Below are positions 1 through 64,000 of a stretch of DNA of 64,000 nt, piece by piece. The position numbers were made by a program, and so were the translations under genes. The stretch is from Adhaeribacter swui (GTDB lineage Bacteria; Bacteroidota; Bacteroidia; Cytophagales; Hymenobacteraceae). The notes under the pieces were generated by a model that saw nothing but the letters and a program-made list of their open reading frames with translations, did not search any database and was not told the origin of the DNA. The first letter of the stretch is position 1, and each line of letters begins with the position of its first letter. The DNA lies in contig NZ_CP055156.1 of the NCBI RefSeq assembly GCF_014217805.1, positions 1,928,585-1,992,584 on the forward strand, read 5' to 3'.

Positions 1-152
1 CTAATTACTGCTGGATTCACGCGTATTTGCACCGCAAAGAAGGCGATCAATGGAACGCCAACTACTGGTATCAACGCGCCGGTCGTAAAATGCCCAAAGC
101 TACCTTGGAGCAAGAATGGGAGAGTATCGTGCAGGAGTTATTACAAGCTTAA
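1..152 (+). CDS. C-terminal fragment of an unknown protein (5' end outside window)
   Basis: An open frame enters from the left edge (first full codon at 3) and stops with TAA at 150-152, giving about 49 residues. The visible tail is rich in aromatic and basic residues and contains HAYLHRKEGD followed by NANYWYQRAGRKMP. I recall similar short tails in uncharacterised bacterial proteins but cannot name the family. The frame looks coding: no internal stop, and codon use like the other genes here. A long perfect hairpin begins 16 bases after the stop and could end the transcript. Function unknown. Confidence 0.6.
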   Translation, partial: NYCWIHAYLHRKEGDQWNANYWYQRAGRKMPKATLEQEWESIVQELLQA

Positions 153-167
153 TCACCGGAGAATTTA

Positions 168-223
168 CAAGATGTGCTTCCATCAGCTAAATTTTTAAAT
201 TTAACTGATGGAAGCACATCTTG
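168..223. terminator. 19-bp perfect inverted repeat after the first gene
   Basis: Arms at 168-186 and 205-223 (left arm CAAGATGTGCTTCCATCAG) are perfectly complementary. The 18-base loop holds an AT palindrome of the kind repeated across the window. It begins 16 bases after a stop codon, so a transcription-end or mRNA 3' stabilising hairpin is likely. There is no clear T-run, so an insertion remnant is also possible. Confidence 0.5.
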
Positions 224-233
224 CTATGTGTAG

Positions 234-443
234 AGTGCTCTAACTGGCGCAAGTCTTAGGGGAGCGGGGTTTGTGCCTTACAAACAAAGGCCAATGTCCG
301 GACTGGCGAAACTTTACAGTTGGTGGGTACGCGCTTATGCCCCAGCTTTAGAAATTTTTAAAAAATACGATTTCCAGTCCGAACCAACTGAAGCAATCCG
401 CTTTTTAAATCCGCATTATCTTATCCGTCAGTCGGCAGGCTGA
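234..443 (+). pseudogene. possible relic of a gene (69-codon open frame without a good start)
   Basis: Frame 234-443 is open after a TAG at 231-233 and ends in TGA at 441-443. Its translation looks protein-like: it includes LAKLYSWWVRAYAP and ends in AIRFLNPHYLIRQSAG. Only internal ATG (294) or GTG (273) codons are available, so it is probably the surviving 3' part of a decayed gene, though a small intact gene is possible. I cannot assign a family. Confidence 0.3.
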
Positions 444-835
444 GCTATGTTCTTGGTGCATCAGTAACGTTGCGCTTCATACTGGCGCTGGTTGGGTGTG
501 CGGGTCTGAATTCCCACCTTTTTTCTGCTGCCTGATAAAAGGCCAGAATATGCTTTTAAATAGGTCTAATCTTACCGGAAAGCCTTGGTTTTTAGACTGT
601 TTGACCTGTTACAAAACTGAACAAAAAGTTGTATCAAAAGCGGACGCTTTTCTCCGGAATCACCTGATTGTGGTGGGCAACTCGCTGTAAGTCATATTGT
701 TGTAAATGTGGCATTTTTCTTATGAAAACTATAACCGAAAGAGGCACCCTGGAGGTTATGCTGGTAAATTGGGATAACAGCCTTTACGGGTACTGCCAAA
801 CAAGAGTGGCCATTCTAAAAATCAATTAGAGCAAT
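444..835. other. intergenic stretch without a convincing gene
   Basis: A 64-codon ATG frame at 496-690 has a Cys- and Phe-rich translation with no family resemblance, and I do not accept it as a gene. The last 120 bases probably carry the promoter of the permease array, but I could not identify a clear Bacteroidota TTTG/TAnnTTTG pair. Confidence 0.4.
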
Positions 836-3241
836 ATGTTAAAAAATTATCTAAAAATCGCGTTACGCAATTTGTTGCGCCACAAAGGATATTCCTTTAT
901 TAACATTGCCGGTTTAGCGGTGGGTATTGCCTGTTGCACGTTTATTTTATTGTTTGTGCAAGACGAGCTTTCTTTCGAGAAAATTCACAACAAAGCCGAA
1001 AACATCTACCGGCTCACGATTACTGTGGATAATAGCGGTACCATCGAAAAAGCCGCTATAACTTCGCCTGCCATTGCGCCGCAACTCAAACAAGACTACC
1101 CGGAAGTAAAGCAATTTGTCCGTTTCCTGAGTACCGGTAATCAGGCTCTGATTCGCTACAACGATAAGGCGCTGTACGAAACCAATGGCTATTTTGTAGA
1201 TTCTACGGTGTTTCAAATATTCGATTATCCCTTAATTGCCGGTAACCCCAGAACTGCTTTAAACGAACCCAACTCCATTGTACTGAGCCAGGAACTTGCC
1301 AAAAAGTATTTCGGTGCCGAAGACCCGATGGGTAAAATTATAGAACTGGAAACCCAATCGGCTAACACTTTAAAAGTAACCGGTATTCTGGCCGAAATAC
1401 CTCGTACTACCCAGGTGCGTCCGGATTTTCTGGTGCCTATACGTTTGGTAGGCAGCGGCTTTTTAAGCCAATGGTACGCTTATGGGTTTGCCTCTTATAT
1501 TCTGGTAAACGATCATTTTAATGCCGCTGCTTTTGAACAAAAATTGCCCGCTTTTACTAAAAAATACCAACCCAACCAACCCGGTAATCCGCCCCCACCA
1601 TCGCTGCACATTCAGCCTTTATTGGATGTACACTTAAATGCGGAGTACGGGGGGCAAATAGCCCCGGTAAGCGATATAAAGAATGTGTATTTGTTCTCGG
1701 CATTAGCGCTGTTTATTATTTTACTGGCCTGCATTAACTTCATGAACCTGGCTACGGCTCGTTCGCAGAACCGCTCCAAAGAAGTAGGCGTGCGGAAAGT
1801 AGTGGGCGCTACCAGAGGGCAATTAATCCGGCAGTTTTTAAGCGAATCGCTGATTATTTCGGGTTTTGCGCTGGTGTTAGCCATTGCGATGGTGTACCTG
1901 GCGATACCTTTATTTAATCAGTTATCCGGCAAATTTATTACGATCAATTTCTGCGCAAACGGCGGTTTATGGCTGGGTTTAATTGGCCTAACATTTTTCG
2001 CCGGTATAGTAGCTGGTTTATACCCAGCCTTTTACTTGTCGGGGTTCCGGCCGGTGCAGGTTTTAAAAGGTAGGTTTGGGGGTAATACCAACGGTGCTTC
2101 TTTGCGCAAAGGGTTGGTAGTGTTGCAGTTTGCTATTTCTATTGCCATGATTGTGGGTACGGCGGTGGTATATAACCAAATGCAGTACGTGCAGAACAAG
2201 CGTCTGGGTTTTGACCAGGAGCAGATGCTGGTAGTGAACATACCGGGCAACCTGGATTTAAAAAAATCCCGGGTTTTGAAAGAAGATTTGCTGCAATTAC
2301 CAGATGTAAAACAAGCCACGCTTACCGGTTCTATTCCCGCCGACGATAATTGGTGGCGTACCCCCATGCGTCCCATTGGTAAAGGCAATTCCGAAGAAAA
2401 TTCGATTATCGGGTTTGTATTACCGGCCGACTTTGATTTTGCAAAAACGTTTAATTTAGAATTAAAAGCGGGCCGTTTTCTGGATAAAAGTTTTGCTACC
2501 GACACCGCCCGGGCTATTATGCTCAACGAAGCGGCTGTAGCAGGCTTTGGCTGGCAAAAACCCGAAGACGCTCTGGGGCAGCGGGTTAGTTATGGCGGTC
2601 AGGATTCTATTGGCAGCGTGGTAGTGGGTGTACTCAAAAATTTTAATTTTCAGTCGTTGCACCAAAAGGTAGAGCCTTTGATATTTAATGCCAGCTCTAA
2701 TCGCGCTACGTTTCTGGTGGTAAAAGTACAAAGCGCCGATTTGCCCGGTACGCTGGCCAAACTGGAGCAAAAATGGAACACTTTCGATCCAAAACATCCC
2801 TTTGATTTTACATTTATGAACGAGCGCTTGCAAAGCCAGTACCAGGCCGAACTGCGCTTGGGCCGTATCTTCGCGGTGTTTGCCGGTTTGGCTATTTTTA
2901 TTGCTTGTTTAGGTTTGTTTGGCTTAGCTTCTTTTACTACCGAGCAGCGCACCAAAGAAATTGGTATCCGAAAAGTTTTAGGTGCTTCGGTGAGCAATAT
3001 TATGGTAATGCTATCCCGTGATTTCGTGAAACTGGTATTGCTGGCTAACCTGATAGCCTGGCCGGTAGCCTGGTACGGCATGAGCCAGTGGCTACAAGAT
3101 TTTGAGTACCGCACTGATATTTCGTGGTGGATTTTTGGTACTGCGGCCGGTGCCGCCTTAGCAATTGCTTTGGCTACCATCAGCGTGCATTCATTAAAAG
3201 CGGCAGTATCTAACCCGGTGAAAGCGTTGCGCAGCGAGTAA
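836..3241 (+). CDS. MacB/FtsX-type ABC transporter permease, copy 1 of 4
   Basis: An 801-residue inner-membrane protein of the large Bacteroidota permease type (COG0577). The order is: N-terminal membrane helix around residues 20-42, a periplasmic MacB-like core domain, an FtsX domain near 285-410 with KEVGVRKVVGATRGQL, a second helix and periplasmic core, then a C-terminal FtsX domain with TKEIGIRKVLGAS near residue 715. Family members work with a separate ATPase and act in efflux, lipoprotein handling or mechanotransmission, with no transport channel of their own. No ATPase gene is in this window. Three similar genes follow on the same strand. The substrate cannot be told from sequence. Confidence 0.9.
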   Translation: MLKNYLKIALRNLLRHKGYSFINIAGLAVGIACCTFILLFVQDELSFEKIHNKAENIYRLTITVDNSGTIEKAAITSPAIAPQLKQDYPEVKQFVRFLSTGNQALIRYNDKALYETNGYFVDSTVFQIFDYPLIAGNPRTALNEPNSIVLSQELAKKYFGAEDPMGKIIELETQSANTLKVTGILAEIPRTTQVRPDFLVPIRLVGSGFLSQWYAYGFASYILVNDHFNAAAFEQKLPAFTKKYQPNQPGNPPPPSLHIQPLLDVHLNAEYGGQIAPVSDIKNVYLFSALALFIILLACINFMNLATARSQNRSKEVGVRKVVGATRGQLIRQFLSESLIISGFALVLAIAMVYLAIPLFNQLSGKFITINFCANGGLWLGLIGLTFFAGIVAGLYPAFYLSGFRPVQVLKGRFGGNTNGASLRKGLVVLQFAISIAMIVGTAVVYNQMQYVQNKRLGFDQEQMLVVNIPGNLDLKKSRVLKEDLLQLPDVKQATLTGSIPADDNWWRTPMRPIGKGNSEENSIIGFVLPADFDFAKTFNLELKAGRFLDKSFATDTARAIMLNEAAVAGFGWQKPEDALGQRVSYGGQDSIGSVVVGVLKNFNFQSLHQKVEPLIFNASSNRATFLVVKVQSADLPGTLAKLEQKWNTFDPKHPFDFTFMNERLQSQYQAELRLGRIFAVFAGLAIFIACLGLFGLASFTTEQRTKEIGIRKVLGASVSNIMVMLSRDFVKLVLLANLIAWPVAWYGMSQWLQDFEYRTDISWWIFGTAAGAALAIALATISVHSLKAAVSNPVKALRSE

Positions 3242-3272
3242 AAAGATTTTTATCTAAAAAAATGCAATCCTT

Positions 3273-5669
3273 ATGTTCCGCAACTATCTTAAGACTTCCA
3301 TTCGGAACCTGATCCGCCACAAAGGATTCTCCTTTATCAATATTGCCGGTTTAACTCTTGGCCTAACAGCTTGTTTACTAATTGGTTTATTCGTGTGGGA
3401 TGAAAATCAGTTTGATAAATTTATTCCTGCCGGCGACCGGGTGTACCGGATTTACTACCAAGTTACGGGTAAGGAAGGAACCAACTATATTGCTACTACC
3501 CCGCCCACGTTTACTACGATTTTACAACAATTCCCGGAAGTAGAACAAACTTTACGAATTCTGAATAGTCCATCCAAAACCCTCTTTGAAGTTGGCGATA
3601 AACACCTATACGAAGAAGAAGGTATTTTTGCAGAACCAAGTTTTTTTGATTTTTTCCCGCTTACCCTTCTGTATGGTTCTGCCGCTAAGGCGTTAGAATC
3701 CCCTACATCTATTGTTATTTCCCAGTCCTTGGCTCAAAAATATTTTAAGGGGCAAAACCCGTTGGGTAAAGAAATAAAAATAGAGAAAACGCTTTTTCAG
3801 GTAACGGGGGTTTTTCAAACAAGCCCTAAATTTCATTTATCCATTAATTATATATTGCCTTTAACTGCCGGTGTTTCCGAAGCGGATTTGCAAACCTGGG
3901 AGGTGTATAGTTATAATAATTATATAAAACTCAAAAAAGAGACAAATGTAGCTTCACTGGAAACCAAATTTCAGAAACACACGCAACCGTTTATAAAAGA
4001 CGCGCATTTAACCTACCTGCCCCAATTTCAACCTTTGCAGGCTATCCATTTGTATTCCTCTTCCTTTCAGTACGATATGGCTCAAAGAGGAAATAGCACT
4101 TACGTAAAGGCACTAACTATTATTGCTATTTTCATTTTGCTTATTGCTTGCTTTAATTTTGTTAACCTGGCTACTGCTAAATCGTTGCGGCGGGCAAAAG
4201 AAGTGGGAATACGTAAAACCATTGGCGCTAGCCGCTGGCAGTTGATAAGTCAGTTTATTGGCGAAGCGCTACTGCTTAGTTTTATTAGCCTTATTATCTC
4301 CGGCTTTTTTACTTTTTTAGCCTTGCCCTGGCTCAACGATTTCACCCATAAGCAGATTTCGTTTAATCTTTTTGCTAATCCGGTAATTCTGCTCTTTTTA
4401 TTGTGTTTAACCTTGGTAGTAGGTATTCTGGCGGGCTTTTACCCGGCTTTGGTTTTAGCTGGTTTTCAGCCGGTAAAGGTTTTAAAAGGCGTAGCCGTGC
4501 CGGCTGGTATGCCGGGCAAAATTCCCTGGTTGCGGCACGGATTGGTAGTAGTTCAGTTTGCCTTATCGGTTTTGTTAATAATCAGTGCCATTGTAGTTAT
4601 CAACCAGGTAAACTACCTCCACCAGAAAGACCTTGGTTTTAACAAAGAAGAAATTATGTTCTTCCCGATGCGGGGCGATAACCTGACCAAAAACTATGAA
4701 GCCTTTAAGCAGGAGTTACAACAAGTACCCGGCGTATCGGCGGTTGCCATTGGTTATGGTTTCCCGGGCGATATGTTTGGTGATGGCATGATTACGGTGC
4801 AGCGCAACGGAGAACAGCAGTCGTTGAAAGCAACGCAGCTAATGGTAGATTATGATTACCTAAAAACCTTAGGATTGCAATTAATTGCTGGCCGGAATTT
4901 TTCTAAAAAATTTAAAACCGATAAGGATGCCTACATTCTCAACGAAACGGCCATTGCTCAATTAGGCTTTAAAACTCCTGAGCAAGCCTTAGGGCACACC
5001 GTTGAATGGCCTACCTGGCGAAATCCCGAACTTATCAAGAAAGGCCAGATTATAGGCGTAGTTAAAGATTTTCATTATAAAAGCTTATACGAGAAAGTAG
5101 AACCGGCTGCCTTACAGATTTACCCGGAAGCTTACTGGAAAGTAGCTGTAAAAATAAAAACGAGTGCTATCGGAACCACGGTGAGCCAAATAGAAGCAGT
5201 GTGGAATCGGTTTTCTCCGGATTACCCGATAGAATACAACTTTCTGGATCAAAGTTTTACCACCATGTACAAGGCAGAAGATAACCTGAAATCGCTGCTT
5301 TGGATTTTTACCTCGGTTACCATTTTTGTGGCTTGCCTGGGTTTGTTTGGTTTAGCCACTTACGCCGCCGAACGCCGCCGGAAAGAAATTGGTATCCGGA
5401 AGGTACTGGGTGCCAGTATGAACGAAATCACTTTTCTGCTATCGAAAGACTTTATTAAACTGGTATTAATTGCCTTCCTTATCGCGTCTCCGGTAGCCTG
5501 GTATTTTATGAACCAGTGGTTACAGGATTTTGCCTACCGGATTACAATAAGCTGGTGGATATTTGCCATTGCCGGGTTAACGGCAGTTTGTATTGCTCTG
5601 CTTACCGTGAGTTTCCAGGCGATAAAAGCCGCAGTAGCTAATCCGGTGAAAGCTTTACGAACGGAATAA
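3273..5669 (+). CDS. MacB/FtsX-type ABC transporter permease, copy 2 of 4
   Basis: 798 residues, with the same double layout as its upstream neighbour: FINIAGLTLGL in the first membrane helix, KEVGIRKTIGASRWQL in the first FtsX domain and RKEIGIRKVLGASM in the second, ending NPVKALRTE. The start lies 31 bases after the previous stop, so the two are likely co-transcribed. The periplasmic parts are clearly diverged from copy 1 while the membrane and coupling segments are nearly the same. That pattern suggests different periplasmic partners sharing one type of ATPase. Substrate unknown. Confidence 0.9.
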   Translation: MFRNYLKTSIRNLIRHKGFSFINIAGLTLGLTACLLIGLFVWDENQFDKFIPAGDRVYRIYYQVTGKEGTNYIATTPPTFTTILQQFPEVEQTLRILNSPSKTLFEVGDKHLYEEEGIFAEPSFFDFFPLTLLYGSAAKALESPTSIVISQSLAQKYFKGQNPLGKEIKIEKTLFQVTGVFQTSPKFHLSINYILPLTAGVSEADLQTWEVYSYNNYIKLKKETNVASLETKFQKHTQPFIKDAHLTYLPQFQPLQAIHLYSSSFQYDMAQRGNSTYVKALTIIAIFILLIACFNFVNLATAKSLRRAKEVGIRKTIGASRWQLISQFIGEALLLSFISLIISGFFTFLALPWLNDFTHKQISFNLFANPVILLFLLCLTLVVGILAGFYPALVLAGFQPVKVLKGVAVPAGMPGKIPWLRHGLVVVQFALSVLLIISAIVVINQVNYLHQKDLGFNKEEIMFFPMRGDNLTKNYEAFKQELQQVPGVSAVAIGYGFPGDMFGDGMITVQRNGEQQSLKATQLMVDYDYLKTLGLQLIAGRNFSKKFKTDKDAYILNETAIAQLGFKTPEQALGHTVEWPTWRNPELIKKGQIIGVVKDFHYKSLYEKVEPAALQIYPEAYWKVAVKIKTSAIGTTVSQIEAVWNRFSPDYPIEYNFLDQSFTTMYKAEDNLKSLLWIFTSVTIFVACLGLFGLATYAAERRRKEIGIRKVLGASMNEITFLLSKDFIKLVLIAFLIASPVAWYFMNQWLQDFAYRITISWWIFAIAGLTAVCIALLTVSFQAIKAAVANPVKALRTE

Positions 5670-5724
5670 TATAAAAACGATCTGGCAATAAAAATAAACT
5701 TATACCCTTGTAATTGTTAAAGAT

Positions 5725-8127
5725 ATGCTGAGTACCTCTTTTCTTGTCGGAATCCGCAACTTGCTTCGCCACCGGTATTATACCTTGCTCAACGTGGTAG
5801 GATTGGCCGTAGGTTTAGCGTGTGCCTTACTCATTTGGGTTTTCGTGCGGTTCGAAAGCAGCTTTGATTTGTTTCATGTTCATCCGGAGCGTATTTACCG
5901 GGTAGTAACGGAACTGCGGTTCGAGGATCATATAGGCCATCAATCGGGCGTGCACGTGCCTTTTCCGGAAGTGTTGCGCACCGATTTTCCTGAAGTAAAA
6001 GTAACGCAGTTATCGCATTATGCGGGTAGCCAGGTAACCGTGCTGGACGAGCAAAAGAACGCTACTCCTAAAATGTTCCGGGAAGAGGTGGGTGTATTTT
6101 TTCTGGAACCGGAATTTTTTAAAATTTTTAATTTTTCGTTTTTACAGGGCAGCCCTAAAACCACTCTTTCGGCTCCTAACCAAGTAGTGCTTACCCAAAA
6201 AGCAGCCGAGCAATATTTCGGCAACTGGCAAACGGCCGTGGGTAAGTTTATTCAAATAGATGATAAAACCTTACAGGTAACGGGCATTCTGCAAAACCCA
6301 CCCGCTAATACCAATTTCCCTTTAAAAGTGCTGGTGTCGCTAACTACGCTGGAGTCTTTCTTAAAAGAAAAAGGCTGGGATGGCATCGACAGCGATTTTC
6401 AGGGGTATGTAGCTTTACCGGAAAACTTATTGGTCAGCCGGTTCCAGCAACTACTCACGGCTGCGCATGATAAAAACGTAGCTCCTCCTAAAATTACATT
6501 TCCTAAGCTTCAACCCTTAACGGATATTCACTTTAACCAGGATTACGATTCTTTTACCGGGACCAATATTTCCCATCAGACTTTGTGGTTATTTACGGGC
6601 ATTGGCGTTTTTCTCATTATTATGGCCTGCGTTAACTTCGTGAACTTAGCTACTGCTTTGGCCGCGAAGCGTTCGAAAGAAATTGGCGTGCGCAAAGTGC
6701 TGGGAGGCAGCCGTTGGCAATTGTTCCGACAACTATTAACCGAAACGGGCTTAGTGGTTCTGGTAGCCATGGTACTGGCCATTGGGCTGGCTTCCCAAAG
6801 CTTCCCGTGGTTAAAGCAATTGCTAAAATTACCCGAAAGCTTGCCGCTTTTTTCCGGGGAGTTATTGTTTGTTGTGCTGGGCGTGATGGCATTGGTTACC
6901 TTACTGGCTGGTACTTACCCGGCCCTGGTATTATCGGGTTTTCAGCCGGTATTGGCTTTAAAAAGCAAAGGCATTACGCAAACGGTGGGCGGTGTTTCGT
7001 TGCGTAAGGCTTTGGTGGTGGTGCAGTTTAGTATTTCACAAGTACTTATTGTCGGGACTATTCTGGTTATTAATCAGATGAATTTTGTACAGAACCAGGA
7101 TTTAGGTTTTCAAAAAGACGCCTTGGTTTTTCTGCGCATGGACACCGACAGTTTAAGCCGATTAAAACACCGGGCTTTTAAAGAACAATTACTGCAAAAT
7201 CCACAAATTCAGCAGGCAAGTTATAGCCGGGCTTTACCTTCGGATATCGATTTTAATTCGAGCTGGGGCATCCAACAGGTTGATAACAAAAGCTTGCCGG
7301 CGTACCTGGAACCCCAGGTAAAACTAGCCGATACCGCTTACTTCCGGACTTACGGCCTGCAATTACTCGCCGGCCGAAAATACCAAGCTGCCGATACGCT
7401 GCGGGAAGTAGTAGTAAACGAAACGTTTCTGCGGAAAGTGGGTATTCAAAGCCCGGAGCAAGCCATTGGCAAAACACTTCGTTTCTATGATGGTCCTGCT
7501 TTACCCATTGTGGGCGTGGTTAAAGATTTTAATAATCAATCGCTGCACAGCGAAATTTCGCCTATCGTGATGAGTACTTTTACGGAAAGGTACCAAACCT
7601 TAAGTTTAAAAATCAGCACCCAAAATATTACCCAAACGCTTAATTTAATTAAACAGCAATGGCAGCAAACCTTCCCCGACAAAGTATTTGATTACCAATT
7701 CGTAGACGAAAAATTAGCACAGTATTACGAGCAAGACGAAAAAATGCTGCGTTTGTTTAAAGCTTTTGCCGGTGTAGCTATTTTTATAAGTTGTTTGGGT
7801 TTGTTTGGTTTAATGGCTTTTACCGCGCAGCAACGCACCAAAGAAATTGGAGTGCGCAAAGTGCTGGGCGCTACCGTAACCAGCATTGTATCGTTGCTAT
7901 CCCGTGATTTTTTAAAATTAGTATTGTGGGCCAATGTAATTGCCTGGCCCGTAGCTTGGTGGGGCATGCAAACCTGGCTGCAAAATTTTGAGTACCGCAC
8001 TTCCATTACCTGGTGGATTTTTGGCATCGGCGGCGCCTTGGCTATACTTATTTCTTTAGCCACCATCAGCTTTCAAGCCATTAAAGCCGCTGTGGCCAAC
8101 CCGGTTGATGCATTGCGGAGTGAGTAA
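5725..8127 (+). CDS. MacB/FtsX-type ABC transporter permease, copy 3 of 4
   Basis: 800 residues with two MacB-core/FtsX units. The coupling motifs KEIGVRKVLGGSRWQL (first unit) and TKEIGVRKVLGATV (second unit) are visible, and the protein ends NPVDALRSE. It starts 55 bases after copy 2, consistent with one transcript. A GGATT-periodic inverted repeat begins two bases after its TAA stop, so the transcript may end or be processed there before copy 4. ATPase partner and substrate are not identifiable in the window. Confidence 0.9.
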   Translation: MLSTSFLVGIRNLLRHRYYTLLNVVGLAVGLACALLIWVFVRFESSFDLFHVHPERIYRVVTELRFEDHIGHQSGVHVPFPEVLRTDFPEVKVTQLSHYAGSQVTVLDEQKNATPKMFREEVGVFFLEPEFFKIFNFSFLQGSPKTTLSAPNQVVLTQKAAEQYFGNWQTAVGKFIQIDDKTLQVTGILQNPPANTNFPLKVLVSLTTLESFLKEKGWDGIDSDFQGYVALPENLLVSRFQQLLTAAHDKNVAPPKITFPKLQPLTDIHFNQDYDSFTGTNISHQTLWLFTGIGVFLIIMACVNFVNLATALAAKRSKEIGVRKVLGGSRWQLFRQLLTETGLVVLVAMVLAIGLASQSFPWLKQLLKLPESLPLFSGELLFVVLGVMALVTLLAGTYPALVLSGFQPVLALKSKGITQTVGGVSLRKALVVVQFSISQVLIVGTILVINQMNFVQNQDLGFQKDALVFLRMDTDSLSRLKHRAFKEQLLQNPQIQQASYSRALPSDIDFNSSWGIQQVDNKSLPAYLEPQVKLADTAYFRTYGLQLLAGRKYQAADTLREVVVNETFLRKVGIQSPEQAIGKTLRFYDGPALPIVGVVKDFNNQSLHSEISPIVMSTFTERYQTLSLKISTQNITQTLNLIKQQWQQTFPDKVFDYQFVDEKLAQYYEQDEKMLRLFKAFAGVAIFISCLGLFGLMAFTAQQRTKEIGVRKVLGATVTSIVSLLSRDFLKLVLWANVIAWPVAWWGMQTWLQNFEYRTSITWWIFGIGGALAILISLATISFQAIKAAVANPVDALRSE

Positions 8128-8128
8128 G

Positions 8129-8262
8129 TCAGAACCAGGATTTGTTGGATTAACAGGATTTTCCGGATTTAAGAATTTATCCTTTTGTATGATCAATAAT
8201 CGCATAAACTATTCTAAAGTGTCATCAAGGCAATCCTACAATCCGCAAAATCCAGGTTCAGA
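8129..8262. repeat. GGATT-periodic inverted repeat, gene-less copy
   Basis: The left arm at 8129-8160 begins TCAGAACCAGGATT. The right arm at 8231-8262, read on the minus strand, begins TCTGAACCTGGATT. Inside each arm GGATT recurs about every 8-9 bases. The 70-base centre is AT-rich and non-coding. It starts directly after the stop codon of permease copy 3. The same arm type surrounds the GxxExxY gene near 51.5-52.1 kb, so this looks like a solo, non-autonomous copy of the same repeat. Confidence 0.75.
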
Positions 8263-8338
8263 TTATGGAAAGTAGGGGCTAAGTGCATCTAATCTTTATC
8301 GGGATTTCTGTACTTATTTTCAGCGAAACGCTACGCGT

Positions 8339-10711
8339 ATGATCCGGCACACCTTCCTCCTTATTTATCGCCATTTTCTTCGGTTTAAGGGTACTTTCTT
8401 CATTAACCTAGTTGGGCTATCCACGGGTTTAGCTGGGGCTATTGTTATTTATTTGTGGGTGTACGATGAACTGCATTTCGATAAATTTCACGAGAAGGAC
8501 AAGCAACTTTTCCGGGTAATGGAGAACTGGCACGATGGCAACGGCATCACTACCAAGCCCGAAACGCCGCACCAACTGGCCGCTGCCCTGGTCGCCGAAA
8601 TGCCCGAAGTAGAATACGCCACTACCGTTACTCCACCGGCTTTCTTCCCGAAATTTACTTTAACCTATAACAACCAGCACCTCCGGGCAACCGGTAAATT
8701 TGCCGGAAAAGATTTTTTTAAAATTTTTTCTTTTCCGCTTACCCAAGGAAATAAAAACCAGGTTTTAACTGATAAAAATGCGCTGGTCATTTCGGAGGCA
8801 ATGGCACAACGGCTGTTTGGCACTACTAAAAATGTGCTAGGCAAAACGGTAGAATGGGAAACCATGGGCACGAAGAAAACCGTAGTGGTTGCGGGTATTT
8901 TTAAAAATATTCCGCCCAATTCATCCGAAGAATTTGATTTTATTTTGTCGTTCGAGGCATTTGAGCAAGATATAATGCACATGGGCGTAAACTGGGACAT
9001 GCCGGAGCCTTTTAACACCTACGTCGTTTTAAAAAAAGGCACTAACCCCGAATTATTTAACCAGAAAATTGCTGATTTTTTAAAAACTAAAAGTATCAAA
9101 GCGCAACACCGCACCTTGTTTCTGGAGCCCTACTCCCGCCATTATTTATACAGTAAGTACGAAACCGGCGTGCCTGTTCCAACGCGTCTGGAGTACGTAA
9201 AACTGTTTTCGTTAATCGCGGTGTTTATTTTGGTAATTGCCTGCATTAATTTCATGAATTTAGCCACGGCCAGAGCCTCGCGACGACTGAAAGAAGTAGG
9301 TATTCAAAAAACGTTGGGCGCCAGCCGCAAAATTTTAATTTTTCAGTATTTAGGCGAAGCCTTTTTTTTGGCGAGTGTTTCGCTGGTGCTGGCAGTGGTT
9401 TTGGTGGTGTGGTTGCTCCCTGCATTTAACCAGATCACCGGCAAACACCTTACTTTCTCGTTTAATGGTCCGCTGGTTTTAAGTTTGTTGGGTATTACCT
9501 TATTTACCGGGTTGCTGGCGGGGAGTTATCCGGCATTATACCTGTCGGGTTTTAACCCGGTAGCCATACTTAAAGGTAAACTGCATTGGTCGGCCGGAGC
9601 GGCCTGGGCGCGTAAGGGGTTGGTGGTGTTTCAGTTTGCCTTATCGGTGGTATTTATAGTGGCGGTGCTGGTGGTGTATAAACAAATGGCGTATGTGCAA
9701 CATAAAAATTTAGGCTACGACAAAGACCAGATTATCACGTTCGAGATAGAAGGAAAAGTAGAAAAAAGCCTGGAGCCTTTTCTGAACGAAATTAAAAAAA
9801 TACCAGGCGTAGTAAATGCTTCGAGTAAGTTAGATAAGTTTATTGGCGGTTTTAATGATTCGGGCGTTGCACCGCTGGTTTTAGAAGGTAAACAAGTTGC
9901 GGCAGATGAGATCCGGGTAAATTACAACCTGATCGAAACTATGGGAGTACCTTTAGTGGCCGGCCGGACTTTCACGAAAGCATTTAGCCCCAACCCCGAT
10001 AAAAAAGTAGTGAACCAAGCCTTTGTCGAGGCTTTCGGTTTGCAGGAACCTATCGGGAAAGTACTATCGGGCAAAAACCGGAAAATAGAAATTGTGGGAG
10101 TAATCAAAAACTTTCATTATAAATCGCTGCACGAAGCGGTAAGGCCATTGGTATTTACCCTGGAACCCGAAGCCGCCACTACTATTCTGGTGAAGATACA
10201 AGCTGCGCAGCAACAAGAAACGCTGGCCCGCCTGCAACAATTTTATAAAACCTTTAACCCCGGCTTTGTTTTCGATTACCAATTTTTAGATACCGATTAC
10301 CAGGCGCAGTACGTAGCCGAGCAACGGGTAGCGGCGCTGTCGCAGTATTTTGCCGGTTTAGCCATTCTGATATCCTGTTTGGGCTTGTTTGGCCTGGCAA
10401 GTTTTACCGCCGAACGCCGGCGCAAAGAAATTGGCGTGCGCAAAGTTTTAGGCGCCAGTGAAATGCATATTATCTACCTGTTATCGGGCGAGTTTTCTAA
10501 ACTGGTGCTTATCGCCATTTGTATAGCGCTACCGGCAAGTTATTTAATCGTAAAACACTGGCTAACTACATTTGCTTACCAGATTAACTTAAGCCCCTGG
10601 TACTTTATTGGTGCCGGGTTATTAGCTTTAGTAGTTGCCTGGTTAACCGTAGCGGCGCAAGCCGCCCGAGCTGCCCGGATCAACCCGGTACATTGCCTGA
10701 AAGAAGAGTAA
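8339..10711 (+). CDS. MacB/FtsX-type ABC transporter permease, copy 4 of 4
   Basis: 790 residues and the most diverged of the four: it starts MIRHTFLLIYRHFLRFKGTF and ends NPVHCLKEE instead of the ALRSE-type tail. Both FtsX units remain, with KEVGIQKTLGASRKIL in the first (Gln replaces the usual Arg) and RKEIGVRKVLGASE in the second. It is separated from copy 3 by 211 bases holding the GGATT repeat, so it may have its own promoter. The same family role applies: an inner-membrane mechanotransmission or export permease needing an external ATPase. Confidence 0.9.
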   Translation: MIRHTFLLIYRHFLRFKGTFFINLVGLSTGLAGAIVIYLWVYDELHFDKFHEKDKQLFRVMENWHDGNGITTKPETPHQLAAALVAEMPEVEYATTVTPPAFFPKFTLTYNNQHLRATGKFAGKDFFKIFSFPLTQGNKNQVLTDKNALVISEAMAQRLFGTTKNVLGKTVEWETMGTKKTVVVAGIFKNIPPNSSEEFDFILSFEAFEQDIMHMGVNWDMPEPFNTYVVLKKGTNPELFNQKIADFLKTKSIKAQHRTLFLEPYSRHYLYSKYETGVPVPTRLEYVKLFSLIAVFILVIACINFMNLATARASRRLKEVGIQKTLGASRKILIFQYLGEAFFLASVSLVLAVVLVVWLLPAFNQITGKHLTFSFNGPLVLSLLGITLFTGLLAGSYPALYLSGFNPVAILKGKLHWSAGAAWARKGLVVFQFALSVVFIVAVLVVYKQMAYVQHKNLGYDKDQIITFEIEGKVEKSLEPFLNEIKKIPGVVNASSKLDKFIGGFNDSGVAPLVLEGKQVAADEIRVNYNLIETMGVPLVAGRTFTKAFSPNPDKKVVNQAFVEAFGLQEPIGKVLSGKNRKIEIVGVIKNFHYKSLHEAVRPLVFTLEPEAATTILVKIQAAQQQETLARLQQFYKTFNPGFVFDYQFLDTDYQAQYVAEQRVAALSQYFAGLAILISCLGLFGLASFTAERRRKEIGVRKVLGASEMHIIYLLSGEFSKLVLIAICIALPASYLIVKHWLTTFAYQINLSPWYFIGAGLLALVVAWLTVAAQAARAARINPVHCLKEE

Positions 10712-11175
10712 GAAAGTAGCGCGTTCCGCTTTTACCTGAAAATTTAAAATTTTGCTAAAATACCTATAAAGCCGTTTGTGAAGACACAAACGGCGGCCCG
10801 GCTACCTTTAACCAAAACTCGAAATTTAAAACAGAAACGGGGTGGTTTTACTTTTTTAAATTTTTGATCATCCACCGACTTGGATTAAGTGCCATATAGC
10901 CGTTAGGCTAAGGAATTAAAAGGCGGATCTTGGTTGTTTTTAGGGCATGAAACAAGCAGGCCCCTTGTTCTGCTCAGCGATCTACGCCCAACCAAAAGGC
11001 ACCTTTACTAATAAGCCAACCAGTAATACCATGTGTTAATAGTTGGATAAAGCAAGAGAGGAAAAAAGCCGCTTAAAACAGAACAAGGTTTCTGGATGAC
11101 CAGGGTTTGAAGGAAGTTCTCCACTACTACTAGCAACATTTAGATTGCTTTTTATTGTGGACGCGGGATTAACCG
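10712..11175. other. intergenic region between convergent genes
   Basis: No credible ORF. It holds a small hairpin at 10771-10794 and AT palindromes near 10741-10755 and 10853-10868. Otherwise I see nothing I can name. Confidence 0.5.
10771..10794. terminator. hairpin after the permease array
   Basis: GCCGTTTGTG and CACAAACGGC form a perfect 10-bp stem with an AAGA loop, 60 bases after the stop of permease copy 4. No T-run follows, so it may be an RNA-stabilising hairpin and not an intrinsic terminator. Confidence 0.45.
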
Positions 11176-11910
11176 TTATTGTTCCAATGTTTCCCGTTTG
11201 GACCAGCATTCGTCCAGGGGGCCACCCGTGGATTTTTCGCCTCGGTGCCGCCAGTCGCCGTTAACGAAAGAGTAGTTGAAGGAAACCTTTTTACCCACGC
11301 TTTCGGGCGTTTTCGTGAAGAATTCGATGGTTTCGGTATAAGTGTTAGGGTCGGTGGTATAGGTGCCGCCACCAGCGTTTAAAAATTGTTTGGTTTCTAC
11401 GTTATACGCAATCCAATGGAACTGCGTGCCCGATAGTACTTTCATGGTTCGGCGGGGATAAAACGGGTTGGGCCGTTTGCTTACCTGGTCATCCTTGTAA
11501 TTACCCGTAATTACCCAGGCGCCCCTTAAAGCCCCGGGCTTGCCGTCGTCTAAGCGGTTCCAGGTTTGGTTTTTCAGCACTAATTTATTTTTAATCAGTT
11601 GCACCGGGTGGCTCATTTCTTGTCCTACCTGCTCGGGCTGGGCCGAATTCCATTCTTGTTTCAGATGCAGCGTATTGCCCGCTATCCGCCAGGTGCCGCC
11701 GTACGAACTGATAAATTTCTTGCCGGGCAGGTCATAAGTAGCTACCGCCATAACGTTGTCGGTAAGAATGATAACCGTACGCGCCGTAGCCGGCCCGTAA
11801 GACCAGGCCCCTACCAGCTCCGGGGTAGTAATGGCGTGAACGGGCAAAGTTACTAACCATAAAAAAATAGCTACGCCCCAAGGGCTGTATTTCCAAAGTT
11901 TCAGGTTCAT
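11176..11910 (-). CDS. secreted protein with two lipocalin-like (DUF4488-like) segments
   Basis: 244 residues with an N-terminal signal peptide ending near VTLPVHA. The mature part shows two repeats of a short beta-rich pattern: a GAWSYGP... start and a TYDL...SSYGGTWRI element in the first half, then RGAWVITG and LNAGGGTYTTDPNTYTETIEF in the second. This pattern is common in Bacteroidota secreted proteins of the DUF4488 type, whose role is unknown. It is a single gene on the minus strand, convergent with the permease array. No catalytic motif is visible. The assignment is by remembered family resemblance. Confidence 0.6.
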   Translation of the reverse strand: MNLKLWKYSPWGVAIFLWLVTLPVHAITTPELVGAWSYGPATARTVIILTDNVMAVATYDLPGKKFISSYGGTWRIAGNTLHLKQEWNSAQPEQVGQEMSHPVQLIKNKLVLKNQTWNRLDDGKPGALRGAWVITGNYKDDQVSKRPNPFYPRRTMKVLSGTQFHWIAYNVETKQFLNAGGGTYTTDPNTYTETIEFFTKTPESVGKKVSFNYSFVNGDWRHRGEKSTGGPLDECWSKRETLEQ

Positions 11911-12495
11911 AGCGCTTTGTATATTAAAAAATTACAAACATACTAAAAGGTTGAGATGCCGATCGTGTTATTGGAAGTTCCGGAAAAATTTTAAAAAAAG
12001 CTAGCCACTTAGTAGCCAGTATCCGGTTTTGCAAATAGCAAGGCTGGCCGGTGCCTGGTAGATGAATCTGAAAAAGGTAACTTGCTTCAGTGAAACTTGT
12101 TATTTTAAAGAGTAAAAGATTATCTCATTTTTTAAGATGCTTATCTGAACTCTAACGCACGTTCATTTTAAATTTTAAAAATTTCCCCCAACATATCCCG
12201 TGGATAATCTTCTTCAGAATTTGCCAGCGCAAACAGGTTTGTAGGCCGCGCGGGTAATAGAAGCTTGTTCCAAAATCAGACAAAAGTTGTATCGGAAACG
12301 AACAATTATTACCCATCAGAATCTGCTGGCGCAGCGTAAAATGCTGGTAGTAAGTTATATGCCGTTCTGGCACTTTTATTACATCTATTTTAGTAATTTA
12401 TAACCAGTGTTTTTAAAAATACAAGTAGCCGTGTGTAATACGAATAACGGGTGCATCGTGCCTTTACAAGTAAATAACTACTACCTTTAATTATC
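11911..12495. other. intergenic region
   Basis: A 73-codon minus frame at 12152-12373 gives a Cys/Phe/Tyr-rich translation with no resemblance to a family, and I reject it. An AT palindrome block lies at 12168-12186. The 3' part should carry the promoter of the toast-rack gene. No other structure recognised. Confidence 0.4.
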
Positions 12496-13272
12496 ATGAA
12501 AAACTTTATTCCACTTACGATTTTATCTTTATTTGGCGCGGGAGTGCTTATGCTTACGGATTGTTCCCCGGTGCAGGCCCAGCATACTACTTCGCAGAGC
12601 TTGGATTTAAAAAATGTAAAAACGCTGCAAGCCGATATCCAGATTAATGCTGGTACTTTAAAACTTACGGCGCAAAATACTTCTAAAGCTGATGCCCGGT
12701 TTACCTACAGCAAAGACGCCTGGAAACCCCAGGTAAAATACAACGGGGAACCCGATAAAGGCTCACTGTCGATTAAACAGCCCGAAGAGAAAAACACTAA
12801 CATGAAAGATAAAGACCGGAATGAATGGAATATTATCTTACCGCAAGGTGTAGCTACCAGCCTGAAATTACGCATGGGAGCCGGCGAAAGCAACGTAGAC
12901 CTGCGCGGTGCCAGACTGACCCGGGTAGTAATGGATGCCGGAGCCGGTGAATTTAACGTGAACCTGGCTAATACCTCGGTAAGTGAGCTAGACGTGAACG
13001 CCGGCGTAGGCGAAGTAAACCTGGACTTATCGGGCAAACGCAACACGGATTTAAAAGCCAGCATTAATGGCGGTATCGGCAGCTTAAACCTGATATTGCC
13101 GCGGCAAACCGGTGTGCGGGTAAAAGTAAACGGCTTGGGTGGCCTCGATAGCAACGGCCTTAAAAAACAAGGCGGCTATTACGTAAACGAAGCTTACGGC
13201 AAAACCCCACATACGCTGGAAATAACCATTAACGGTGGCCTGGGCAGCGTAGACTTAGCCCTGGAAAACTAA
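12496..13272 (+). CDS. secreted toast-rack (LiaF/DUF2154-like) beta-helical protein
   Basis: 258 residues. A signal peptide (hydrophobic residues 6-20, with a Cys at 23 in LTDC and a possible cleavage after VQAQ) is followed by a regular series of short beta segments. GAGESNVDLRG, GAGEFNVNLA, GVGEVNLDLSG, GGIGSLNLILP and GGLGSVDLALE recur every 20-30 residues, which is the pattern of toast-rack domains. In Firmicutes related domains in LiaF sense or relay cell-envelope stress. Here there is no membrane anchor beyond the signal, so the protein is periplasmic or surface-exposed. Partner unknown. Confidence 0.7.
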   Translation: MKNFIPLTILSLFGAGVLMLTDCSPVQAQHTTSQSLDLKNVKTLQADIQINAGTLKLTAQNTSKADARFTYSKDAWKPQVKYNGEPDKGSLSIKQPEEKNTNMKDKDRNEWNIILPQGVATSLKLRMGAGESNVDLRGARLTRVVMDAGAGEFNVNLANTSVSELDVNAGVGEVNLDLSGKRNTDLKASINGGIGSLNLILPRQTGVRVKVNGLGGLDSNGLKKQGGYYVNEAYGKTPHTLEITINGGLGSVDLALEN

Positions 13273-13458
13273 GCCTCCAGGCAGGAAAATAATATTTTTG
13301 GGTGCCGGAACTATAAGTTAGTACGTTTAAGGTGCGAGCCAAAACCGGTTATTTTTCGGTAAATTTTAAGAGATGGAGTTGGCTGAAAATAGAAATAAAA
13401 CCTATCTTTATCATCCGGATATTTCTAGCAAACCACTTTATTCTTACTTTTAAATCAC

Positions 13459-13896
13459 ATGAAAAAAGGCTTTTTTTTAATTTTTACCTTATTTGTATTA
13501 GCCCTGAACACGCAGGCGCAAACCCAATCGAAAGATGAAAAAGAAGTAGCTGCTGCCGTAGCGAAGCTGCGCCAAGGCATGCTCGATGGCGACAAAAATG
13601 CGCTGGACCAAGTTACGTCTGCGGATTTAACCTACGGTCACTCTAACGGCAAGCTAGAAGATAAAGCCACTTTTATCAGCGTGTTAGCCAGCGGCGAAAA
13701 CGATTTTGTGACCATGGATGTAACCGACCAAACCATTAAAATATTAGGCAATACCGCTATTGTACGCCATAACTTTTCGGCTCAGACTAATAACGGCGGT
13801 ACGCCCGGCAGCACCAAGCTAGGGGTATTGTTAGTGTGGCAAAAGCAACAAGGCAAATGGAAATTAGTAGCCCGCCAAGCTTTTAAACTAACCTAA
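13459..13896 (+). CDS. secreted SnoaL/NTF2-fold protein (DUF4440)
   Basis: 145 residues with a clear signal peptide (MKKGFFLIFTLFVLALNTQAQ). The mature part follows the DUF4440 pattern: a helix with VAAAVAKLRQGMLDGDKNALDQVTSADLTYGHSNG, a strand with KILGNTAIVRHNFSA, and a C-terminal strand WQKQQGKWKLVARQAFKL. The NTF2 fold binds small ligands or is a scaffold, and no catalytic role can be assigned. The start at 13459 is chosen because it places the signal peptide at the N-terminus. A strong hairpin follows 41 bases after the stop. Confidence 0.8.
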   Translation: MKKGFFLIFTLFVLALNTQAQTQSKDEKEVAAAVAKLRQGMLDGDKNALDQVTSADLTYGHSNGKLEDKATFISVLASGENDFVTMDVTDQTIKILGNTAIVRHNFSAQTNNGGTPGSTKLGVLLVWQKQQGKWKLVARQAFKLT

Positions 13897-13937
13897 AATC
13901 TGAAAAAATCAGGTAAATAGTACCTTGGATTATAACT

Positions 13938-13982
13938 AAACAAAATAGCCTGGCTGTTCTTCACGGCCAGGCTATTTTGTTT
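13938..13982. terminator. strong intrinsic terminator hairpin
   Basis: AACAAAATAGCCTGGC and its complement form a 17-bp stem (13938-13954 with 13966-13982) around an 11-base loop. It is A-rich on the left and T-rich on the right, so it can work in both directions. It lies just after the DUF4440 gene. Confidence 0.8.
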
Positions 13983-14038
13983 ACACGAAAAACAAACTTT
14001 TAAGTAGATGGTTTTGATTTTCCTAGTTGTCCTATGTT

Positions 14039-14220
14039 GTGCTTAGAGTTAGCATAGCGCTCTAAGTACTTTTGTGCGGCCAATCTCTGATTGGTGTTTA
14101 TCTGAATGCATAGTTACGCCAATCAGGGGATTGGCTATCCGGAAAATGCGTATAGACCGCTAACGCGAACTCTACGCATAGCTAAAGTGCTCTTGGGTGA
14201 AATACTTTTGTTTGATAGAT
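14039..14220. repeat. palindrome-rich intergenic element
   Basis: GCCAATCTCTGATTGG (14079-14094) and CCAATCAGGGGATTGGC (14119-14135) are inverted copies, and each half is itself partly palindromic, so alternative hairpins can form. Flanking words such as GCTCTAAGTACTTTTG and GTGCTCTTGGGTG look loosely related. No ORF. Possibly a decayed small mobile element. Confidence 0.35.
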
Positions 14221-14236
14221 CATCAGCAAATATTAA

Positions 14237-14274
14237 TAGCAAAGCCCGGTAGTTGATTCTACCGGGCTTTGCTA
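14237..14274 (-). terminator. intrinsic terminator of the PQQ dehydrogenase operon
   Basis: TAGCAAAGCCCGGTAG at 14237-14252 pairs perfectly with 14259-14274 around a 6-base loop. It lies 36 bases after the dehydrogenase stop on the minus strand and is followed on that strand by a T-rich run. Confidence 0.75.
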
Positions 14275-14309
14275 TGGTAATTTCTCTTAAAAATAAAAAA
14301 TTTAAAAAT

Positions 14310-16544
14310 TTACGGTAATGCGAAAGCCACGTAAGTTCCTCCGGGTTTTAATCGGTAACGGGTACCACCGGCCGCGATTACTACGTATTGTTTCCCGTCT
14401 ACCATATAGGTAATGGGCGTGGCAAAACCACCGGCTGGTAATTGATATTCCCATACTACTTTACCGGTTTTTTTATCAAAAGCCCGTAATTTTTCGTCGT
14501 AAGTGGCAGCAATAAATACCAAGCCACCGGCAGTTACTACGGGGCCACCGTGGTTTTCGGTGCCGGTAGGCGGAATGCCTTTCTTGGTTAACTCGGGGTA
14601 TTCGCCCAGTGGTACGCGCCACAGATATTCGCCGGTATTTAAGTCAATGGCGTTCATGGTGCCCCAAGGCGGTTTTATGGCCGGATAATTATCCTGATCC
14701 CGGAATTGCGTGTAGCCGTTGTTTAAAAAAGGCGGCACGTACGGAAAATTGCTGTTCTCGCCGGCTTTTAAATTTTGTCCCGCATTATGAAAATCAGTGG
14801 CCACCGAAGCCGTAGCGCCCGGATTAGGTTTCGCTTCGGTATTCAGTAAAAAGTTAACGATGGCTTCGCGGTCCTGCTCCGGAATATGCTGGAACGACGG
14901 CATGCGGCCGCGACCGGTCCGAATGGTAGCGGCAATTTGCTCGCGGGTTAGCCGTTTGCCCACGTCAGTTAATACCGGGTAAGCCTGAGCCTGGTCGCCG
15001 CCGCCGCTGCCTTTACCGTCTACGCCGTGGCAAACCGCACAGGTACTGTTAAACAGTGATTTTCCTTTAGAAACAACCCCTTGGTCCTGGTTACGCATGT
15101 CACGCATTTTCAGCCACCACAGCATTTCGTTGGAGTTCTGATACAAAATACCATCCGGATCGGCCGCATTGCCGCCCCATTCGGCGCCTCCACCAAAACC
15201 AAAAAACAACGATCCTTCTATGCTGGGCGGCATGTATTTGCTGCCGCGCAAGCTGTTTTGGAAACGATCCAGCACGTAAGCTCGGGCTTGCGGCGTGCGG
15301 TCGGTAATGTCGGCTTCGGTGAGTTCCTGCCGGGCAAACGGCGCCGGCTTGGTAGGAATAGGTTGCGTAGGTGAGGGATGCTCGCCGGGCAAAGCCGGGC
15401 TGGTAGGTACCGGCACTTCTTTTACCGGAAACAAAGGCGTACCCGTATCGCGGTCGAAAACAAAAATTAACCCGTCTTTGGTGGCCTGTACCACCGCATC
15501 TACCAGTTTCCCGTTATGTTTTACCGTTACGAGGTTCGGTGGGCAAGGCAAGTCGCGGTCCCAAAGGTCGTGGTGCTGCGTTTGGAAATGCCACACCCGT
15601 TTCCCGGTTTGCGCATCTAAGGCCAGTACCGAGTTCGCGAATAAATTGTCGCCTTTGCGGGCACCGCCGTAAAAATCTACCGCCGCCGAACCGGTTCCGG
15701 TATACACAATTCCCCGCTTTTCGTCGACTACTAAACCGCTCCAGGCGTTGGCGCCGCCCATATTTTTGTAAGCATCTTTGGGCCAGGTTTCGTAGCCGTA
15801 CTCGCCGGGCCTTGGGATGGTATGGAACACCCACTTGAGTTTACCCGAACGGATGTTAAAAGCCCGGATGTAACCCGGCGCGGCATCGCCGTATTCCGAT
15901 ACGCGTGAGCCCACAATTAAAAAATCTTTGTACACTACGCCGGGCGTCGTCATATCCACGGACAAACTATTCACATCGTGGTCAAAGGTTTCGCGGTCAC
16001 CGAGGCCTTCGTGTAAATCTACTTCGCCGTTATTTCCAAAGCTGGCTACTTTCTCGCCGGTTAAGGCATTAATAGCGTACAAAAACGGCCCGGCCGCATA
16101 CAAAATGCGTTTATCGTTGCCGTCTTCCCAGTAAGATACGCCCCGGATTGGGTGAAACCGGGGCTTTTTACCGGGTTCGGCAAAAGGATCGAATTTCCAA
16201 AGCTGCTCGCCAGTAGCGGCCCGCACGGCAAAAAGTTTAAGGCGAGGTGTAGTGCCGTATAAAATGCCGTTTACCACAATGGGCTGGCATTGAATTTCGC
16301 CGCCGCGCTCGTTGGGGTTGTTGTTTTCGCCGGTGTCGTAGGACCAGGCTAATGTTAAATTTTTAACATTTTCGGTGTTAATCTGGGTTAAGGGCGAGTA
16401 GCGGTTACCGGCTTTGTTGCCGCCGTATTCCCGCCAATCTTCGTTATTGGTGGCTAAGCTGGTTTTGTTTTTTTCGGGTCCGGATTGTACGCAGCTTCCC
16501 AAAAGCAGCAGACCCGCTGCCAGGAATTTTAATCGGTGATTCAT
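14310..16544 (-). CDS. PQQ-dependent sugar/alcohol dehydrogenase with inserted cytochrome c domain
   Basis: 744 residues. A lipoprotein-type signal (LLLLGSC) is followed by the eight-bladed quinoprotein propeller. WREYGGNKAGNRYSPLTQI starts the first blade, HHDLWDRDLP lies mid-protein and TGTENHGGPVVTAGG is near the end. A cytochrome c domain with the heme motif CAVCH and a later PSFQHIPEQD segment is inserted around residues 490-575, so the enzyme can pass electrons from PQQH2 to its own heme. Family members oxidise aldoses, quinate/shikimate or alcohols in the periplasm. A sugar substrate is inferred from the aldose-epimerase-like neighbour 3 bases upstream and the aldonate-type genes nearby. 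The native Cys suggests membrane anchoring. Confidence 0.88.
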   Translation of the reverse strand: MNHRLKFLAAGLLLLGSCVQSGPEKNKTSLATNNEDWREYGGNKAGNRYSPLTQINTENVKNLTLAWSYDTGENNNPNERGGEIQCQPIVVNGILYGTTPRLKLFAVRAATGEQLWKFDPFAEPGKKPRFHPIRGVSYWEDGNDKRILYAAGPFLYAINALTGEKVASFGNNGEVDLHEGLGDRETFDHDVNSLSVDMTTPGVVYKDFLIVGSRVSEYGDAAPGYIRAFNIRSGKLKWVFHTIPRPGEYGYETWPKDAYKNMGGANAWSGLVVDEKRGIVYTGTGSAAVDFYGGARKGDNLFANSVLALDAQTGKRVWHFQTQHHDLWDRDLPCPPNLVTVKHNGKLVDAVVQATKDGLIFVFDRDTGTPLFPVKEVPVPTSPALPGEHPSPTQPIPTKPAPFARQELTEADITDRTPQARAYVLDRFQNSLRGSKYMPPSIEGSLFFGFGGGAEWGGNAADPDGILYQNSNEMLWWLKMRDMRNQDQGVVSKGKSLFNSTCAVCHGVDGKGSGGGDQAQAYPVLTDVGKRLTREQIAATIRTGRGRMPSFQHIPEQDREAIVNFLLNTEAKPNPGATASVATDFHNAGQNLKAGENSNFPYVPPFLNNGYTQFRDQDNYPAIKPPWGTMNAIDLNTGEYLWRVPLGEYPELTKKGIPPTGTENHGGPVVTAGGLVFIAATYDEKLRAFDKKTGKVVWEYQLPAGGFATPITYMVDGKQYVVIAAGGTRYRLKPGGTYVAFALP

Positions 16545-16547
16545 TTA

Positions 16548-17534
16548 TTAATTCGTTGATGCAGTTTTAGGAAAAGTGTAAAAGTCGTAGTTAATTTTCC
16601 ATTTCATTTCTTGCCCGGGGGCAGCATTTATGGAAATGTAAGGTTCGGGGCAAGAGGTAGTGGCGCAGGCCCAATACACAATTTTTAAAATCGGTTGGTC
16701 GCTCGTCATCCGCACACCGGCACCGGTTTTTTTATTCTCAATTCTAAAATCATAATCTTTAGCGCTGGTGCCAAAGCCTTCTAAGCCGCTGCTAAATACA
16801 CTCTCGCCTTTGTTTAAAGGGCGGGTGTAAGTGAGCTTATTGTTGCCGGCCAGCACAATGTCGCCAAAGCCTTTGCCTTGGGCTTGCACGTTAAACGGGA
16901 ACTTTACTTCGATGCCGGGGCCGGTAGGCTCATTATCGATGGTGAAAAAGTTGTGATTGTATACGCTGGTGGCTATGGCTTTTTTGCCGGTGTTTTTTAA
17001 GCTATGTTCCAGTACCAGTTGCGGTTTGTCTTTCATTAACCGCACTGTTTTCCGGTAGATGTAGGAATAGCCAGCGGCATCTTTCAGTTCATGAGTAAAT
17101 TCTACGCGGTCGGCTTTTTTGCTTACCGTCCATTTGCCAGGGTCCACGATGTCGTAGTATTTCGCGAAGGCGTATTTCGAGTCGTCGGCTTTGCGCAAAG
17201 CGCCCACGCCAATTTTTAAAAAAGTATCGCCGGGTTTGGCTTCGTCGTAGCCCAATACAGTAAATTCTTCTACCGGCCCAGTGGCCGATTCGTGCACTTT
17301 AGGATCGTATTTTTCGAACCACTGGCTAAAATACTGGTGCCCCTGGTACTCCAGGCTGGCAATCACACCCGACCAATCAAAACGGGTGCCCTGGTAAAAG
17401 CCTTGCTGCGCATCGGGTAAATACAGCGTAGCTTTCACGGATTCGTTTTTAATGTCGGCCTGCGGGAAATTGGCTACCCAGATGGCACTGGATAAGCTGA
17501 TTAATGTACAGGTTAATAAGAGTAATTTCTTCAT
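16548..17534 (-). CDS. secreted aldose-1-epimerase-fold protein
   Basis: 328 residues with a signal peptide (MKKLLLLTCTLISLSSAIW). The body resembles the galactose-mutarotase beta-sandwich used by bacterial hypothetical proteins: an early YLPDAQQGFYQGTRFDWSG segment, YSYIYRKTVRLMKDKPQL, and SVYNHNFFTIDNEPTGPGI, where a catalytic-type His would sit. It ends 3 bases before the PQQ dehydrogenase start, so both are on one transcript. A mutarotase would supply the anomer the dehydrogenase uses, which fits the pairing. Substrate and activity are inference. Confidence 0.65.
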   Translation of the reverse strand: MKKLLLLTCTLISLSSAIWVANFPQADIKNESVKATLYLPDAQQGFYQGTRFDWSGVIASLEYQGHQYFSQWFEKYDPKVHESATGPVEEFTVLGYDEAKPGDTFLKIGVGALRKADDSKYAFAKYYDIVDPGKWTVSKKADRVEFTHELKDAAGYSYIYRKTVRLMKDKPQLVLEHSLKNTGKKAIATSVYNHNFFTIDNEPTGPGIEVKFPFNVQAQGKGFGDIVLAGNNKLTYTRPLNKGESVFSSGLEGFGTSAKDYDFRIENKKTGAGVRMTSDQPILKIVYWACATTSCPEPYISINAAPGQEMKWKINYDFYTFPKTASTN

Positions 17535-17561
17535 GCGTTACTTGTTTGTTTTGTTATTTAT

Positions 17562-17615
17562 GGCGCGAGCGTCTTCGCTCGTGTTTACCTATTTAGGAGG
17601 CCTCTGGCCGGGCTG
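17562..17615. repeat. GCGAGCG hairpin element, copy A
   Basis: GGCGCGAGCGTCTTCGCTCG forms a tight hairpin and is followed by an AGGCCTCTGGC word. A second copy lies at 56081-56134 with the same hairpin and tail. Confidence 0.7.
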
Positions 17616-17761
17616 ATGCTTTAGCTAAAATCTACTAATTATCGTTCGCCCTACTATGGCGCGGATTTACTTCCATGCCTACCAGTTAAAGCAAGTTTAT
17701 TCTCGTTCGTATAGCTAGCTGAGTAGCTTTATTTCTAAGTGAAGCTGTTTCATAGTTTAGG

Positions 17762-17845
17762 TCTTGTTCTTTTTGTCTTGACACAAAAAGAACCAAAAAA
17801 GTCAAGACGCTAAAAACTCGCTGAACGCTCGAACAGTTTAGCGTC
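17762..17845. repeat. 84-bp dispersed repeat with two hairpins, copy A
   Basis: This segment is identical over 84 bases to 55915-55998. It contains GTTCTTTTTGT paired with ACAAAAAGAAC, and GACGCTAAA paired with TTTAGCGTC. Weaker similarity extends upstream to a CTATGGCGCGGA word (17653 and 55793) and downstream through TGCACCTGGAACG. No ORF. It could be a small RNA gene or a MITE. Confidence 0.8.
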
Positions 17846-17945
17846 GTTTTCTGCACCTGGAACGACTACTTGTTGCATCGCTGGCTAGCAAGATTTTAAA
17901 AAATTTAAATTTTTTTCACAGTTTCATCTATTCAATACATCGGTG

Positions 17946-17995
17946 TCATTCAGGAGGAACCTATTTAACTACACAGCAGAATAGGTTCATTTAAT
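17946..17995. repeat. TCATTCAGGAGGAA-type repeat, decayed copy
   Basis: TCATTCAGGAGGAACCTATTT is followed by a CTAC...AGC core and an AATAGGTTC return arm. The same arrangement, better conserved and inverted, occurs at 58327-58384. Confidence 0.55.
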
Positions 17996-18114
17996 AAAAT
18001 CCCTCCTTACCAAATCTGCTTTATAGCAGGTAAAAAGTCCCCCTTTGGAGGGGGTAGGGGGAGGAACAGAAGCGGTGAAAATTTAAAAATTTCTTCTCCA
18101 ATTATCATTCATCC

Positions 18115-19575
18115 TCACAATTTACCCGGCATTTTGAATTTTTTAGAAGCATCATCAATGACCAATACCCAATCTTTGCCTTCGGATGGCGGAGTAAACG
18201 TTTGTTTATCATTTGCTTGGATCGTTTTTTCGGCAGTTGCTTTTCCGGTGCTTGGATTATACCACCAAATATTTTTAGTCTTACCGGTAATTTTAGCCAC
18301 ATCAACCGTTACGGGTTTGTTTTGCGGTAAATAAATAAAAGCATAAGCGCTTTGCTCATCGCGGGTGGCGGTTATTACATCTACGTAGGTGCTGCCTTTA
18401 TCCGAAACAATCAGGCTTTGGTCGGCCACGCGGGTTAAATACGGCCGCGATAACATCAGATTTTTTAAAAATTGCATTTGCCCGGCCGCCGGCGCTTTTA
18501 AGGCTTGTTGCCAGGTTACTAAAGTGTCGCCGAGGTTAATGGTTTTGTACAGCTTGGGGTTAACAAATTGCCAGATACTGTGGTGCCCGTAAGTAACGCC
18601 GCAAGCGCCGGCAAATACGCCCCGGTAAATGCGCGCCCGAACATCGTAAGCGGTAAAGTAACCGCGGCTTTGGCGAGTCCATTTGCCGTCCCAGGGGTTT
18701 ACCGGGTGTTCTTCGTAGCAAGGCTCCATGTCCAGGGTAGGCTTTTTGGGTGTAAGCGCTAAATCGCGGGTTACATAATCCCAGGCTTCGGCTTCGCGGT
18801 TGCCGTGACCCGATTGAAACGAATTCATGTCGAGCCAATCTTCCTGATGAATTTGCTGCGAAGTAGAATTGGGGCCGCCGCCCGGGTGATAGGTGATAAA
18901 AACATCTTTCCCCATAACACTTTCAATGCCTCGGGCCATGGCCCGCCAAATAGGCACCTGGTCGTACTCTTTCATTTGACCTTCTCGGTCTGATTTATAT
19001 TTTGCCGGGCGGTCACCGCCTAAAATCCAGATAATATTCCATTGGTTTTTGTAGCGATTGGCCAGGATGCTACCGTAGGTTTCGGCGTTTTCCGGATTGA
19101 AAATTACCGGGCCGTCGCCCCATTTCGGGGTAACTTTATCGCCCCAAGTGGGTAATAAACCAATGTACATGCCTTTTTCGGCAGCTTTTTTAATTACAAA
19201 ATCTACATTATCCCAGTAATCGTATTGGTCGGGATTGTTCGGGTTGGTGCCCGGTGTTATGGCTAGTTTCGTTGGGTCGTCGTTTAGTAAAGGGGTATCG
19301 CCGTAGCGGTTAGGTTCCCGTACGCCGTTAAATTCGGCTAAAGCCACGGCTTGGATTACGTTAAAACCTTGTTGTTTGCGGGTTTCTAATACTTGTTCGG
19401 CTTCTTCTCGGGTGAGCCGGTGAAATATTTCCCAATCGGTATCGCCTAGCCAAAAGAAAGGTTTCCCATCCCGGGTAGTTAAATACTGATTAGTCGGGCT
19501 TACTTTAATTTGCGCCTGGATGGCGCTGGCAATAAAACAGCTTATAAAAGCAATGAAAAGAAACTTTTGCTTCAT
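18115..19575 (-). CDS. GH140-like glycoside hydrolase (DUF4038 plus C-terminal collagen-binding-like domain)
   Basis: 486 residues with a signal peptide ending AIQAQ. Residues 25-370 form the DUF4038 TIM barrel with FFWLGDTDWEIFHRLTREEAE, NIIWILGGDRP, TYHPGGGPNSTSQQ and LDMEPCYEEHP; the Asp and Glu in the last two regions are the likely catalytic area. The C-terminal 90 residues match the small beta domain that follows DUF4038. Characterised GH140 enzymes are apiosidases acting on pectic rhamnogalacturonan II, but the family also holds uncharacterised members, so substrate is inference. It lies downstream of a SusCD pair on the same strand, as expected for a polysaccharide utilisation locus. 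Confidence 0.82.
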   Translation of the reverse strand: MKQKFLFIAFISCFIASAIQAQIKVSPTNQYLTTRDGKPFFWLGDTDWEIFHRLTREEAEQVLETRKQQGFNVIQAVALAEFNGVREPNRYGDTPLLNDDPTKLAITPGTNPNNPDQYDYWDNVDFVIKKAAEKGMYIGLLPTWGDKVTPKWGDGPVIFNPENAETYGSILANRYKNQWNIIWILGGDRPAKYKSDREGQMKEYDQVPIWRAMARGIESVMGKDVFITYHPGGGPNSTSQQIHQEDWLDMNSFQSGHGNREAEAWDYVTRDLALTPKKPTLDMEPCYEEHPVNPWDGKWTRQSRGYFTAYDVRARIYRGVFAGACGVTYGHHSIWQFVNPKLYKTINLGDTLVTWQQALKAPAAGQMQFLKNLMLSRPYLTRVADQSLIVSDKGSTYVDVITATRDEQSAYAFIYLPQNKPVTVDVAKITGKTKNIWWYNPSTGKATAEKTIQANDKQTFTPPSEGKDWVLVIDDASKKFKMPGKL

Positions 19576-19601
19576 AATAAAAAGTAGCAGTAAAAATTAG
19601 G

Positions 19602-19651
19602 AAAACATAGCTACCCAACCAGGTATAAACCCAGCAAGATAGCTATGTTTT
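19602..19651 (-). terminator. hairpin between SusD and GH140 genes
   Basis: AAAACATAGCTA (19602-19613) pairs with TAGCTATGTTTT (19640-19651) over a 26-base loop. It lies 27 bases after the SusD stop. On the minus strand it is followed by T-rich sequence, so it may attenuate read-through into the GH140 gene. Confidence 0.5.
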
Positions 19652-19677
19652 TTAAAAAAGTAGTGGCAAACCCGGAA

Positions 19678-21150
19678 TTACTTTAAGTTAGGGTTAACCG
19701 ATGTTTCGGAGAATGGCAGCGGGAATACGTAATCTTCCTTGGCGATGCTTCCGATAGGTTGCAAATCGTTGGGGTGTTTGTTGGCGTTAGCGGCTTCAAC
19801 CATTTCCAGACGTACCAAGTCAAACCAGCGGGTTCTTTCGGCGGCAAATTCCCAGGCGCGTTCCTGCACCACTGCCGCGGCAAATGCCTCACCGGATAAA
19901 CCTTGCAAAGGCTCTAAGCCTGCCCGCGTACGGATGGCGTTAATGGAAGTATAAGCCAAGTCATCAGGAGTGCCGGTGGCGCGGGCTTGCGCTTCGGCGT
20001 AAATGGTGAGCACGTGGGCGTAGCGCATCATAGATTCCGGTACCGACGAGGCCCAGTTTTTCACTTCGCCTTTGATGTAGTATTTCTGATAATACGGGTG
20101 CTGGGTTTGGCTTTGCTGCCACGGAATGGTAGTGCCATCGGCTTTCTTAAAAGTAGTCCGGAAAGTAACGTCTTTGCGGGGGCCTTCCGGGAAATTATTA
20201 AAAAAGTTGATTTCGGCGAAGAAATCATCCCAACCGCTTTCCTCACCCGGCATGGCCGACCAGCCGTAATTGGCATTGGTAGTAGAACCATTACCTTGGA
20301 AAGTTGAAATCTGGAATACGGTTTCGGCGTTACCGTTTTTCAGCGGATCATTTTCGAAAACGGCCGCGTAAGTTGGTAATAAATCAAAGCCGTAAGTGGC
20401 TTTATTATCAATTACTTCTTTGGCTTTCGCAGCGGCCAGGGCGTATTTCTCGGTTTGCTTTAGAGGGTAGCCCGCTTCGGTGAGGTATACATCGGCTAAA
20501 TAAGCTTTTACGGTGCCTTTATTCGGCCGGCCTGGTTCGCCGTTACGCCGGGCATCGGGTACTAACTTTTCTGCTTCGAGTAAATCGGCTTCAATTAATT
20601 TATAAATCTCCGCCGGAGCGGTTTTGCCCACGGTTAACAAATCATCCGAAAACTCGGCTTGCGTAATTAACGGAATGCTGCCGTACAAGCGGGTGAGCCA
20701 GTAGTAAGATACTGCCCGGATAAAATGCGCTTCGCCGGCAATAGAACTGATAATGGCGGCATCACCGGTGGTGTTTTTGTAATTGGCAATAACGTTGTTG
20801 GCTCCCTGAATGGCTTTATAGCAACCGCTGTAAAGCGCCTGGGTTCTTTGGTTGGTAGCCGGTACGTTAAATTGGTCGAACTCCCGGAAGTCGGCTTTGT
20901 TACTGGCTTTGTGCGTGGTAATATCGTCGCCGCCCATGGTGGCCGCTACTGCCGTAGCATGAATAAAACCAGTTCCCCAGGTATTGGCCCAACCTTTGTA
21001 AGCGCCGGTTAAAGCCGCTTCCAGGCCTTGTTGCGAACTTAAAGCCTGGGCACCCAATAAGGCGCCGTTAGTTTCCTCATCGAGGTAATCTTTACAGCCG
21101 GTGCCGGTTGCCAGCATCGCCGCCAGTAATAATATATTTAATTTTTTCAT
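19678..21150 (-). CDS. RagB/SusD family outer-membrane nutrient-binding lipoprotein (pair 1)
   Basis: 490 residues. The lipobox is at residues 16-19 (GTGC), followed by KDYLDEET, a standard SusD start. TPR-like helices occupy the N-terminal half, including AKAYLADVYL-type repeats. The C-terminal region contains RYAHVLTIYAEAQAR, INAIRTRAGL and ERAWEFAAERTRWFDLVR, all hallmarks of the family. SusD proteins sit as lids on SusC pores and bind the incoming oligosaccharide. The SusC partner starts upstream, with 21 bases between the two. Confidence 0.93.
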   Translation of the reverse strand: MKKLNILLLAAMLATGTGCKDYLDEETNGALLGAQALSSQQGLEAALTGAYKGWANTWGTGFIHATAVAATMGGDDITTHKASNKADFREFDQFNVPATNQRTQALYSGCYKAIQGANNVIANYKNTTGDAAIISSIAGEAHFIRAVSYYWLTRLYGSIPLITQAEFSDDLLTVGKTAPAEIYKLIEADLLEAEKLVPDARRNGEPGRPNKGTVKAYLADVYLTEAGYPLKQTEKYALAAAKAKEVIDNKATYGFDLLPTYAAVFENDPLKNGNAETVFQISTFQGNGSTTNANYGWSAMPGEESGWDDFFAEINFFNNFPEGPRKDVTFRTTFKKADGTTIPWQQSQTQHPYYQKYYIKGEVKNWASSVPESMMRYAHVLTIYAEAQARATGTPDDLAYTSINAIRTRAGLEPLQGLSGEAFAAAVVQERAWEFAAERTRWFDLVRLEMVEAANANKHPNDLQPIGSIAKEDYVFPLPFSETSVNPNLK

Positions 21151-21171
21151 TTTCTTCTGATGGATTAATAA

Positions 21172-24100
21172 TTAAAAAGACAGGTTTAAACCCACAGTGT
21201 AGGTTTTGGAATTAGGATAAGCGCCGTAGTCGATGCCCTGGGCCGTGTCGGTAGAAGCGCCAATGTTGCTGGATTCCGGGTCGATGCCTTTGTATTTGGT
21301 AAACGTTAATAAGTTAACGCCGCTGGCAAATACTTTAATGTTGCCTTTGCCAATTACCGAAGCCGGCAGATTATACGATAAACTCACGTTCTTTAAGCGA
21401 ATGTAATTTCCGTTTTCTATGAACCGGCTCGATTGCGTAAACACCACGTTGGTAGAGCTAAAGGCCGGAATATCGGAAGTTTCGTTTACCCCAGGAATGT
21501 AACGGTCTTTAATTTCTGACAAGATGTACTGGCGGGCATCGCCGCTACCCGACATGGCTGCTGCGCGGGTATAGTTTAACTTATCAATGCCAAATACGCC
21601 CTGGAAGAATAAGTTTAAAGTTAGATTCTTGTAAGTGAAGGTGTTGTTCCAGCCGGCAGTAGTGGTAGGAATACCTCTACCAATAATCTGGAAATCGTTG
21701 GCGTTAATGGCTCCATCGTTATCTACGTCTTCGTACCGCGAATCGCCGGGATTGGCTTTGTATCTCTTCGCTTCCTCGGCTTCGTTTGGTTTCCAGGTGC
21801 CCAGGTATTTATAACCCCAGTAAGAACCTAAAGAACGGCCCGGAACTAACATAAATTCACTGGTAGTAGACATACCGGCTCCAACGCCTGTACCCTGCGG
21901 AATGCGTTCGGCAATTCCGCCCAAGCTAACTACCCGGTTTTTAACCAGCGACATGTTCAGGTTACTGGTCCAGTTTAAGCCTTCAGATTCCAGCACGGTA
22001 GCACCCAACGAAAACTCGAAACCTTTGTTTTCTATTTCACCCACGTTAATGGTTTGGGTTCCGCCACCCACGTAGGCCGGCAAAGACCGGTTCAGCAACA
22101 AATCAGTGGTATGCTTCACAAAATAATCCGCTTCTAAAGTAATCCGGCCATTCAGGAAGCCCATTTCCACGCCCACATCGGTTTGCTTGGTAGTTTCCCA
22201 TTTCAGGTTTAAGTTACCGGGGTTACCTAACTGAATACCACTAACTACCCTGCCATTATTAAACGCAACCGGGGCGTTGGTATTATAGGTTGATAAAGTA
22301 GCGTAGGGGTTAATCGCCTGGCTACCCGTCATACCCCAGCTTCCTCTTACTTTTAAGGTGCTGAACAAATTGGTATTTTTTAAAAAATCTTCTTCGGCCA
22401 GATTATAACCAACAGCTACCGACGGGAATACACTGTACCGGTTATTTTCCGCAAACTTAGAAGAACCATCGCGCCGTACGGAGGCAGTCAACAGGTATTT
22501 ATCTTTAAAAGAATAATTTACCCGGCCCAGGTAAGAGAGCAAAGTCCATTTGGTAAAGCCAGAGCCTACGGTGTACGAGTTAGCTAAAGGCAGATTGTAA
22601 TAGCCTAAAGTTGGGAAGGTTAAGGTGTTACCGGTAGCAGAAAAACCGTTGTCGGAAAATTGCTGCGCTTCAAATACGGCTACCGCATTAATGTTATGTA
22701 CTTCGTTGAAGCTGCGTGTATACGTCAGCGAGTTGGTGCTTTGTAAATTAATTTGCTCGTTAGAAGTACGGTTGGCATTGGGGTTTCCCCGGGTTACATC
22801 TACCCCGTTAAAGTATTTGCCTTGGGTATTGGCGTAATTAACCGCGTATTGCAGGTCTAAAGCCAAACCATTTACCGGTAATTTAAAATTAACACCGCCT
22901 ACAATATTGGCAATGTTGCGGTCTACGTCAGAGTTCCGGTCGTAGAGTAAAGCCACCGGGTTGGTAGCCACCGAACCTACCGGATCCGAAGCAATTATTT
23001 TACCGTTAGCGTCGTACGGCTTGGTTGTCGGCGACCAGGCCAGCGCTTGTACTACCGGGTTGGCGGTACCACCGGTTAAGCCGGTATTGTGGTTCTGGAT
23101 GCGGGTACCCGATATGTTTAAGCGTAATGAGATTTTGTCATTTAGTTGCGAGTTGATGTTGGAACGAACGATATAGCGTTTGTAGCCGGTGTTTTCAATA
23201 ATGCCATCCTGGTTCAGGTAGTTGGCAGATAACAGGAAGGTAGTTTTATCGTTACCCCCCGATACGCTTAATTGGTGTTGTTGCCCCCAGGAGCGCCGGA
23301 ATACCAGGTCTTGCCAGTCGGTGCCGCCATTCGCGCGGTACTCATCAATTTGGGCCTGCGTGAAAATAGGCGAAGAGCCTAAAGCCGCGGAACGCTGGTT
23401 GGTAATTTCGGCAAAATCAGCCGCTCCCAGCACATCCCATTTTTTAATTACTTCCGAGGTAGAAGCCTGGCCTTCGTAGGTTACGTTAAAGCCGCCTTTG
23501 GTGCCTTTTTTAGTAGTAATAATAACTACCCCGTTGGCACCCCGGCTACCGTAAATAGACGTAGAAGCCGCATCTTTCAATACCTGTATAGACTCAATAT
23601 CGTTGGGGTTAACGGTGGTAAAATCGGCTCCTACAAAACCATCTACCACGTACAAAGGGTCGTTGTTACCCAACACGGAGTTGGCTCCCCGGATACGTAC
23701 GCGGGCTTCACCGCCCGGAGCGCCACCGGCCTGGGTTACTTGTACGCCGGCCGCGCGGCCTTGTAAAACCTGGTCTACGCGGGTAACGGGTTGCTGGGCA
23801 AATTCTTTCGTGGAAATAGAGGTTAAAGCGCCGGTAACGTCGGTTTTGCGTTGCGTACCGTAACCCACCACCACTACTTCTTCCAGCGATTTGGCATTGT
23901 CTTCTAAGGTTACATTAAACGGACCAGTGCCCGTAATGGCTACTTCTTTGGCCGAATAGCCGATAAAAGAGAAAACTAAAGTTCCCGATAAAGAAGGTAC
24001 TTGTAACGTAAAGTTACCGTTGGCATCAGTAGTAGTACCGGTGCTGGAGCCTTTTAGTAAAACGGTTACTCCCGGCAGGGCTACACCTTTGGTGTCTTTC

Positions 24101-24264
24101 ACCGAACCGGTTAGGGTTTCGGCTACTATGTTTTTGGTAGTTGCCGCCGCTACTTTTTCTGGTGTAGCGTTGGCGTCCAGGGCTAAAGCCAGGACTAAGG
24201 CGGGCACTAAAGCCAAGCGCGAAAACAAGGGTCGGCCCGCTCCTAAATTGTAAGGGATTTTCAT
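21172..24264 (-). CDS. SusC/RagA family TonB-linked outer-membrane transporter (pair 1)
   Basis: 1030 residues. A long hydrophobic leader (residues 12-34) is followed by a carboxypeptidase-like beta domain (GSVKDTKGVALPGVTVLLKGSS), a short TonB-box-like EEVVVVGYG near residue 130, a plug with RVDQVLQGRAAGVQV and DPLYVVDGF, and a large beta-barrel ending in NLSF. It imports glycan fragments across the outer membrane with TonB energy and its SusD lid. The SusD gene follows by 21 bases. The leader is longer than usual, but no better start was seen. Confidence 0.93.
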   Translation of the reverse strand: MKIPYNLGAGRPLFSRLALVPALVLALALDANATPEKVAAATTKNIVAETLTGSVKDTKGVALPGVTVLLKGSSTGTTTDANGNFTLQVPSLSGTLVFSFIGYSAKEVAITGTGPFNVTLEDNAKSLEEVVVVGYGTQRKTDVTGALTSISTKEFAQQPVTRVDQVLQGRAAGVQVTQAGGAPGGEARVRIRGANSVLGNNDPLYVVDGFVGADFTTVNPNDIESIQVLKDAASTSIYGSRGANGVVIITTKKGTKGGFNVTYEGQASTSEVIKKWDVLGAADFAEITNQRSAALGSSPIFTQAQIDEYRANGGTDWQDLVFRRSWGQQHQLSVSGGNDKTTFLLSANYLNQDGIIENTGYKRYIVRSNINSQLNDKISLRLNISGTRIQNHNTGLTGGTANPVVQALAWSPTTKPYDANGKIIASDPVGSVATNPVALLYDRNSDVDRNIANIVGGVNFKLPVNGLALDLQYAVNYANTQGKYFNGVDVTRGNPNANRTSNEQINLQSTNSLTYTRSFNEVHNINAVAVFEAQQFSDNGFSATGNTLTFPTLGYYNLPLANSYTVGSGFTKWTLLSYLGRVNYSFKDKYLLTASVRRDGSSKFAENNRYSVFPSVAVGYNLAEEDFLKNTNLFSTLKVRGSWGMTGSQAINPYATLSTYNTNAPVAFNNGRVVSGIQLGNPGNLNLKWETTKQTDVGVEMGFLNGRITLEADYFVKHTTDLLLNRSLPAYVGGGTQTINVGEIENKGFEFSLGATVLESEGLNWTSNLNMSLVKNRVVSLGGIAERIPQGTGVGAGMSTTSEFMLVPGRSLGSYWGYKYLGTWKPNEAEEAKRYKANPGDSRYEDVDNDGAINANDFQIIGRGIPTTTAGWNNTFTYKNLTLNLFFQGVFGIDKLNYTRAAAMSGSGDARQYILSEIKDRYIPGVNETSDIPAFSSTNVVFTQSSRFIENGNYIRLKNVSLSYNLPASVIGKGNIKVFASGVNLLTFTKYKGIDPESSNIGASTDTAQGIDYGAYPNSKTYTVGLNLSF

Positions 24265-24318
24265 AAAGTTTACTTCATTGTTATGGGTGAAATTTTAAAA
24301 TATTTTGATTGACAGAAG

Positions 24319-24380
24319 AACCACAAAGCCAAAAATTGCCGCAGACGTTAATCGCTAGGGTAAAATTTAACTTTGTGGTT
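24319..24380 (-). promoter_or_regulatory. long-range hairpin between enolase-family gene and SusC
   Basis: AACCACAAAG at 24319-24328 pairs with CTTTGTGGTT at 24371-24380. It lies between the stop of the mannonate-dehydratase-like gene and the SusC start, so it may end one transcript or fold in the SusC leader. A TTAATCG half-site lies inside the loop. Confidence 0.35.
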
Positions 24381-24426
24381 ACAGCAGTGGTAGCCGGAAG
24401 TTTATTTTTTAAAAATTTAAAATTTA

Positions 24427-25788
24427 CTAAGGCCGGATAATGGTACCGTCGAATTTGCGCACCTGCCAGTTGCCGGCTTTGTTGGAGATCGGGTATTTGG
24501 CGGCCGCTTTTTCGTTTACTTCCACGCCAATGCCCGGCGCTTCGTTCACCGACATGTAGCCTTTGTTCATGGTGGGGCAGCCCTGGAATACTTCTAAGGT
24601 TTTATCGTTAAAGCTCACGGCTTCCTGAATACCAAAATTCCAGATAGCTAAGTCCATGTGGCACTGGGCCGCATGACCTACCGGCGACACGTCGCCGGGG
24701 CCGTGCCAGGCGGTTTTTACGTTGAACCACTCACCTAAACGGGCTACCTTCATGGCTGGGGTAATACCGCCAATCTGCGACACGTGAATCCGGATGTAAT
24801 CGAACCATTGGTTAATCATGGCTTCTTTCCACTCGTTTTGGTTGTTAAACAACTCGCCCATAGCAATGGGTACGGTAGTGCTTTGGCGGAGCATTTTGAA
24901 CCACTTGGGGTTTTCCGGGGAGAAAGGGTCTTCGATGAAGAAAGGCCGGTAATCTTCCAGCGCTTTAATCATGTTAATGGAATCCATGGGGTCCAGCCGC
25001 TCGTGAATATCGTGTAGCAGTTCTACTTCTTCGCCGCACACTTTACGGGTAGCTTCGAATAATTTGGGCACCGATTTCATGTAGGCGGTTTGATTCATGT
25101 ATTGGTCGTTGGCGCCCCCAAAACCTGCATCTTTAAAATCAGGTTTAGACGAAATAGCGGTAGCCCCGTAGCCGCCTTGCTGCACCCGCACGTATTTAAA
25201 GCCGCTGTCCATGATGCGTTTGGCATCATTAGCGGTTTCTTCGGGGGTTTTACCGTTAGCGTGAGTGTAGCAGGGCACCGCGAAACGTACTTTGCCGCCC
25301 AATAACTGGTACACCGGCATACCGGCTCTTTTGCCTTTAATATCCCACAAAGCCTGGTCTAATCCGCTTAAAGCATTGTTTAATACCGGCCCGTTGCGCC
25401 AATATGAACTCACGTACGCCGATTGCCAGGCGTCTTCGATATTATCTACGTCTTTGCCGGCGCATAAAGGGTCCAGGTAGTTGTTAATGGCGGTAACCAC
25501 TACTTCGGCACGCTGCGTAAATGTGGCGCAGCCGTAGCCATATAAGCCCGGTTCGGTGGTTTCTACTTTTACTACAATTAAATTAGAGCCTTGCGGTGCG
25601 GTGCCAATGGCTTTTACACTTTTTATTTTAACGGGCTTCATACCTTTGGCGTAAGCCGGCGTAACCCGTTGTTCGGCGCGGCTTTCCGGGGTACCAAATA
25701 AACCTAATAGGCCAGCAGATGCTCCCAGACCTAATTTTCTTAAATGATCGCGGCGGCTTTCCAGTACGTCTTTGTTTAATTTTTCCAT
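24427..25788 (-). CDS. enolase-superfamily dehydratase, mannonate dehydratase (ManD/RspA)-like
   Basis: 453 residues. The N-terminus carries a twin-arginine-like SRRDHLRKLGLGASAGLLG, suggesting export. The enolase N-domain is followed by the barrel with SGLDQALWDIKG, the metal-binding regions HDIHERLDP, FIEDPF and GELFNN, the DYIRIHVSQIGGITP strand, and HGPGDVSPVGHAA. This combination is typical of the ManD/RspA subgroup, which removes water from D-mannonate or D-gluconate with Mg2+, often weakly. Two other enolase-family genes lie in the same locus. Substrate is uncertain; a sugar acid is very likely. Confidence 0.82.
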   Translation of the reverse strand: MEKLNKDVLESRRDHLRKLGLGASAGLLGLFGTPESRAEQRVTPAYAKGMKPVKIKSVKAIGTAPQGSNLIVVKVETTEPGLYGYGCATFTQRAEVVVTAINNYLDPLCAGKDVDNIEDAWQSAYVSSYWRNGPVLNNALSGLDQALWDIKGKRAGMPVYQLLGGKVRFAVPCYTHANGKTPEETANDAKRIMDSGFKYVRVQQGGYGATAISSKPDFKDAGFGGANDQYMNQTAYMKSVPKLFEATRKVCGEEVELLHDIHERLDPMDSINMIKALEDYRPFFIEDPFSPENPKWFKMLRQSTTVPIAMGELFNNQNEWKEAMINQWFDYIRIHVSQIGGITPAMKVARLGEWFNVKTAWHGPGDVSPVGHAAQCHMDLAIWNFGIQEAVSFNDKTLEVFQGCPTMNKGYMSVNEAPGIGVEVNEKAAAKYPISNKAGNWQVRKFDGTIIRP

Positions 25789-25827
25789 TAAGAGGGTGTT
25801 TATTTTAAAAAATTTAAAAAATCAAAG

Positions 25828-25852
25828 CCGGAGCTTAGCAGCTAAGCTCCGG
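25828..25852 (-). terminator. intrinsic terminator after SusD pair 2
   Basis: CCGGAGCTTAG and CTAAGCTCCGG form an 11-bp stem with a CAG loop. On the minus strand a run rich in T follows immediately. It sits 12 bases after the SusD stop and upstream of the next minus-strand gene. Confidence 0.82.
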
Positions 25853-25864
25853 AAAGAGGTTCCA

Positions 25865-27424
25865 TTATAGTTTCTTATCCCACCACACGCGGGTGTCTAG
25901 CTTGTTAGGGCCTTGCCGGGTAAGTGCTTCGTTTATATTGGCCTGGTTCACCACGATTTCGCTATCGGGGTAATTTAAGCGCCGGATAAAATCTTCTTCG
26001 GTGATTTCTTTGCCCGGATAAGGATTAGGCGTTAAGGCCGGATAACCGCTGCGCCGGAAATTGGCAAACAACTCGGAGCCATTTAAGAAAGAAGAAACCC
26101 AGTATTGCGTGTTTATCCCTTCCAGGGCTTTTTCGGGAGTACTAACATCCAGCGGGTGCGCCTGCACATACGCCTGAATATCTGCCGATGGAATGGCCGC
26201 ATTAGGGCCGTACTCGGCAAATTGCTCCATGTGGGCGGTAATGCCGTTGGTAAAGTAAGTAGCCGGGTCGCCGGTAATCCAACCTCTAACCGCGGCTTCG
26301 GCCAAAAGCAATTGCGTTTGCGAGTGCGTTACGTGGTAAGTGGGGGCAGCCGTGCGGTTAAGCACCGTATTAATATTTACCTGCGAAAAATCCCACAAAC
26401 TGGCTACGCCCAATTCGGCAAAAGTTTGGGCAATGGTTACGTTATCGTAGCCCATAGGCATACCAACTTGCTTAGCCGGGTCGGTGGTAGCGCGGTCGTT
26501 TACCTGTTCTGAACCACTTTTGGCGCCTACGTAGCGCACGGCTATGGCTTTTAACCGCGGGTCGCTGTTTTCTCTTAAATAATTGATAAAAGGAGCGGCC
26601 AGGTAATAATTGGCTTTCTCGCGGGCGCCTAAATGGTCGGCGAGCCAGTTTACGTACAGGGCAGTGTGGCGGGTAGCGGCATTATCGGCATTGGATTGCA
26701 TCACGCCGCCGGCTACGGCTTTGGCTACGTAGGTTTGGGCCAGCGTGGGGTCTACTTTGGTTAAGCGCATGGCAGCCCGCAGCATTAGCGAGTAGCCAAA
26801 ACGTTTCCATTTAACTACGTTGCCGCCATACAAAATATCGGTTGGGTCGGCAGCCTTGCTTGCATCCAGGGCGGCGGTAGCTTCGTCGAGTTCTTTTAAA
26901 ATATCTTTATAAACAACTTCCTGCGCATCGTATTTCGGAGTAATTATATTTTCCGAAAAACCTTTACCAGCCTCGAAATACGGGATATCGCCGTACGTAT
27001 CGGTTAACATTTGAAAAACGTAGGCTTTCCAGATGCGGGCAGAGTGATAGGTGTTAACACTGGCTTCTACGTCTTTGGTTTTCTGCACCACATCCACAAT
27101 ATCGCGCACTACGGTGCGGTAATAAGTAGTCCAGATGCGGGCCGTATTATCTACGTTGTTCTGGTTGTAATTACCCCCGGAAAGCGAGCTGCCGAAAGGC
27201 GTTACAATCTGCTGCACAATCGGGAAGGTATACGACAAGTGCACCAGCGTGCCAAAACCATCCTGAAACGACGTATTAATAATAGCGTTGTTCATCAGGA
27301 AAGAAGGCGTGAGGGTAGTAGGGTCTACTTTGTTCGTGTTGAGTTCATCAAACCCTTCGTCGCAACTGGTAAGGCTCCCGAAAACCAGGAGCATTCCCAT
27401 TATATAAATTTTAAAATTTTTCAT
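25865..27424 (-). CDS. SusD-like outer-membrane lipoprotein (SusD-2 type, pair 2)
   Basis: About 519 residues from the chosen start at 27424 (MKNFKIYIMGML), which puts the lipobox LTSC correctly; a start 8 codons further upstream at 27448 is possible but spoils the signal. CDEGFDELNTNKVDPTTL is a typical beginning of the SusD-2 subfamily. RIWKAYVFQMLTDTYGDIPY, SLMLRAAMRLTKVDP and LLLAEAAVRGW are family signatures. It binds the oligosaccharide for the SusC encoded just upstream (45 bases). It differs from pair 1 in subfamily, so the two systems likely take different substrates. Confidence 0.92.
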   Translation of the reverse strand: MKNFKIYIMGMLLVFGSLTSCDEGFDELNTNKVDPTTLTPSFLMNNAIINTSFQDGFGTLVHLSYTFPIVQQIVTPFGSSLSGGNYNQNNVDNTARIWTTYYRTVVRDIVDVVQKTKDVEASVNTYHSARIWKAYVFQMLTDTYGDIPYFEAGKGFSENIITPKYDAQEVVYKDILKELDEATAALDASKAADPTDILYGGNVVKWKRFGYSLMLRAAMRLTKVDPTLAQTYVAKAVAGGVMQSNADNAATRHTALYVNWLADHLGAREKANYYLAAPFINYLRENSDPRLKAIAVRYVGAKSGSEQVNDRATTDPAKQVGMPMGYDNVTIAQTFAELGVASLWDFSQVNINTVLNRTAAPTYHVTHSQTQLLLAEAAVRGWITGDPATYFTNGITAHMEQFAEYGPNAAIPSADIQAYVQAHPLDVSTPEKALEGINTQYWVSSFLNGSELFANFRRSGYPALTPNPYPGKEITEEDFIRRLNYPDSEIVVNQANINEALTRQGPNKLDTRVWWDKKL

Positions 27425-27469
27425 GATTCCAGATATTTTGCTGTTCATTAATCTTTTTAGCCTAAAATT

Positions 27470-30400
27470 TTAAAATTTAACATTCAGGTTAAATCCTAAG
27501 CTGCGGGTTAAAGGCAAACTCGGCCAGAAATCTAAACCGGTCTGGTTATCGGAGGCATTATTTACCTGCTCGGGGTCCATGTTTTCGGTCCATTTCTTCA
27601 GCACGGCCACGTTGTTGGCTACCGCACTAAATTTCAAACCTTTAATGAAAAACTTCTGGGGCAACATCTTGGTAAAGTCGTAGCTCAGGGTAATCTGGCG
27701 TAACTTCCAGAAACCGGCGTTGTACACAAAATCTTCGAACACGCCGTTGGCGTTGGGCCACTCGTAAAAAGGCTGCACGGGTGCCCGGGTGGTATTTACT
27801 TCGCCGTCGGGGTTTACGCCCTGGCCAATCACGTAACCTTCTTCGCGGCCCACCAAGGTTCTTTTGTGCAAGCCATGGCGCAGGTAGTTCATGTTGGAGC
27901 CGCCAATCATTTTATGACCTAGTTTAAAGTCGATGAGGGTAGAAAGGCTCACTCCTTTATAAGTAAACGTGTTGGTAATACCGCCAAAGTACCTTGGTAA
28001 AGCGCTGCCTACGTTTACTAAACCACCCCGCAAAGGCGTACCGCTGGTTTTATTAAATACTTGCCGACCCTGGTCGTCGCGGAGGTAGCTAAAGGTGTAT
28101 AACTGGCCAATTGGCTGACCAACAACCTGGCGCAGCGTCGTTCCGCCGGAACCTCCCACTACAATCATGGTATCGGCGGCGTTTAAGCCCAGGGTAAGTA
28201 CTTCCGAAGTATTGTAAGAAGCGTTAAAGCTTACATCCCACCGGAAAGCAGGCGTGTTCACTGGCGCCGCGGAGATTAACATTTCCACGCCTTTGTTCAT
28301 GCTTTTACCCACGTTAATTAAGCGGTTGGTGTACGACGAAGCATCGGAAACCTGAGCCGCCAGAATCTGGTCGTTGGTTATTTTGCGGTAGTAAGCAATA
28401 TCAAACCCTAAGAAATTGTTAAACAACTTTAATTCTAAACCTACTTCGGCTTCGGCAACGCGCAAGGGTTTTAAATTCGGGTTCGGGATGGTAGAGGCGT
28501 TAATACCACCTACCGGTACTACCTGGCCCGATGGGTTCGGGAATAAGTTGTTGTTTACGCTGTAATATAAGGCGTTGGAATACGGCGCTACATTATCGTC
28601 ACCCACCTCGGCGTAAGCGGCCCGTAACTTACCAAAAGAAAGCCAGGCCGGCATACTCTCAAACGCTTGCGAGAACACAAAGCTACCAGTAACTGATGGG
28701 TACAAAATGCTGCGGTTTTGCGGCGCTAAGGTCGAGAACCAGTCGTTGCGGGCGGTAACGTTCAGGTACAAATACTCCCGGAAAGACAAGGTAGCGGCGC
28801 CGTACAAAGAATTTACTTTGCGTTCGGATAAGCTGTAGAATGGGTTTTTCACCCGGCCGTTCATTACGGTGTACAAGCCCGGCTGAATAAAGTCCTGCAC
28901 GGTTACGCTGTTATAATCCATGCGCACGTAGCGGGTATTACCGCCCAGCGTTACATCCACGCCAAAATCGCCGAAAGTGCGGTTCGCGCCCAAGATAAAG
29001 TCGTAGTTGCGTTCCCGGAACCGGCGTACATCCTGGGTGTAGCTGCCGTTAATAAAGCCAACCGGAGCCGGGGCAATAGCAGCGTAACCATTGGGCACGT
29101 TATAATCCTGGTCGCGGGTGTAAAAATCCTGAGCAATGCGGCCTTGCAAGTACAGCCAATCGGTGAACTGGTATTTTAAGGCAATGTTTCCGAACAGCCG
29201 GTCGCGGCGGATATTCTCGAAATGCTGGTTAACGGCGTAATACGGGTTGTTGCGTACCAAAAAGCGGGCAAACGGAAACTCGTAACCGTTGGGCAATAAC
29301 TGGTTTTGTTCCAGCGCTTCAAAAGGCATGGAGTTGGCCAAAGTCATTACCACGGTTGGTGTAGCAAACTCTTGTCCGTTAATTTGGGGCGGATTTTTAT
29401 TGTACTCGTTGGAGTAGTTTAAATTACCCGAAGTAGAAAGTTTTTTAGAAATATTTTGGTTGAAGCCTAAGTTGATGGTTTTGCGGTTGAACTTGGAATT
29501 CGGCACAATGCTTTTGCTGTCGAGGTTGGCAAAAGAAAGGCTAAAACCGCCGTTTTCGCCGTTATTGGATACCCGCACGGTGTTGGTAAAGTTGGTGCCC
29601 ACGTTGTAAAACTTGCGGATGCGGTTGCGTACCGGTTCGTAGGGCCAGGTTTCACCATCGAATAAAATCTGCGTCATGCCGGGCTGAAATTTTTCGCCGA
29701 AACTCCACACGCCCGATAAAGGATTGGGAGCTTGTGGCCGTACACCGCCTTCGCCTTGGCCGTACTCGTATTGGAAATCGGAGAAATCTAATGGTGTTTC
29801 GGTGGTTAAGTTGGTGTTGTATTCTACGCCTAAACCTTTTCCTTCGCCCCGGCTTTTAGTAGTAATCATGACCACTCCGTCTTTAGCCCGGGAGCCGTAA
29901 AGAGCCGCCGCCGTAGCGCCTTTCAACACGGTCATAGATTCAATATCATCGGGGTTAATGCTTTGCAGACCGTCGCCGCCGTCGGAGTTGTTGGCTACCC
30001 GGTTGCCGTAGTTGCCACCTAAAGCGTAGTTAGAGTTATCTACTGGCACGCCGTTAATTACAATAAGCGGACTGTTCTGGCCGGCAAAAGAAGATTGACC
30101 CCGAATCCGGATTTTACTCGAACCACCCGGACCGGTGGCCATGGTAGAAATATTAACGCCCGCCATTTTACCTTGCAAGCCACTCATCACGTTAGGTGTG
30201 CGGTTTACGGCAATCTGGTCGGCGTTAACGGTGGCGGTGGCATAGCCCAAAGTTTTGGCTTCCCGTTTAATACCCAGCGCGGTAACTACTACCTCGTCCA
30301 GGGCTTTGGTATCCGTGGACATAGTAACATTAATTACGGAGCGGTTGTTGACGTTTACGGTTTGGTTGGTATACCCAATGTAAGAAAAAATAAGCGTGGC

Positions 30401-30604
30401 ATTGCCGGGAGCATTTATAGTAAAGTTACCTTCCGCATCAGTAACGGTACCTTGGTTGGTGCCGCTAACCTGGATGCTTACTCCCGGAAGGCCTTCATTT
30501 TCCGAACCGGTCACTTTTCCGGTAATCCGGTCATCCTGTGCTAATACCGGCACCTGACATAAAATCAGAAGCAGGAGAATTAATTGTAAAGCTTTTTTCA
30601 ACAT
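27470..30604 (-). CDS. SusC/RagA family TonB-linked outer-membrane transporter (pair 2)
   Basis: About 1044 residues from 30604 (MLKKALQLILLLLILCQVPVLAQ), where the signal peptide is complete; an ATG 11 codons upstream (30637) would place extra residues in front. Domains are a carboxypeptidase-like domain with GKVTGSENEGLPGVSIQ, a plug with NVMSGLQGKMAGVNI and DDIESMTVLKGATAAALYGSRA, and a beta-barrel ending GFNLNVKF. Its conserved LDEVVVTALGIKREAKTLGYA segment is typical of SusC-like proteins paired with SusD-2. It imports oligosaccharides with the downstream lipoprotein. Confidence 0.93.
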   Translation of the reverse strand: MLKKALQLILLLLILCQVPVLAQDDRITGKVTGSENEGLPGVSIQVSGTNQGTVTDAEGNFTINAPGNATLIFSYIGYTNQTVNVNNRSVINVTMSTDTKALDEVVVTALGIKREAKTLGYATATVNADQIAVNRTPNVMSGLQGKMAGVNISTMATGPGGSSKIRIRGQSSFAGQNSPLIVINGVPVDNSNYALGGNYGNRVANNSDGGDGLQSINPDDIESMTVLKGATAAALYGSRAKDGVVMITTKSRGEGKGLGVEYNTNLTTETPLDFSDFQYEYGQGEGGVRPQAPNPLSGVWSFGEKFQPGMTQILFDGETWPYEPVRNRIRKFYNVGTNFTNTVRVSNNGENGGFSLSFANLDSKSIVPNSKFNRKTINLGFNQNISKKLSTSGNLNYSNEYNKNPPQINGQEFATPTVVMTLANSMPFEALEQNQLLPNGYEFPFARFLVRNNPYYAVNQHFENIRRDRLFGNIALKYQFTDWLYLQGRIAQDFYTRDQDYNVPNGYAAIAPAPVGFINGSYTQDVRRFRERNYDFILGANRTFGDFGVDVTLGGNTRYVRMDYNSVTVQDFIQPGLYTVMNGRVKNPFYSLSERKVNSLYGAATLSFREYLYLNVTARNDWFSTLAPQNRSILYPSVTGSFVFSQAFESMPAWLSFGKLRAAYAEVGDDNVAPYSNALYYSVNNNLFPNPSGQVVPVGGINASTIPNPNLKPLRVAEAEVGLELKLFNNFLGFDIAYYRKITNDQILAAQVSDASSYTNRLINVGKSMNKGVEMLISAAPVNTPAFRWDVSFNASYNTSEVLTLGLNAADTMIVVGGSGGTTLRQVVGQPIGQLYTFSYLRDDQGRQVFNKTSGTPLRGGLVNVGSALPRYFGGITNTFTYKGVSLSTLIDFKLGHKMIGGSNMNYLRHGLHKRTLVGREEGYVIGQGVNPDGEVNTTRAPVQPFYEWPNANGVFEDFVYNAGFWKLRQITLSYDFTKMLPQKFFIKGLKFSAVANNVAVLKKWTENMDPEQVNNASDNQTGLDFWPSLPLTRSLGFNLNVKF

Positions 30605-31252
30605 AAATGGCTTCGTTAAAAAGTAATACAAATTCAAAACAAGCAGTAATTTCTCCTCGTAAGAGGCAGGATGGACAGAATAACCAGTTTTAGAATATCA
30701 ATTTTTTAAATTTTTAAAATATTCCGGGCTGGTACCAGCTACAAAAAGCTCCATCGTGGGGCGTGTAAGGGTGTCATTGCTTTCATTTCTTAATTCGATA
30801 AATCCAGATTAAGCTACCCTGTAAGACCCCCGGAAGGAGCAATGAACCGGTACTTCATTTATATAAAAGCACCAGATCTTAATCAAGGATAGGCTTAAGA
30901 ATCGGATAAAAAATAAATTCAGGTATCGCTTTATTACTTCACCAGTACGTCAGTACTACTTCAATTTGCTAATTCACTACAAAAGCGCAGGATTCATTAA
31001 AATTCTTCATTGATTTTACCTGGAGTTTAAATTCTATTCAGGTTAAAAATTTAAAATTTTCGTTGAATGATCCTGTTTTTCTTTCACGAAAGCCTGTTTC
31101 GGCTACCTGACGTAGATTGGTGCGCCATTTTTAGATTTGTTGTAAGCCCTCAATTTTTAAAAATTTATACTTTGGGAGCCTACAGCCAGAGAAGAAAACC
31201 CAATCAACAGCTCTAGGCAATTTTTTAAATTTTTAAAATCCAGGCCGGGCTT
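30605..31252. other. 648-base intergenic region upstream of SusC pair 2
   Basis: No ORF of note. Three AT palindrome blocks occur (near 30701-30720, 31043-31060 and 31221-31238). The part next to 30604 must hold the SusC promoter and leader, but I cannot point to a specific site. Confidence 0.4.
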
Positions 31253-32491
31253 TTACCAATCTACTACCGAGCCGTCGCGCGGATCGTACGATTCGGGGTT
31301 TTTCCAGTCGTGGCCAATTTTATCTTTTATCTTGTCTTCGTCGAGTTCAACTCCTAAACCGGGCCCGGTGGGGATGAGCACGTTACCGTCTTTTTCCAGC
31401 TTAAAAGGTTTTTTTAAATAGCCTTCGCCCAACGAAACCTGCTCCTGCACCAAAAAATTAGGAATGCTGGCGGCCAACTGCAAACCAGCGGCTAAAGAAA
31501 TCGGGCCCATGGGGTTATGCGGCGCAATCGGAATGTAGTAGGCTTCGGCCATCCCGGCAATAATGCGGCCTTCGGTAATACCGCCGGCGTGACATAAATC
31601 GGGTTGTAAAATGCTGGCGGCTTTTTTCTCCAGGATTTCGCGGAAGCCCCATTTAGTAAATATTCGTTCGCCGGCCGCAATGGGCAAATGCGTACCGTGA
31701 GCAATCTCGGCTAAAGTATCTACATTTTGCGCCTGGCAAGGCTCCTCCACGAACATCGGCTGATACGGCTCCAGTTCTTTAATTAAAACCTTGGCGGTTT
31801 GCGGCGAAATGGCTCCGTGGAAGTCAATGGCAATGTCCATGTCTTTGCCGCCGGCCTGGCGCAAAGAGGCAAAATTATCGGCAGCGTACTGAATAAATTT
31901 GGGGTTTTCGACCATACGAGCGGGGTTTTCTTTGGCTACCCCGGTTTTAATGGTTTTATACCCTTCTGCTACTCTTTTCTTCATGTCGTCGGCGTTGCTG
32001 GCGCGGCCGTAAACCCGCACCCGGTCGCGGGTAGGGCCGCCAAACAGTTCGTACACCGGCACATTGAGTAGTTTGCCTTTAATATCCCACAAAGCATGGT
32101 CAATGCCGCTTAAAGCGCTGGTTAAAATAGGACCACCGCGGTAAAATGCGTGACGGTAAATGGCTTGCCAATGGTGCACCACCTGCCGCGGGTCTTTGCC
32201 AATTAAGTAAGGTTCAATCTCTTTGATGGCCGTTTGAATGGTAAGCGCGCGGCCTTCCAGTAACGGTTCGCCCAGACCCACCACGCCGGCATCGGTATGA
32301 ATGCGCAGAAAAATCCAGCGGGGCTTAATCAGGAAAGTTTCCAGGCGGGTAATTTTTACTTTATCCTTATAATAGTTTTTAGGCGGCCCGGAAGCATAGG
32401 CGTAGGAAGAAGAAGGCAGTAATAATCCCATACCAGCCACTCCCAAAACCGACTCGATGGCTTTGCGTCGGGAAATACTAGTTTTGTTCAT
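31253..32491 (-). CDS. dgoD: D-galactonate dehydratase-like enolase-superfamily enzyme
   Basis: 412 residues. An export-type leader with SRRKAIESVLGVAGMGLLLPSSSYA precedes the enzyme. The DgoD signatures are visible: SGIDHALWDIKGK, IAIDFHG for the first metal ligand, VEEP, AGERIFTKWGFREILE, QPDLCHAGGITEG and APHNPMGPI with the catalytic His. DgoD converts D-galactonate to 2-keto-3-deoxygalactonate. Kinase and aldolase genes for that product lie 3-5 kb away, supporting the call. The predicted twin-arginine-like leader is odd, because Escherichia coli DgoD is cytoplasmic. The symbol reflects the closest known function. Confidence 0.82.
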   Translation of the reverse strand: MNKTSISRRKAIESVLGVAGMGLLLPSSSYAYASGPPKNYYKDKVKITRLETFLIKPRWIFLRIHTDAGVVGLGEPLLEGRALTIQTAIKEIEPYLIGKDPRQVVHHWQAIYRHAFYRGGPILTSALSGIDHALWDIKGKLLNVPVYELFGGPTRDRVRVYGRASNADDMKKRVAEGYKTIKTGVAKENPARMVENPKFIQYAADNFASLRQAGGKDMDIAIDFHGAISPQTAKVLIKELEPYQPMFVEEPCQAQNVDTLAEIAHGTHLPIAAGERIFTKWGFREILEKKAASILQPDLCHAGGITEGRIIAGMAEAYYIPIAPHNPMGPISLAAGLQLAASIPNFLVQEQVSLGEGYLKKPFKLEKDGNVLIPTGPGLGVELDEDKIKDKIGHDWKNPESYDPRDGSVVDW

Positions 32492-32739
32492 AGAAGATGT
32501 TATTATTTTAAAAATTAATTAGTAATTCTTCTTTTAGCAGGCCGAGCAACAAAAATTGTCCCGCCAAAGTCAATGAATAAAAATTTGTTTTTGCTCTTAA
32601 TGACTTAGTTTGTAGTATTTCCAGGCGGTAAGAAATAATCTTTTAATTGTTTAGATTTTTCTCCGGGCCTTTATGTTAAGGTTGTATCTTTTATTAAAAC
32701 AGGAAGTATAAATAACCTGTCTGTTCTTTACATAAGTTG

Positions 32740-33981
32740 CTACCAGTTGTGCACCGCTCCGTCTGGGCTATGTAAAATCGGGTGCGGGAATTTGGTATTG
32801 GAGGTAATTTCCATCACGAAATCAGCTTTTTTGGGGTTAAACTTTACGCCCAGACCCGGTGCCGGATTGAGATAAAGTTTGCCGTTTTTAAAATGCACGT
32901 AATCGTCGTTGAAGTAAGGAATTTTCTCGGGTTCGCCGCCGGCCAGTTCAATCATGGCCCGAATAGGACTGCTGGAACCGAGCACGTGTACTAAAGCCGC
33001 CGTAGATAAAGGACCCGTAAAGTGCGGAATCATGCCCACGTAGTGCGTTTCGGCGATTGAAGCTATTTTTTTAAATTCCGTGATGCCGCCGGTATTAGGC
33101 AGCGTCACCCGCGAGTAATCAATTAAATGCTGTTCCATCAGGGTGTTAATGTCCCAACGGTCGCCGAATTGTTCGCCTACCGTTAAAGGCACTTTCAGCA
33201 TGGGCCGTAGGGTACGGAATACTTCCGGGTTCTCGGAGCGAATGGGATCTTCCACGAAGTAAGGTTCCAGTTCTTCCAGGGCTGTACATATTTTTATAGC
33301 TTCGGGGGTATCAAAACGCGTGTGTAAGTCAATGGCCCACTTGCCGCCGCCACCCACTGCCGCATCTATCCGTTTCGAAAATTCAATGGTTTTCTTGGCG
33401 TTTTCGTAAAAATCGAACCGGGTATCTCCGTTGCCCCCGGTGGGGCCAATGCGGTAAGCGCGTAAACCTGCTTCAATGCAATCGCGGGCGCGTTGTTCTT
33501 CGTCTTTGGCTTTGGAAGCCCGGAAACCGGTAGCGTAACATTCTACGTAATCGCGGGTAGCGCCACCGAGTAACTCATACACCGGCACGTTCAGGGCTTT
33601 ACCTTTAATATCCCACAAAGCCATTTCTAGGGCGCCTAAGGCGTGCAGTTTTTCGCGGCCCGGCGGGTAAAACATGCCCCGGTATAAGGTTTGCCAGATA
33701 TGTTCAATCCGGAAAGGATCTTCTCCGATCATCATTTGGGCGCATTGCTCAATCATGTCTTTAGAGCCGCCTTCGCCAATACCAATAATGCCGCCGCTGG
33801 TTTCTATTTCTACGATGCCCCGGGCCTGGTTAAACAAAGGCTTGTTGTAGCCGGGCGCACTGTAGTACCGGATTTTCGTAATTTTCATTTTAGAAGCCGC
33901 TTCGGCTTTTATTAGCGGAAAACCGGCCAGCACAGCGGCTGAGCCCAACAGCGTAGATTTTAAAAAATGGCGTCGTTGCAT
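32740..33981 (-). CDS. enolase-superfamily (mandelate racemase-like) enzyme of unknown sugar acid
   Basis: 413 residues, starting MQRRHFLKSTLLGSAAVLAGF, again an export-type leader. The barrel has ALEMALWDIKGKALNVPVYELLGG, AIDLHTRFD, FVEDPI, VGEQFGDRWDI, TLPNTGGITEFK and IPHFTGPLS. The final His-Phe-Thr-Gly-Pro in place of HNPLGP or HGPGD sets it apart from both other enolase-family genes in the locus, so it probably handles another acid sugar. A candidate LacI operator (34027-34040) lies 46 bases upstream of its start. Confidence 0.78.
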   Translation of the reverse strand: MQRRHFLKSTLLGSAAVLAGFPLIKAEAASKMKITKIRYYSAPGYNKPLFNQARGIVEIETSGGIIGIGEGGSKDMIEQCAQMMIGEDPFRIEHIWQTLYRGMFYPPGREKLHALGALEMALWDIKGKALNVPVYELLGGATRDYVECYATGFRASKAKDEEQRARDCIEAGLRAYRIGPTGGNGDTRFDFYENAKKTIEFSKRIDAAVGGGGKWAIDLHTRFDTPEAIKICTALEELEPYFVEDPIRSENPEVFRTLRPMLKVPLTVGEQFGDRWDINTLMEQHLIDYSRVTLPNTGGITEFKKIASIAETHYVGMIPHFTGPLSTAALVHVLGSSSPIRAMIELAGGEPEKIPYFNDDYVHFKNGKLYLNPAPGLGVKFNPKKADFVMEITSNTKFPHPILHSPDGAVHNW

Positions 33982-34026
33982 GGTATGTAAATGAATAGTA
34001 GGTACTTTTATAAACCGCGAAAAATA

Positions 34027-34040
34027 TTTAATCGATTAAG
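34027..34040. promoter_or_regulatory. candidate LacI-family operator
   Basis: TTTAATCGATTAAG is a near-perfect palindrome centred on CG (34033-34034), the usual form of LacI-family sites. It lies upstream of the enolase-family gene (start 33981) and 23 bases after the LacI gene's stop. Confidence 0.5.
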
Positions 34041-34062
34041 CTAAAAATTTAAAAAAAGCCGC

Positions 34063-35088
34063 TCAGGCTTTCATTCTGGACGATTCCCGGCTGACCAGTT
34101 TTGCCTCCATAAGTACCTGGCGCATGCCTTCTTCCGGATTTTTTAATTTTTTTACTAAAAGCTCCACCGCTGTTTTGCCTAAATCACCAATGGGTTGGTG
34201 CAAGTAAGTAATGGGGCAATAATATAAATCAAACACCTCGGCTTGCCCGAAACTAACAATGGCTACATTGGCCGGTACATTTAAATGCAACTCGTTTAAA
34301 TACTTTAAACCATTGGTGGCTAAGCTGTACGTAGCAAAAATAATGGCTTCCACGGGGGCATCACCCAAAACCATGTCGTCTATGGCTGCCCGTACCTCTT
34401 TCTCTATGTGCTGAATGCGTACTTCTTTTAGCCAGTTTTTATTGAGGTTAATGTTTTTTTCTTTTAAAGCTTGCTGGTAACCCCGGATTCTTTCCTGCAT
34501 GTGAAAGAGCTGCGACTTATAACCAATAAACCCAATGCGGCGGTATTGATGATGAATTAAATGAATGCCTGCATCGTAGGCAGCTTTAAAATTATTAATT
34601 GACACAAAGTCCGATTGAATTTCCGGAAAGTACCGGTCCAGTAAAACAAAAGGTACTTGCTGTTCTTTTAAATAATGAATCTGGCTCTGCGAATTCTCCG
34701 ACGAAACGATTATAAAACCGTCTACCTGGCGATTTAACAGCACATTTAACAAATCCCAAGAGTTATCCGGGTTTTCGTCGGAGCTGCCAATAATTACCGT
34801 GTAACCCGATTTTTTGGCTTCGTCTTCTACAATCCGGGCAATGTTGGCGAAGAATGGATTCGAGATGTCCGCTATTATTAAACCAATGGTATACGTTTTA
34901 CCGCTTCTTAAACTTTTTGCCAGATGGTTGGGCTGGTAGTTTAGCTCTTTAGCTATTTGCTTAATTTTTAAAGCGATTTCCTGGCCAACCCGGCTTTCTT
35001 TTTCTTTCCCGCTCAATACATAAGAAACCAGGGCTGTAGAAACCCCGGCTTTTTGAGCAATGTCTTTTAAAGATATTTTTTTATTCAT
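34063..35088 (-). CDS. LacI family transcriptional regulator
   Basis: 341 residues. An N-terminal helix-turn-helix (SLKDIAQKAGVSTALVSYVL, residues 5-24) and hinge helix (PNHLAKSLRSGKTYTIGLI) are followed by a periplasmic-binding-protein-like sensor domain (DISNPFFANIARIVEDEAKK; FGQAEVFDLY). It is divergent from the DgoK/aldolase/MFS genes and next to three sugar-acid dehydratase genes, so it likely senses a sugar acid or ketodeoxy sugar. CG-centred palindromes occur at 34027, 35128 and 35429, consistent with self-control and control of both flanking operons. Confidence 0.93.
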   Translation of the reverse strand: MNKKISLKDIAQKAGVSTALVSYVLSGKEKESRVGQEIALKIKQIAKELNYQPNHLAKSLRSGKTYTIGLIIADISNPFFANIARIVEDEAKKSGYTVIIGSSDENPDNSWDLLNVLLNRQVDGFIIVSSENSQSQIHYLKEQQVPFVLLDRYFPEIQSDFVSINNFKAAYDAGIHLIHHQYRRIGFIGYKSQLFHMQERIRGYQQALKEKNINLNKNWLKEVRIQHIEKEVRAAIDDMVLGDAPVEAIIFATYSLATNGLKYLNELHLNVPANVAIVSFGQAEVFDLYYCPITYLHQPIGDLGKTAVELLVKKLKNPEEGMRQVLMEAKLVSRESSRMKA

Positions 35089-35127
35089 CTAACAAGGATA
35101 GAAACAAAAAGCTTATCTCAAACATAA

Positions 35128-35141
35128 TTTAATCGTTTAAA
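35128..35141. promoter_or_regulatory. candidate LacI-family operator (autoregulatory)
   Basis: TTTAATCGTTTAAA with CG centre at 35134-35135, 40 bases upstream of the LacI start. It matches the site at 34027 in 11 of 14 positions. Confidence 0.5.
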
Positions 35142-35428
35142 CAAAAAAAATGTAAAAGCCAGATTTTTAAAAATTTACTAATTTTACGGTTAACCTTAGT
35201 GTATGCTTATGTAATCTTTAAATAATCTGCTTTTTTATTGTATAAAATTTAATAATTCTAACTTGAAAAGCACTTATCACTTATATTTTTTAAATTTTGT
35301 TAATACTTGCAGTGTTTTATTATTGGATTTAATATTTAAAAAGCTGGAATAATACGTTTTATATAATGGCTGTTTAACAATTTAGGTTAGAATTAAATAA
35401 AATTTAAAAAATTAATTTTAAAATATTG

Positions 35429-35442
35429 TTTTAACGATTAAG
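35429..35442. promoter_or_regulatory. candidate LacI-family operator (dgo genes)
   Basis: TTTTAACGATTAAG has a CG centre at 35435-35436 and the same right half as the 34027 site. It lies about 160 bases upstream of the kinase start. The left half is degenerate. Confidence 0.35.
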
Positions 35443-35603
35443 CTTAATATATTGGCGTTGATTTAACCAGCCGACAAGCCCTGCGCAACTAAAAAAGTAT
35501 TTTTAGTACACCCGGCTTTTCATCAAACTAATGTTTTTTAAAGGGCACAAACCCTGCATACGCCTTAACTTATCCTCTTCACTTATAGCTGCTTTTAATT
35601 TAG

Positions 35604-36617
35604 ATGAGAAATAATTTGTTATGTTGTGATTGGGGAACCTCGTCTTTTCGGTTAAGATTGGTAAACCAGGATAATCTGCAGATTGTAGGAGAAGTTTTTG
35701 GGCCGGAGGGGATTGCTACTACGTTTAACGCCTGGGCGGCCGCTAATCAAACCAGTCCGGTTCCCCGGAAGCAGTATTTTCAGCAGCAGTTGCGTCAGCA
35801 AATAATGGCGTTAGCCCAGCAACTAGGAATTTCCCTCGACACGGTTCCAATAGTTTTATCCGGAATGGCTTCGTCGTCGCTGGGTTTGGAAGAGTTGCCT
35901 TACGCCGAATTGCCTTTTGCCGTAGATGGCAGCCAGGCCGGCGTGCATTATTTCGGCAGTCAGCCAGATTTTCCGCATGATTTAATGTTGATTTCCGGGC
36001 TGCGCACCCAACAGGATGTAATGCGCGGCGAAGAAACCCAGCTAGTCGGTTTAATTGAGTTAATGGAAACGGCTAGCATTTCGGAGGAAGCTATTTTTAT
36101 TTTTCCCGGCACCCACTCCAAACACATTATCGTGCGCCAGCAACAGGTAGTAGATTTTCAAACCTACATGACCGGTGAGGTTTTTAATTTAATGGCCGAC
36201 GGCAGCATTTTAAAAGATTCCATCGAGAGTCCAGTTACGAAAGAAATAAGCGAATCAGAATTAAATGGTTTCCGGCAAGGCGTACAGGAATCGGGCAAAG
36301 CCGGCATTTTACACGGTTTATTTACCGTTAGAACCAACCAGCTATTTCAAAATTTAAATAAAAAGCAAAACTACTTTTACCTGAGCGGTCTGCTAATTGG
36401 TACCGAACTCCGCAGCTTGCAGCAAAAAGATACTCCCCAGATTATTTTAAGCAGCGGCAGCAACTTGTATGAGTTTTACAAATTGGCCGTGGAAGAACTG
36501 GGCTTAACGGAGCATACCATAACCATACCGCCCGACCTGATTGACAGGGCAGCCATAGCCGGGCAGGTTACTATTTTTCAAAATCAGCTTTTACACGATA
36601 TTAAAACTACAGAATGA
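35604..36617 (+). CDS. dgoK: 2-dehydro-3-deoxygalactonokinase
   Basis: 337 residues of the DgoK family (ASKHA fold). CCDWGTSSFRLRLV near residue 8 is the phosphate-1 loop. GMASSSLGLEELPYAELPF, MRGEETQLVGL, FPGTHSKHI and LSSGSNLYEFYKLA follow family order. It phosphorylates 2-keto-3-deoxygalactonate for the next enzyme in the De Ley-Doudoroff pathway. The stop overlaps the aldolase start by four bases (ATGA at 36614-36617), so translation is coupled. The first gene of a three-gene + strand operon, likely under the LacI regulator. Confidence 0.92.
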   Translation: MRNNLLCCDWGTSSFRLRLVNQDNLQIVGEVFGPEGIATTFNAWAAANQTSPVPRKQYFQQQLRQQIMALAQQLGISLDTVPIVLSGMASSSLGLEELPYAELPFAVDGSQAGVHYFGSQPDFPHDLMLISGLRTQQDVMRGEETQLVGLIELMETASISEEAIFIFPGTHSKHIIVRQQQVVDFQTYMTGEVFNLMADGSILKDSIESPVTKEISESELNGFRQGVQESGKAGILHGLFTVRTNQLFQNLNKKQNYFYLSGLLIGTELRSLQQKDTPQIILSSGSNLYEFYKLAVEELGLTEHTITIPPDLIDRAAIAGQVTIFQNQLLHDIKTTE

Positions 36618-37264
36618 GCGAGCTAAAATTTTCGGCGGAGCGATTTAACCAGATGCCTTTAGTTGGTATTATCCGGAATATTTCACCGGAGGCCATCCAA
36701 CAAATTTTGCCTTTGTACCTGGAAGCCGGTTTTACTACCATCGAAATTACCATGAATACGCCCGGGGTAGACGCAATGATTGCGCAGGCACTGGAACAGT
36801 ATTCCGACCGGTTAAATGTAGGCGCTGGTACGGTTTGCAATACCCAGGATTTAAAAAAAGCCTTAGCCGCGGGTGCCCAGTTTATTGTTACGCCTATTAT
36901 AGATAAAAAAGTAATCCGGGCGTGCGCCGAACAAAATATCCCGATTTTCCCGGGTGCCTACACGCCTACCGAAATATACCGGGCCTGGTCTTTGGGCGCT
37001 ACCATGGTAAAAGTGTACCCGGCTACAGCTTTGGGGCCGGAATACATTAAAGACGTAAAAGCGCCTTTAAATCAAATAAAGTTAATGCCGACGGGTGGTG
37101 TAAACCTTGCTAACCTAGCCAGCTTCTTAAAAGCCGGAGCCGATGGATTTGGCATTGGCAGCCAACTGTTCGATAAAAAAATGATTCAGGAAGAAGACTG
37201 GCAGGCATTGAAAGCGCATTTCGAAGCTTTTGCCAAGCAATATAGAGCCGCACGAAACCAATAA
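36614..37264 (+). CDS. 2-dehydro-3-deoxy-6-phosphogalactonate/gluconate aldolase
   Basis: 216 residues, a class I (Schiff-base) KDPG/KDPGal aldolase. FTTIEITMNTPG, NVGAGTVCNTQDLKKALAAGAQFIVTPI, FPGAYTPTEIYRAWSLGATMVKVYPA and LMPTGGVN are visible; the Lys in MVKVYPA is the Schiff-base residue. It cleaves the phosphorylated ketodeoxy acid to pyruvate and glyceraldehyde-3-phosphate. The coupling to dgoK argues for the galactonate version (DgoA), but sequence alone does not separate DgoA from Eda. Confidence 0.9.
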   Translation: MSELKFSAERFNQMPLVGIIRNISPEAIQQILPLYLEAGFTTIEITMNTPGVDAMIAQALEQYSDRLNVGAGTVCNTQDLKKALAAGAQFIVTPIIDKKVIRACAEQNIPIFPGAYTPTEIYRAWSLGATMVKVYPATALGPEYIKDVKAPLNQIKLMPTGGVNLANLASFLKAGADGFGIGSQLFDKKMIQEEDWQALKAHFEAFAKQYRAARNQ

Positions 37265-37301
37265 TCGCATCTAAAATTTAAAAATTTTAAAAAACAGATT
37301 T

Positions 37302-38606
37302 ATGTCGAGCACTAAAATAGGTAATTACCGCTGGGTTATCGTTGCTTTATTATTTACTGCTACCACCATTAATTACCTAGACCGGCAAATAATCGGGTTA
37401 TTAAAACCTACCCTCGAAAAAGAATTTAACTGGACCGAAACTGATTTTGCCCGCATTGTAATGGCTTTTACCGCTGCATATGCCGTGGGGTTATTATTGT
37501 CCGGCAGGGTAATCGATAAAATCGGGACGAAGCTGGGTTATACGGTAACGGTAGTAGTGTGGAGTGTGGCGGCCATGTTGCACGCCATTGCCCGCGGCGC
37601 TTTTGGTTTTGGCCTGGCCCGGGTAGGTTTGGGTTTAGGCGAAGCTGGTAACTTTCCGGCCGCCATGAAAGCCGTAGCTGAGTGGTTTCCGAAAAGCGAA
37701 AGAGCCAAAGCCACCGGTATTTTTAACGCGGGTACCAGTATTGGGGTAGTTATGGCACTGATCATTGTGCCCTGGATTTTGAAATATTACGGCTGGCAGG
37801 AAGTTTTCTGGATTACCGGTGCCTTGGGTTTTGTGTGGCTTATTTTCTGGTTGATTTATTACGAAGTACCCACCCGGCAAAAACGTTTATCTGCTGCCGA
37901 GCTGGCCTATATTGAAAGCGGGCAAGAAGAAGCCCCGGTAAACCTTACCGAAACCAATTCTATTAAATGGTACCGTTTGTTTACTTTTCCGCAAACCTGG
38001 GCTTTTGTTACCGGCAAAGGCCTGATAGACCCGATTTACTGGTTCTTCTTATTCTGGCTGCCCTCTTATTTTTCGTCGACGTTTAACCTGGATTTAAAAA
38101 AGCCGAGTTTGCAGCTCATGATTATTTACGCGGCAACCACCGTAGGCAGTATTGGCGGCGGTTATTTTTCGTCGTGGTTGATTAAACGGGGCATGCCGAC
38201 GTTAAAAGCCCGCAAGACTGCTTTGCTTATTTTTGCTGTTTTGGAAGTATCTATTATTTTGGCGCAGTTTGCCCCCAACGTTTGGGTAGCCGTGGGCCTG
38301 ATAAGTTTAGCCGTAGCCGTGCACCAAGCCTGGGCCACCAACGTTTTCACCACGGCTTCCGATATGTTCCCGAAAGAAGCGGTTAGCTCCGTGGTGGGTA
38401 TTGGTGGTATGGCGGGTGCTGTAGGTGGTATTCTGTTCCCGATTCTGGTGGGTTATTTACTCGATAGTTACAAGGCCCAGGGCAATTTAGCCGGTGGCTA
38501 TAACCTGCTGTTTACCATTTGCGGTTTCACGTACTTAACCGCCTGGATTATCATTCATTTGCTCACCCGCAAAGCGAAGAAAGTAGAGGCGTATCAATTA
38601 GCGTAA
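37302..38606 (+). CDS. MFS sugar-acid transporter (ACS family, hexuronate/galactonate type)
   Basis: 434 residues with twelve predicted membrane helices. ATTINYLDRQIIGLLKP near the start, GEAGNFPAAMKAVAEWFPKSERAKATGIFNAG and the late VGIGGMAGAVGGILFP are characteristic of the anion:cation symporter family that includes ExuT and DgoT. It imports hexuronate or hexonate with protons through the inner membrane. It starts 37 bases after the aldolase and completes the operon, so galactonate or a related acid is the likely cargo. Confidence 0.9.
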   Translation: MSSTKIGNYRWVIVALLFTATTINYLDRQIIGLLKPTLEKEFNWTETDFARIVMAFTAAYAVGLLLSGRVIDKIGTKLGYTVTVVVWSVAAMLHAIARGAFGFGLARVGLGLGEAGNFPAAMKAVAEWFPKSERAKATGIFNAGTSIGVVMALIIVPWILKYYGWQEVFWITGALGFVWLIFWLIYYEVPTRQKRLSAAELAYIESGQEEAPVNLTETNSIKWYRLFTFPQTWAFVTGKGLIDPIYWFFLFWLPSYFSSTFNLDLKKPSLQLMIIYAATTVGSIGGGYFSSWLIKRGMPTLKARKTALLIFAVLEVSIILAQFAPNVWVAVGLISLAVAVHQAWATNVFTTASDMFPKEAVSSVVGIGGMAGAVGGILFPILVGYLLDSYKAQGNLAGGYNLLFTICGFTYLTAWIIIHLLTRKAKKVEAYQLA

Positions 38607-38672
38607 AATTTTCTTTCTGTTTGTCTTTAGCGCCAGCTCCCGGCTCAAACTCCATCTTTCCATAGCTCCCAT

Positions 38673-38741
38673 GGCGCAAGTTTTCAAACTTGTGCCTACC
38701 TACAAGGTAAAGTCTCTGACTTTACTCCGGCTAAAAGCCGG
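38673..38741. repeat. three-hairpin dispersed element, copy 1
   Basis: A 69-base element made of GCGCAAGTTTTCAAACTTGTGC, GTAAAGTCTCTGACTTTAC and CCGGCTAAAAGCCGG hairpins in a row. A 69-base inverted copy at 52629-52697 differs at about five positions. Confidence 0.75.
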
Positions 38742-38890
38742 AACCTGCATCGGCTTTAATAAGCTGCTAAAAAGTAATTTTTTTAAAATTATTAAGTTCC
38801 CGTACTTACTTGGAGCCGGTTCCCGTCTCTAGGCTGTGGTGCTATCTAACTTTTTAACTACAAGTTTTGCCTCGTGGCGGGCGGGCCTCG

Positions 38891-38988
38891 TTTGGCTCTA
38901 GAGCGCCTTGTAGACTTCCTTTCCTCGCTCCGCTGCGGAATGCCTCGTTCCTCGGCACCGGAAGTCTACAAGGCGCTCTAGAGCCAAA
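38891..38988. repeat. 29-bp perfect inverted repeat with 40-base loop
   Basis: Arms 38891-38919 and 38960-38988 are fully complementary (left arm begins TTTGGCTCTAGAGCGCC). The GC-rich loop contains a CGCTCCGCTGCGG word. No ORF. Such a stem could form a cruciform or a very stable RNA hairpin. Confidence 0.85.
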
Positions 38989-39317
38989 CTGGTGTCTGTT
39001 ACGCTTAGCTACTGCTTTTTTTCTGTTTTCTTAGCTCAAATGCAATACAATTTCAGATTCAATATGGTCAGCTGATGCCATCGTGGCTTTCAATGATTTA
39101 CCTGGAACCTTCTAATTCACAATCATTGACAGTTCATTCCGGAGGAATGTGTGGGTAGGAAATTAAAAATTTTGGATTTTTAAATTTCACCTTAGTAGCT
39201 ATTAGAACAGATTGCTTCAGCCAGGTGCAGAAATTGATGCTAAACTGTTCTGTTGTTCAGCGGGTTTTTAGCGGCTGGTTCTATCGTGTATTCCAGAATA
39301 ACTATTCCAGACTAACC

Positions 39318-39364
39318 GCATCTCCTTCCCTGTTTTTAGGGAAGGTGCCGCAGGCGGAAGGGTA
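39318..39364. repeat. 47-bp dispersed repeat, copy 1
   Basis: Identical over 47 bases to 46333-46379. It holds a CTTCCCTGTTTTTAGGGAAG hairpin followed by GTGCCGCAGGCGGAAGGG. No coding potential. Confidence 0.8.
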
Positions 39365-39622
39365 TTTATATCAAGATGAAAAGACACACACTCAGCAATC
39401 AAACAACTTCAATCAAAAGCCAAAGCATCGGTCACTTCTACCTATGCAAAAGCTGAAATCAAGAATTTGAAGTAGTATTGAAGTACCCGCTAAGTAGCAG
39501 AAGTGTAGCAACAATAAAAGCAGTTCAGTTGCTAAGTATTAATTTTACCATCAATCAAAAAAGCTTTCTGGCAAACCATCTTCAAAATCTAAAAATTTAA
39601 AAAACTAAACACGTTATTCTAA

Positions 39623-40513
39623 ATGGCCCACTATAAAACCAAAGCAATTGCTACTTGTCTCGGGTTGCTGTGTTCCGTAGCAGTATTGGCACAAAACCCA
39701 AAATCAAAAACAACCAAACAAGCAGCGAAATCGGAAGTAATCTTCTTCGACGATTTTTCCGGCGCCACTCTCGACCGCTCCAAGTGGAATGTGATAGTAA
39801 CGGGCTTCCACGTAAATAACGAGCAGCAGGCTTACGTAGACTCGGCGGCTACCGTGTATATCTCTAAAAAACCAGCCGAAACGGCGGGTGCTAAGAACGG
39901 CGTATTGGTGCTGGAGCCGCGTTTTAGTCCGGGGTTTGTTACCAAAGACGGGAAAAAGTTTGATTTTCTTTCCGGCCGCATCGATACCCGTGGCAAGGCA
40001 AATTTTACGTACGGTACCGCTTCGGCCCGCATGAAACTACCCGCCGGAGCCGGTTTCTGGCCCGCCTTTTGGGCCATGGGCGACGGTAAATGGCCAGATA
40101 ACGGCGAGATTGACATTATGGAAAACGTAGGCGAACCCGATTGGACCGGCGTAGCCTTGCACGGCCCGGGTTATTCCGGCGAAACCCCGCTGGTGAACAA
40201 AGGTTTTTTTAAATCGGGCAGCGATATAACCCAGTGGCACGTGTACTCCGTCGATTGGACGCCAGATTCCCTAGTCTTTAAAGTAGATGATGTCGTGATC
40301 TACCGGGCGACTCGCCCTATGGTGGAACATTACGGTAAATGGTCCTACGATAACCCAAAGTATTTAATTGTAAACCTGGCTTTGGGTGGCGCTTATCCTT
40401 TTAAAACCAACGGGGTTAAAACGCCTTACAACGGCATTCCGGAATCAACGGTGCAGAAGATAAAAAACGGTCAGGGTAAAGTACTGGTAGATTGGGTAAA
40501 GATTACCAAGTAG
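39623..40513 (+). CDS. glycoside hydrolase family 16 (beta-glucanase/laminarinase-like)
   Basis: 296 residues with a signal peptide ending SVAVLAQ. The GH16 beta-jellyroll starts at FFDDFSGATLDRSKWNV. The catalytic motif is GEIDIMENVG near residues 157-166 (nucleophile Glu, Asp, acid/base Glu). Upstream GAGFWPAFWAMG and downstream YSVDWTPDSLVFKVDD are conserved. It cuts internal beta-1,3 or mixed beta-1,3/1,4 glucan or a galactan; sub-specificity is not decidable by eye. Secreted, probably surface or periplasmic. Its 3' end overlaps the next, convergent gene by 11 bases. Confidence 0.92.
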   Translation: MAHYKTKAIATCLGLLCSVAVLAQNPKSKTTKQAAKSEVIFFDDFSGATLDRSKWNVIVTGFHVNNEQQAYVDSAATVYISKKPAETAGAKNGVLVLEPRFSPGFVTKDGKKFDFLSGRIDTRGKANFTYGTASARMKLPAGAGFWPAFWAMGDGKWPDNGEIDIMENVGEPDWTGVALHGPGYSGETPLVNKGFFKSGSDITQWHVYSVDWTPDSLVFKVDDVVIYRATRPMVEHYGKWSYDNPKYLIVNLALGGAYPFKTNGVKTPYNGIPESTVQKIKNGQGKVLVDWVKITK

Positions 40514-41129
40514 TATTTCTTCTTTTCTGAAATAAGATAGAAATGGACAATAGCAAAAGTAGAAGAAAAGAGGGCCAATATTGTTGCAAGGCGTTAATGA
40601 TAAAAGTTATTTTTCTTTGAATTTCTGACTTTTCATCAATCATATAATCCCAAGAATGATTGCATATACCAAATGAGGAGTATGTTTCTTCTTTGGGTTG
40701 CGGTAAATTGAAGACCCATATATCGCTTTGATAGGGTAGATAGCCTTTAACATCTTCCTGTAAGCAAATGTCAAAGGCCTTAACTAAACTTCCGTATTTA
40801 GCTTTTGCCTCAAAGTAAAAGCGAACCCCTTGGATAGTATCATTTTGAAGTTTTTGCTTTCTGATTTCAGCTTGAGCCAACCGAAGCGTTGCTCTATCGT
40901 GGTTGTTCTGGCCAATTAGTTTATAAGTAATGTAATTCCGGATAGGTTGGGGTTTGTAGGGATTTGGACCCAAGAAAGAACTTGTTTTAGGATTATACCA
41001 ATTAACTTCAATCATGGATTGTTGCTTAAAAACCTGGTGAGATTCCAGATAAAAGTAGCAGGCGAAAAATAAGCTGGTTAAACTGAGTAATCCCGGAACG
41101 TATAAAACTTTTCTTCTAGCACGGTACAT
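40503..41129 (-). CDS. bitopic/polytopic membrane protein of unknown function
   Basis: About 208 residues from 41129 (MYRARRKVLYVPGLLS), chosen because the basic start flanks the first membrane helix; an ATG at 41162 adds 11 residues. One helix near the N-terminus (LLSLTSLFFACYFYL) and one near the C-terminus (WPSFLLLLLLSISILF) bracket a ~150-residue domain with QAEIRKQKLQNDTIQGVRFYFEAKAKYGSLVKAFDICLQE. The domain is likely on the outer face. I recognise no family. Its last 11 bases overlap the end of the convergent GH16 gene. Confidence 0.7.
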   Translation of the reverse strand: MYRARRKVLYVPGLLSLTSLFFACYFYLESHQVFKQQSMIEVNWYNPKTSSFLGPNPYKPQPIRNYITYKLIGQNNHDRATLRLAQAEIRKQKLQNDTIQGVRFYFEAKAKYGSLVKAFDICLQEDVKGYLPYQSDIWVFNLPQPKEETYSSFGICNHSWDYMIDEKSEIQRKITFIINALQQYWPSFLLLLLLSISILFQKRRNTTW

Positions 41130-41213
41130 AATAGCATCATCAAATATAAATGATGATGGCACTCCGGGCTAAATTCCATAACTAGAGTTAGGCCCTTCCG
41201 TACCGTTGCTCTA

Positions 41214-44147
41214 CTAATACTTCAGAATAAACTCCGTTAAGTTAATATCCTGTTCCAGGTTCATTTTTTTGCGGATGCGGTAGCGGCTGGTTTCGATGCC
41301 GCGCAACGATAAGTTGAGTAAGGAAGCAATTTCTTTACTCGACAGGTTTAGCCGGAGATAGGTGCAGAGTTTAATATCGCGGTGGGTGAGTTGCGGGTAA
41401 TCGCAGCGGAGCCGTTTAATAAAATCCTGGTGTATCTGGTTGAAGTGAATTTCGAACTGCTCCCAGTTATTTTCAAAATTAATTTCTTCTTCTACCGAAC
41501 GCAGCAGCTTGCGCATGTGGTGCAGGGCTTCGCCGTCGTTAATCCGGATCATGGTTTCCTGGAGCTGGTCTTTTAACCGCTGAATGCTGTCCAGGCTTTG
41601 CGTAACGTGCATCGCCGAGGAGGCTAATTCTTTGTTTTTGTGGTTCAGCTCATTCTCCAGTTTGTCGTTGTTCAGCTTTATAATTTCTTTTTCGGCTTTT
41701 AATACCTGCTCGGCGTGTTGGGCTTCCTGTAGTTTTAAAGCTTTTTCCTGTTCTTGCCGCAGCCGCTCGGTTTCTTTCTTTTCGCGTTGTTCAATTATTT
41801 TTTTAAGTAAAAAGAGCAGCGAAACGCCCACAATAATATAAACTGCGTAGGCCCAGCCGGTGCGGTACCAGGGCGGTGCAATGGTAAACGTGTAGGTGGC
41901 TTCGGTGCCGGCTTTGTTGTAAATATCCTGACCCCGCACGTGAAAAACGTAAGTGCCTTCTACCAAATTGGTATATTCTTTTTGGGTAGCCAGCGTCCAG
42001 GCCGACCAGTTTTTATCGTAGCCTTCCAGAAAATACTGGTACTGCATTTTATCGGTTTCTTCGTAAGACGTGGCGCTGTAGGTAAAGCGCAGCGAATGCA
42101 GCTGGTAAGGCAACTGCGGAATTTTATTGGCGGGCTGATTTACCGTATTTAGGCCTTGCGCGAGGTAAGTGCCGCCCGTGAGCAAGGAGTCGCGGGTGCC
42201 GCCGGTAATTTCTACCTGCCGGATTAAGGTTGAGAATTGGTTTTCCTGTTTTTTATTTAACGGGAAGGTAGAATTATACAGCACAAAACCTTCGTTGGTG
42301 GCAATAAGCACCGTGGCCGGATTGTAGTAAGCAATATGCTCAAACCCGGCTACCAAACGGCTTTCCAGCTTATTAAATAACTTGCGCTCTACGTTGTAGG
42401 TGCCGTCGCCGCGTTTTTGTAGTACGCCCATCTCGTTGCCGGCCGCAAACCAGATGTTGCCTTCGCGGTCCTGGATAAGCTTGCGGATGGGTTTGTTTTT
42501 ATCGAAGTACTTCGTAAACTCTTCGTTTTCTTCGAAAAAGTCTTTTTGCGGATTGTACTGGTAAATGCCATGTTCGCCGGTAAAAACCAGCTGGTTGTTT
42601 ATTTTAAAAACGTTGATAAACAAATTAGACGGAAAACCCTGGTGCGCATCGTAAAATTTTAAATTTTCTACTTTATCTAACCCAGTCGATAAAGTTACTT
42701 TGTAAATGCCTTTGTACACGTGCGCAATCCAGATGTTGCCGGCCGCATCTTCTTCCATTACCCGCGACGATTCCTGAAAACCCGAAATACGCCGCACAAA
42801 CATTATTTTCCCGGCCTCTATTTTATACAGCAAAAGGCCCCGGAAAGTACCGCACAACACGTACCCCGGCCGCGATTTTAAAGGCAAGAAAAGCCAGATG
42901 CCCGTATGCTCCGAAATCCGGACGGCTTTATCGTTAGTAATTTCGAAAGGGCCATTGTGGTGCGCCAGCAGGATTTTGCCGTTAATGTTTTGCAGGTTAT
43001 TTACCTGGCCCTGGGTACCGGTCATGAGCTGAAAGGCCGCGGGCTGCAAGGGACTTTCGTTGGCTAAACAATTTTTAAAATACAGGCCGTCGTTGGTGCC
43101 TAAATACAGTTTATCGGCTTGCAAATAGGAGGCATACCCGGAGCCCGGCACGCCGTTTTTGGCGCTGAACAAGGTAAAGGGCGAATTTATTTCGACGTAA
43201 TCAATGCCGTTGTTTAAGCCCAGCCACAGGTTGCCGGAGTTGTCCTGGTAAATAAATTGAATGTGGCTCGCTTGCAGACCGTTTTCCCGGTTCAGTAGTT
43301 TTTGCGGCTGCCCGCTTTTATCCAGCATTAAGAGTCCGCCCAGGGTAGAACCCACTGCGTAGCCATTGGCCAGGGGAATAGCGCAGTTTACCCGGTTATT
43401 TTTAAAAAAATCCTGCGCCGGGGTTCCCCAGGGTTTAAAATTACTGTAGCCATCGTACTCAAAAATGCCGTGTTCGGTGGTAACCATTAAAATGCGGTTA
43501 TCGGCGTAAGGCACCATGTCGGCGATGTTGTAGGTAGCCAGAATTTCGCTGTTAGGAATAAAGGTGGCCCGGCCGTTTTTAAATTCGTAAATTCCTTTGC
43601 CCGAGGCCCGCATTAATAAGCGTTCCTGCACGTAAAAAGAAAAGCCGCTGCTACTGCCCGGCACCGCGTAGAACTGAATTCGCCCGTTTTGCAATTGATA
43701 AACGCCGGCGCCGGTGGCAAAATAAACGCCTTCTTTGGTCGGGTAAATATCCCAGACGTCTTCAAATTCTTTATACTGCTCGGGAATAAGCGGCTTATAC
43801 GACACGTAGCTCATTTGCCCCTGCGCGTTGGGTTGAAGGTACCCGAAATCGTTTTGCCCACCCACGTAAATGCGGCCTTTGTTATCTTTGGCCAAAGAGC
43901 GCACAATGGTTTTGTTCGGGAGTTCTACCAGGCGCCAGCGGTTGCCATCGTACTCCAGGATGCCGTAGCTGTTGCCAAAGTACATCACGCCCCGGTTGTC
44001 CTGCACAATGGCGCCATTCTGCGGCGAAGCGTTATAAACCTTTTGGGTAAAGTTATGAATGAACGGAACGCCTTCGTTTTTTAACTGAGCGAATAAGACG
44101 GTTGAAACGAAAAAAAAGGAAAGAAGTATTAAAAATATTCTCTGCAC
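41214..44147 (-). CDS. membrane one-component regulator: beta-propeller sensor, Y_Y_Y, helix, coiled coil, LuxR-type HTH
   Basis: 977 residues. A signal peptide (LLSFFFVSTVLFAQ) is followed by two-component-type propeller repeats (GVMYFGNSYGILEYDG, GNLWLGLNNGIDYV, GNIWFAAGNEMGVL). Next come a Y_Y_Y domain (FTYSATSYEETDKMQYQYFLEGYDKNWSAW), a membrane helix near 770 (YAVYIIVGVSLLFLLKKII), a long coiled coil and a C-terminal DNA-binding domain with LTHRDIKLCTYLRLNLSSKEIASLLNLSLRGIETSRYRIRKKM. No histidine kinase or receiver is present. It resembles hybrid two-component sensors of glycan loci with the kinase removed. Probably controls the adjacent GH16, BNR protein and SusCD. Confidence 0.88.
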   Translation of the reverse strand: MQRIFLILLSFFFVSTVLFAQLKNEGVPFIHNFTQKVYNASPQNGAIVQDNRGVMYFGNSYGILEYDGNRWRLVELPNKTIVRSLAKDNKGRIYVGGQNDFGYLQPNAQGQMSYVSYKPLIPEQYKEFEDVWDIYPTKEGVYFATGAGVYQLQNGRIQFYAVPGSSSGFSFYVQERLLMRASGKGIYEFKNGRATFIPNSEILATYNIADMVPYADNRILMVTTEHGIFEYDGYSNFKPWGTPAQDFFKNNRVNCAIPLANGYAVGSTLGGLLMLDKSGQPQKLLNRENGLQASHIQFIYQDNSGNLWLGLNNGIDYVEINSPFTLFSAKNGVPGSGYASYLQADKLYLGTNDGLYFKNCLANESPLQPAAFQLMTGTQGQVNNLQNINGKILLAHHNGPFEITNDKAVRISEHTGIWLFLPLKSRPGYVLCGTFRGLLLYKIEAGKIMFVRRISGFQESSRVMEEDAAGNIWIAHVYKGIYKVTLSTGLDKVENLKFYDAHQGFPSNLFINVFKINNQLVFTGEHGIYQYNPQKDFFEENEEFTKYFDKNKPIRKLIQDREGNIWFAAGNEMGVLQKRGDGTYNVERKLFNKLESRLVAGFEHIAYYNPATVLIATNEGFVLYNSTFPLNKKQENQFSTLIRQVEITGGTRDSLLTGGTYLAQGLNTVNQPANKIPQLPYQLHSLRFTYSATSYEETDKMQYQYFLEGYDKNWSAWTLATQKEYTNLVEGTYVFHVRGQDIYNKAGTEATYTFTIAPPWYRTGWAYAVYIIVGVSLLFLLKKIIEQREKKETERLRQEQEKALKLQEAQHAEQVLKAEKEIIKLNNDKLENELNHKNKELASSAMHVTQSLDSIQRLKDQLQETMIRINDGEALHHMRKLLRSVEEEINFENNWEQFEIHFNQIHQDFIKRLRCDYPQLTHRDIKLCTYLRLNLSSKEIASLLNLSLRGIETSRYRIRKKMNLEQDINLTEFILKY

Positions 44148-44698
44148 CTACTTAACTCTGAATAGTAATTTATAAGCCCAGCGGGGCTGCGAAACTGCTA
44201 AAATTTTAAAAAATGCTCTTGATAAAACAATCCTATGCCGAAATCAGCTTACCGCATAACAGATAATCAGGAGCGACTCACCGGTATCTGCCCGCGACGG
44301 CATTTACCCGGTTATCTGTCCAGAACAGGTTGATTTTGCCCAGTAAGATACAGCTTTTCCGGTATTATTCTACCTGTTTTATTTTAAGCAGAAACGGAAT
44401 AAAAGCGGATTGCTGTAGAGGAATATTCTATAATTTAGTTCAATCAAAATATCTGTTTGGAAGTTTTGCCATTTGCATTTCAGAGCATTATTCTGAATTG
44501 GTGGTGAAGACACCACCAAGGGCGATTGTCTTGGTGTTTAATTAATAAGGTTTAAAATTCAAAACAGCTCCTAGGTTTTTACCAGTCACGCCAGTTACAA
44601 ACTGGCACTTATTGCCGTTCCAAGTTGAAAACTTGAAACAGGAATGAGGAGTGGACTATTGGGCTTAGGTTGATTTTATAAACCAATCCATCGGTATG
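44148..44698. other. intergenic region
   Basis: No credible gene: a 71-codon frame at 44330-44545 lacks family-like composition. A GGTGGTGAAGACACCACC hairpin near 44500-44517 is present, as is an ACCAGTCACGCCAGTTACAAACTGG-like stretch around 44580-44606, loosely similar to repeats elsewhere. Promoter of the regulator gene lies in the first part. Confidence 0.45.
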
Positions 44699-45904
44699 TT
44701 ACCGCTGAATGTGTCCTTCTTTCAGGTAAATCTCGCTGTGGCCGTTGGCGAAATTACGGGTAGTAACCAGCACCAACGTGTTCTCATTTTTTAAAAATAA
44801 GGAGCTGTAATAAGCGCCTTCGTTTACTGGTAAATTGGGCCAAGGGTATGAAATATTGATAAACTTTTGCGCCATGCTGTTGCCCGCCATTACCAGCATG
44901 GTATTCTTTTTCCAGTCAGAACCGACTGATCGCCCGCCGGCATCCTGGCATGACAAGATGGTTTCGCCGGTTGGCAGTTGGATGAGGTAAGGCGCACCGC
45001 CCCAGATGTTTTCGGTGGTAGCCAGCCAGCGCCGTTTGTTTTGCAGATTGCCCGCCTCGGCATAATTAAACTTTGCGGTCGTAGACGACCACACCACCCA
45101 CGGCGACTTCGAGTTATTTACCGACTCAATCGGGAAGACAATGCCTTTGTTGTCTTTTAAAACCAAAGGCACCGCCATGCCGTCGCGCATGCCGGAGGTG
45201 TAGGCTACGGTTCGGGAAGATGCCCAGCTTAAACCGTTATCCGTGGAGGTAACCATCCGGATTTCCTGCTGCGGATTGGGGCTAGGCCACCAGTTAGCTT
45301 CGCTGGAGTAAAACAATTGCATTTCGCCGTTGGGCAACTGAATAATGGCCGGTTCCCAGGCCCGTCCGGTTTGGATTAAAATAGGCGGCCCGAACGTCCA
45401 ACCCCGGTCTTTGCTGATGCGCACCTGAATGTTGGCGTGCGCGTTATCGTCGGGCCGGCCCCGGCCGGTGTAGGTGAGCAGCACGTCGCCGTTTTGGGCC
45501 ACCAGTATATCGGGGTTCGAAAAACCGTAATAGTTCGGGTTGGTGTCGGCCATCAGCGTTTCTGCTTCCGACCAGGTAGCGCCGCCATCCACACTACGTT
45601 TAATAGCGATATTATCCCATTCTTCGCCCTGCGGCCCGAAATGGTAAGTAAATAGCAAGGTATCGCCTTTCACCCGGTGAATGCGCCCGTACTCCGCTGA
45701 ATATACATCGTGCGACAATTTGGTGGCCGTAGCATCCCATTGGATGGTGAGGGTAGGGGTGGTATTGTCGATAGGCGGCTGTTCCTCCGGATGGAAACTG
45801 CTGGTGGGCGGGTTTACCGGATCAGGATCGGTTTCGTCTTTACATTGGGTAAAGAGGAATAAGCTTAGAAGGAATAATAACGCTTTAGGTTTATATAGAT
45901 GCAT
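44699..45904 (-). CDS. BNR/Asp-box (sialidase-like) lipoprotein
   Basis: 401 residues. The lipobox FTQC (Cys at about 21) is followed by a proline-rich linker, then a six-bladed propeller. Three Asp-box motifs are clear: SVDGGATW, SKDRGWTF and STDNGLSW. SYAEYGRIHRVKGD-like and LPTGETILSCQDAGGR strands complete it. Family members include sialidases and exo-arabinanases (GH93-like). The lack of a clearly visible FRIP motif (YGRIHR instead) makes true sialidase activity doubtful. Surface-anchored and located between the regulator and the third SusCD pair, so likely a glycan hydrolase or binding protein of this locus. Confidence 0.75.
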   Translation of the reverse strand: MHLYKPKALLFLLSLFLFTQCKDETDPDPVNPPTSSFHPEEQPPIDNTTPTLTIQWDATATKLSHDVYSAEYGRIHRVKGDTLLFTYHFGPQGEEWDNIAIKRSVDGGATWSEAETLMADTNPNYYGFSNPDILVAQNGDVLLTYTGRGRPDDNAHANIQVRISKDRGWTFGPPILIQTGRAWEPAIIQLPNGEMQLFYSSEANWWPSPNPQQEIRMVTSTDNGLSWASSRTVAYTSGMRDGMAVPLVLKDNKGIVFPIESVNNSKSPWVVWSSTTAKFNYAEAGNLQNKRRWLATTENIWGGAPYLIQLPTGETILSCQDAGGRSVGSDWKKNTMLVMAGNSMAQKFINISYPWPNLPVNEGAYYSSLFLKNENTLVLVTTRNFANGHSEIYLKEGHIQR

Positions 45905-46073
45905 TGTTTGCTTGCTTCGGTATAGGAATAACGTAGAAATGCTTTTATAAATACGGGAACTCCTTTTCTATTTATACTCTGTACCGGTGAAATGAAGAAA
46001 ATTTAAAAATTTAACGGTTCTCCGTAAAATCAACCACCCCCAACCCCTCCTTATCCAAGGCGGGGAGCTTTTT

Positions 46074-46328
46074 TGCAGTTACCAGTTACCAGGTACCATT
46101 TACAAGTTACCAGGGTTCATTTATTAATTACCAGTTATCATTTGCCAAAGCTTGTTTCCGTAACATTGGCTAAACCACAGGATCGTTTAATATCTAGGCT
46201 TGCTGCTAGCTAAAAACATTGGCGAAACACTCATAATCCCTTACTTATACCTGGCAATTGTTAATCGATATATGATAATTGGTAAATGATAAATGGTATT
46301 TGGTACCTGGTAATTGGTAACTGGTAAA
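46074..46328. repeat. inverted array of ACCAGTTACC words
   Basis: The left arm at about 46078-46145 has ACCAGTTACCAGGTACCATT and related words. The right arm at about 46268-46328, on the opposite strand, has ACCAGTTACCAATTACCAGG and similar. Arms are imperfect and 60-70 bases long, with a 120-base centre. Confidence 0.6.
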
Positions 46329-46332
46329 AGCT

Positions 46333-46379
46333 GCATCTCCTTCCCTGTTTTTAGGGAAGGTGCCGCAGGCGGAAGGGTA
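46333..46379. repeat. 47-bp dispersed repeat, copy 2
   Basis: Identical to 39318-39364, same strand. It adjoins the ACCAGTTACC inverted array. Confidence 0.8.
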
Positions 46380-46510
46380 AATATTTACCGCTGCAAAATT
46401 AAAATTTTAAAAAATAGCCATTGCTATTAAGCTAACAGGTTGGAGCTATTCTAAAAATAAATAAAGAGCAATGATGCCCTTTATTTGCATAGTGCTTAAT
46501 TTATTAATCT

Positions 46511-48049
46511 CTAATAATTAGGATTCTGGCTTAGGTTCGGGTTAATATCTGTTTCTTGTTGCGGAATGGGGAGTAATTCGTTTTTGCCTTTGGTAAACGT
46601 GCTGAACGCCGGATCACGTTGGGCCAGTTCCGGGCCGAGATCACCCCAGCGGGCCAGGTCGTTCCAGCGGTGGCCTTCGCCGGCTAATTCGAGTAATCTT
46701 TCTGTTTTTAACCGCGCCAGAAACTGATCCTGCGGTAAATTAGGTTGAGTTTCCGATAAAGGCGCTAAGCCGGCCCGCTGCCGTACCTGGTCTACGTAGG
46801 TATAGGCCTGCGTGGTGTTGCCGGTAGCGTTTAAGGCTTCGGCGTACATGAGCAGCACATCGGCGTAACGGATGTAGCGCCAGTTATTGGGCGAGTTGTA
46901 GCCTTCTTCGTTTTTCCAATGATCGTTCAAAAACTTGCGGAACCATACCCGGTTCTGGTTATTGGTGCCGTAGCGCTGCGTAAAAGTCTGACCGTAAATC
47001 TGGGTAAATTGCGGACCGCGCACATCCGTAGAATCGTACAGGAATGTAGCGGCTAAACGCGGGTCTCTTTGACCGGTTACAGTTGGTTCTTTTAAAAATT
47101 GGTGCACTACCCAGCGTTGCGCTTCGCCATCGGACCAGCCAATGCCCGGTGGGGCAAAAAACTGGGCAATGGATGTACCGTAATTTAAATTATCGGCCCG
47201 GGGATCAGTGTCGTCGTCGTGGTTTTCGGTAGGGTTCCGTTGAAATTGCCATTCGAATACGGACTCCGCGTTGTTTTCGGTGGTAATTAAAAAATTGTCG
47301 CGGTAGTTGGGCATTAAGCTGTAAATGCTGCTGCCTTCGCCGGTTACCAGCCATTGCAAAGGGGTGAGCGCTTCGTTGTACTTCCGTTGCTGCAGATAAG
47401 CTTTTGCCAGTAAAGCATAAGCCGCACCTTTGGTTACCCGGCCTAAATCGTCGGGGTTGGTGTACTGTACAGGTAAAGCGGCAGCGGCTTCGGTTAAATC
47501 TTTTTCAATTTGCGCCCATACCTGCGCCTGCGGCGTGGTTGTTGGCCGATCAGCAGTAGTAGAGGGTTCCAGCATAAGCGGCACGTTGCCCCATAAGGTA
47601 GCCAGATGAAAATAAAACAAACCACGTAATACTTTGGCTTCGCCGATTAATTGCTGCTTCCGGGTCTCATCCATCTGAATGGCCGGCACATTGGCAATTA
47701 CCTGGTTCGCCCGGAAAATGCCCACGTAATTATCCCGGTAAATATCGTAAGCCGCGCCGTAGTTATAATCGGTAATTAAAAACTGGTCCATGTTGTTCAC
47801 GATGTCGGTAGCTGGACTTTGGCTGCGGCCTTCGTCGGATCGAATGATGTAGTAAAAGGGCAACCAACGCGAGATGGCGCCCCGGTGCAAGGTGCTGTAA
47901 ATAGCGTTCACGCCTTTTTGGGCGTCATCGGCGGTCTTCCAGAAAACTTCTACCGTGGGTTGGTTTGGGTTTACAATATCTAACTTATCCTCGCAACTGT
48001 TTAATCCGAAACCAAAAGCTAGCAAGGTAATGATCAGTATCTTTTTCAT
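46511..48049 (-). CDS. RagB/SusD family outer-membrane nutrient-binding lipoprotein (pair 3)
   Basis: 512 residues with lipobox LNSC at about 16-19 followed by EDKLDIVNPNQPTVEVFWKT, a standard start. RGLFYFHLATLWGNVPLML, AYALLAKAYLQQRKYNEAL and IRYADVLLMYAEALN are family signatures, and ERLLELAGEGHRWNDLARWGDL marks the C-terminus. It forms the lid of the SusC encoded 24 bases upstream. Likely serves the GH16/BNR locus. Confidence 0.93.
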   Translation of the reverse strand: MKKILIITLLAFGFGLNSCEDKLDIVNPNQPTVEVFWKTADDAQKGVNAIYSTLHRGAISRWLPFYYIIRSDEGRSQSPATDIVNNMDQFLITDYNYGAAYDIYRDNYVGIFRANQVIANVPAIQMDETRKQQLIGEAKVLRGLFYFHLATLWGNVPLMLEPSTTADRPTTTPQAQVWAQIEKDLTEAAAALPVQYTNPDDLGRVTKGAAYALLAKAYLQQRKYNEALTPLQWLVTGEGSSIYSLMPNYRDNFLITTENNAESVFEWQFQRNPTENHDDDTDPRADNLNYGTSIAQFFAPPGIGWSDGEAQRWVVHQFLKEPTVTGQRDPRLAATFLYDSTDVRGPQFTQIYGQTFTQRYGTNNQNRVWFRKFLNDHWKNEEGYNSPNNWRYIRYADVLLMYAEALNATGNTTQAYTYVDQVRQRAGLAPLSETQPNLPQDQFLARLKTERLLELAGEGHRWNDLARWGDLGPELAQRDPAFSTFTKGKNELLPIPQQETDINPNLSQNPNY

Positions 48050-48073
48050 ATATACAAACAGGATGAAGCTTTT

Positions 48074-51000
48074 TTAAAAATCGCATTGAACACCTAAAGA
48101 AAATACGCGGCTGGCGGGCCAGTTACCTAAATCTACGCCCCGTTGCAGAATGCGCACCTGGGCATTGTTCGGGTCGGGGTTACCTACTACATCGGGGTCC
48201 AGGCCGGAATATTTAGTAATGGTAAACAAGTTCTGGCCGCTGATAAACACCCGGGCGTTTTGGATGCCAGCCCGGCTTAAAAAGGTAGGCGGCACATTGT
48301 AACCCAGTTCTACGTTCCGCATCCGCACGTACGAGCCATTCTCTAACCAACGGTCGCTTTCGCCGCGGTTATTGTCGATAATGCCTTGCTCGGTATTTAA
48401 AGCAATCCGCGGGTCGCTGGTATCGGTATTGGTCGGCGACCAGGGATTAATGTCGCTCCGGAAGTTGGTTTGCTGATAAGAATCCAGGGAGCGGCGCACA
48501 TCGTTGTAGATTTTGTAGCCAAATACGCCTACTAGCTGCAGGTTTAAGCTAAATTGTTTGTAAGAAGCATTAAACTGCGCGCCGGTTTGCAGTTTCGGCC
48601 ACGGCGAACCTCTAAAAGTCCGGTCGTCGGAGTTAATGGTGCCGTCGCCGTTCTGGTCGATATAGCGTACATCGCCGGGTTTGGCATTCGGTTGAATCCG
48701 GACACCGGCCGAATTTACGTAGTTATTCACTTCTTCCTGGGTTTGAAATAAGCCGTCGGTTTGCAGCAAATACCACTCGCCGAGCGACCGGCCTACCTGG
48801 GTGCGGGTATTGCCCGACTGAATGTAGTTGATGCCTTCGCCCTGGAAACCTACGCTTTCTACTTCGTTCCGGATAGTGGTAAAGTTACCGCTTACATCCC
48901 ATTTTAAAGGGCGGTTGCTGTTGCGGTAGGTGGCCGAAAACTCAATGCCTTTGTTGCGGATAGAACCGGCATTGGCAAAAGGATCGCCCCGCAAATTACC
49001 TAAATATCCCGGTACGGATAATTGCAATAAATTATCTTTCGATAAAGAGTTATAAGCTTCCAGCGATACCACTAAACTGTTATTTAAAAATCCGGCATCA
49101 ATGCCGATATTTCGCACAGTGCGTTCTTCCCATTTTAAGTTTTCGTTGATTACCTGGGCTTGGGTGCTGCCGACAAATGGCGTTTGGTTAGGTCCAAAAA
49201 TAGCCCGCGGACTGTTGTTGATAAAAGCCGTATAATCCCAGGAATTTAAAGTTACAATGCCTAACTGGCCGTACGAGGCATTCAGTTTTAAATCGCTAAC
49301 CCAGCCCACGTTAAAGAAGTTTTCTTTGCTGATGCGCCAGCCCGCCGCTACCGACGGGAAGAAACCTGTACGGTTCTTTTCCGAAAAACGGGAATCCTGA
49401 TCAATGCGGCCGGTAAGGGTTAAGAGGTATTTATCGTTATAAGAATAAATAATGCGGCCCAGGTAACCAAAAAGCCGGTAATCTATCGGGCGACCACCGC
49501 CAGCTACCGAAGTTCCGCTGGCCGAACCAATAGTAGTTAAATACTGATTATTATAAAGCTGTAAGTCGGAGCGGCCACCGGAGGTATTTTCGCGGGTAAT
49601 GTGTTGTTGGGTAACGCCCACTACGCCGTTTATGCTATGCACCCCGAATGTTTTATTAAAATTTAACGTATTCTCGAGTAGTAGATTTAAATAACGGGAG
49701 CGGTCTTCGTCTACGGAACTGTTACGCGGGGCGGCGTTAAATTCCCACACGCCCAACTTCCGGATTTCGTTGTAATGATCAAAACTTACTTCGGCCCCGG
49801 TATTGAAGCGGTATGTTAGCCAATCGGCAATTTTTACGTCCACAAAGGCATTCCCTACCAGTTTGGCATAATTAAATTTGCGGGGGTTTAAATCCACAAT
49901 AGCCACTGGGTTAGATACATAGGTAACCGCATCTACTCGCCCGAAGCCCCAGCCCGTAGGGTTTGTAGCATTTACGTAACTCGGGTCGCGGACCGGAATA
50001 ATGGGTAACATTTGGGGCGCATTGTAAAACGGATTGATTTCGGTGGTATTGGTGCCCGGAATATCGCGGGTGTTGGAGTTAGAAAGTACTAAGTTTTCGC
50101 CGAAGGTAATGCGGCCCTTGGTGCTGCGGGTATTCACGCGTAAAGTTCCCCGGTCGAAAGAGTTGCCAATGAGAACGCCTTTGTTGGTAAAATAGCTGGC
50201 GGATATTAAATATGTGCCCGTTTTAGAACCACCCGATAAAGACAAATTGTAATCCTGCACGTTACCGGTGCGCATGACCTCGTCTTGCCAATCGGTGTTA
50301 ATGTTGGGGTTAAAGGCCGAGCCTACGCTGGCCGGAGGCGTTTGGCCAGAGTTTTCGTATTGGGTGCGCTGCATGGCGGCAAAGTCGGAGCTGTTCATTA
50401 CGTCGTAGCGTTTCGGAATGTACTGTACCCCGTACCGCGCCGACAAGGAAACTTTAGCCGGACCTTCTTTGCCTTGTTTGGTAGTAATAATTACAACCCC
50501 GTTGGCTGCCCGGGCGCCGTAAATAGCCGCCGCAGAGGCATCTTTTAACACCTGGATGGATTCAATGTCGTTGTTGTTAATGGTGGTATTGGCATCGGCA
50601 ATCATACCGTCGATCACGTACAGCGGGTCGGTGTTGGCAAAACTGGCGGCGCCGCGCACTTCAATGCGGGCCATCTGGCCGGGAGCGCCGCTGTTGCGCA
50701 CCGTAACCCCAGGCGCCAAACCTTGCAACGATTCGGCCACGGAGTTGGTAGCTACCCGGTTAGCGGCTGCTGGATTGATTACGGAAACCGCGCCGGTTAA
50801 ATCTTGCTTCCGCACGGTTTGATAACCAATAACTACTACTTCCTGCAGGGCTTTGGTATCTTCGGCTAAGGTTACGTTTACGGTAGTGCGATTGTTAAGT
50901 GGCACTTCCTGGCTGGTATAGCCAATAAAGGAAAAAGTAAGGGTGCCGTTTTCCTGACCCGCCGGCACAGAAAGGGTATAATTACCGCCAACATCGGTAG

Positions 51001-51220
51001 TGGTGCCGTTGGTACTGCCTTTTAATAATACCGTTACACCGGGTAAGCCTTCACCGTTGGTACCTGAAACCGTACCGGTCACGGAAGTTTGTGCGTACAG
51101 GTTGCTGCTGAAAAACAAAGCAAAAGCCAGCATGGGCCAGAGAGCAGCCATAGATGGTCGGCCTCGTTCTAAACGAAAAACAACCAATGCAGCAAATAAA
51201 GGGGGTAAGAGGTTTCTCAT
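48074..51220 (-). CDS. SusC/RagA family TonB-linked outer-membrane transporter (pair 3)
   Basis: 1048 residues. The leader has a basic stretch (FRLERGRPS) before the hydrophobic core ending SSNLYAQ; an alternative start at 51151 (MAALWPML) gives a more ordinary signal peptide. A carboxypeptidase-like domain (TGTVSGTNGEGLPGVTVLLKGS), TonB-box-like LQEVVVIGYQT, plug (ESLQGLAPGVTVRN; NTDPLYVIDGM) and barrel ending GVQCDF follow. It imports oligosaccharides from the outer surface, together with the SusD encoded just downstream. Confidence 0.93.
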   Translation of the reverse strand: MRNLLPPLFAALVVFRLERGRPSMAALWPMLAFALFFSSNLYAQTSVTGTVSGTNGEGLPGVTVLLKGSTNGTTTDVGGNYTLSVPAGQENGTLTFSFIGYTSQEVPLNNRTTVNVTLAEDTKALQEVVVIGYQTVRKQDLTGAVSVINPAAANRVATNSVAESLQGLAPGVTVRNSGAPGQMARIEVRGAASFANTDPLYVIDGMIADANTTINNNDIESIQVLKDASAAAIYGARAANGVVIITTKQGKEGPAKVSLSARYGVQYIPKRYDVMNSSDFAAMQRTQYENSGQTPPASVGSAFNPNINTDWQDEVMRTGNVQDYNLSLSGGSKTGTYLISASYFTNKGVLIGNSFDRGTLRVNTRSTKGRITFGENLVLSNSNTRDIPGTNTTEINPFYNAPQMLPIIPVRDPSYVNATNPTGWGFGRVDAVTYVSNPVAIVDLNPRKFNYAKLVGNAFVDVKIADWLTYRFNTGAEVSFDHYNEIRKLGVWEFNAAPRNSSVDEDRSRYLNLLLENTLNFNKTFGVHSINGVVGVTQQHITRENTSGGRSDLQLYNNQYLTTIGSASGTSVAGGGRPIDYRLFGYLGRIIYSYNDKYLLTLTGRIDQDSRFSEKNRTGFFPSVAAGWRISKENFFNVGWVSDLKLNASYGQLGIVTLNSWDYTAFINNSPRAIFGPNQTPFVGSTQAQVINENLKWEERTVRNIGIDAGFLNNSLVVSLEAYNSLSKDNLLQLSVPGYLGNLRGDPFANAGSIRNKGIEFSATYRNSNRPLKWDVSGNFTTIRNEVESVGFQGEGINYIQSGNTRTQVGRSLGEWYLLQTDGLFQTQEEVNNYVNSAGVRIQPNAKPGDVRYIDQNGDGTINSDDRTFRGSPWPKLQTGAQFNASYKQFSLNLQLVGVFGYKIYNDVRRSLDSYQQTNFRSDINPWSPTNTDTSDPRIALNTEQGIIDNNRGESDRWLENGSYVRMRNVELGYNVPPTFLSRAGIQNARVFISGQNLFTITKYSGLDPDVVGNPDPNNAQVRILQRGVDLGNWPASRVFSLGVQCDF

Positions 51221-51565
51221 AGTTACTCCGAATTATTAAAATTTAAAATTTTTAAAAAATGGAACAACCGGATGCCAGAAAACAGCTAAATCTGTTTTTG
51301 AGCCGGGTAAGCAAGGGAACACAATTATAAATTCTTTAATGTGGCGCGTAGCGTCAGCAATTAAATCCGTAAATTTTTATATTATTTTTAACCTGATTGC
51401 CGGTAATAAGTTGCGATTTCCGGGAATTAATTGCGGGGAATACGGGGCACCGTATTTATACTGGTCCTTAAGGATGATTCTGAACCTTGATTTTTAGGAT
51501 TTTGGGATTGCCAGGATTATGGATTAAGGTAAACGATTACGTATTACGTATTTGATCTTAAAATA
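51221..51565. other. intergenic region upstream of SusC pair 3
   Basis: Contains an AT palindrome block right next to the SusC start (51236-51262), which is probably in its promoter or leader, and the outer GGATT arm at 51479-51527. No ORF. Confidence 0.5.
51479..51527. repeat. GGATT-periodic repeat arm, downstream of the GxxExxY gene
   Basis: Begins TCTGAACCTTGATTTTTAGG and continues with GGATT words at 8-9 base spacing. It has the same orientation as the left arm at 51956, so the gene lies between two direct copies, with a third, inverted copy beyond. Confidence 0.75.
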
Positions 51566-51949
51566 TTATGCGTTTTGACGAAAGGCTTTGTTGTATACTC
51601 TTTTAAACTCTAAGCTTCTCGCCCCGAAATTAATTAGTAACCCTAATTCCATCTGGTAAGCTTCGCAGTAGTTCAGCGCTTGGGCAAGGTGAACATCTTC
51701 TAATTTAATCAGTGCTTTTAACTCCACCAGAATAGTTTTCTCTACAAAGAAGTCTACTCTTCTGGTTTCTATTAATTCATTTCGGTAAAAAAAACCTATT
51801 TCTTTCTCCCGTTCAAAAGAAAGTCCAACCAATTGCATTTCAATAGCCAAAGCTCTTTGGTAGATTACTTCCTGAAACCCGTTCCCAAGTGTTCGGTGTA
51901 CTTGCATCGCGCAGCCAATAATCTGCTTGGTAGTTTCTTCGTGCTTCAT
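51566..51949 (-). CDS. GxxExxY family protein (PD-(D/E)XK nuclease-like)
   Basis: 127 residues, matching the usual ~125 of the family (PF13366). The signature GFQEVIY (GxxExxY) is near residue 26. The PD-(D/E)XK-like core is RVDFFVEKTILVELKA, with Asp and Glu-x-Lys in the right order. KLEDVHLAQALNYCEAYQMELGLLINFG follows, a recurrent C-terminal segment. The biological role is not established; a nuclease fold is known. It is placed between GGATT repeats, the inner one ending 6 bases before its ATG. This suggests the repeats and the gene move or function together. Confidence 0.88.
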   Translation of the reverse strand: MKHEETTKQIIGCAMQVHRTLGNGFQEVIYQRALAIEMQLVGLSFEREKEIGFFYRNELIETRRVDFFVEKTILVELKALIKLEDVHLAQALNYCEAYQMELGLLINFGARSLEFKRVYNKAFRQNA

Positions 51950-51955
51950 TTTATG

Positions 51956-52060
51956 TCTGAACCGGGATTAATAGGATTTTAGGATTAATTGGATTTCTAA
52001 AATTTGTTCTACTGTACGAAAATCCTGGTAATCCTTTAATCCTATAAATCAAGGTTCAGA
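51956..52060. repeat. GGATT-periodic inverted repeat, 5' of the GxxExxY gene
   Basis: The left arm starts TCTGAACCGGGATTAATAGG at 51956. The right arm on the other strand starts TCTGAACCTTGATTTATAGG at 52060. Arms are about 40 bases with GGATT every 8-9 bases, and the central 25 bases are AT-rich. Its right end supplies the stop codon (52049-52051) of the neighbouring acetyltransferase gene. Confidence 0.8.
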
Positions 52061-52513
52061 TAACTGCTTGGTCATGCACACGCTGTTATCTACCCCTACA
52101 TATTGCCCATAGTTAGGAATTACCGTATAGCCCGACTTTTGATACAAACGGATGGCTTCGGGTTGTTTTTTACCGGTTTCCAGAACACACGCGGCGTAGC
52201 CTAGTTCGTCGGCCCATTTTTCGAGTTCGCCTAGAATTTCGGCGGCAATGCCCTGGCCGCGGTATTCCGGCAGCACATACATGCGCTTTACTTCCATGGT
52301 GTCGTCGGTGTATTGCTTGATGGCGCCGCAGCCCACCGGCTCATCTGCGCGATAGGCTATTATCGCGTGTTTAATCATGTTGATTTTGTTGTACTGGGCA
52401 TAAAAAGCGTGTTCGGCCCCATCCCGGATGGCTAAATCCTGATCCAGTAAAGCCACTAATTTTTGAAAATCCGGATTATCAGAATCGGTGCGGAGGAAGG
52501 TGGTAGGTGTCAT
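52049..52513 (-). CDS. GNAT family N-acetyltransferase
   Basis: 154 residues. The acetyl-CoA loop is YVLPEYRGQGIAAEILGELEKWADELGY (R/Q-x-x-G-x-G/A type) and is preceded by VGCGAIKQYTDDTMEVKRM. CVLETGKKQPEAIRLYQKSGYTVIPNYGQY is a standard C-terminal half. It moves an acetyl group from acetyl-CoA to an amine; substrate unknown. Its last codons and stop fall in the GGATT repeat, so the C-terminus (LSEP) was probably altered by the repeat insertion. Confidence 0.9.
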   Translation of the reverse strand: MTPTTFLRTDSDNPDFQKLVALLDQDLAIRDGAEHAFYAQYNKINMIKHAIIAYRADEPVGCGAIKQYTDDTMEVKRMYVLPEYRGQGIAAEILGELEKWADELGYAACVLETGKKQPEAIRLYQKSGYTVIPNYGQYVGVDNSVCMTKQLSEP

Positions 52514-52844
52514 AAAAATACAAGTACTTGTTACTTTACTGCCTTAAAATAAACTTTTTAATCCACTTTTTTATTAGGCCAGGGAAAAGTATTTCTTAAA
52601 TAAAAAACATTTCGTGCAAATGATTATTCCGGCTTTTGGCCGGAGTAAAGTCACAGACTTTACCTTGTACTTAGGCACAAGTTTGAAAAATTGCGCCAGA
52701 AAATAACAAGAAATTAAAGCGTAAGATTTGGAATGCTCCCGATAGAAATGTAATAACTCCTGCTGCTTAAAAGTCCCTCTCCCGGGAAAGGGATTTAAGG
52801 TGAGGTTGAACCAACGGATTTTTAAAAATTTACTTTTTTGCTAT
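52514..52844. other. intergenic region with dispersed hairpin element
   Basis: Holds the inverted three-hairpin element (52629-52697), a CCCTCTCCCGGGAAAGGG hairpin near 52773-52790 and an AT palindrome at 52819-52832. No gene. Confidence 0.55.
52629..52697. repeat. three-hairpin dispersed element, copy 2 (inverted)
   Basis: Reverse complement of 38673-38741 with about five changes, several of them in loops or spacers and not in stems. It lies 148 bases after the Trm112-like gene's stop. Confidence 0.75.
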
Positions 52845-53120
52845 CTAATAATTATTCCCGAGTAGCTTAAAATCAGGTTTAGCCTTTTGCAAAAGCTCCG
52901 GCTTCCATTTCTCCAGAAGTGGCGCTTCGAGCTGGTTTTCGCGGTACTCGTCGGGAGCCATAATGGGGATGCCGCTGATAATGGGGTAGTAACGCTGGCA
53001 GGTGCCGCAGGTAAGTACGCCTTCCAAAATATTTTTGGTGGTATCCTGGGTTATAATCTGCAACGACAAATCTTCTTTGTCGAAAGGGCAGCAAAGTTTC
53101 TGAATGGTTTCGAGTCTCAT
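52845..53120 (-). CDS. Trm112-like zinc-ribbon protein
   Basis: 91 residues. Zinc ligands are visible in KLCCPFDKEDL near the start and in LTCGTCQRYYPIISGIPIMAPDE in the middle, the classic Trm112/UPF0434 arrangement. Eukaryotic and archaeal Trm112 stabilise and activate SAM methyltransferases. The bacterial role is less clear. It is the last gene of the TPP-riboswitch operon, and its ATG overlaps the ThiE-like stop (ATGA). The operon's first gene is a methyltransferase, so a Trm112-methyltransferase partnership is plausible. Confidence 0.85.
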   Translation of the reverse strand: MRLETIQKLCCPFDKEDLSLQIITQDTTKNILEGVLTCGTCQRYYPIISGIPIMAPDEYRENQLEAPLLEKWKPELLQKAKPDFKLLGNNY

Positions 53121-53752
53121 GATTTTTTTAAATTTTTTAATTCCTGCACGTATTTTTTGGTGGTAGCGGCTATGTCGGGGGCGGCCATAATACCCGATAC
53201 TACCGCAATGCCGCTTAAAGGCAAGTCTGCTAACTGATTCAGGTTATCCAGGTAAATGCCCCCGGCGGCAAATAAGGGTAATGTAGTAATAGCGCGCGCT
53301 TGTTGGATAGTATCGAAAGCCACGATTTCGCAGGCACCCGCGGTGGACGAGGGGAAAAGCGAGCAAAACGAAATGTAGTCGAACTGGTTTTCGTCAGCCC
53401 ATTGCACCACGGCTAAATCGTTGGAACAGGTAATGCCTTTGTAAAAGTTTTTGTTAACGGCCTGCTTTATTTCTGCTAAATCTTCCGGGATGCCGTCAAA
53501 ATGAACCCCATCTACTAGCGTGGTTTGCAGCAAAGGCCAGTTGTTATTTACCAGAACCGGTACCTGGTAAGCATGGCACAATACGCAGATAAAATCGATT
53601 TTGGATTCCAGTACATTCTCGGTGTTATATAGCTGCACCAGGTGAATGCCGCTTTTTAAAGCTTGCTCCAGTTTGTTTTGCAGCGTGCCTTCCGCCAGAT
53701 TTGCATCCACGATTAAGTAGATGCCGTTAAATATTTCCGTGTTTTGCGCCAT
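53117..53752 (-). CDS. divergent thiamine-phosphate-synthase-like (ThiE/TenI fold) protein
   Basis: 211 residues with the TIM-barrel order of ThiE/TenI. IYLIVDANL is strand 1, GIHLVQLYNTE stands where ThiE has QLRxK, VDGVHFDGIPEDLAEIK matches the DGVHLGQxD region, and KGITCSND, FDYISFCSLFPSSTAGACEIV, FAAGGI and GIAVVSGI follow. The pyrophosphate-binding Arg/Lys of ThiE appear absent, and a TxTK motif is replaced by SSTAG. So it may not be a standard TMP synthase. It joins directly to the upstream stop and overlaps the Trm112-like gene by four bases. TPP-controlled. Confidence 0.8.
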   Translation of the reverse strand: MAQNTEIFNGIYLIVDANLAEGTLQNKLEQALKSGIHLVQLYNTENVLESKIDFICVLCHAYQVPVLVNNNWPLLQTTLVDGVHFDGIPEDLAEIKQAVNKNFYKGITCSNDLAVVQWADENQFDYISFCSLFPSSTAGACEIVAFDTIQQARAITTLPLFAAGGIYLDNLNQLADLPLSGIAVVSGIMAAPDIAATTKKYVQELKNLKKS

Positions 53753-54808
53753 TTACTTCCAGTTGTTTTGTAAAGCGGTAAAAAAAGCCGCCCAATACGG
53801 GTCTTTTTGCTGGTAAATAAGCGGTTCTTTTTCGCCGGTTGCTTCTAGTATCTGCAATCCTTCGGTTTGGTCCACCATCACGCCAATTACTGTTGCCAGA
53901 ATGTTTTGCTGCGTCAGCGCGGAAATAATCTCGTTTTCCGAACCTTTTTTCACGGTTAGCAGCATGGCTCCGGCACCAATGCAATAGCGCGGGTCCAGCG
54001 AAAAGAGCCGGCATACTTCCTGCTGCACGATATCCACCGGAATTTTAAAATTTTCGATGAGTACTCCGTTGCCGGAAGCCACGGCCATCTCGTAAACGGC
54101 GCCCAATACGCCACCTTCGGTAACGTCGTGCATCGCCGATACTAGGGAGGTTTCCTGGTTAAATTGAGCGGCCAGTAAGGCTTCGGGTAAGGAAGACGTT
54201 TGATAGAATAAGTCGCAGGCTTGCTGGTACACTTCCGTGCCCAGCTTGGCTTTTACTGTTTCCGGAAAGCTCATAGCCAGGATAGCGGTGGAGGAAATAG
54301 CGCATTGCTTGGTCACCAGAATTACATCTCCTACGCGGGCGTTTTTGGAAACCAGCATTTTGCTTTTTTCGCCGACGGTAATAAAGGTGCCACCGCCCGC
54401 AATGGTGGAGTTTTGCCCTTCGATTACGCCGGTGTGCCCACCCGTAATCGCTACTTTTATGTCGGTGCAAAACTGATGAATGTAGTTCCAGTAAGTCTGA
54501 AAGTCGGTAGGGGATAACCAGGGTGGTAGGTTTAAAACAAATTGCCCGAACTGGGGAGCCAATCCGGTAGTAGCCATATCGTTCGCCATTAAGTGCACCG
54601 ATAGCCAGGCTGATTCGGCTAATCCCAGCGAAGGAATCAGGGACAAAGGATCGCTGGTTACCGCCATGGCCTGGTTGTTCGGTAAATCAATAAGGGCCAC
54701 ATCCACCCCAAAGCCTGGTCCGGTACTTACCTCGGTTCGCGCATGCCCCAGCCTGGCGGCAAAGATGTCGTCGAAATCGGATTGGGTTATTTTGCCGAAA
54801 GCCTTCAT
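53753..54808 (-). CDS. AIR-synthase-related protein (PurM/HypE/ThiL-like)
   Basis: 351 residues from the start at 54808 (MKAFGKITQSDFDDIF), which overlaps the methyltransferase stop in an ATGA; a longer frame (to 54907) would overlap it by 100 bases and is rejected. GPGFGVDVALIDL and AVTSDPLSLIP are the nucleotide/Mg region, VAITGGHTG follows, and AMHDVTEGGVLGAVYEMA is the second domain signature. The family uses ATP to phosphorylate or dehydrate substrates (PurM, ThiL, SelD, HypE). In a TPP-controlled operon, ThiL-like action on a thiamine compound is tempting but unproven. Confidence 0.85.
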   Translation of the reverse strand: MKAFGKITQSDFDDIFAARLGHARTEVSTGPGFGVDVALIDLPNNQAMAVTSDPLSLIPSLGLAESAWLSVHLMANDMATTGLAPQFGQFVLNLPPWLSPTDFQTYWNYIHQFCTDIKVAITGGHTGVIEGQNSTIAGGGTFITVGEKSKMLVSKNARVGDVILVTKQCAISSTAILAMSFPETVKAKLGTEVYQQACDLFYQTSSLPEALLAAQFNQETSLVSAMHDVTEGGVLGAVYEMAVASGNGVLIENFKIPVDIVQQEVCRLFSLDPRYCIGAGAMLLTVKKGSENEIISALTQQNILATVIGVMVDQTEGLQILEATGEKEPLIYQQKDPYWAAFFTALQNNWK

Positions 54809-55512
54809 GCAACGTTGTTGAATTTGATGTACAAGCCAAAGAAATCGCCGTAGGGTACGTGCCATTGCTGCACCGGAAACCATTTGGGTAAGCCGGTACA
54901 AGTCCACTGGATGGAGTAGTCGCGGCCTACTAAAGCCTCCTGAATAATTTTAGTTAGTGTGGCCGGGGTGTAAAAAGTAGCAGTCACGTAAAACGGGTTC
55001 TTCCCGAAAGCCTGTTGTATCCGGCGCCGAAAAAACTTGGGAGTATTACGGTTCATCATGCCCATGGCAATGCCGTATTTGCCCACCCGGGCCGCTTCCC
55101 GGATTACCTGCACCGGGTTTTTGTAGTACTCAAAAGTGGTGATAAAAGCCAGGGCATCGAAGGTGTGGTTTTTAAATGGCATGTAATGCGAATCGGCCAG
55201 CACCAGGTCGCCTTTAAATAAATGCAAGGCCTGGCCCAGCATAAACGGGGAAATGTCGCCGCCGGTCGCTTCAATGCCAATCTGGTGCCACCAGCGGGTA
55301 AAGCGCGTGGTGCCGCAGCCAAACTCCAGTAAGGTTTTCACCCGCGGGTCGCCGGAAACCAGTTGCTCCATTACTTTTTTCTGCCACACTTCGGCGCGTT
55401 TGTAGCGGCCTTCGTACCACAGTTCGTAGGTATCGGTGTGGTCGCGGTTAAAGAACCATTCCTGCCGGTTTTGCCAGTTTCTTATTTCGGGGGTGGTGAG
55501 TTGCTTCTCCAT
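54805..55512 (-). CDS. class I SAM-dependent methyltransferase
   Basis: 235 residues. The SAM-binding motif LLEFGCGTTRFTRWW is near residue 60 and GGDISPFMLGQA follows (acid after strand 2). LADSHYMPFKNHTFDALAFITTFEYYKNPVQVIREAARV is the motif II/III part of UbiE-type enzymes. The N-terminal RNWQNRQEWFFNRDHTDTYELWYEGRYKRAE is unusual. First gene after a TPP riboswitch and its terminator. Substrate unknown; it could methylate a thiamine-related metabolite. Coupled to the next gene by ATGA. Confidence 0.87.
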   Translation of the reverse strand: MEKQLTTPEIRNWQNRQEWFFNRDHTDTYELWYEGRYKRAEVWQKKVMEQLVSGDPRVKTLLEFGCGTTRFTRWWHQIGIEATGGDISPFMLGQALHLFKGDLVLADSHYMPFKNHTFDALAFITTFEYYKNPVQVIREAARVGKYGIAMGMMNRNTPKFFRRRIQQAFGKNPFYVTATFYTPATLTKIIQEALVGRDYSIQWTCTGLPKWFPVQQWHVPYGDFFGLYIKFNNVA

Positions 55513-55520
55513 AGGTTATA

Positions 55521-55563
55521 AAATAAAAAACCACAACCCCATTGGTACAATGGAATTGTGGTT
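55521..55563 (-). terminator. riboswitch expression-platform terminator
   Basis: On the minus strand AACCACAA (55563-55556) pairs with TTGTGGTT (55536-55529), with an inner CCATTG/CAATGG helix, and a T-run (TTTTTTATTT) follows. It lies between the TPP aptamer and the methyltransferase start, the usual place for an attenuator. Confidence 0.8.
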
Positions 55564-55589
55564 CAACAATATAGTGGTTCCGGTTTGCG

Positions 55590-55665
55590 GCATTTCTTAC
55601 GCTGGTATTATCCAGTTCAAGTTTACGGGTATAATCTCAGCCTCCAGTCGGAAGCACCCCGATGC
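55590..55665 (-). promoter_or_regulatory. TPP riboswitch (THI-box aptamer)
   Basis: On the minus strand the signature elements occur in order: GCATCGGGGTGC (P1/P2 start), GGAGGCTGAGATTATACCC (the CUGAGA pyrimidine-sensing loop), ACTTGAACTGGATAATACC (P4 side), then CAGCGTAAGAAATGC closing P1 (GCAT with ATGC). The aptamer is about 76 nt, small because the optional P3 extension is short. It binds thiamine pyrophosphate and, with the downstream terminator, should switch the four-gene operon off when TPP is high. Confidence 0.93.
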
Positions 55666-55677
55666 GTGTTATGTGTG

Positions 55678-55707
55678 CAAAGATGGTGTTTTTTTGGTTA
55701 GTTCAAA
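55678..55707 (-). promoter_or_regulatory. candidate Bacteroidota promoter of the TPP-controlled operon
   Basis: On the minus strand a TTTG (55707-55704) and a CATCTTTG (55685-55678, consensus TAnnTTTG) are separated by 18 bases and precede the aptamer by about 12 bases. The -7 box has one mismatch at its first base. Confidence 0.45.
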
Positions 55708-55914
55708 TTTTTAAAGTTGTTATTTCTATCAGGAGATTGTTTAAGCCCTGATTTGCATAGCACTGGCTGCTGCTTTTGTTTGGCACATGCACTATGGCGC
55801 GGAAGTTACTTCCGTGACTATCGAATCAGATTAAGTATTTAAATTTTAAATTTTCTGTTCGCATAGTTGCTGCTTTACCTATGATTGTTGAATGAAGTTG
55901 TTTCATTGCTCGCT

Positions 55915-55998
55915 TCTTGTTCTTTTTGTCTTGACACAAAAAGAACCAAAAAAGTCAAGACGCTAAAAACTCGCTGAACGCTCGAACAGTTTAGCGTC
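55915..55998. repeat. 84-bp dispersed repeat with two hairpins, copy B
   Basis: Identical base for base to 17762-17845. See copy A for its hairpins. Confidence 0.8.
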
Positions 55999-56080
55999 AT
56001 TTCTTGCACCTGGAACGGCTATCTGTTGCATAGCTGACGAAGGAAATTTAAAAAATTTAAAATTTAGAATCTTTCTCGCT

Positions 56081-56134
56081 GGCGCGAGCGTCTTCGCTCG
56101 TGTCTAACTATCTGGTAGGCCTCTGGCTGGGCGA
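56081..56134. repeat. GCGAGCG hairpin element, copy B
   Basis: GGCGCGAGCGTCTTCGCTCG hairpin followed by an AGGCCTCTGGCTGGGC tail, as at 17562-17615 with a few changes. Confidence 0.7.
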
Positions 56135-56239
56135 ATTGAAAAACGCAATTTTAAAGTAAGTTGCATGATTGCCGCTTTATTTTGAAAGAAACAGCAATAA
56201 GTGGCGAGTGTGCCTAAAGGGAGTAATCAACCAAATTTT

Positions 56240-57148
56240 TTAAAATTCTTCTGCAATCAATTCTCTATTTACGGCGGCACCGGCCATGGTTCCGGCAGCT
56301 ACGGCACTAGCAACCGAGCGCATGGAAGTGGCATTATCACCGCTGGCGTATACGCCGGAGACGGTGGTTTTCTGCATCATGTCTACTTTGAGCAGGCCTT
56401 GTTCATTTAGTTCACAGCCTAAAGCCTGGGGAATGGTGCTGTGTTGCACAAATGGCGCACGGGCGTAAAAAGCAGTTACCGGAATCTCCGTTTGGTCTTG
56501 TAATACTACGCTCCGGATTTTTCCTTGGTCGTGGGGGAAGCTTTGGATTTCGGTTTCCACAATACCAATGTTGTGTTCTTTTAGTTTGGCGGTTTGCTCG
56601 GCGGTTAAGGTAGATGGGCCGTTTGTGAAAAGCGTTAAATCCGGCGTCCAGTTAGAAATTAACCGGACGTATTCAAAACCGGCATCGCCGTTCCCAAGTA
56701 ACCCGGTTTTCTGGTTCCGAACTTCGTAGCCGTGGCAATAGGGGCAGTGAATCACGGAAATTCCCCAACATTCGGCAAAGCCCGGGATATCTAACATTTG
56801 GTCTTTAATGCCGGTGGCAAAAACCAGCTTTTTAGCGGTAAACTGGTCCTGATTTTCGGTGGTAATAGCAAAACCAGTTGCGGTTTTAACGCCGCTTACC
56901 GCCAAACCATCCTGGAACACCACGGTAGGGTATTGGGCCACCTGCTCCCGGGCCGTCGTCCGGATTTGTTTGGGCGTGTAGCCATCCTGGGTAATAAAGT
57001 TATGCGAATGCGGTGTTTGCTGGTTGCAAGGCTTGCCGCTATCCAACACTAATACGCGTCGCAAAGCGCGACCTAAACTCATAGCGGCGGCCAAACCCGA
57101 GTAGCTGCCGCCCACAATTATAACATCAAAGTTTTTGGCGTCTGTCAT
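56240..57148 (-). CDS. NAD(P)/FAD-dependent oxidoreductase (thioredoxin-reductase-like)
   Basis: 302 residues. The FAD-binding VIIVGGSYSGLAAAMSLGRA is near the start, and the second nucleotide fold is around GLLGNGDAGFEYVRLI. The active-site-like HCPYCHGYE (CPYC) falls where thioredoxin reductase has CATC. VYASGDNATSMRSVASAVAAGTMAG ends the FAD domain. It probably moves electrons from NAD(P)H to a disulfide or small oxidant. It is divergent from a Fur-family gene, with a TGCAAC palindrome between them. Confidence 0.87.
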   Translation of the reverse strand: MTDAKNFDVIIVGGSYSGLAAAMSLGRALRRVLVLDSGKPCNQQTPHSHNFITQDGYTPKQIRTTAREQVAQYPTVVFQDGLAVSGVKTATGFAITTENQDQFTAKKLVFATGIKDQMLDIPGFAECWGISVIHCPYCHGYEVRNQKTGLLGNGDAGFEYVRLISNWTPDLTLFTNGPSTLTAEQTAKLKEHNIGIVETEIQSFPHDQGKIRSVVLQDQTEIPVTAFYARAPFVQHSTIPQALGCELNEQGLLKVDMMQKTTVSGVYASGDNATSMRSVASAVAAGTMAGAAVNRELIAEEF

Positions 57149-57274
57149 AAAAAATGTATTAAGAAGTGCGTGATAAGAATGATCGCCCGTAGGAACAACT
57201 TAGGTGGTATGCTTGTCTATAAGGCGGCCAAACCTGTATTTTAGTTTGGCAAACTTAGGATTTATTTTTATTAT

Positions 57275-57289
57275 TGCAACTTAGTTGCA
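57275..57289. promoter_or_regulatory. candidate Fur-family operator
   Basis: TGCAACTTAGTTGCA is a perfect inverted repeat (6-bp arms, TTA spacer) located 11 bases before the Fur ATG and 126 bases before the divergent oxidoreductase start. TGCAA-centred palindromes are usual for several Fur-family (Fur/Zur/PerR) regulators. Confidence 0.6.
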
Positions 57290-57299
57290 TTAAAAATTT

Positions 57300-57674
57300 A
57301 TGAAGCGAAGAAGCACTCCCTCGAAGCAGGCAATTTTAAATATTTTGCATTCGGCCCAGCAAGCCTTAAATCAGGAAACCATTGAGCAGGAAGTAAAAGG
57401 CACCATGGATCGGGTTACGGTATATCGCATCCTGAACCGGTTCTGCGAAGAAGGGCACGTGCACAAAATAGTATCGGATGATGGTAAGTCTTACTTTGCC
57501 TTATGCCATAACTGCGAAGAGAAAAAGCACCGCCATAATCATTTTCATTTTAGGTGCTTAAAATGCCAGAAAGTAGAATGTTTGCAGGAAGAAGTAGCAA
57601 TAAATGTCCCGAGCGGTTACCAGATCGAAAACGTGAATTGTCTGCTAACGGGCTATTGTAAGGCCTGCGCCTAG
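57300..57674 (+). CDS. Fur family metal-responsive transcriptional repressor
   Basis: 124 residues; Fur proteins are usually 135-150, so this is a short version. The winged-helix part has TPSKQAILNIL and DRVTVYRILNRFCEEGHVHKI. The metal part contains ALCHNCEEKKHRHNHFHFRCLKCQKVECL, with two CxxC zinc sites together with TGYCKACA at the C-terminus. It may respond to Fe, Zn or peroxide; the paralogue type is not certain. A perfect palindrome sits at its promoter, suggesting autoregulation. It converges with the TetR gene by 8 bases. Confidence 0.9.
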   Translation: MKRRSTPSKQAILNILHSAQQALNQETIEQEVKGTMDRVTVYRILNRFCEEGHVHKIVSDDGKSYFALCHNCEEKKHRHNHFHFRCLKCQKVECLQEEVAINVPSGYQIENVNCLLTGYCKACA

Positions 57675-57682
57675 CAAATTTT

Positions 57683-58243
57683 TTAAGTGAGCATATCCCA
57701 GAGCAGGTCGAAGGTGAGTTGAATAACCTGGTCTTGTTTGGGTTTCTCGAATTGTTTAGTAATCAAATACTGGTTCACGCTAAAGGCATGCCCGGTAATT
57801 AAGGTCAGAATAATCTCTTCATCCAGGGGTTTGATTATCTGATTTTTAATGCCGTCTTGCAACAGGTTCAGCAAGGGTTGTTTATTTCTTCTGATTTCTT
57901 CTTCGGCGATTTGTTTGAGGTAAGGCGAGGAGTTGAATTGCTCCATGAACCGGAACTCCGTTTTGTGTTGCAGCGCCCAGTTTAAGGAAGCCGTGTAGTA
58001 GGCCTCCATAATGTCGTGCAGGGTATCCTTATTCTGGATTTCGCCGGCAATATCCTGGGCCATGCGGTTTTTTAATTCCAGGTACAGCGCTGTTACCAGA
58101 TCGTCTTTGGTCGGGAAAAAGTAAAATAGGGTACCATTAGCAATGCCGGCTTCCCGGGCAATTTTACTGGTGGGGGTGTTATGGAAACCATGTTCCACAA
58201 AAAGGTGCAACGCCGCTTCTAACAATCTTTCTCTTTTATCCAT
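57683..58243 (-). CDS. TetR family transcriptional regulator
   Basis: 186 residues. The HTH is RERLLEAALHLFVEHGFHNTPTSKIAREAGIANGTLFYFFPTKDDLVTALY (residues 3-53). The ligand-binding part is divergent as usual. The metallo-hydrolase gene upstream on the same strand has an ACTGACT-centred palindrome at its start, a likely target. It may sense a hydrophobic compound. Confidence 0.92.
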   Translation of the reverse strand: MDKRERLLEAALHLFVEHGFHNTPTSKIAREAGIANGTLFYFFPTKDDLVTALYLELKNRMAQDIAGEIQNKDTLHDIMEAYYTASLNWALQHKTEFRFMEQFNSSPYLKQIAEEEIRRNKQPLLNLLQDGIKNQIIKPLDEEIILTLITGHAFSVNQYLITKQFEKPKQDQVIQLTFDLLWDMLT

Positions 58244-58326
58244 CCCGTATTTTTAAATTTTTTCTAAGTTATCCTTCCTCTCATTCCCTCCGAAGGGGAA
58301 CATGTTTCCGCTCGTTATCTTTTTTA

Positions 58327-58384
58327 GGTCATTCGGGAAGAAACCATTTAGCTACGTAGCCAAATAGTTTCCTCCTGAATGACC
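58327..58384. repeat. 58-bp inverted repeat (TCATTC-type element)
   Basis: GGTCATTC at the left pairs with GAATGACC at the right, and GGAAGAAACCATTTAGCTAC pairs with the complementary CTACGTAGCC...GTTTCCTCC part with few mismatches. Similar words at 17946 suggest a dispersed family. Confidence 0.7.
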
Positions 58385-58532
58385 GATATTTTATAGGGTC
58401 ACGGTTAGTTTTTTGCGCTAGTGTTGGTTAGATGAAATCTACTAATTTTAAAAATTTAGCTCTAAGTGGCCGATTAAATTCAGGAAAAATCAAACAACCA
58501 GCAACAAATAACTAGCAACGAACAACCAACAA

Positions 58533-59639
58533 CTAATTAACCCCTACCCACCACTGCGAAAACTGTTGGGTAGTATCATTTAAATTCACCTGCTCGCCTA
58601 TCATGGGCGTAATAATTTTTAAATGTTCGGATTTATTGTTTTCCATAATCAGCTTTAAAGGTTCGTCCCAGGCGTGCAAACCTAAGTTAAATTTGGCCGA
58701 GTGTACCGGGAAGATCCGTTTGGCTTTTAAATCTTTAGCGGCTTGTAAAATTTGCTCGGGCAGCATGTGGATGTAGCGCCAGCTTTGATTGTACTGGCCG
58801 TTTTCCAGAATTACGAGGTCAAAAGGACCAAACTTTTCGCCGATAGCCGCAAAATGTTTGTCGTAGCCGCTGTCGCCGCCAATGAACAATTTTTGGGTAG
58901 GCGTTTGCAGCACGTACGAGGTCCAGAGCGCCTGATTTCTTTTAAATCCACGGCCGGAAAAATGCCGGGCCGGTACGGTATGCACGCTAAAGCCATCGCC
59001 CAGGTTTACTTCTTCGTTCCAGTCTTTTTCAATGATTTTGGCCGGATCGTAGCCCCAGTATTCCAGGTGTTCGCCGGTTCCTAAGGCGCAGATAATGGTT
59101 TTGACCTTGGGTTTTAATTTTAAAATAGTTTCGTAATCGAGGTGGTCGTAGTGGTCGTGGGAGATAAGCAAGTAATCAATTTCCGGCAGATCGTCGGGGG
59201 TGTAGCGATCCGTACCTTTAAAAGCTTTGGTGGTAAAAGACACCGGCGAGGCCGCACCGCTTAAAACCGGGTCCACTAAAAAGCGTTTACCATCTACCTG
59301 CATAAAGTAAGACGAGTGCCCGAACCACACCAACACATCCTGCTTCGGATCTAAATGCAGTAAATCAGTTTTGGTAGACGGGATAGAATCGGTAGGGGTG
59401 GCCCGTTTGTTTTTGCCGAAGAAAAAATCTTTCGCCACCGAAAAGTAAGTAACTCCTTCGGCCAGGTCGGGCGTAAAGCTTTCGTTTTGAAAAGCCCCGT
59501 TCCGGTAGTTCGGCGATTTTTTAATGCGCTCCAAGCGCGCGCCACTCGGCAATTTTCCAAATTGGGCTTGCCGGAGAAAAATAGTTGTACTCATTATAAC
59601 AGAGAGAATTATACCCAGAAAAATATACATGAATTTCAT
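58533..59639 (-). CDS. MBL-fold metallo-hydrolase (NAPE-PLD/UlaG-like)
   Basis: 368 residues with an N-terminal membrane helix (FMYIFLGIILSVIMSTTIF). The metal site starts with LISHDHYDHLDYETI near residue 160; VHTVPARHFSGRG and LFIGGDSGYDKHF follow, and FPVHSAKFNLGLHAW gives the last His. This is the Bacteroidota phosphodiesterase/lactonase-like type. Membrane-attached. Expression probably under the TetR repressor encoded downstream. Confidence 0.87.
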   Translation of the reverse strand: MKFMYIFLGIILSVIMSTTIFLRQAQFGKLPSGARLERIKKSPNYRNGAFQNESFTPDLAEGVTYFSVAKDFFFGKNKRATPTDSIPSTKTDLLHLDPKQDVLVWFGHSSYFMQVDGKRFLVDPVLSGAASPVSFTTKAFKGTDRYTPDDLPEIDYLLISHDHYDHLDYETILKLKPKVKTIICALGTGEHLEYWGYDPAKIIEKDWNEEVNLGDGFSVHTVPARHFSGRGFKRNQALWTSYVLQTPTQKLFIGGDSGYDKHFAAIGEKFGPFDLVILENGQYNQSWRYIHMLPEQILQAAKDLKAKRIFPVHSAKFNLGLHAWDEPLKLIMENNKSEHLKIITPMIGEQVNLNDTTQQFSQWWVGVN

Positions 59640-59640
59640 A

Positions 59641-59658
59641 ACTGACTAATCAGTCAGT
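59641..59658. promoter_or_regulatory. candidate TetR operator
   Basis: ACTGACT and AGTCAGT are a perfect inverted repeat (spacer AATC) starting 2 bases upstream of the MBL-fold ATG. Location suits a repressor site. Confidence 0.6.
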
Positions 59659-59727
59659 AAAGGTAAGCAAGTATTTTAAATTGGCAAATATTTTTAATAA
59701 GACTTGATTTGGGTTTAGCTTTAAAAT

Positions 59728-59764
59728 AAAATGCCCCGGTAGTTTAGGGCTACCGGGGCATTTT
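59728..59764 (-). terminator. intrinsic terminator after the AraC gene
   Basis: AAAATGCCCCGGTAG (59728-59742) pairs with CTACCGGGGCATTTT (59750-59764). A/T-rich flanks let it act in both directions. Confidence 0.82.
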
Positions 59765-59814
59765 ATAAATACATGTTTAAAAAAATACAAAACACCGTAA
59801 CTACAAACCGAAAG

Positions 59815-60714
59815 TTAAGTACGGAAGGCACTGGGCCGGGAACTAGTGTGTTTTTTAAAAAAATGGTTAAAATGAGCTGGTTCCTGAAAACCCAGGCTGT
59901 AGCTGATTTCGGCAATGTTCCAGTTGGTATGTTTAAGCAAGGCTTTAGCCTCGGCCAATAACCTTTCCGCGATGTGTTCGGTGGTGGTTTTGCCGGTGGT
60001 AGTGCGCAAGGCACGGTTTAAATGGTTAGGATGCACGTGCAGCAAACTCGCAAAATCTTTCGCGGAGCGTAATGAAAATGGCTTCTCCGGCGATTTAATC
60101 GGAAACTGTTGTTCCAGCAATTCGGTAAAAACCGCGGTAATGCGGGCATTGGCATCGGTTTGTTTGTATAAACTCTCCGAAGGCTCCATTTTTAAAGCGG
60201 CGTGCACCATTTCCATAATGTAATTCCGGATCAGATCGAACCGGAAAGCGTAGTCTGATTGCACCTCCTCTTTCATTTTCTGAAACAAATTGCTGATAGC
60301 GGCATCCTGGCTGGCGTTTAGCAAATAAGCGGGTTTAGCGCCCGGCTGAAACATGGGCAAATCTTTAATGTTGCTGCGGATGTGCTCACTAAAAAAAGCT
60401 TCCTTAAAAATGCAGAAGTAACCGGTGGCACCTTCGGTAATACACTCGTATTTATAAGGTACAGTCGGGTTGAAGAATATCAGGGTAGGACCATCCGTTT
60501 CCAAGGTTTTATCGGCGTAATGATAAATATGCTGGCCCCGCATCAGAGAAATTTTAAAAAAATCGCGCCGGTTGTATTGGATAGAGGTACTCCCGGGACC
60601 TTGCACTTCTGCCAGGCTAAATACATTAAAATGCTCATTGTCGAGTTGCAGGTTTTCCGGTGCTTTGTTAAACTTATGTTTATAGAATTCTTCGAGCGTT
60701 TCCAGTTCGGCCAT
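59815..60714 (-). CDS. AraC family transcriptional regulator
   Basis: 299 residues. An N-terminal cupin-like sensor (residues 30-170) with DGPTLIFFNPTVPYKYE precedes the AraC DNA-binding domain, FSLRSAKDFASLLHVHPNHLNRALRTTTGKTTTEHIAERLLAEAKALLKHTNWNIAEISYSLGFQEPAHFNHFFKKHT. It lies directly after the SDR gene on the same strand (26 bases), a common pairing in which the regulator controls the oxidoreductase. Confidence 0.92.
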   Translation of the reverse strand: MAELETLEEFYKHKFNKAPENLQLDNEHFNVFSLAEVQGPGSTSIQYNRRDFFKISLMRGQHIYHYADKTLETDGPTLIFFNPTVPYKYECITEGATGYFCIFKEAFFSEHIRSNIKDLPMFQPGAKPAYLLNASQDAAISNLFQKMKEEVQSDYAFRFDLIRNYIMEMVHAALKMEPSESLYKQTDANARITAVFTELLEQQFPIKSPEKPFSLRSAKDFASLLHVHPNHLNRALRTTTGKTTTEHIAERLLAEAKALLKHTNWNIAEISYSLGFQEPAHFNHFFKKHTSSRPSAFRT

Positions 60715-60740
60715 CGTGCTTGCGTTTTAAGTAGGGTTTA

Positions 60741-61577
60741 TTAAAAATCCGTGGAGAAAGTTACGGCTTTGTTTTCTTCCAGTTCTTGGGCCAGGGCATT
60801 AACTTTTGCCTGAGCGCGGCGGTAAGCGTCGCTACCTAAAAACAACCTGACCGGCGGATTAGGATTTTCGGCGAGCGCGATTAAAGCTTCGGCGGCTTTT
60901 TCCGGATCGCCTTGCTGGTTGCCATTCATGGTCCGGTATTTTTCGTGGGAACGGCGAATGGTAGCGTAATCATCGAGCTGTTGTTCGGCAAACACCAGTG
61001 AATCGTCCGTTAGAAACTCGGTGCGGAAAGCGCCGGGCGCTACTACGGTGGCTTTAATGCCTAGTTCTTGCACGTCGTCGGCGGTTACTTCGGTTAAGCC
61101 CGTAAGTGCAAATTTAGTAGCCGCGTACATGCTCCAGCCAGCTGCCGCCGAAAAGCCTGCAATAGAGGAGATGTTGATGATATGCCCTGATTTCTGCGCC
61201 CGAAAATACGGCATTACGGCTTGCATTACCCGGATGGGAGCAAACACGTTTACTTCAAAACTTTGCTGGATTTCGGCAGCGCTCAGCTCTTCTACGGCCC
61301 CCCCAATGCCGTACCCCGCATTGTTAACCACCACGTCTATCTTCCCGAAAAACGCCTGGGTTTCCTGCACGGATTGAGTGATTGAAGTTTCGCTGGTGAG
61401 ATCTACCGCGAGGGGTAAAAAGTTGTTGGCGTCAAAATCGCCCACGGCGGCTATTAAGTTGTTTTTAGACCGGGAAGTTGCGGCTACCGCGTAACCGGCC
61501 TGTAATAATTTTTTTACCAGCGCTAGCCCTAAGCCTTTAGATGCTCCGGTAACGTACCATACTTTGTTTGTAGTCAT
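60741..61577 (-). CDS. short-chain dehydrogenase/reductase (SDR)
   Basis: 278 residues. The NAD(P) motif TGASKGLG is at about residues 10-17, NNAGYG at about 89-94, and the catalytic triad SSIAGFSAAAGWSMYAATK (Ser, Tyr, Lys). A classical SDR; SRSKNNL after strand 2 suggests NADPH. It reduces or oxidises an alcohol/carbonyl of unknown nature. Followed by an AraC regulator gene. Confidence 0.92.
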   Translation of the reverse strand: MTTNKVWYVTGASKGLGLALVKKLLQAGYAVAATSRSKNNLIAAVGDFDANNFLPLAVDLTSETSITQSVQETQAFFGKIDVVVNNAGYGIGGAVEELSAAEIQQSFEVNVFAPIRVMQAVMPYFRAQKSGHIINISSIAGFSAAAGWSMYAATKFALTGLTEVTADDVQELGIKATVVAPGAFRTEFLTDDSLVFAEQQLDDYATIRRSHEKYRTMNGNQQGDPEKAAEALIALAENPNPPVRLFLGSDAYRRAQAKVNALAQELEENKAVTFSTDF

Positions 61578-61742
61578 ACCAATGTGCGTTGTTTTACAAA
61601 GGCAAAGGTAAACCAGGCAGGATTTTTAAATTTGTACGCTTCAAACCAATACTTGCAAAATTCAAACAATTATATTAAAAAGCAGGTATATTGGACAAAG
61701 GCAACGAAAAATAAACCCTTTAAGCTTCGGTTAAGTACAGTT

Positions 61743-62438
61743 TTAAACCTTTAAGGCCATTTTAACGGCTTTTTCGGCGTGAATTTTTGTGGTTCGGAAT
61801 AAGTCCACGTGCATATCGGTGGGTTTAATTAAAAGTTCTATTTCGGTGCAGCCCGCAATAATGGCTTCGGCGCCGTTTTGAATTAAATCAGCAATAATTT
61901 TCAGGTAGCGCTGCTTTGATTCTTCGGTAATAATGCCTTTTACCAGCTCTTCGTAAATAATCCGGTGCACCTCCTGGCGGCCTTGCGCATCCGGCACAAT
62001 TAGATCCAGGTTGTATTTGTTTTTGTACCGCGCCTTTAAAAAATCTTCTTCCATGGAGAATTTAGTAGCGAGCAAACCCAGTTTCCGGTACGACTTTTTT
62101 TGTATTTCTTCGGCGGTGGCATCCACAATGTGTAAAAACGGAATGGTAACTTGGCGCTCAATCGCATCGGCTACTTTATGCATGGTGTTGGTACAAAGCA
62201 GGATCATATCGGCCCCGCCCCGTTCCAGTTTTTGCGCAACGGCCACCATTTTTTCGGCCAGTATATCCCACTGACCCTGATGTTGTAAGTCGGCAATTTC
62301 GGCAAAGTCTACGGAGTACAGCAAGCAGCTGCCCGAATGGACACCTCCTAATTCCCTTTGTACTTTTTGGTTAATTATTTGGTAGTATAAAGCCGAACTT
62401 TCCCAGGACATTCCTCCAATTAGCCCAATTGTTTTCAT
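61743..62438 (-). CDS. aspartate/glutamate racemase family protein (YgeA-like)
   Basis: 231 residues. IGLIGGMSWESSALYYQIIN at the start, LLCTNTMHKVADAI (first catalytic Cys, about 82) and AIIAGCTEIELLI (second Cys, about 197) are the hallmark pairs. It racemises an amino acid without cofactor, probably Asp or a broad substrate. Single gene, no obvious operon. Confidence 0.9.
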   Translation of the reverse strand: MKTIGLIGGMSWESSALYYQIINQKVQRELGGVHSGSCLLYSVDFAEIADLQHQGQWDILAEKMVAVAQKLERGGADMILLCTNTMHKVADAIERQVTIPFLHIVDATAEEIQKKSYRKLGLLATKFSMEEDFLKARYKNKYNLDLIVPDAQGRQEVHRIIYEELVKGIITEESKQRYLKIIADLIQNGAEAIIAGCTEIELLIKPTDMHVDLFRTTKIHAEKAVKMALKV

Positions 62439-62591
62439 GCGGATGCGGTTTTTGAAATTTTTAAAAATATAACTGCCTTGGTGTATGCCGGGTAGCGATA
62501 AGGGCCATATTTGGCTGTTTGCTAAACTTAACCCGCTTAGAAATTAGCAACCGGATTATCGCTTTCCCTTTTCCGGGGCAAGCTAAGCAAC

Positions 62592-62957
62592 TTAAGGCTT
62601 TTCCAGCAACTCTTTGTGTTTTTTGCCCCAGCTTTCGAGTTGCAAAATAATGGGTTTTAGTTCGTAGCCAATAGGGGTCAGTTCGTATTCCACGCGGGGC
62701 GGAACTTCGGCGTAAACGGTGCGCTGCACAATTTTGTTTTGCTCTAATTTACGCAGTTGCAAAGTAAGCATCCGTTCGGTAATGGTGGGCAAATGCCCTT
62801 TTAGCTCACTAAAGCGGAGCTTCCCGTTTATTAACCACGAGCAAATCACTAAAGCCCACTGGCCGCCAATAGTATACGCCGCGTATACTTCCAGGCATTC
62901 GTCGGCTAAGGCTTTTTTGTTGGCAAAGGTGGTAGAGGTTTCTTTAATCACGGACAT
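62592..62957 (-). CDS. HxlR family transcriptional regulator
   Basis: 121 residues with the HxlR winged helix: WALVICSWLINGKLRFSELKGHLPTITERMLTLQLRKLEQNKIVQRTVYAEVPPRVEYELTPIG. A redox-type Cys occurs in DECLEVY near residue 20. It is divergent from the NAD(P)H oxidoreductase gene (98 bases), a common arrangement in redox or quinone-stress control. Confidence 0.93.
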   Translation of the reverse strand: MSVIKETSTTFANKKALADECLEVYAAYTIGGQWALVICSWLINGKLRFSELKGHLPTITERMLTLQLRKLEQNKIVQRTVYAEVPPRVEYELTPIGYELKPIILQLESWGKKHKELLEKP

Positions 62958-63055
62958 TACTTACACTTTTTATAGTACCATACAATGGGCAGTACCGAAA
63001 CAAAATTGAAAGTTTACGCTTTACTTTTACGCAAGGCAATTCTAAAGTAAATAAA

Positions 63056-63586
63056 GTGAAAACGCTAATAATCGTCATTCATCCCGATATAAATAACTCG
63101 GTGGTTAATAAAAGATGGACACAAGAGTTAAGTAAATTTCCGGAGAAGTACGACGTACATCTATTACACGACGTTTACCCCGACGAAAAAATTGACGTGC
63201 TGGCCGAACAAAAACGGGTGGAGCAGTATAACACCATCGTTTTTCAGTTTCCTTATTATTGGTTTAATAGCCCGCCCCTGTTTAAAAAATGGTTAGACGA
63301 AGTTTTAACCTACGGCTGGGCTTACGGCAGCAAAAGCGGGTACAAAGTTGCGGAAAAGAAAATTGCCCTGGCTATTTCGTTAGGCGCCGATGAGCACGAG
63401 TACCAACCTGGCGATAAATACCAATACACCTTGGCGGAGTTGCTGCGGCCTTTTGAGCTCACGTTTGACTACGTAAAAGCCGATTACCAGCCTTTTTTCG
63501 CGTACTATGGCATTGATTCTAATCCTGCGGCGGAGTGGATTGAACGCAGCGTGCCCTTGTACCTGGATTTTTTAAATTCTTTGTAA
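63056..63586 (+). CDS. NAD(P)H-dependent oxidoreductase (flavodoxin-like quinone reductase, KefF/YwrO type)
   Basis: 176 residues beginning with GTG at 63056, chosen because VKTLIIVIHPDINNSVVNKRWTQEL is the proper start of the FMN-binding fold and no ATG is nearby. NTIVFQFPYYWFNSPPLFKKWLDEVLTYGWAYG is the family signature. It reduces quinones or other electrophiles by two electrons with FMN. Divergent from one HxlR regulator and convergent with another. Confidence 0.92.
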   Translation: MKTLIIVIHPDINNSVVNKRWTQELSKFPEKYDVHLLHDVYPDEKIDVLAEQKRVEQYNTIVFQFPYYWFNSPPLFKKWLDEVLTYGWAYGSKSGYKVAEKKIALAISLGADEHEYQPGDKYQYTLAELLRPFELTFDYVKADYQPFFAYYGIDSNPAAEWIERSVPLYLDFLNSL

Positions 63587-63612
63587 AAATATATTTTTAT
63601 CAGGCTATAATT

Positions 63613-63648
63613 GGCCGCTTACGGATTTTAGAATAATCAAAGGCGGCC
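63613..63648. terminator. hairpin between convergent genes
   Basis: GGCCGC (63613-63618) pairs with GCGGCC (63643-63648) over a 24-base loop and is followed by ATTTT. Modest stem; a shared terminator for the oxidoreductase and the last HxlR gene is possible. Confidence 0.4.
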
Positions 63649-63694
63649 ATTTTGCTTGATTGGTAAACGTGTTTTAAACGTGAACTTACTTTTA

Positions 63695-64000
63695 TCAACT
63701 TACGGGTACTTTATTGGCTGGCCTTTTAGGGCTATTGTTTTTCTTTTTGGGTTCTTCCTGCTTTTCTTTGGCAATCTGTTTATCGCCCCATTCTTTCAGG
63801 TAGCTGATAAACGGAATAAGTTCCTGGCCCATTTCGGTTAAGGTGTATTCTACCTTAGGGGGTACTTCGTGGTATACTTTGCGGTGAATTAAATGATCCG
63901 TTTCCAGTTCCCGTAATGTTTGGGTTAGCATTTTGGTGGTAATGTCGGGTAAGTTCCGGCTTAGCTCGCCGTAACGTAAAATAACATGTTCGTGCAGGTA
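63695..64000 (-). CDS. HxlR family transcriptional regulator, 5' end outside window
   Basis: The frame is open to the right edge (102 codons visible). ILRYGELSRNLPDITTKMLTQTLRELETDHLIHRKVYHEVPPKVEYTLTEMG is the HxlR winged helix, so an ATG start at 63931 would cut the domain and is not the real start. The C-terminus is Lys-rich (KEKQEEPKKKNN). Related to but distinct from the HxlR gene at 62592. Confidence 0.88.
   Translation of the reverse strand, partial: YLHEHVILRYGELSRNLPDITTKMLTQTLRELETDHLIHRKVYHEVPPKVEYTLTEMGQELIPFISYLKEWGDKQIAKEKQEEPKKKNNSPKRPANKVPVS

Follow-up and report, generated by a model that had tools for sequence, protein, structure and literature searches.

A TPP riboswitch-led four-gene cassette in Adhaeribacter swui and distant bacteria: a possible thiamine-related salvage route

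Introduction

TPP riboswitches usually mark thiamine genes, and a conserved, aptamer-led cassette of enzymes without an assigned role therefore points directly to steps that are still missing from the known chemistry of vitamin B1. Such a cassette lies in the window analysed here, the whole stretch of 64,000 nt of Adhaeribacter swui (GCF_014217805.1, NZ_CP055156.1, positions 1,928,585-1,992,584, forward strand), and raises the question of what its four genes do. We found no description of this four-gene cassette in the open-access literature. An inability to make thiamine is reported for many aquatic bacteria, and growth on thiamine breakdown products for some (available portions of PMC10881298 and PMC10470507); the cassette would offer a testable route by which such bacteria use these products.

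Results

Layout of the locus

The cassette is read on the minus strand in the order TPP aptamer, terminator-like stem, methyltransferase, PurM-like protein, ThiE-like protein and Trm112 (Table 1). The original prediction had proposed a TPP aptamer and a terminator in front of four tightly packed genes, and every element was recovered at its place on this strand, the Rfam TPP model scoring above its gathering threshold. Across the 64-kb window, this aptamer (55671-55577) was the sole match to any Rfam family at the gathering cut-off. The terminator-like stem follows it, ahead of the methyltransferase start codon, and is presumed to be its expression platform. Since the terminator scan returned 7 such sites, compared with 6.2 on average in shuffled sequences, what counts is how strong this stem is and where it lies, not the number of hits. 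The candidate promoter has one mismatch to TTTG ... TAnnTTTG, which we take to be the Bacteroidota consensus, a promoter type that the sigma-70 scan does not cover.

Table 1. Features of the cassette, in window coordinates
Feature	Position	Strand	Evidence
Candidate Bacteroidota-type promoter	55678..55707	-	TTTG 55707-55704, CATCTTTG 55685-55678; by eye
TPP riboswitch aptamer (RF00059)	55577..55671	-	cmscan 65.3 bits, gathering 54.3, E 1.4e-10
Intrinsic-terminator-like stem, 17 pairs + T tail	55528..55564	-	terminator scan; same stem in RNA fold
Class I SAM methyltransferase, 235 aa	54805..55512	-	PF08241 6e-15
PurM/HypE/ThiL/SelD-superfamily protein, 350 aa	53753..54805	-	PF00586 + PF02769
ThiE-like protein, 211 aa, invariant Cys130 + Cys141	53117..53752	-	PF02581 8.9e-29
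Trm112 protein, 91 aa, CPxD-X23-CxxC	52845..53120	-	PF03966 28.9 bits, cut-off 22

The four proteins of the window passed the Pfam cut-offs for Methyltransf_11, AIRS plus AIRS_C, TMP-TENI and Trm112p. The claim that the genes overlap or touch holds in the window, where the methyltransferase and PurM-like genes are joined by an ATGA overlap, the PurM-like and ThiE-like genes abut, and a second ATGA overlap links the ThiE-like and Trm112 genes; it is not universal, however, because a gap of approximately 200 to 530 bp lies between two cassette genes in L173, L177, L178 and L179.

Conservation, co-inheritance and distribution

Searches with the PurM-like protein and with the methyltransferase led to 34 loci, the window included. 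Every one of them had all four genes, and in 33 these stood side by side in an unchanged order, while at the remaining locus the first two and the last two genes lay on two contigs. Because these contiguous loci were reached through two different genes, the gene order is conserved beyond chance. An aptamer was detected upstream at the Rfam cut-off in 32 of the 34 loci, and in 33 when one weaker match (47.8 bits, E 9e-7) is counted; the RF00059 search detected none upstream of the cassette in L031. Homologous sets split among unrelated operons, or standing without the switch, would have spoken against the original prediction; the order was intact in 33/34 loci and L031 was the single case without the switch. 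The cassette gene trees, built from 33 of the 34 rows (all but the G025 locus, L022/L067), agreed with each other in 14-18 of 30 splits, versus at most 2 in label shuffles. Some predicted starts had been shifted to a nearby Met ahead of alignment.

The distribution of the cassette is patchy (11/194 genomes of the order and 13/395 of the phylum). Methyltransferase matches at E <= 1e-20 occurred in 13 of the 395 phylum genomes, one in each, and all 13 were inside a cassette. A scan of named genomes for the PurM-like protein with six short peptide patterns gave at least 13 loci, a lower bound biased to the window's sequence, since the patterns were derived from its own protein. In the search of the order, 5 of 16 PurM matches were weak (26-28% identity), and the one inspected, L032, was a HypD-HypE pair. 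In the available flanks, several of them cut by contig ends, no neighbour family was shared by more than 3 of the 20 lineage groups, and additional conserved cassette genes were rejected on this count; the family reaching 3 groups corresponded, by eye, to ABC-type ATPases. A plasmid location was also rejected, given zero methyltransferase matches at E <= 1e-20 in 72,556 plasmid records, as was a viral one, none being confirmed among viral contigs searched with two short patterns only.

The Trm112 protein and the methyltransferase

The zinc-knuckle signature of Trm112 proteins, [C/D]PX[C/D]X19-36CX2C (available part of PMC5372719), is present in the window protein as C11-P-F-D14, 23 residues and C38-x-x-C41. 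In the alignment of 19 of the 24 loci then available, C11, P12, D14, C38 and C41 were invariant (19/19 rows). Against the PDB, the Trm112 profile matched 6zxw_H (1.2e-12) and 6f5z_C (4.3e-10) best, both from what we take to be archaeal Trm112 structures with methyltransferase partners, whereas the score on the archaeal Trm112 equivalog NF038101 was 59.7 bits, below its cut-off of 77. The cassette protein thus shares with archaeal-type Trm112 the CPxD-X23-CxxC signature, and its putative partner is co-encoded in the same operon; unlike that type, its hosts are bacteria, and its C-terminus is extended by about 30 residues that include a conserved PDE.R...E.P....W motif.

The methyltransferase profile reached BUD23 chains and 6f5z_A among the PDB entries, although other methyltransferases scored higher; its predicted structure was poor (pLDDT 58). 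These profile matches on both sides support the Trm112-methyltransferase pair that had been proposed, and the two genes are co-encoded contiguously in 33/34 loci. Trm112 very likely binds and activates the cassette methyltransferase. The cassette thus provides a defined, predicted bacterial pair for a group whose bacterial function was called unknown by a 2017 review (PMC5372719, in its available part). No other cassette protein is as conserved as the methyltransferase, which has a mean pairwise identity of 73% and 95 invariant columns in an alignment of 33 rows. Such strong conservation would also suit a macromolecular target.

The PurM-like protein

The AIRS and AIRS_C domains and the fold place this protein in the PurM/HypE/ThiL/SelD superfamily. 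A Foldseek search with its AF2 model (pLDDT 92) gave HypE as the best match and ThiL as the next, with TM-scores by query length of up to 0.80 and up to 0.69, respectively, among the 50 matches listed. In contrast with this shared fold, all four proteins tested fell under the equivalog cut-offs, both for ThiL (TIGR01379, 184 bits; window 63, three relatives 56-72) and for HypE (TIGR02124, 252 bits; window 76, three relatives 73-85), on the latter of which a true HypE control scored 433 bits. The earlier label of PurM/ThiL-like is therefore sound as to the superfamily but not as to kinship with ThiL, to which the protein is no nearer than to HypE. A role of the cassette in hydrogenase maturation was rejected, as the scores lie far under the HypE cut-off.

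The ThiE-like protein

This protein belongs to PF02581, and its profile reached B. subtilis ThiE at 4.7e-24. The curated ThiE equivalog (TIGR00693, cut-off 145.1 bits) was not reached by any of the four cassette proteins tested (window 107.4; relatives 112.4, 81.5 and 110.1), nor by the extra copy in G206 (117.7), whereas the controls scored 197.7 and 147.2 bits; the description of the protein as a divergent ThiE was accurate. Residues were tabulated in 33 of the 34 loci (all but the G025 locus). As in ThiE and TenI, most of the positions that we take to contact the pyrimidine and the thiazole phosphate are retained (Q57, H107 and G188 in 33 rows, Y29 and N92 in 32), and the position of S130 is occupied by T in 33/33. 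Unlike in ThiE, R59, K61, D112 and K159 are absent from all rows and D93 is kept in only 5; these five are presumably the pyrophosphate/Mg ligands, and the numbering falls on the expected letters. The control L109 has all five, and L107 lacks D112 and K159 in the alignment used. Two cysteines that are new relative to ThiE, Cys130 and Cys141, are each found in 33/33 rows. From this pattern, the protein plausibly continues to bind a molecule resembling thiamine phosphate, or the two halves of such a molecule, but no longer uses HMP pyrophosphate.

Thiamine genes of the hosts

The survey of the hosts covered ThiC, TMP-TENI and ThiD in 24 genomes; ten genomes reached via the methyltransferase search lie outside the ThiC count. 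ThiC was absent from 21/24. Within the order, it was found in 0/11 cassette genomes and in 56/183 others (one-sided Fisher p 0.021, kinship ignored), a modest anticorrelation, since it is also missing from 127 of the 183 cassette-free genomes. In 20/24 genomes, no TMP-TENI other than the cassette's own exceeded the cut-off, the partial sub-cut-off matches in G055, G196 (two), G198, G200 and G206 not being counted as ThiE. PF08543, the ThiD family, passed its cut-off in 20/24, but strong matches (170 bits or more) occurred in only 3/24; the other 17 were partial, at 64 bits or less, probably represent sugar kinases, and were thus discounted. In addition to the cassette, G200, G201 and G204 retain a strong ThiE and a strong ThiD, and the first two of these genomes have ThiC as well; the cassette is therefore not simply a replacement. 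A THI5-like HMP route common to the hosts was rejected, with matches in 2/24 genomes (the query's own, and one at 34% identity).

Discussion

The DNA itself carries a predicted TPP aptamer with a terminator-like stem, a gene set of fixed order, signs of co-inheritance, and a ThiE-like protein that has lost the presumed pyrophosphate-site residues and gained two cysteines. A set kept in distant, mostly ThiC-less bacteria under a TPP switch suggests an undescribed route of B1 salvage or rebuilding, and 'thiamine-related modification, salvage or repair', as originally worded, is the most economical reading of the putative route. We tentatively propose, with a confidence close to but short of even, that the four genes form one unit that is turned on when TPP is low and serves thiamine-related salvage or remodelling, mainly in bacteria without ThiC.

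Under this salvage proposal, the predicted riboswitch would allow expression of the cassette at low TPP, and TPP would repress the route. The substrate would be a thiamine precursor or damaged vitamer, perhaps imported by a TonB receptor under the control of a TPP aptamer. By analogy with HypE, PurM and ThiL, the PurM-like protein may well use ATP either to activate a carbonyl or hydroxyl group or to phosphorylate it. The methyltransferase, once bound and activated by Trm112, might conceivably modify the precursor or damaged vitamer, the other two enzymes then making thiamine phosphate; we know of no place for methyl transfer in thiamine synthesis or salvage. A more specific version, which we regard as doubtful, is a new route to thiamine phosphate in which the Trm112-activated methyltransferase and the PurM-like protein, an ATP-dependent enzyme in this version, activate or rebuild the pyrimidine or thiazole without HMP pyrophosphate and the cysteine-bearing ThiE relative completes the coupling. 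This could involve a methylated leaving group or, as another option, the closing of the thiazole ring of opened thiamine by a PurM-type cyclodehydration. If true, it would be the first case, as far as we know, of a Trm112 holoenzyme acting on a small molecule.

Several other explanations were weighed. A Trm112-methyltransferase that acts on RNA or protein, as the partners of eukaryotic Trm112 do, while the other two proteins provide a thiamine-linked cofactor or sensor function, would suit the invariant columns of the methyltransferase, the reach of its profile to BUD23 and 6f5z_A, and the focus on translation targets in the available part of the Trm112 review (PMC5372719). We consider it unlikely, because it leaves unexplained why each cassette combines a TPP riboswitch with a pair of enzymes of small-molecule type, and the patchy distribution does not resemble that of a core translation modification. 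It is quite unlikely that the cassette is an ordinary substitute for ThiE and ThiL, joining HMP-PP with HET-P and phosphorylating the TMP, with the methyltransferase and Trm112 as passengers. The missing ligands (R59, K61, K159 and D112 in 33/33 rows, D93 in 28/33) and the lack of a strong ThiD match in 21/24 genomes argue against it, and the supposed passengers are present in 34/34 loci, one of them being the most conserved protein; on its side are the cassette TMP-TENI as the sole one in most genomes, the profile match to B. subtilis ThiE, and the presence of ThiL among the best folds for the PurM-like protein.

When TPP runs short, the cassette could also make some other product derived from thiamine or HMP, for instance an alternative cofactor or an antivitamin. 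Methyltransferases do occur in antivitamin routes, for example that of bacimethrin, and both the patchiness and the coexistence with ThiC, ThiE and ThiD in G200 and G201 are compatible with this possibility. Even so, it appears decidedly unlikely, given that most hosts have neither ThiC nor a strong ThiD match and that, as no neighbour recurs in more than 3/20 lineage groups, a constant companion gene for export, resistance or tailoring is lacking. B12-independent isozymes are under the control of cobalamin riboswitches, and a comparable bypass, in which the cassette stands in for a TPP-requiring metabolic step, would be consistent with TPP repression and sporadic distribution; but the ThiE ancestry and retained residues point to thiamine-type ligands and, to our knowledge, none of the four families replaces a TPP enzyme, which makes this highly improbable.

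The TPP-riboswitch operons described for Bacteroidota, in the available part of PMC5613172, are thiSEGCHF-tenI, OMthi and pnuT-tnr3. The cassette shares their riboswitch class and, unlike them, has no canonical thi gene; the main text of that article does not once use the word methyltransferase. The cassette genomes also contain aptamer-led genes comparable with those operons. Among 17 other TPP-aptamer loci that were read, 14 lie outside G200, and the aptamer-led product is a TonB plug-domain protein (Pfam) in 12 of these and a PnuT-like transporter in 2, with the aptamer under the Rfam cut-off in 5 of the 14.

A TPP aptamer precedes four adjoining genes

The original prediction placed a TPP aptamer and a terminator before four genes that overlap or touch, and both elements were recovered in the window, where the aptamer is the sole Rfam match at gathering across 64 kb. 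The overlapping or touching arrangement holds in the window but is not a general rule, since intergenic gaps of ~200-530 bp occur in four of the related loci (L173, L177, L178, L179). Downstream, a GNAT gene starts 331 bp beyond the cassette; the thioredoxin-reductase-like gene, which carries CPYC, lies ~0.57 kb upstream of the aptamer, and does not belong to the families recurring beside other cassettes in the flanks of the 34 loci analyzed.

Features of the cassette and its upstream neighbor in the window
Feature	Position	Strand	Remarks
Thioredoxin-reductase-like gene	56240-57148	minus	
TPP aptamer (RF00059)	55671-55577	minus	65.3 bits, gathering 54.3
Terminator-like stem	55564-55528	minus	17 pairs, between aptamer and genes
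Methyltransferase gene	54805-55512	minus	first of four
PurM-superfamily protein gene	53753-54805	minus	second of four
ThiE-like protein gene	53117-53752	minus	third of four
Trm112 gene	52845-53120	minus	fourth of four

The four genes form a conserved unit

Relatives were collected with two different query genes, those of the PurM-like protein and the methyltransferase. Of 194 genomes of the order, 10 besides the window's own hold a close match to the PurM-like protein (49-57% identity, E < 1e-100), and a search of named genomes with this protein yielded 13 loci (a Chitinophagaceae MAG, four Chryseobacterium, four Salegentibacter, Brumimicrobium, Winogradskyella, a Fibrobacter MAG and a Bacteroidales MAG). 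Of 395 genomes searched in the phylum, 13 had a methyltransferase match, ten of which added to the set, and all 13 methyltransferases at E <= 1e-20 were located in cassettes. In the resulting 34 loci, window included, every genome holds the full gene complement, and 33 keep it contiguous and in the same order. The exception is genome G025, with genes 1-2 and genes 3-4 on separate contigs (L022 and L067). By eye, matching inverted repeats are present at the end of L022 and in L067:1-200, between the PurM-like and ThiE-like genes; this suggests that the G025 cassette carries an insertion element at the split.

An upstream aptamer at gathering was found in 23 of the first 24 loci and in 9 of the 10 later ones, the tenth scoring 47.8 bits (E 9e-7). 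L031 is the single locus lacking a TPP aptamer at E <= 1; its cassette starts 24 bp after an amidohydrolase gene (PF01979; 2487-3857 (+); dihydroorotase-like by eye). As a counterexample to the predicted unit, only L031 lacks the switch, and no set is divided among unrelated operons. As judged from sequence comparison, the four genes are co-inherited: their trees share 14-18 of 30 splits pairwise, compared with at most 2 after label shuffling (33 rows). Other gene families beside the 34 loci are each confined to at most 3 of the 20 lineage groups. An inosine-uridine nucleoside hydrolase gene (PF01156; L024:6241-7227 (+)) lies 25 bp behind Trm112 in one locus and has no counterpart next to the cassettes in other lineages. 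In another (L033:10042-10932 (+)), a 97-bit cobalamin riboswitch stands just behind the cassette, preceding a 189-aa protein that is membrane-like by eye.

The cassette proteins differ from their canonical relatives

The methyltransferase is the most conserved of the four proteins, with a mean pairwise identity of 73%, compared with 54% for the PurM-like protein, 52% for Trm112 and 45% for the ThiE-like protein (33 rows). Its profile reaches the Trm112 partners BUD23 and 6f5z_A; because 1vlm, 3l8d and 1ve3 score higher, these matches are only supportive of a Trm112 partnership. The top PDB matches of the Trm112 profile are 6zxw_H and 6f5z_C, which we take to be archaeal Trm112, and the window's protein falls below the NCBIfam archaeal cut-off (59.7 vs 77). 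The cassette Trm112 carries the signature [C/D]PX[C/D]X19-36CX2C, as given in PMC5372719.

The predicted structure of the PurM-like protein is confident (pLDDT 92), and a structure search with this model ranked HypE first and ThiL second, although by curated cut-offs the protein lies outside both. Two aspartates, D76 and D227, are invariant, which is consistent with ATP use.

Aligned to B. subtilis ThiE, the ThiE-like protein keeps Q57, H107 and G188 in 33/33 rows and Y29 and N92 in 32/33, with T at the position of S130 throughout; these are presumably pyrimidine and thiazole phosphate contacts. R59, K61, D112 and K159 are lost in all rows and D93 in 28/33, residues that we assume to hold pyrophosphate and Mg. 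Cys130 and Cys141 (cassette numbering) are invariant. One canonical control, L107, likewise lacks D112 and K159 in the same alignment; the argument therefore rests more firmly on R59, K61 and the cysteines.

Thiamine genes of the host genomes

In the window's genome (6.2 Mb on 3 contigs), ThiC has no match, TMP-TENI and Trm112 are each matched by the cassette protein alone, and the second of two TPP aptamers precedes a TonB receptor. ThiC was not found in 21 of the 24 cassette genomes; G200 (Salegentibacter) has it inside a thi operon, and G201 has ThiC, ThiE and ThiD matches together on one contig. The sole ThiC-like gene of G197 (Chryseobacterium kimseyorum) is short (L122:4974-6056 (+), 360 aa, 192 bits, PF01964 positions 51-375); by eye, it adjoins restriction-modification-like and SIR2-type defence-like genes. 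No TMP-TENI match above cut-off beyond the cassette's own was present in 20/24 genomes. The ThiD family, PF08543, exceeded its cut-off in 20/24, reaching 170 bits or more only in G200, G201 and G204; the other matches are partial, at 64 bits or less, and are probably sugar kinases. Within the order, ThiC occurs in 0/11 cassette genomes vs 56/183 others (one-sided Fisher p 0.021, uncorrected for kinship), being also missing from 127 of the 183. The hosts are thus mostly ThiC-less, as are most of their cassette-free relatives.

A possible role for the cassette

What the sequences establish is the aptamer with its stem, the conserved set, its co-inheritance and the residue changes. We propose that falling TPP would keep the terminator from forming, so that all four proteins are produced. 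Trm112 would work with the methyltransferase as one enzyme, the PurM-like protein would activate a group with ATP, and the ThiE-like protein would bind a thiamine-like molecule, not HMP pyrophosphate. In a thiamine-dependent host, the simplest purpose would be to salvage or rebuild a compound related to thiamine. The role of the methyl group is the weakest part of the salvage model, which leaves it unexplained. A rival to this model is plain replacement of ThiE and ThiL by the cassette proteins; under a second rival, the methyltransferase would modify a macromolecule. The cassette might also make a product other than TPP, or provide a TPP-independent bypass.

Titles and abstract starts of the open-access literature yielded no description of the cassette, and we found no open-access paper joining TPP riboswitch, Bacteroidetes, AIR synthase and methyltransferase, although one turns up once AIR synthase is dropped; the ten mentioning both thiamine and Trm112 are, by title, on other subjects. 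TPP operons of gut Bacteroidota are described in PMC5613172, in whose main text the word "methyltransferase" does not occur. The families and the riboswitch are already known; within this coverage, the combination and its chemistry appear to be undescribed.

Other TPP-aptamer loci in the host genomes

We read 17 other TPP-aptamer loci. Three are in G200, where one belongs to the thi operon and another to a TonB receptor. The third, a 74-bit aptamer (L118:8001-8087 (-)), has no clear target; its next listed same-strand gene is a glycosyltransferase ~1.2 kb away. Of the 14 elsewhere, five with aptamers below Rfam's cut-off, 12 precede a gene for a TonB-plug-domain protein and the other two a gene for a PnuT-like transporter. 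In two distant genomes (L113:5151-6741 (+) and L116:7228-8972 (-), both aptamers under the cut-off), the aptamer is followed by a PnuT-like transporter and then by a protein that is acyl-CoA-dehydrogenase-like by eye (L113 has a weak Pfam match short of the cut-off, L116 no match). In G062, an NMT1/THI5-like protein (PF09084; L126:5566-6459 (+)) comes directly after a TPP aptamer and TonB receptor; it has no evident signal peptide by eye and could possibly serve this ThiC-less genome as a cytosolic HMP synthase. Across the 24 genomes there is one further THI5-like match, 34% identical.
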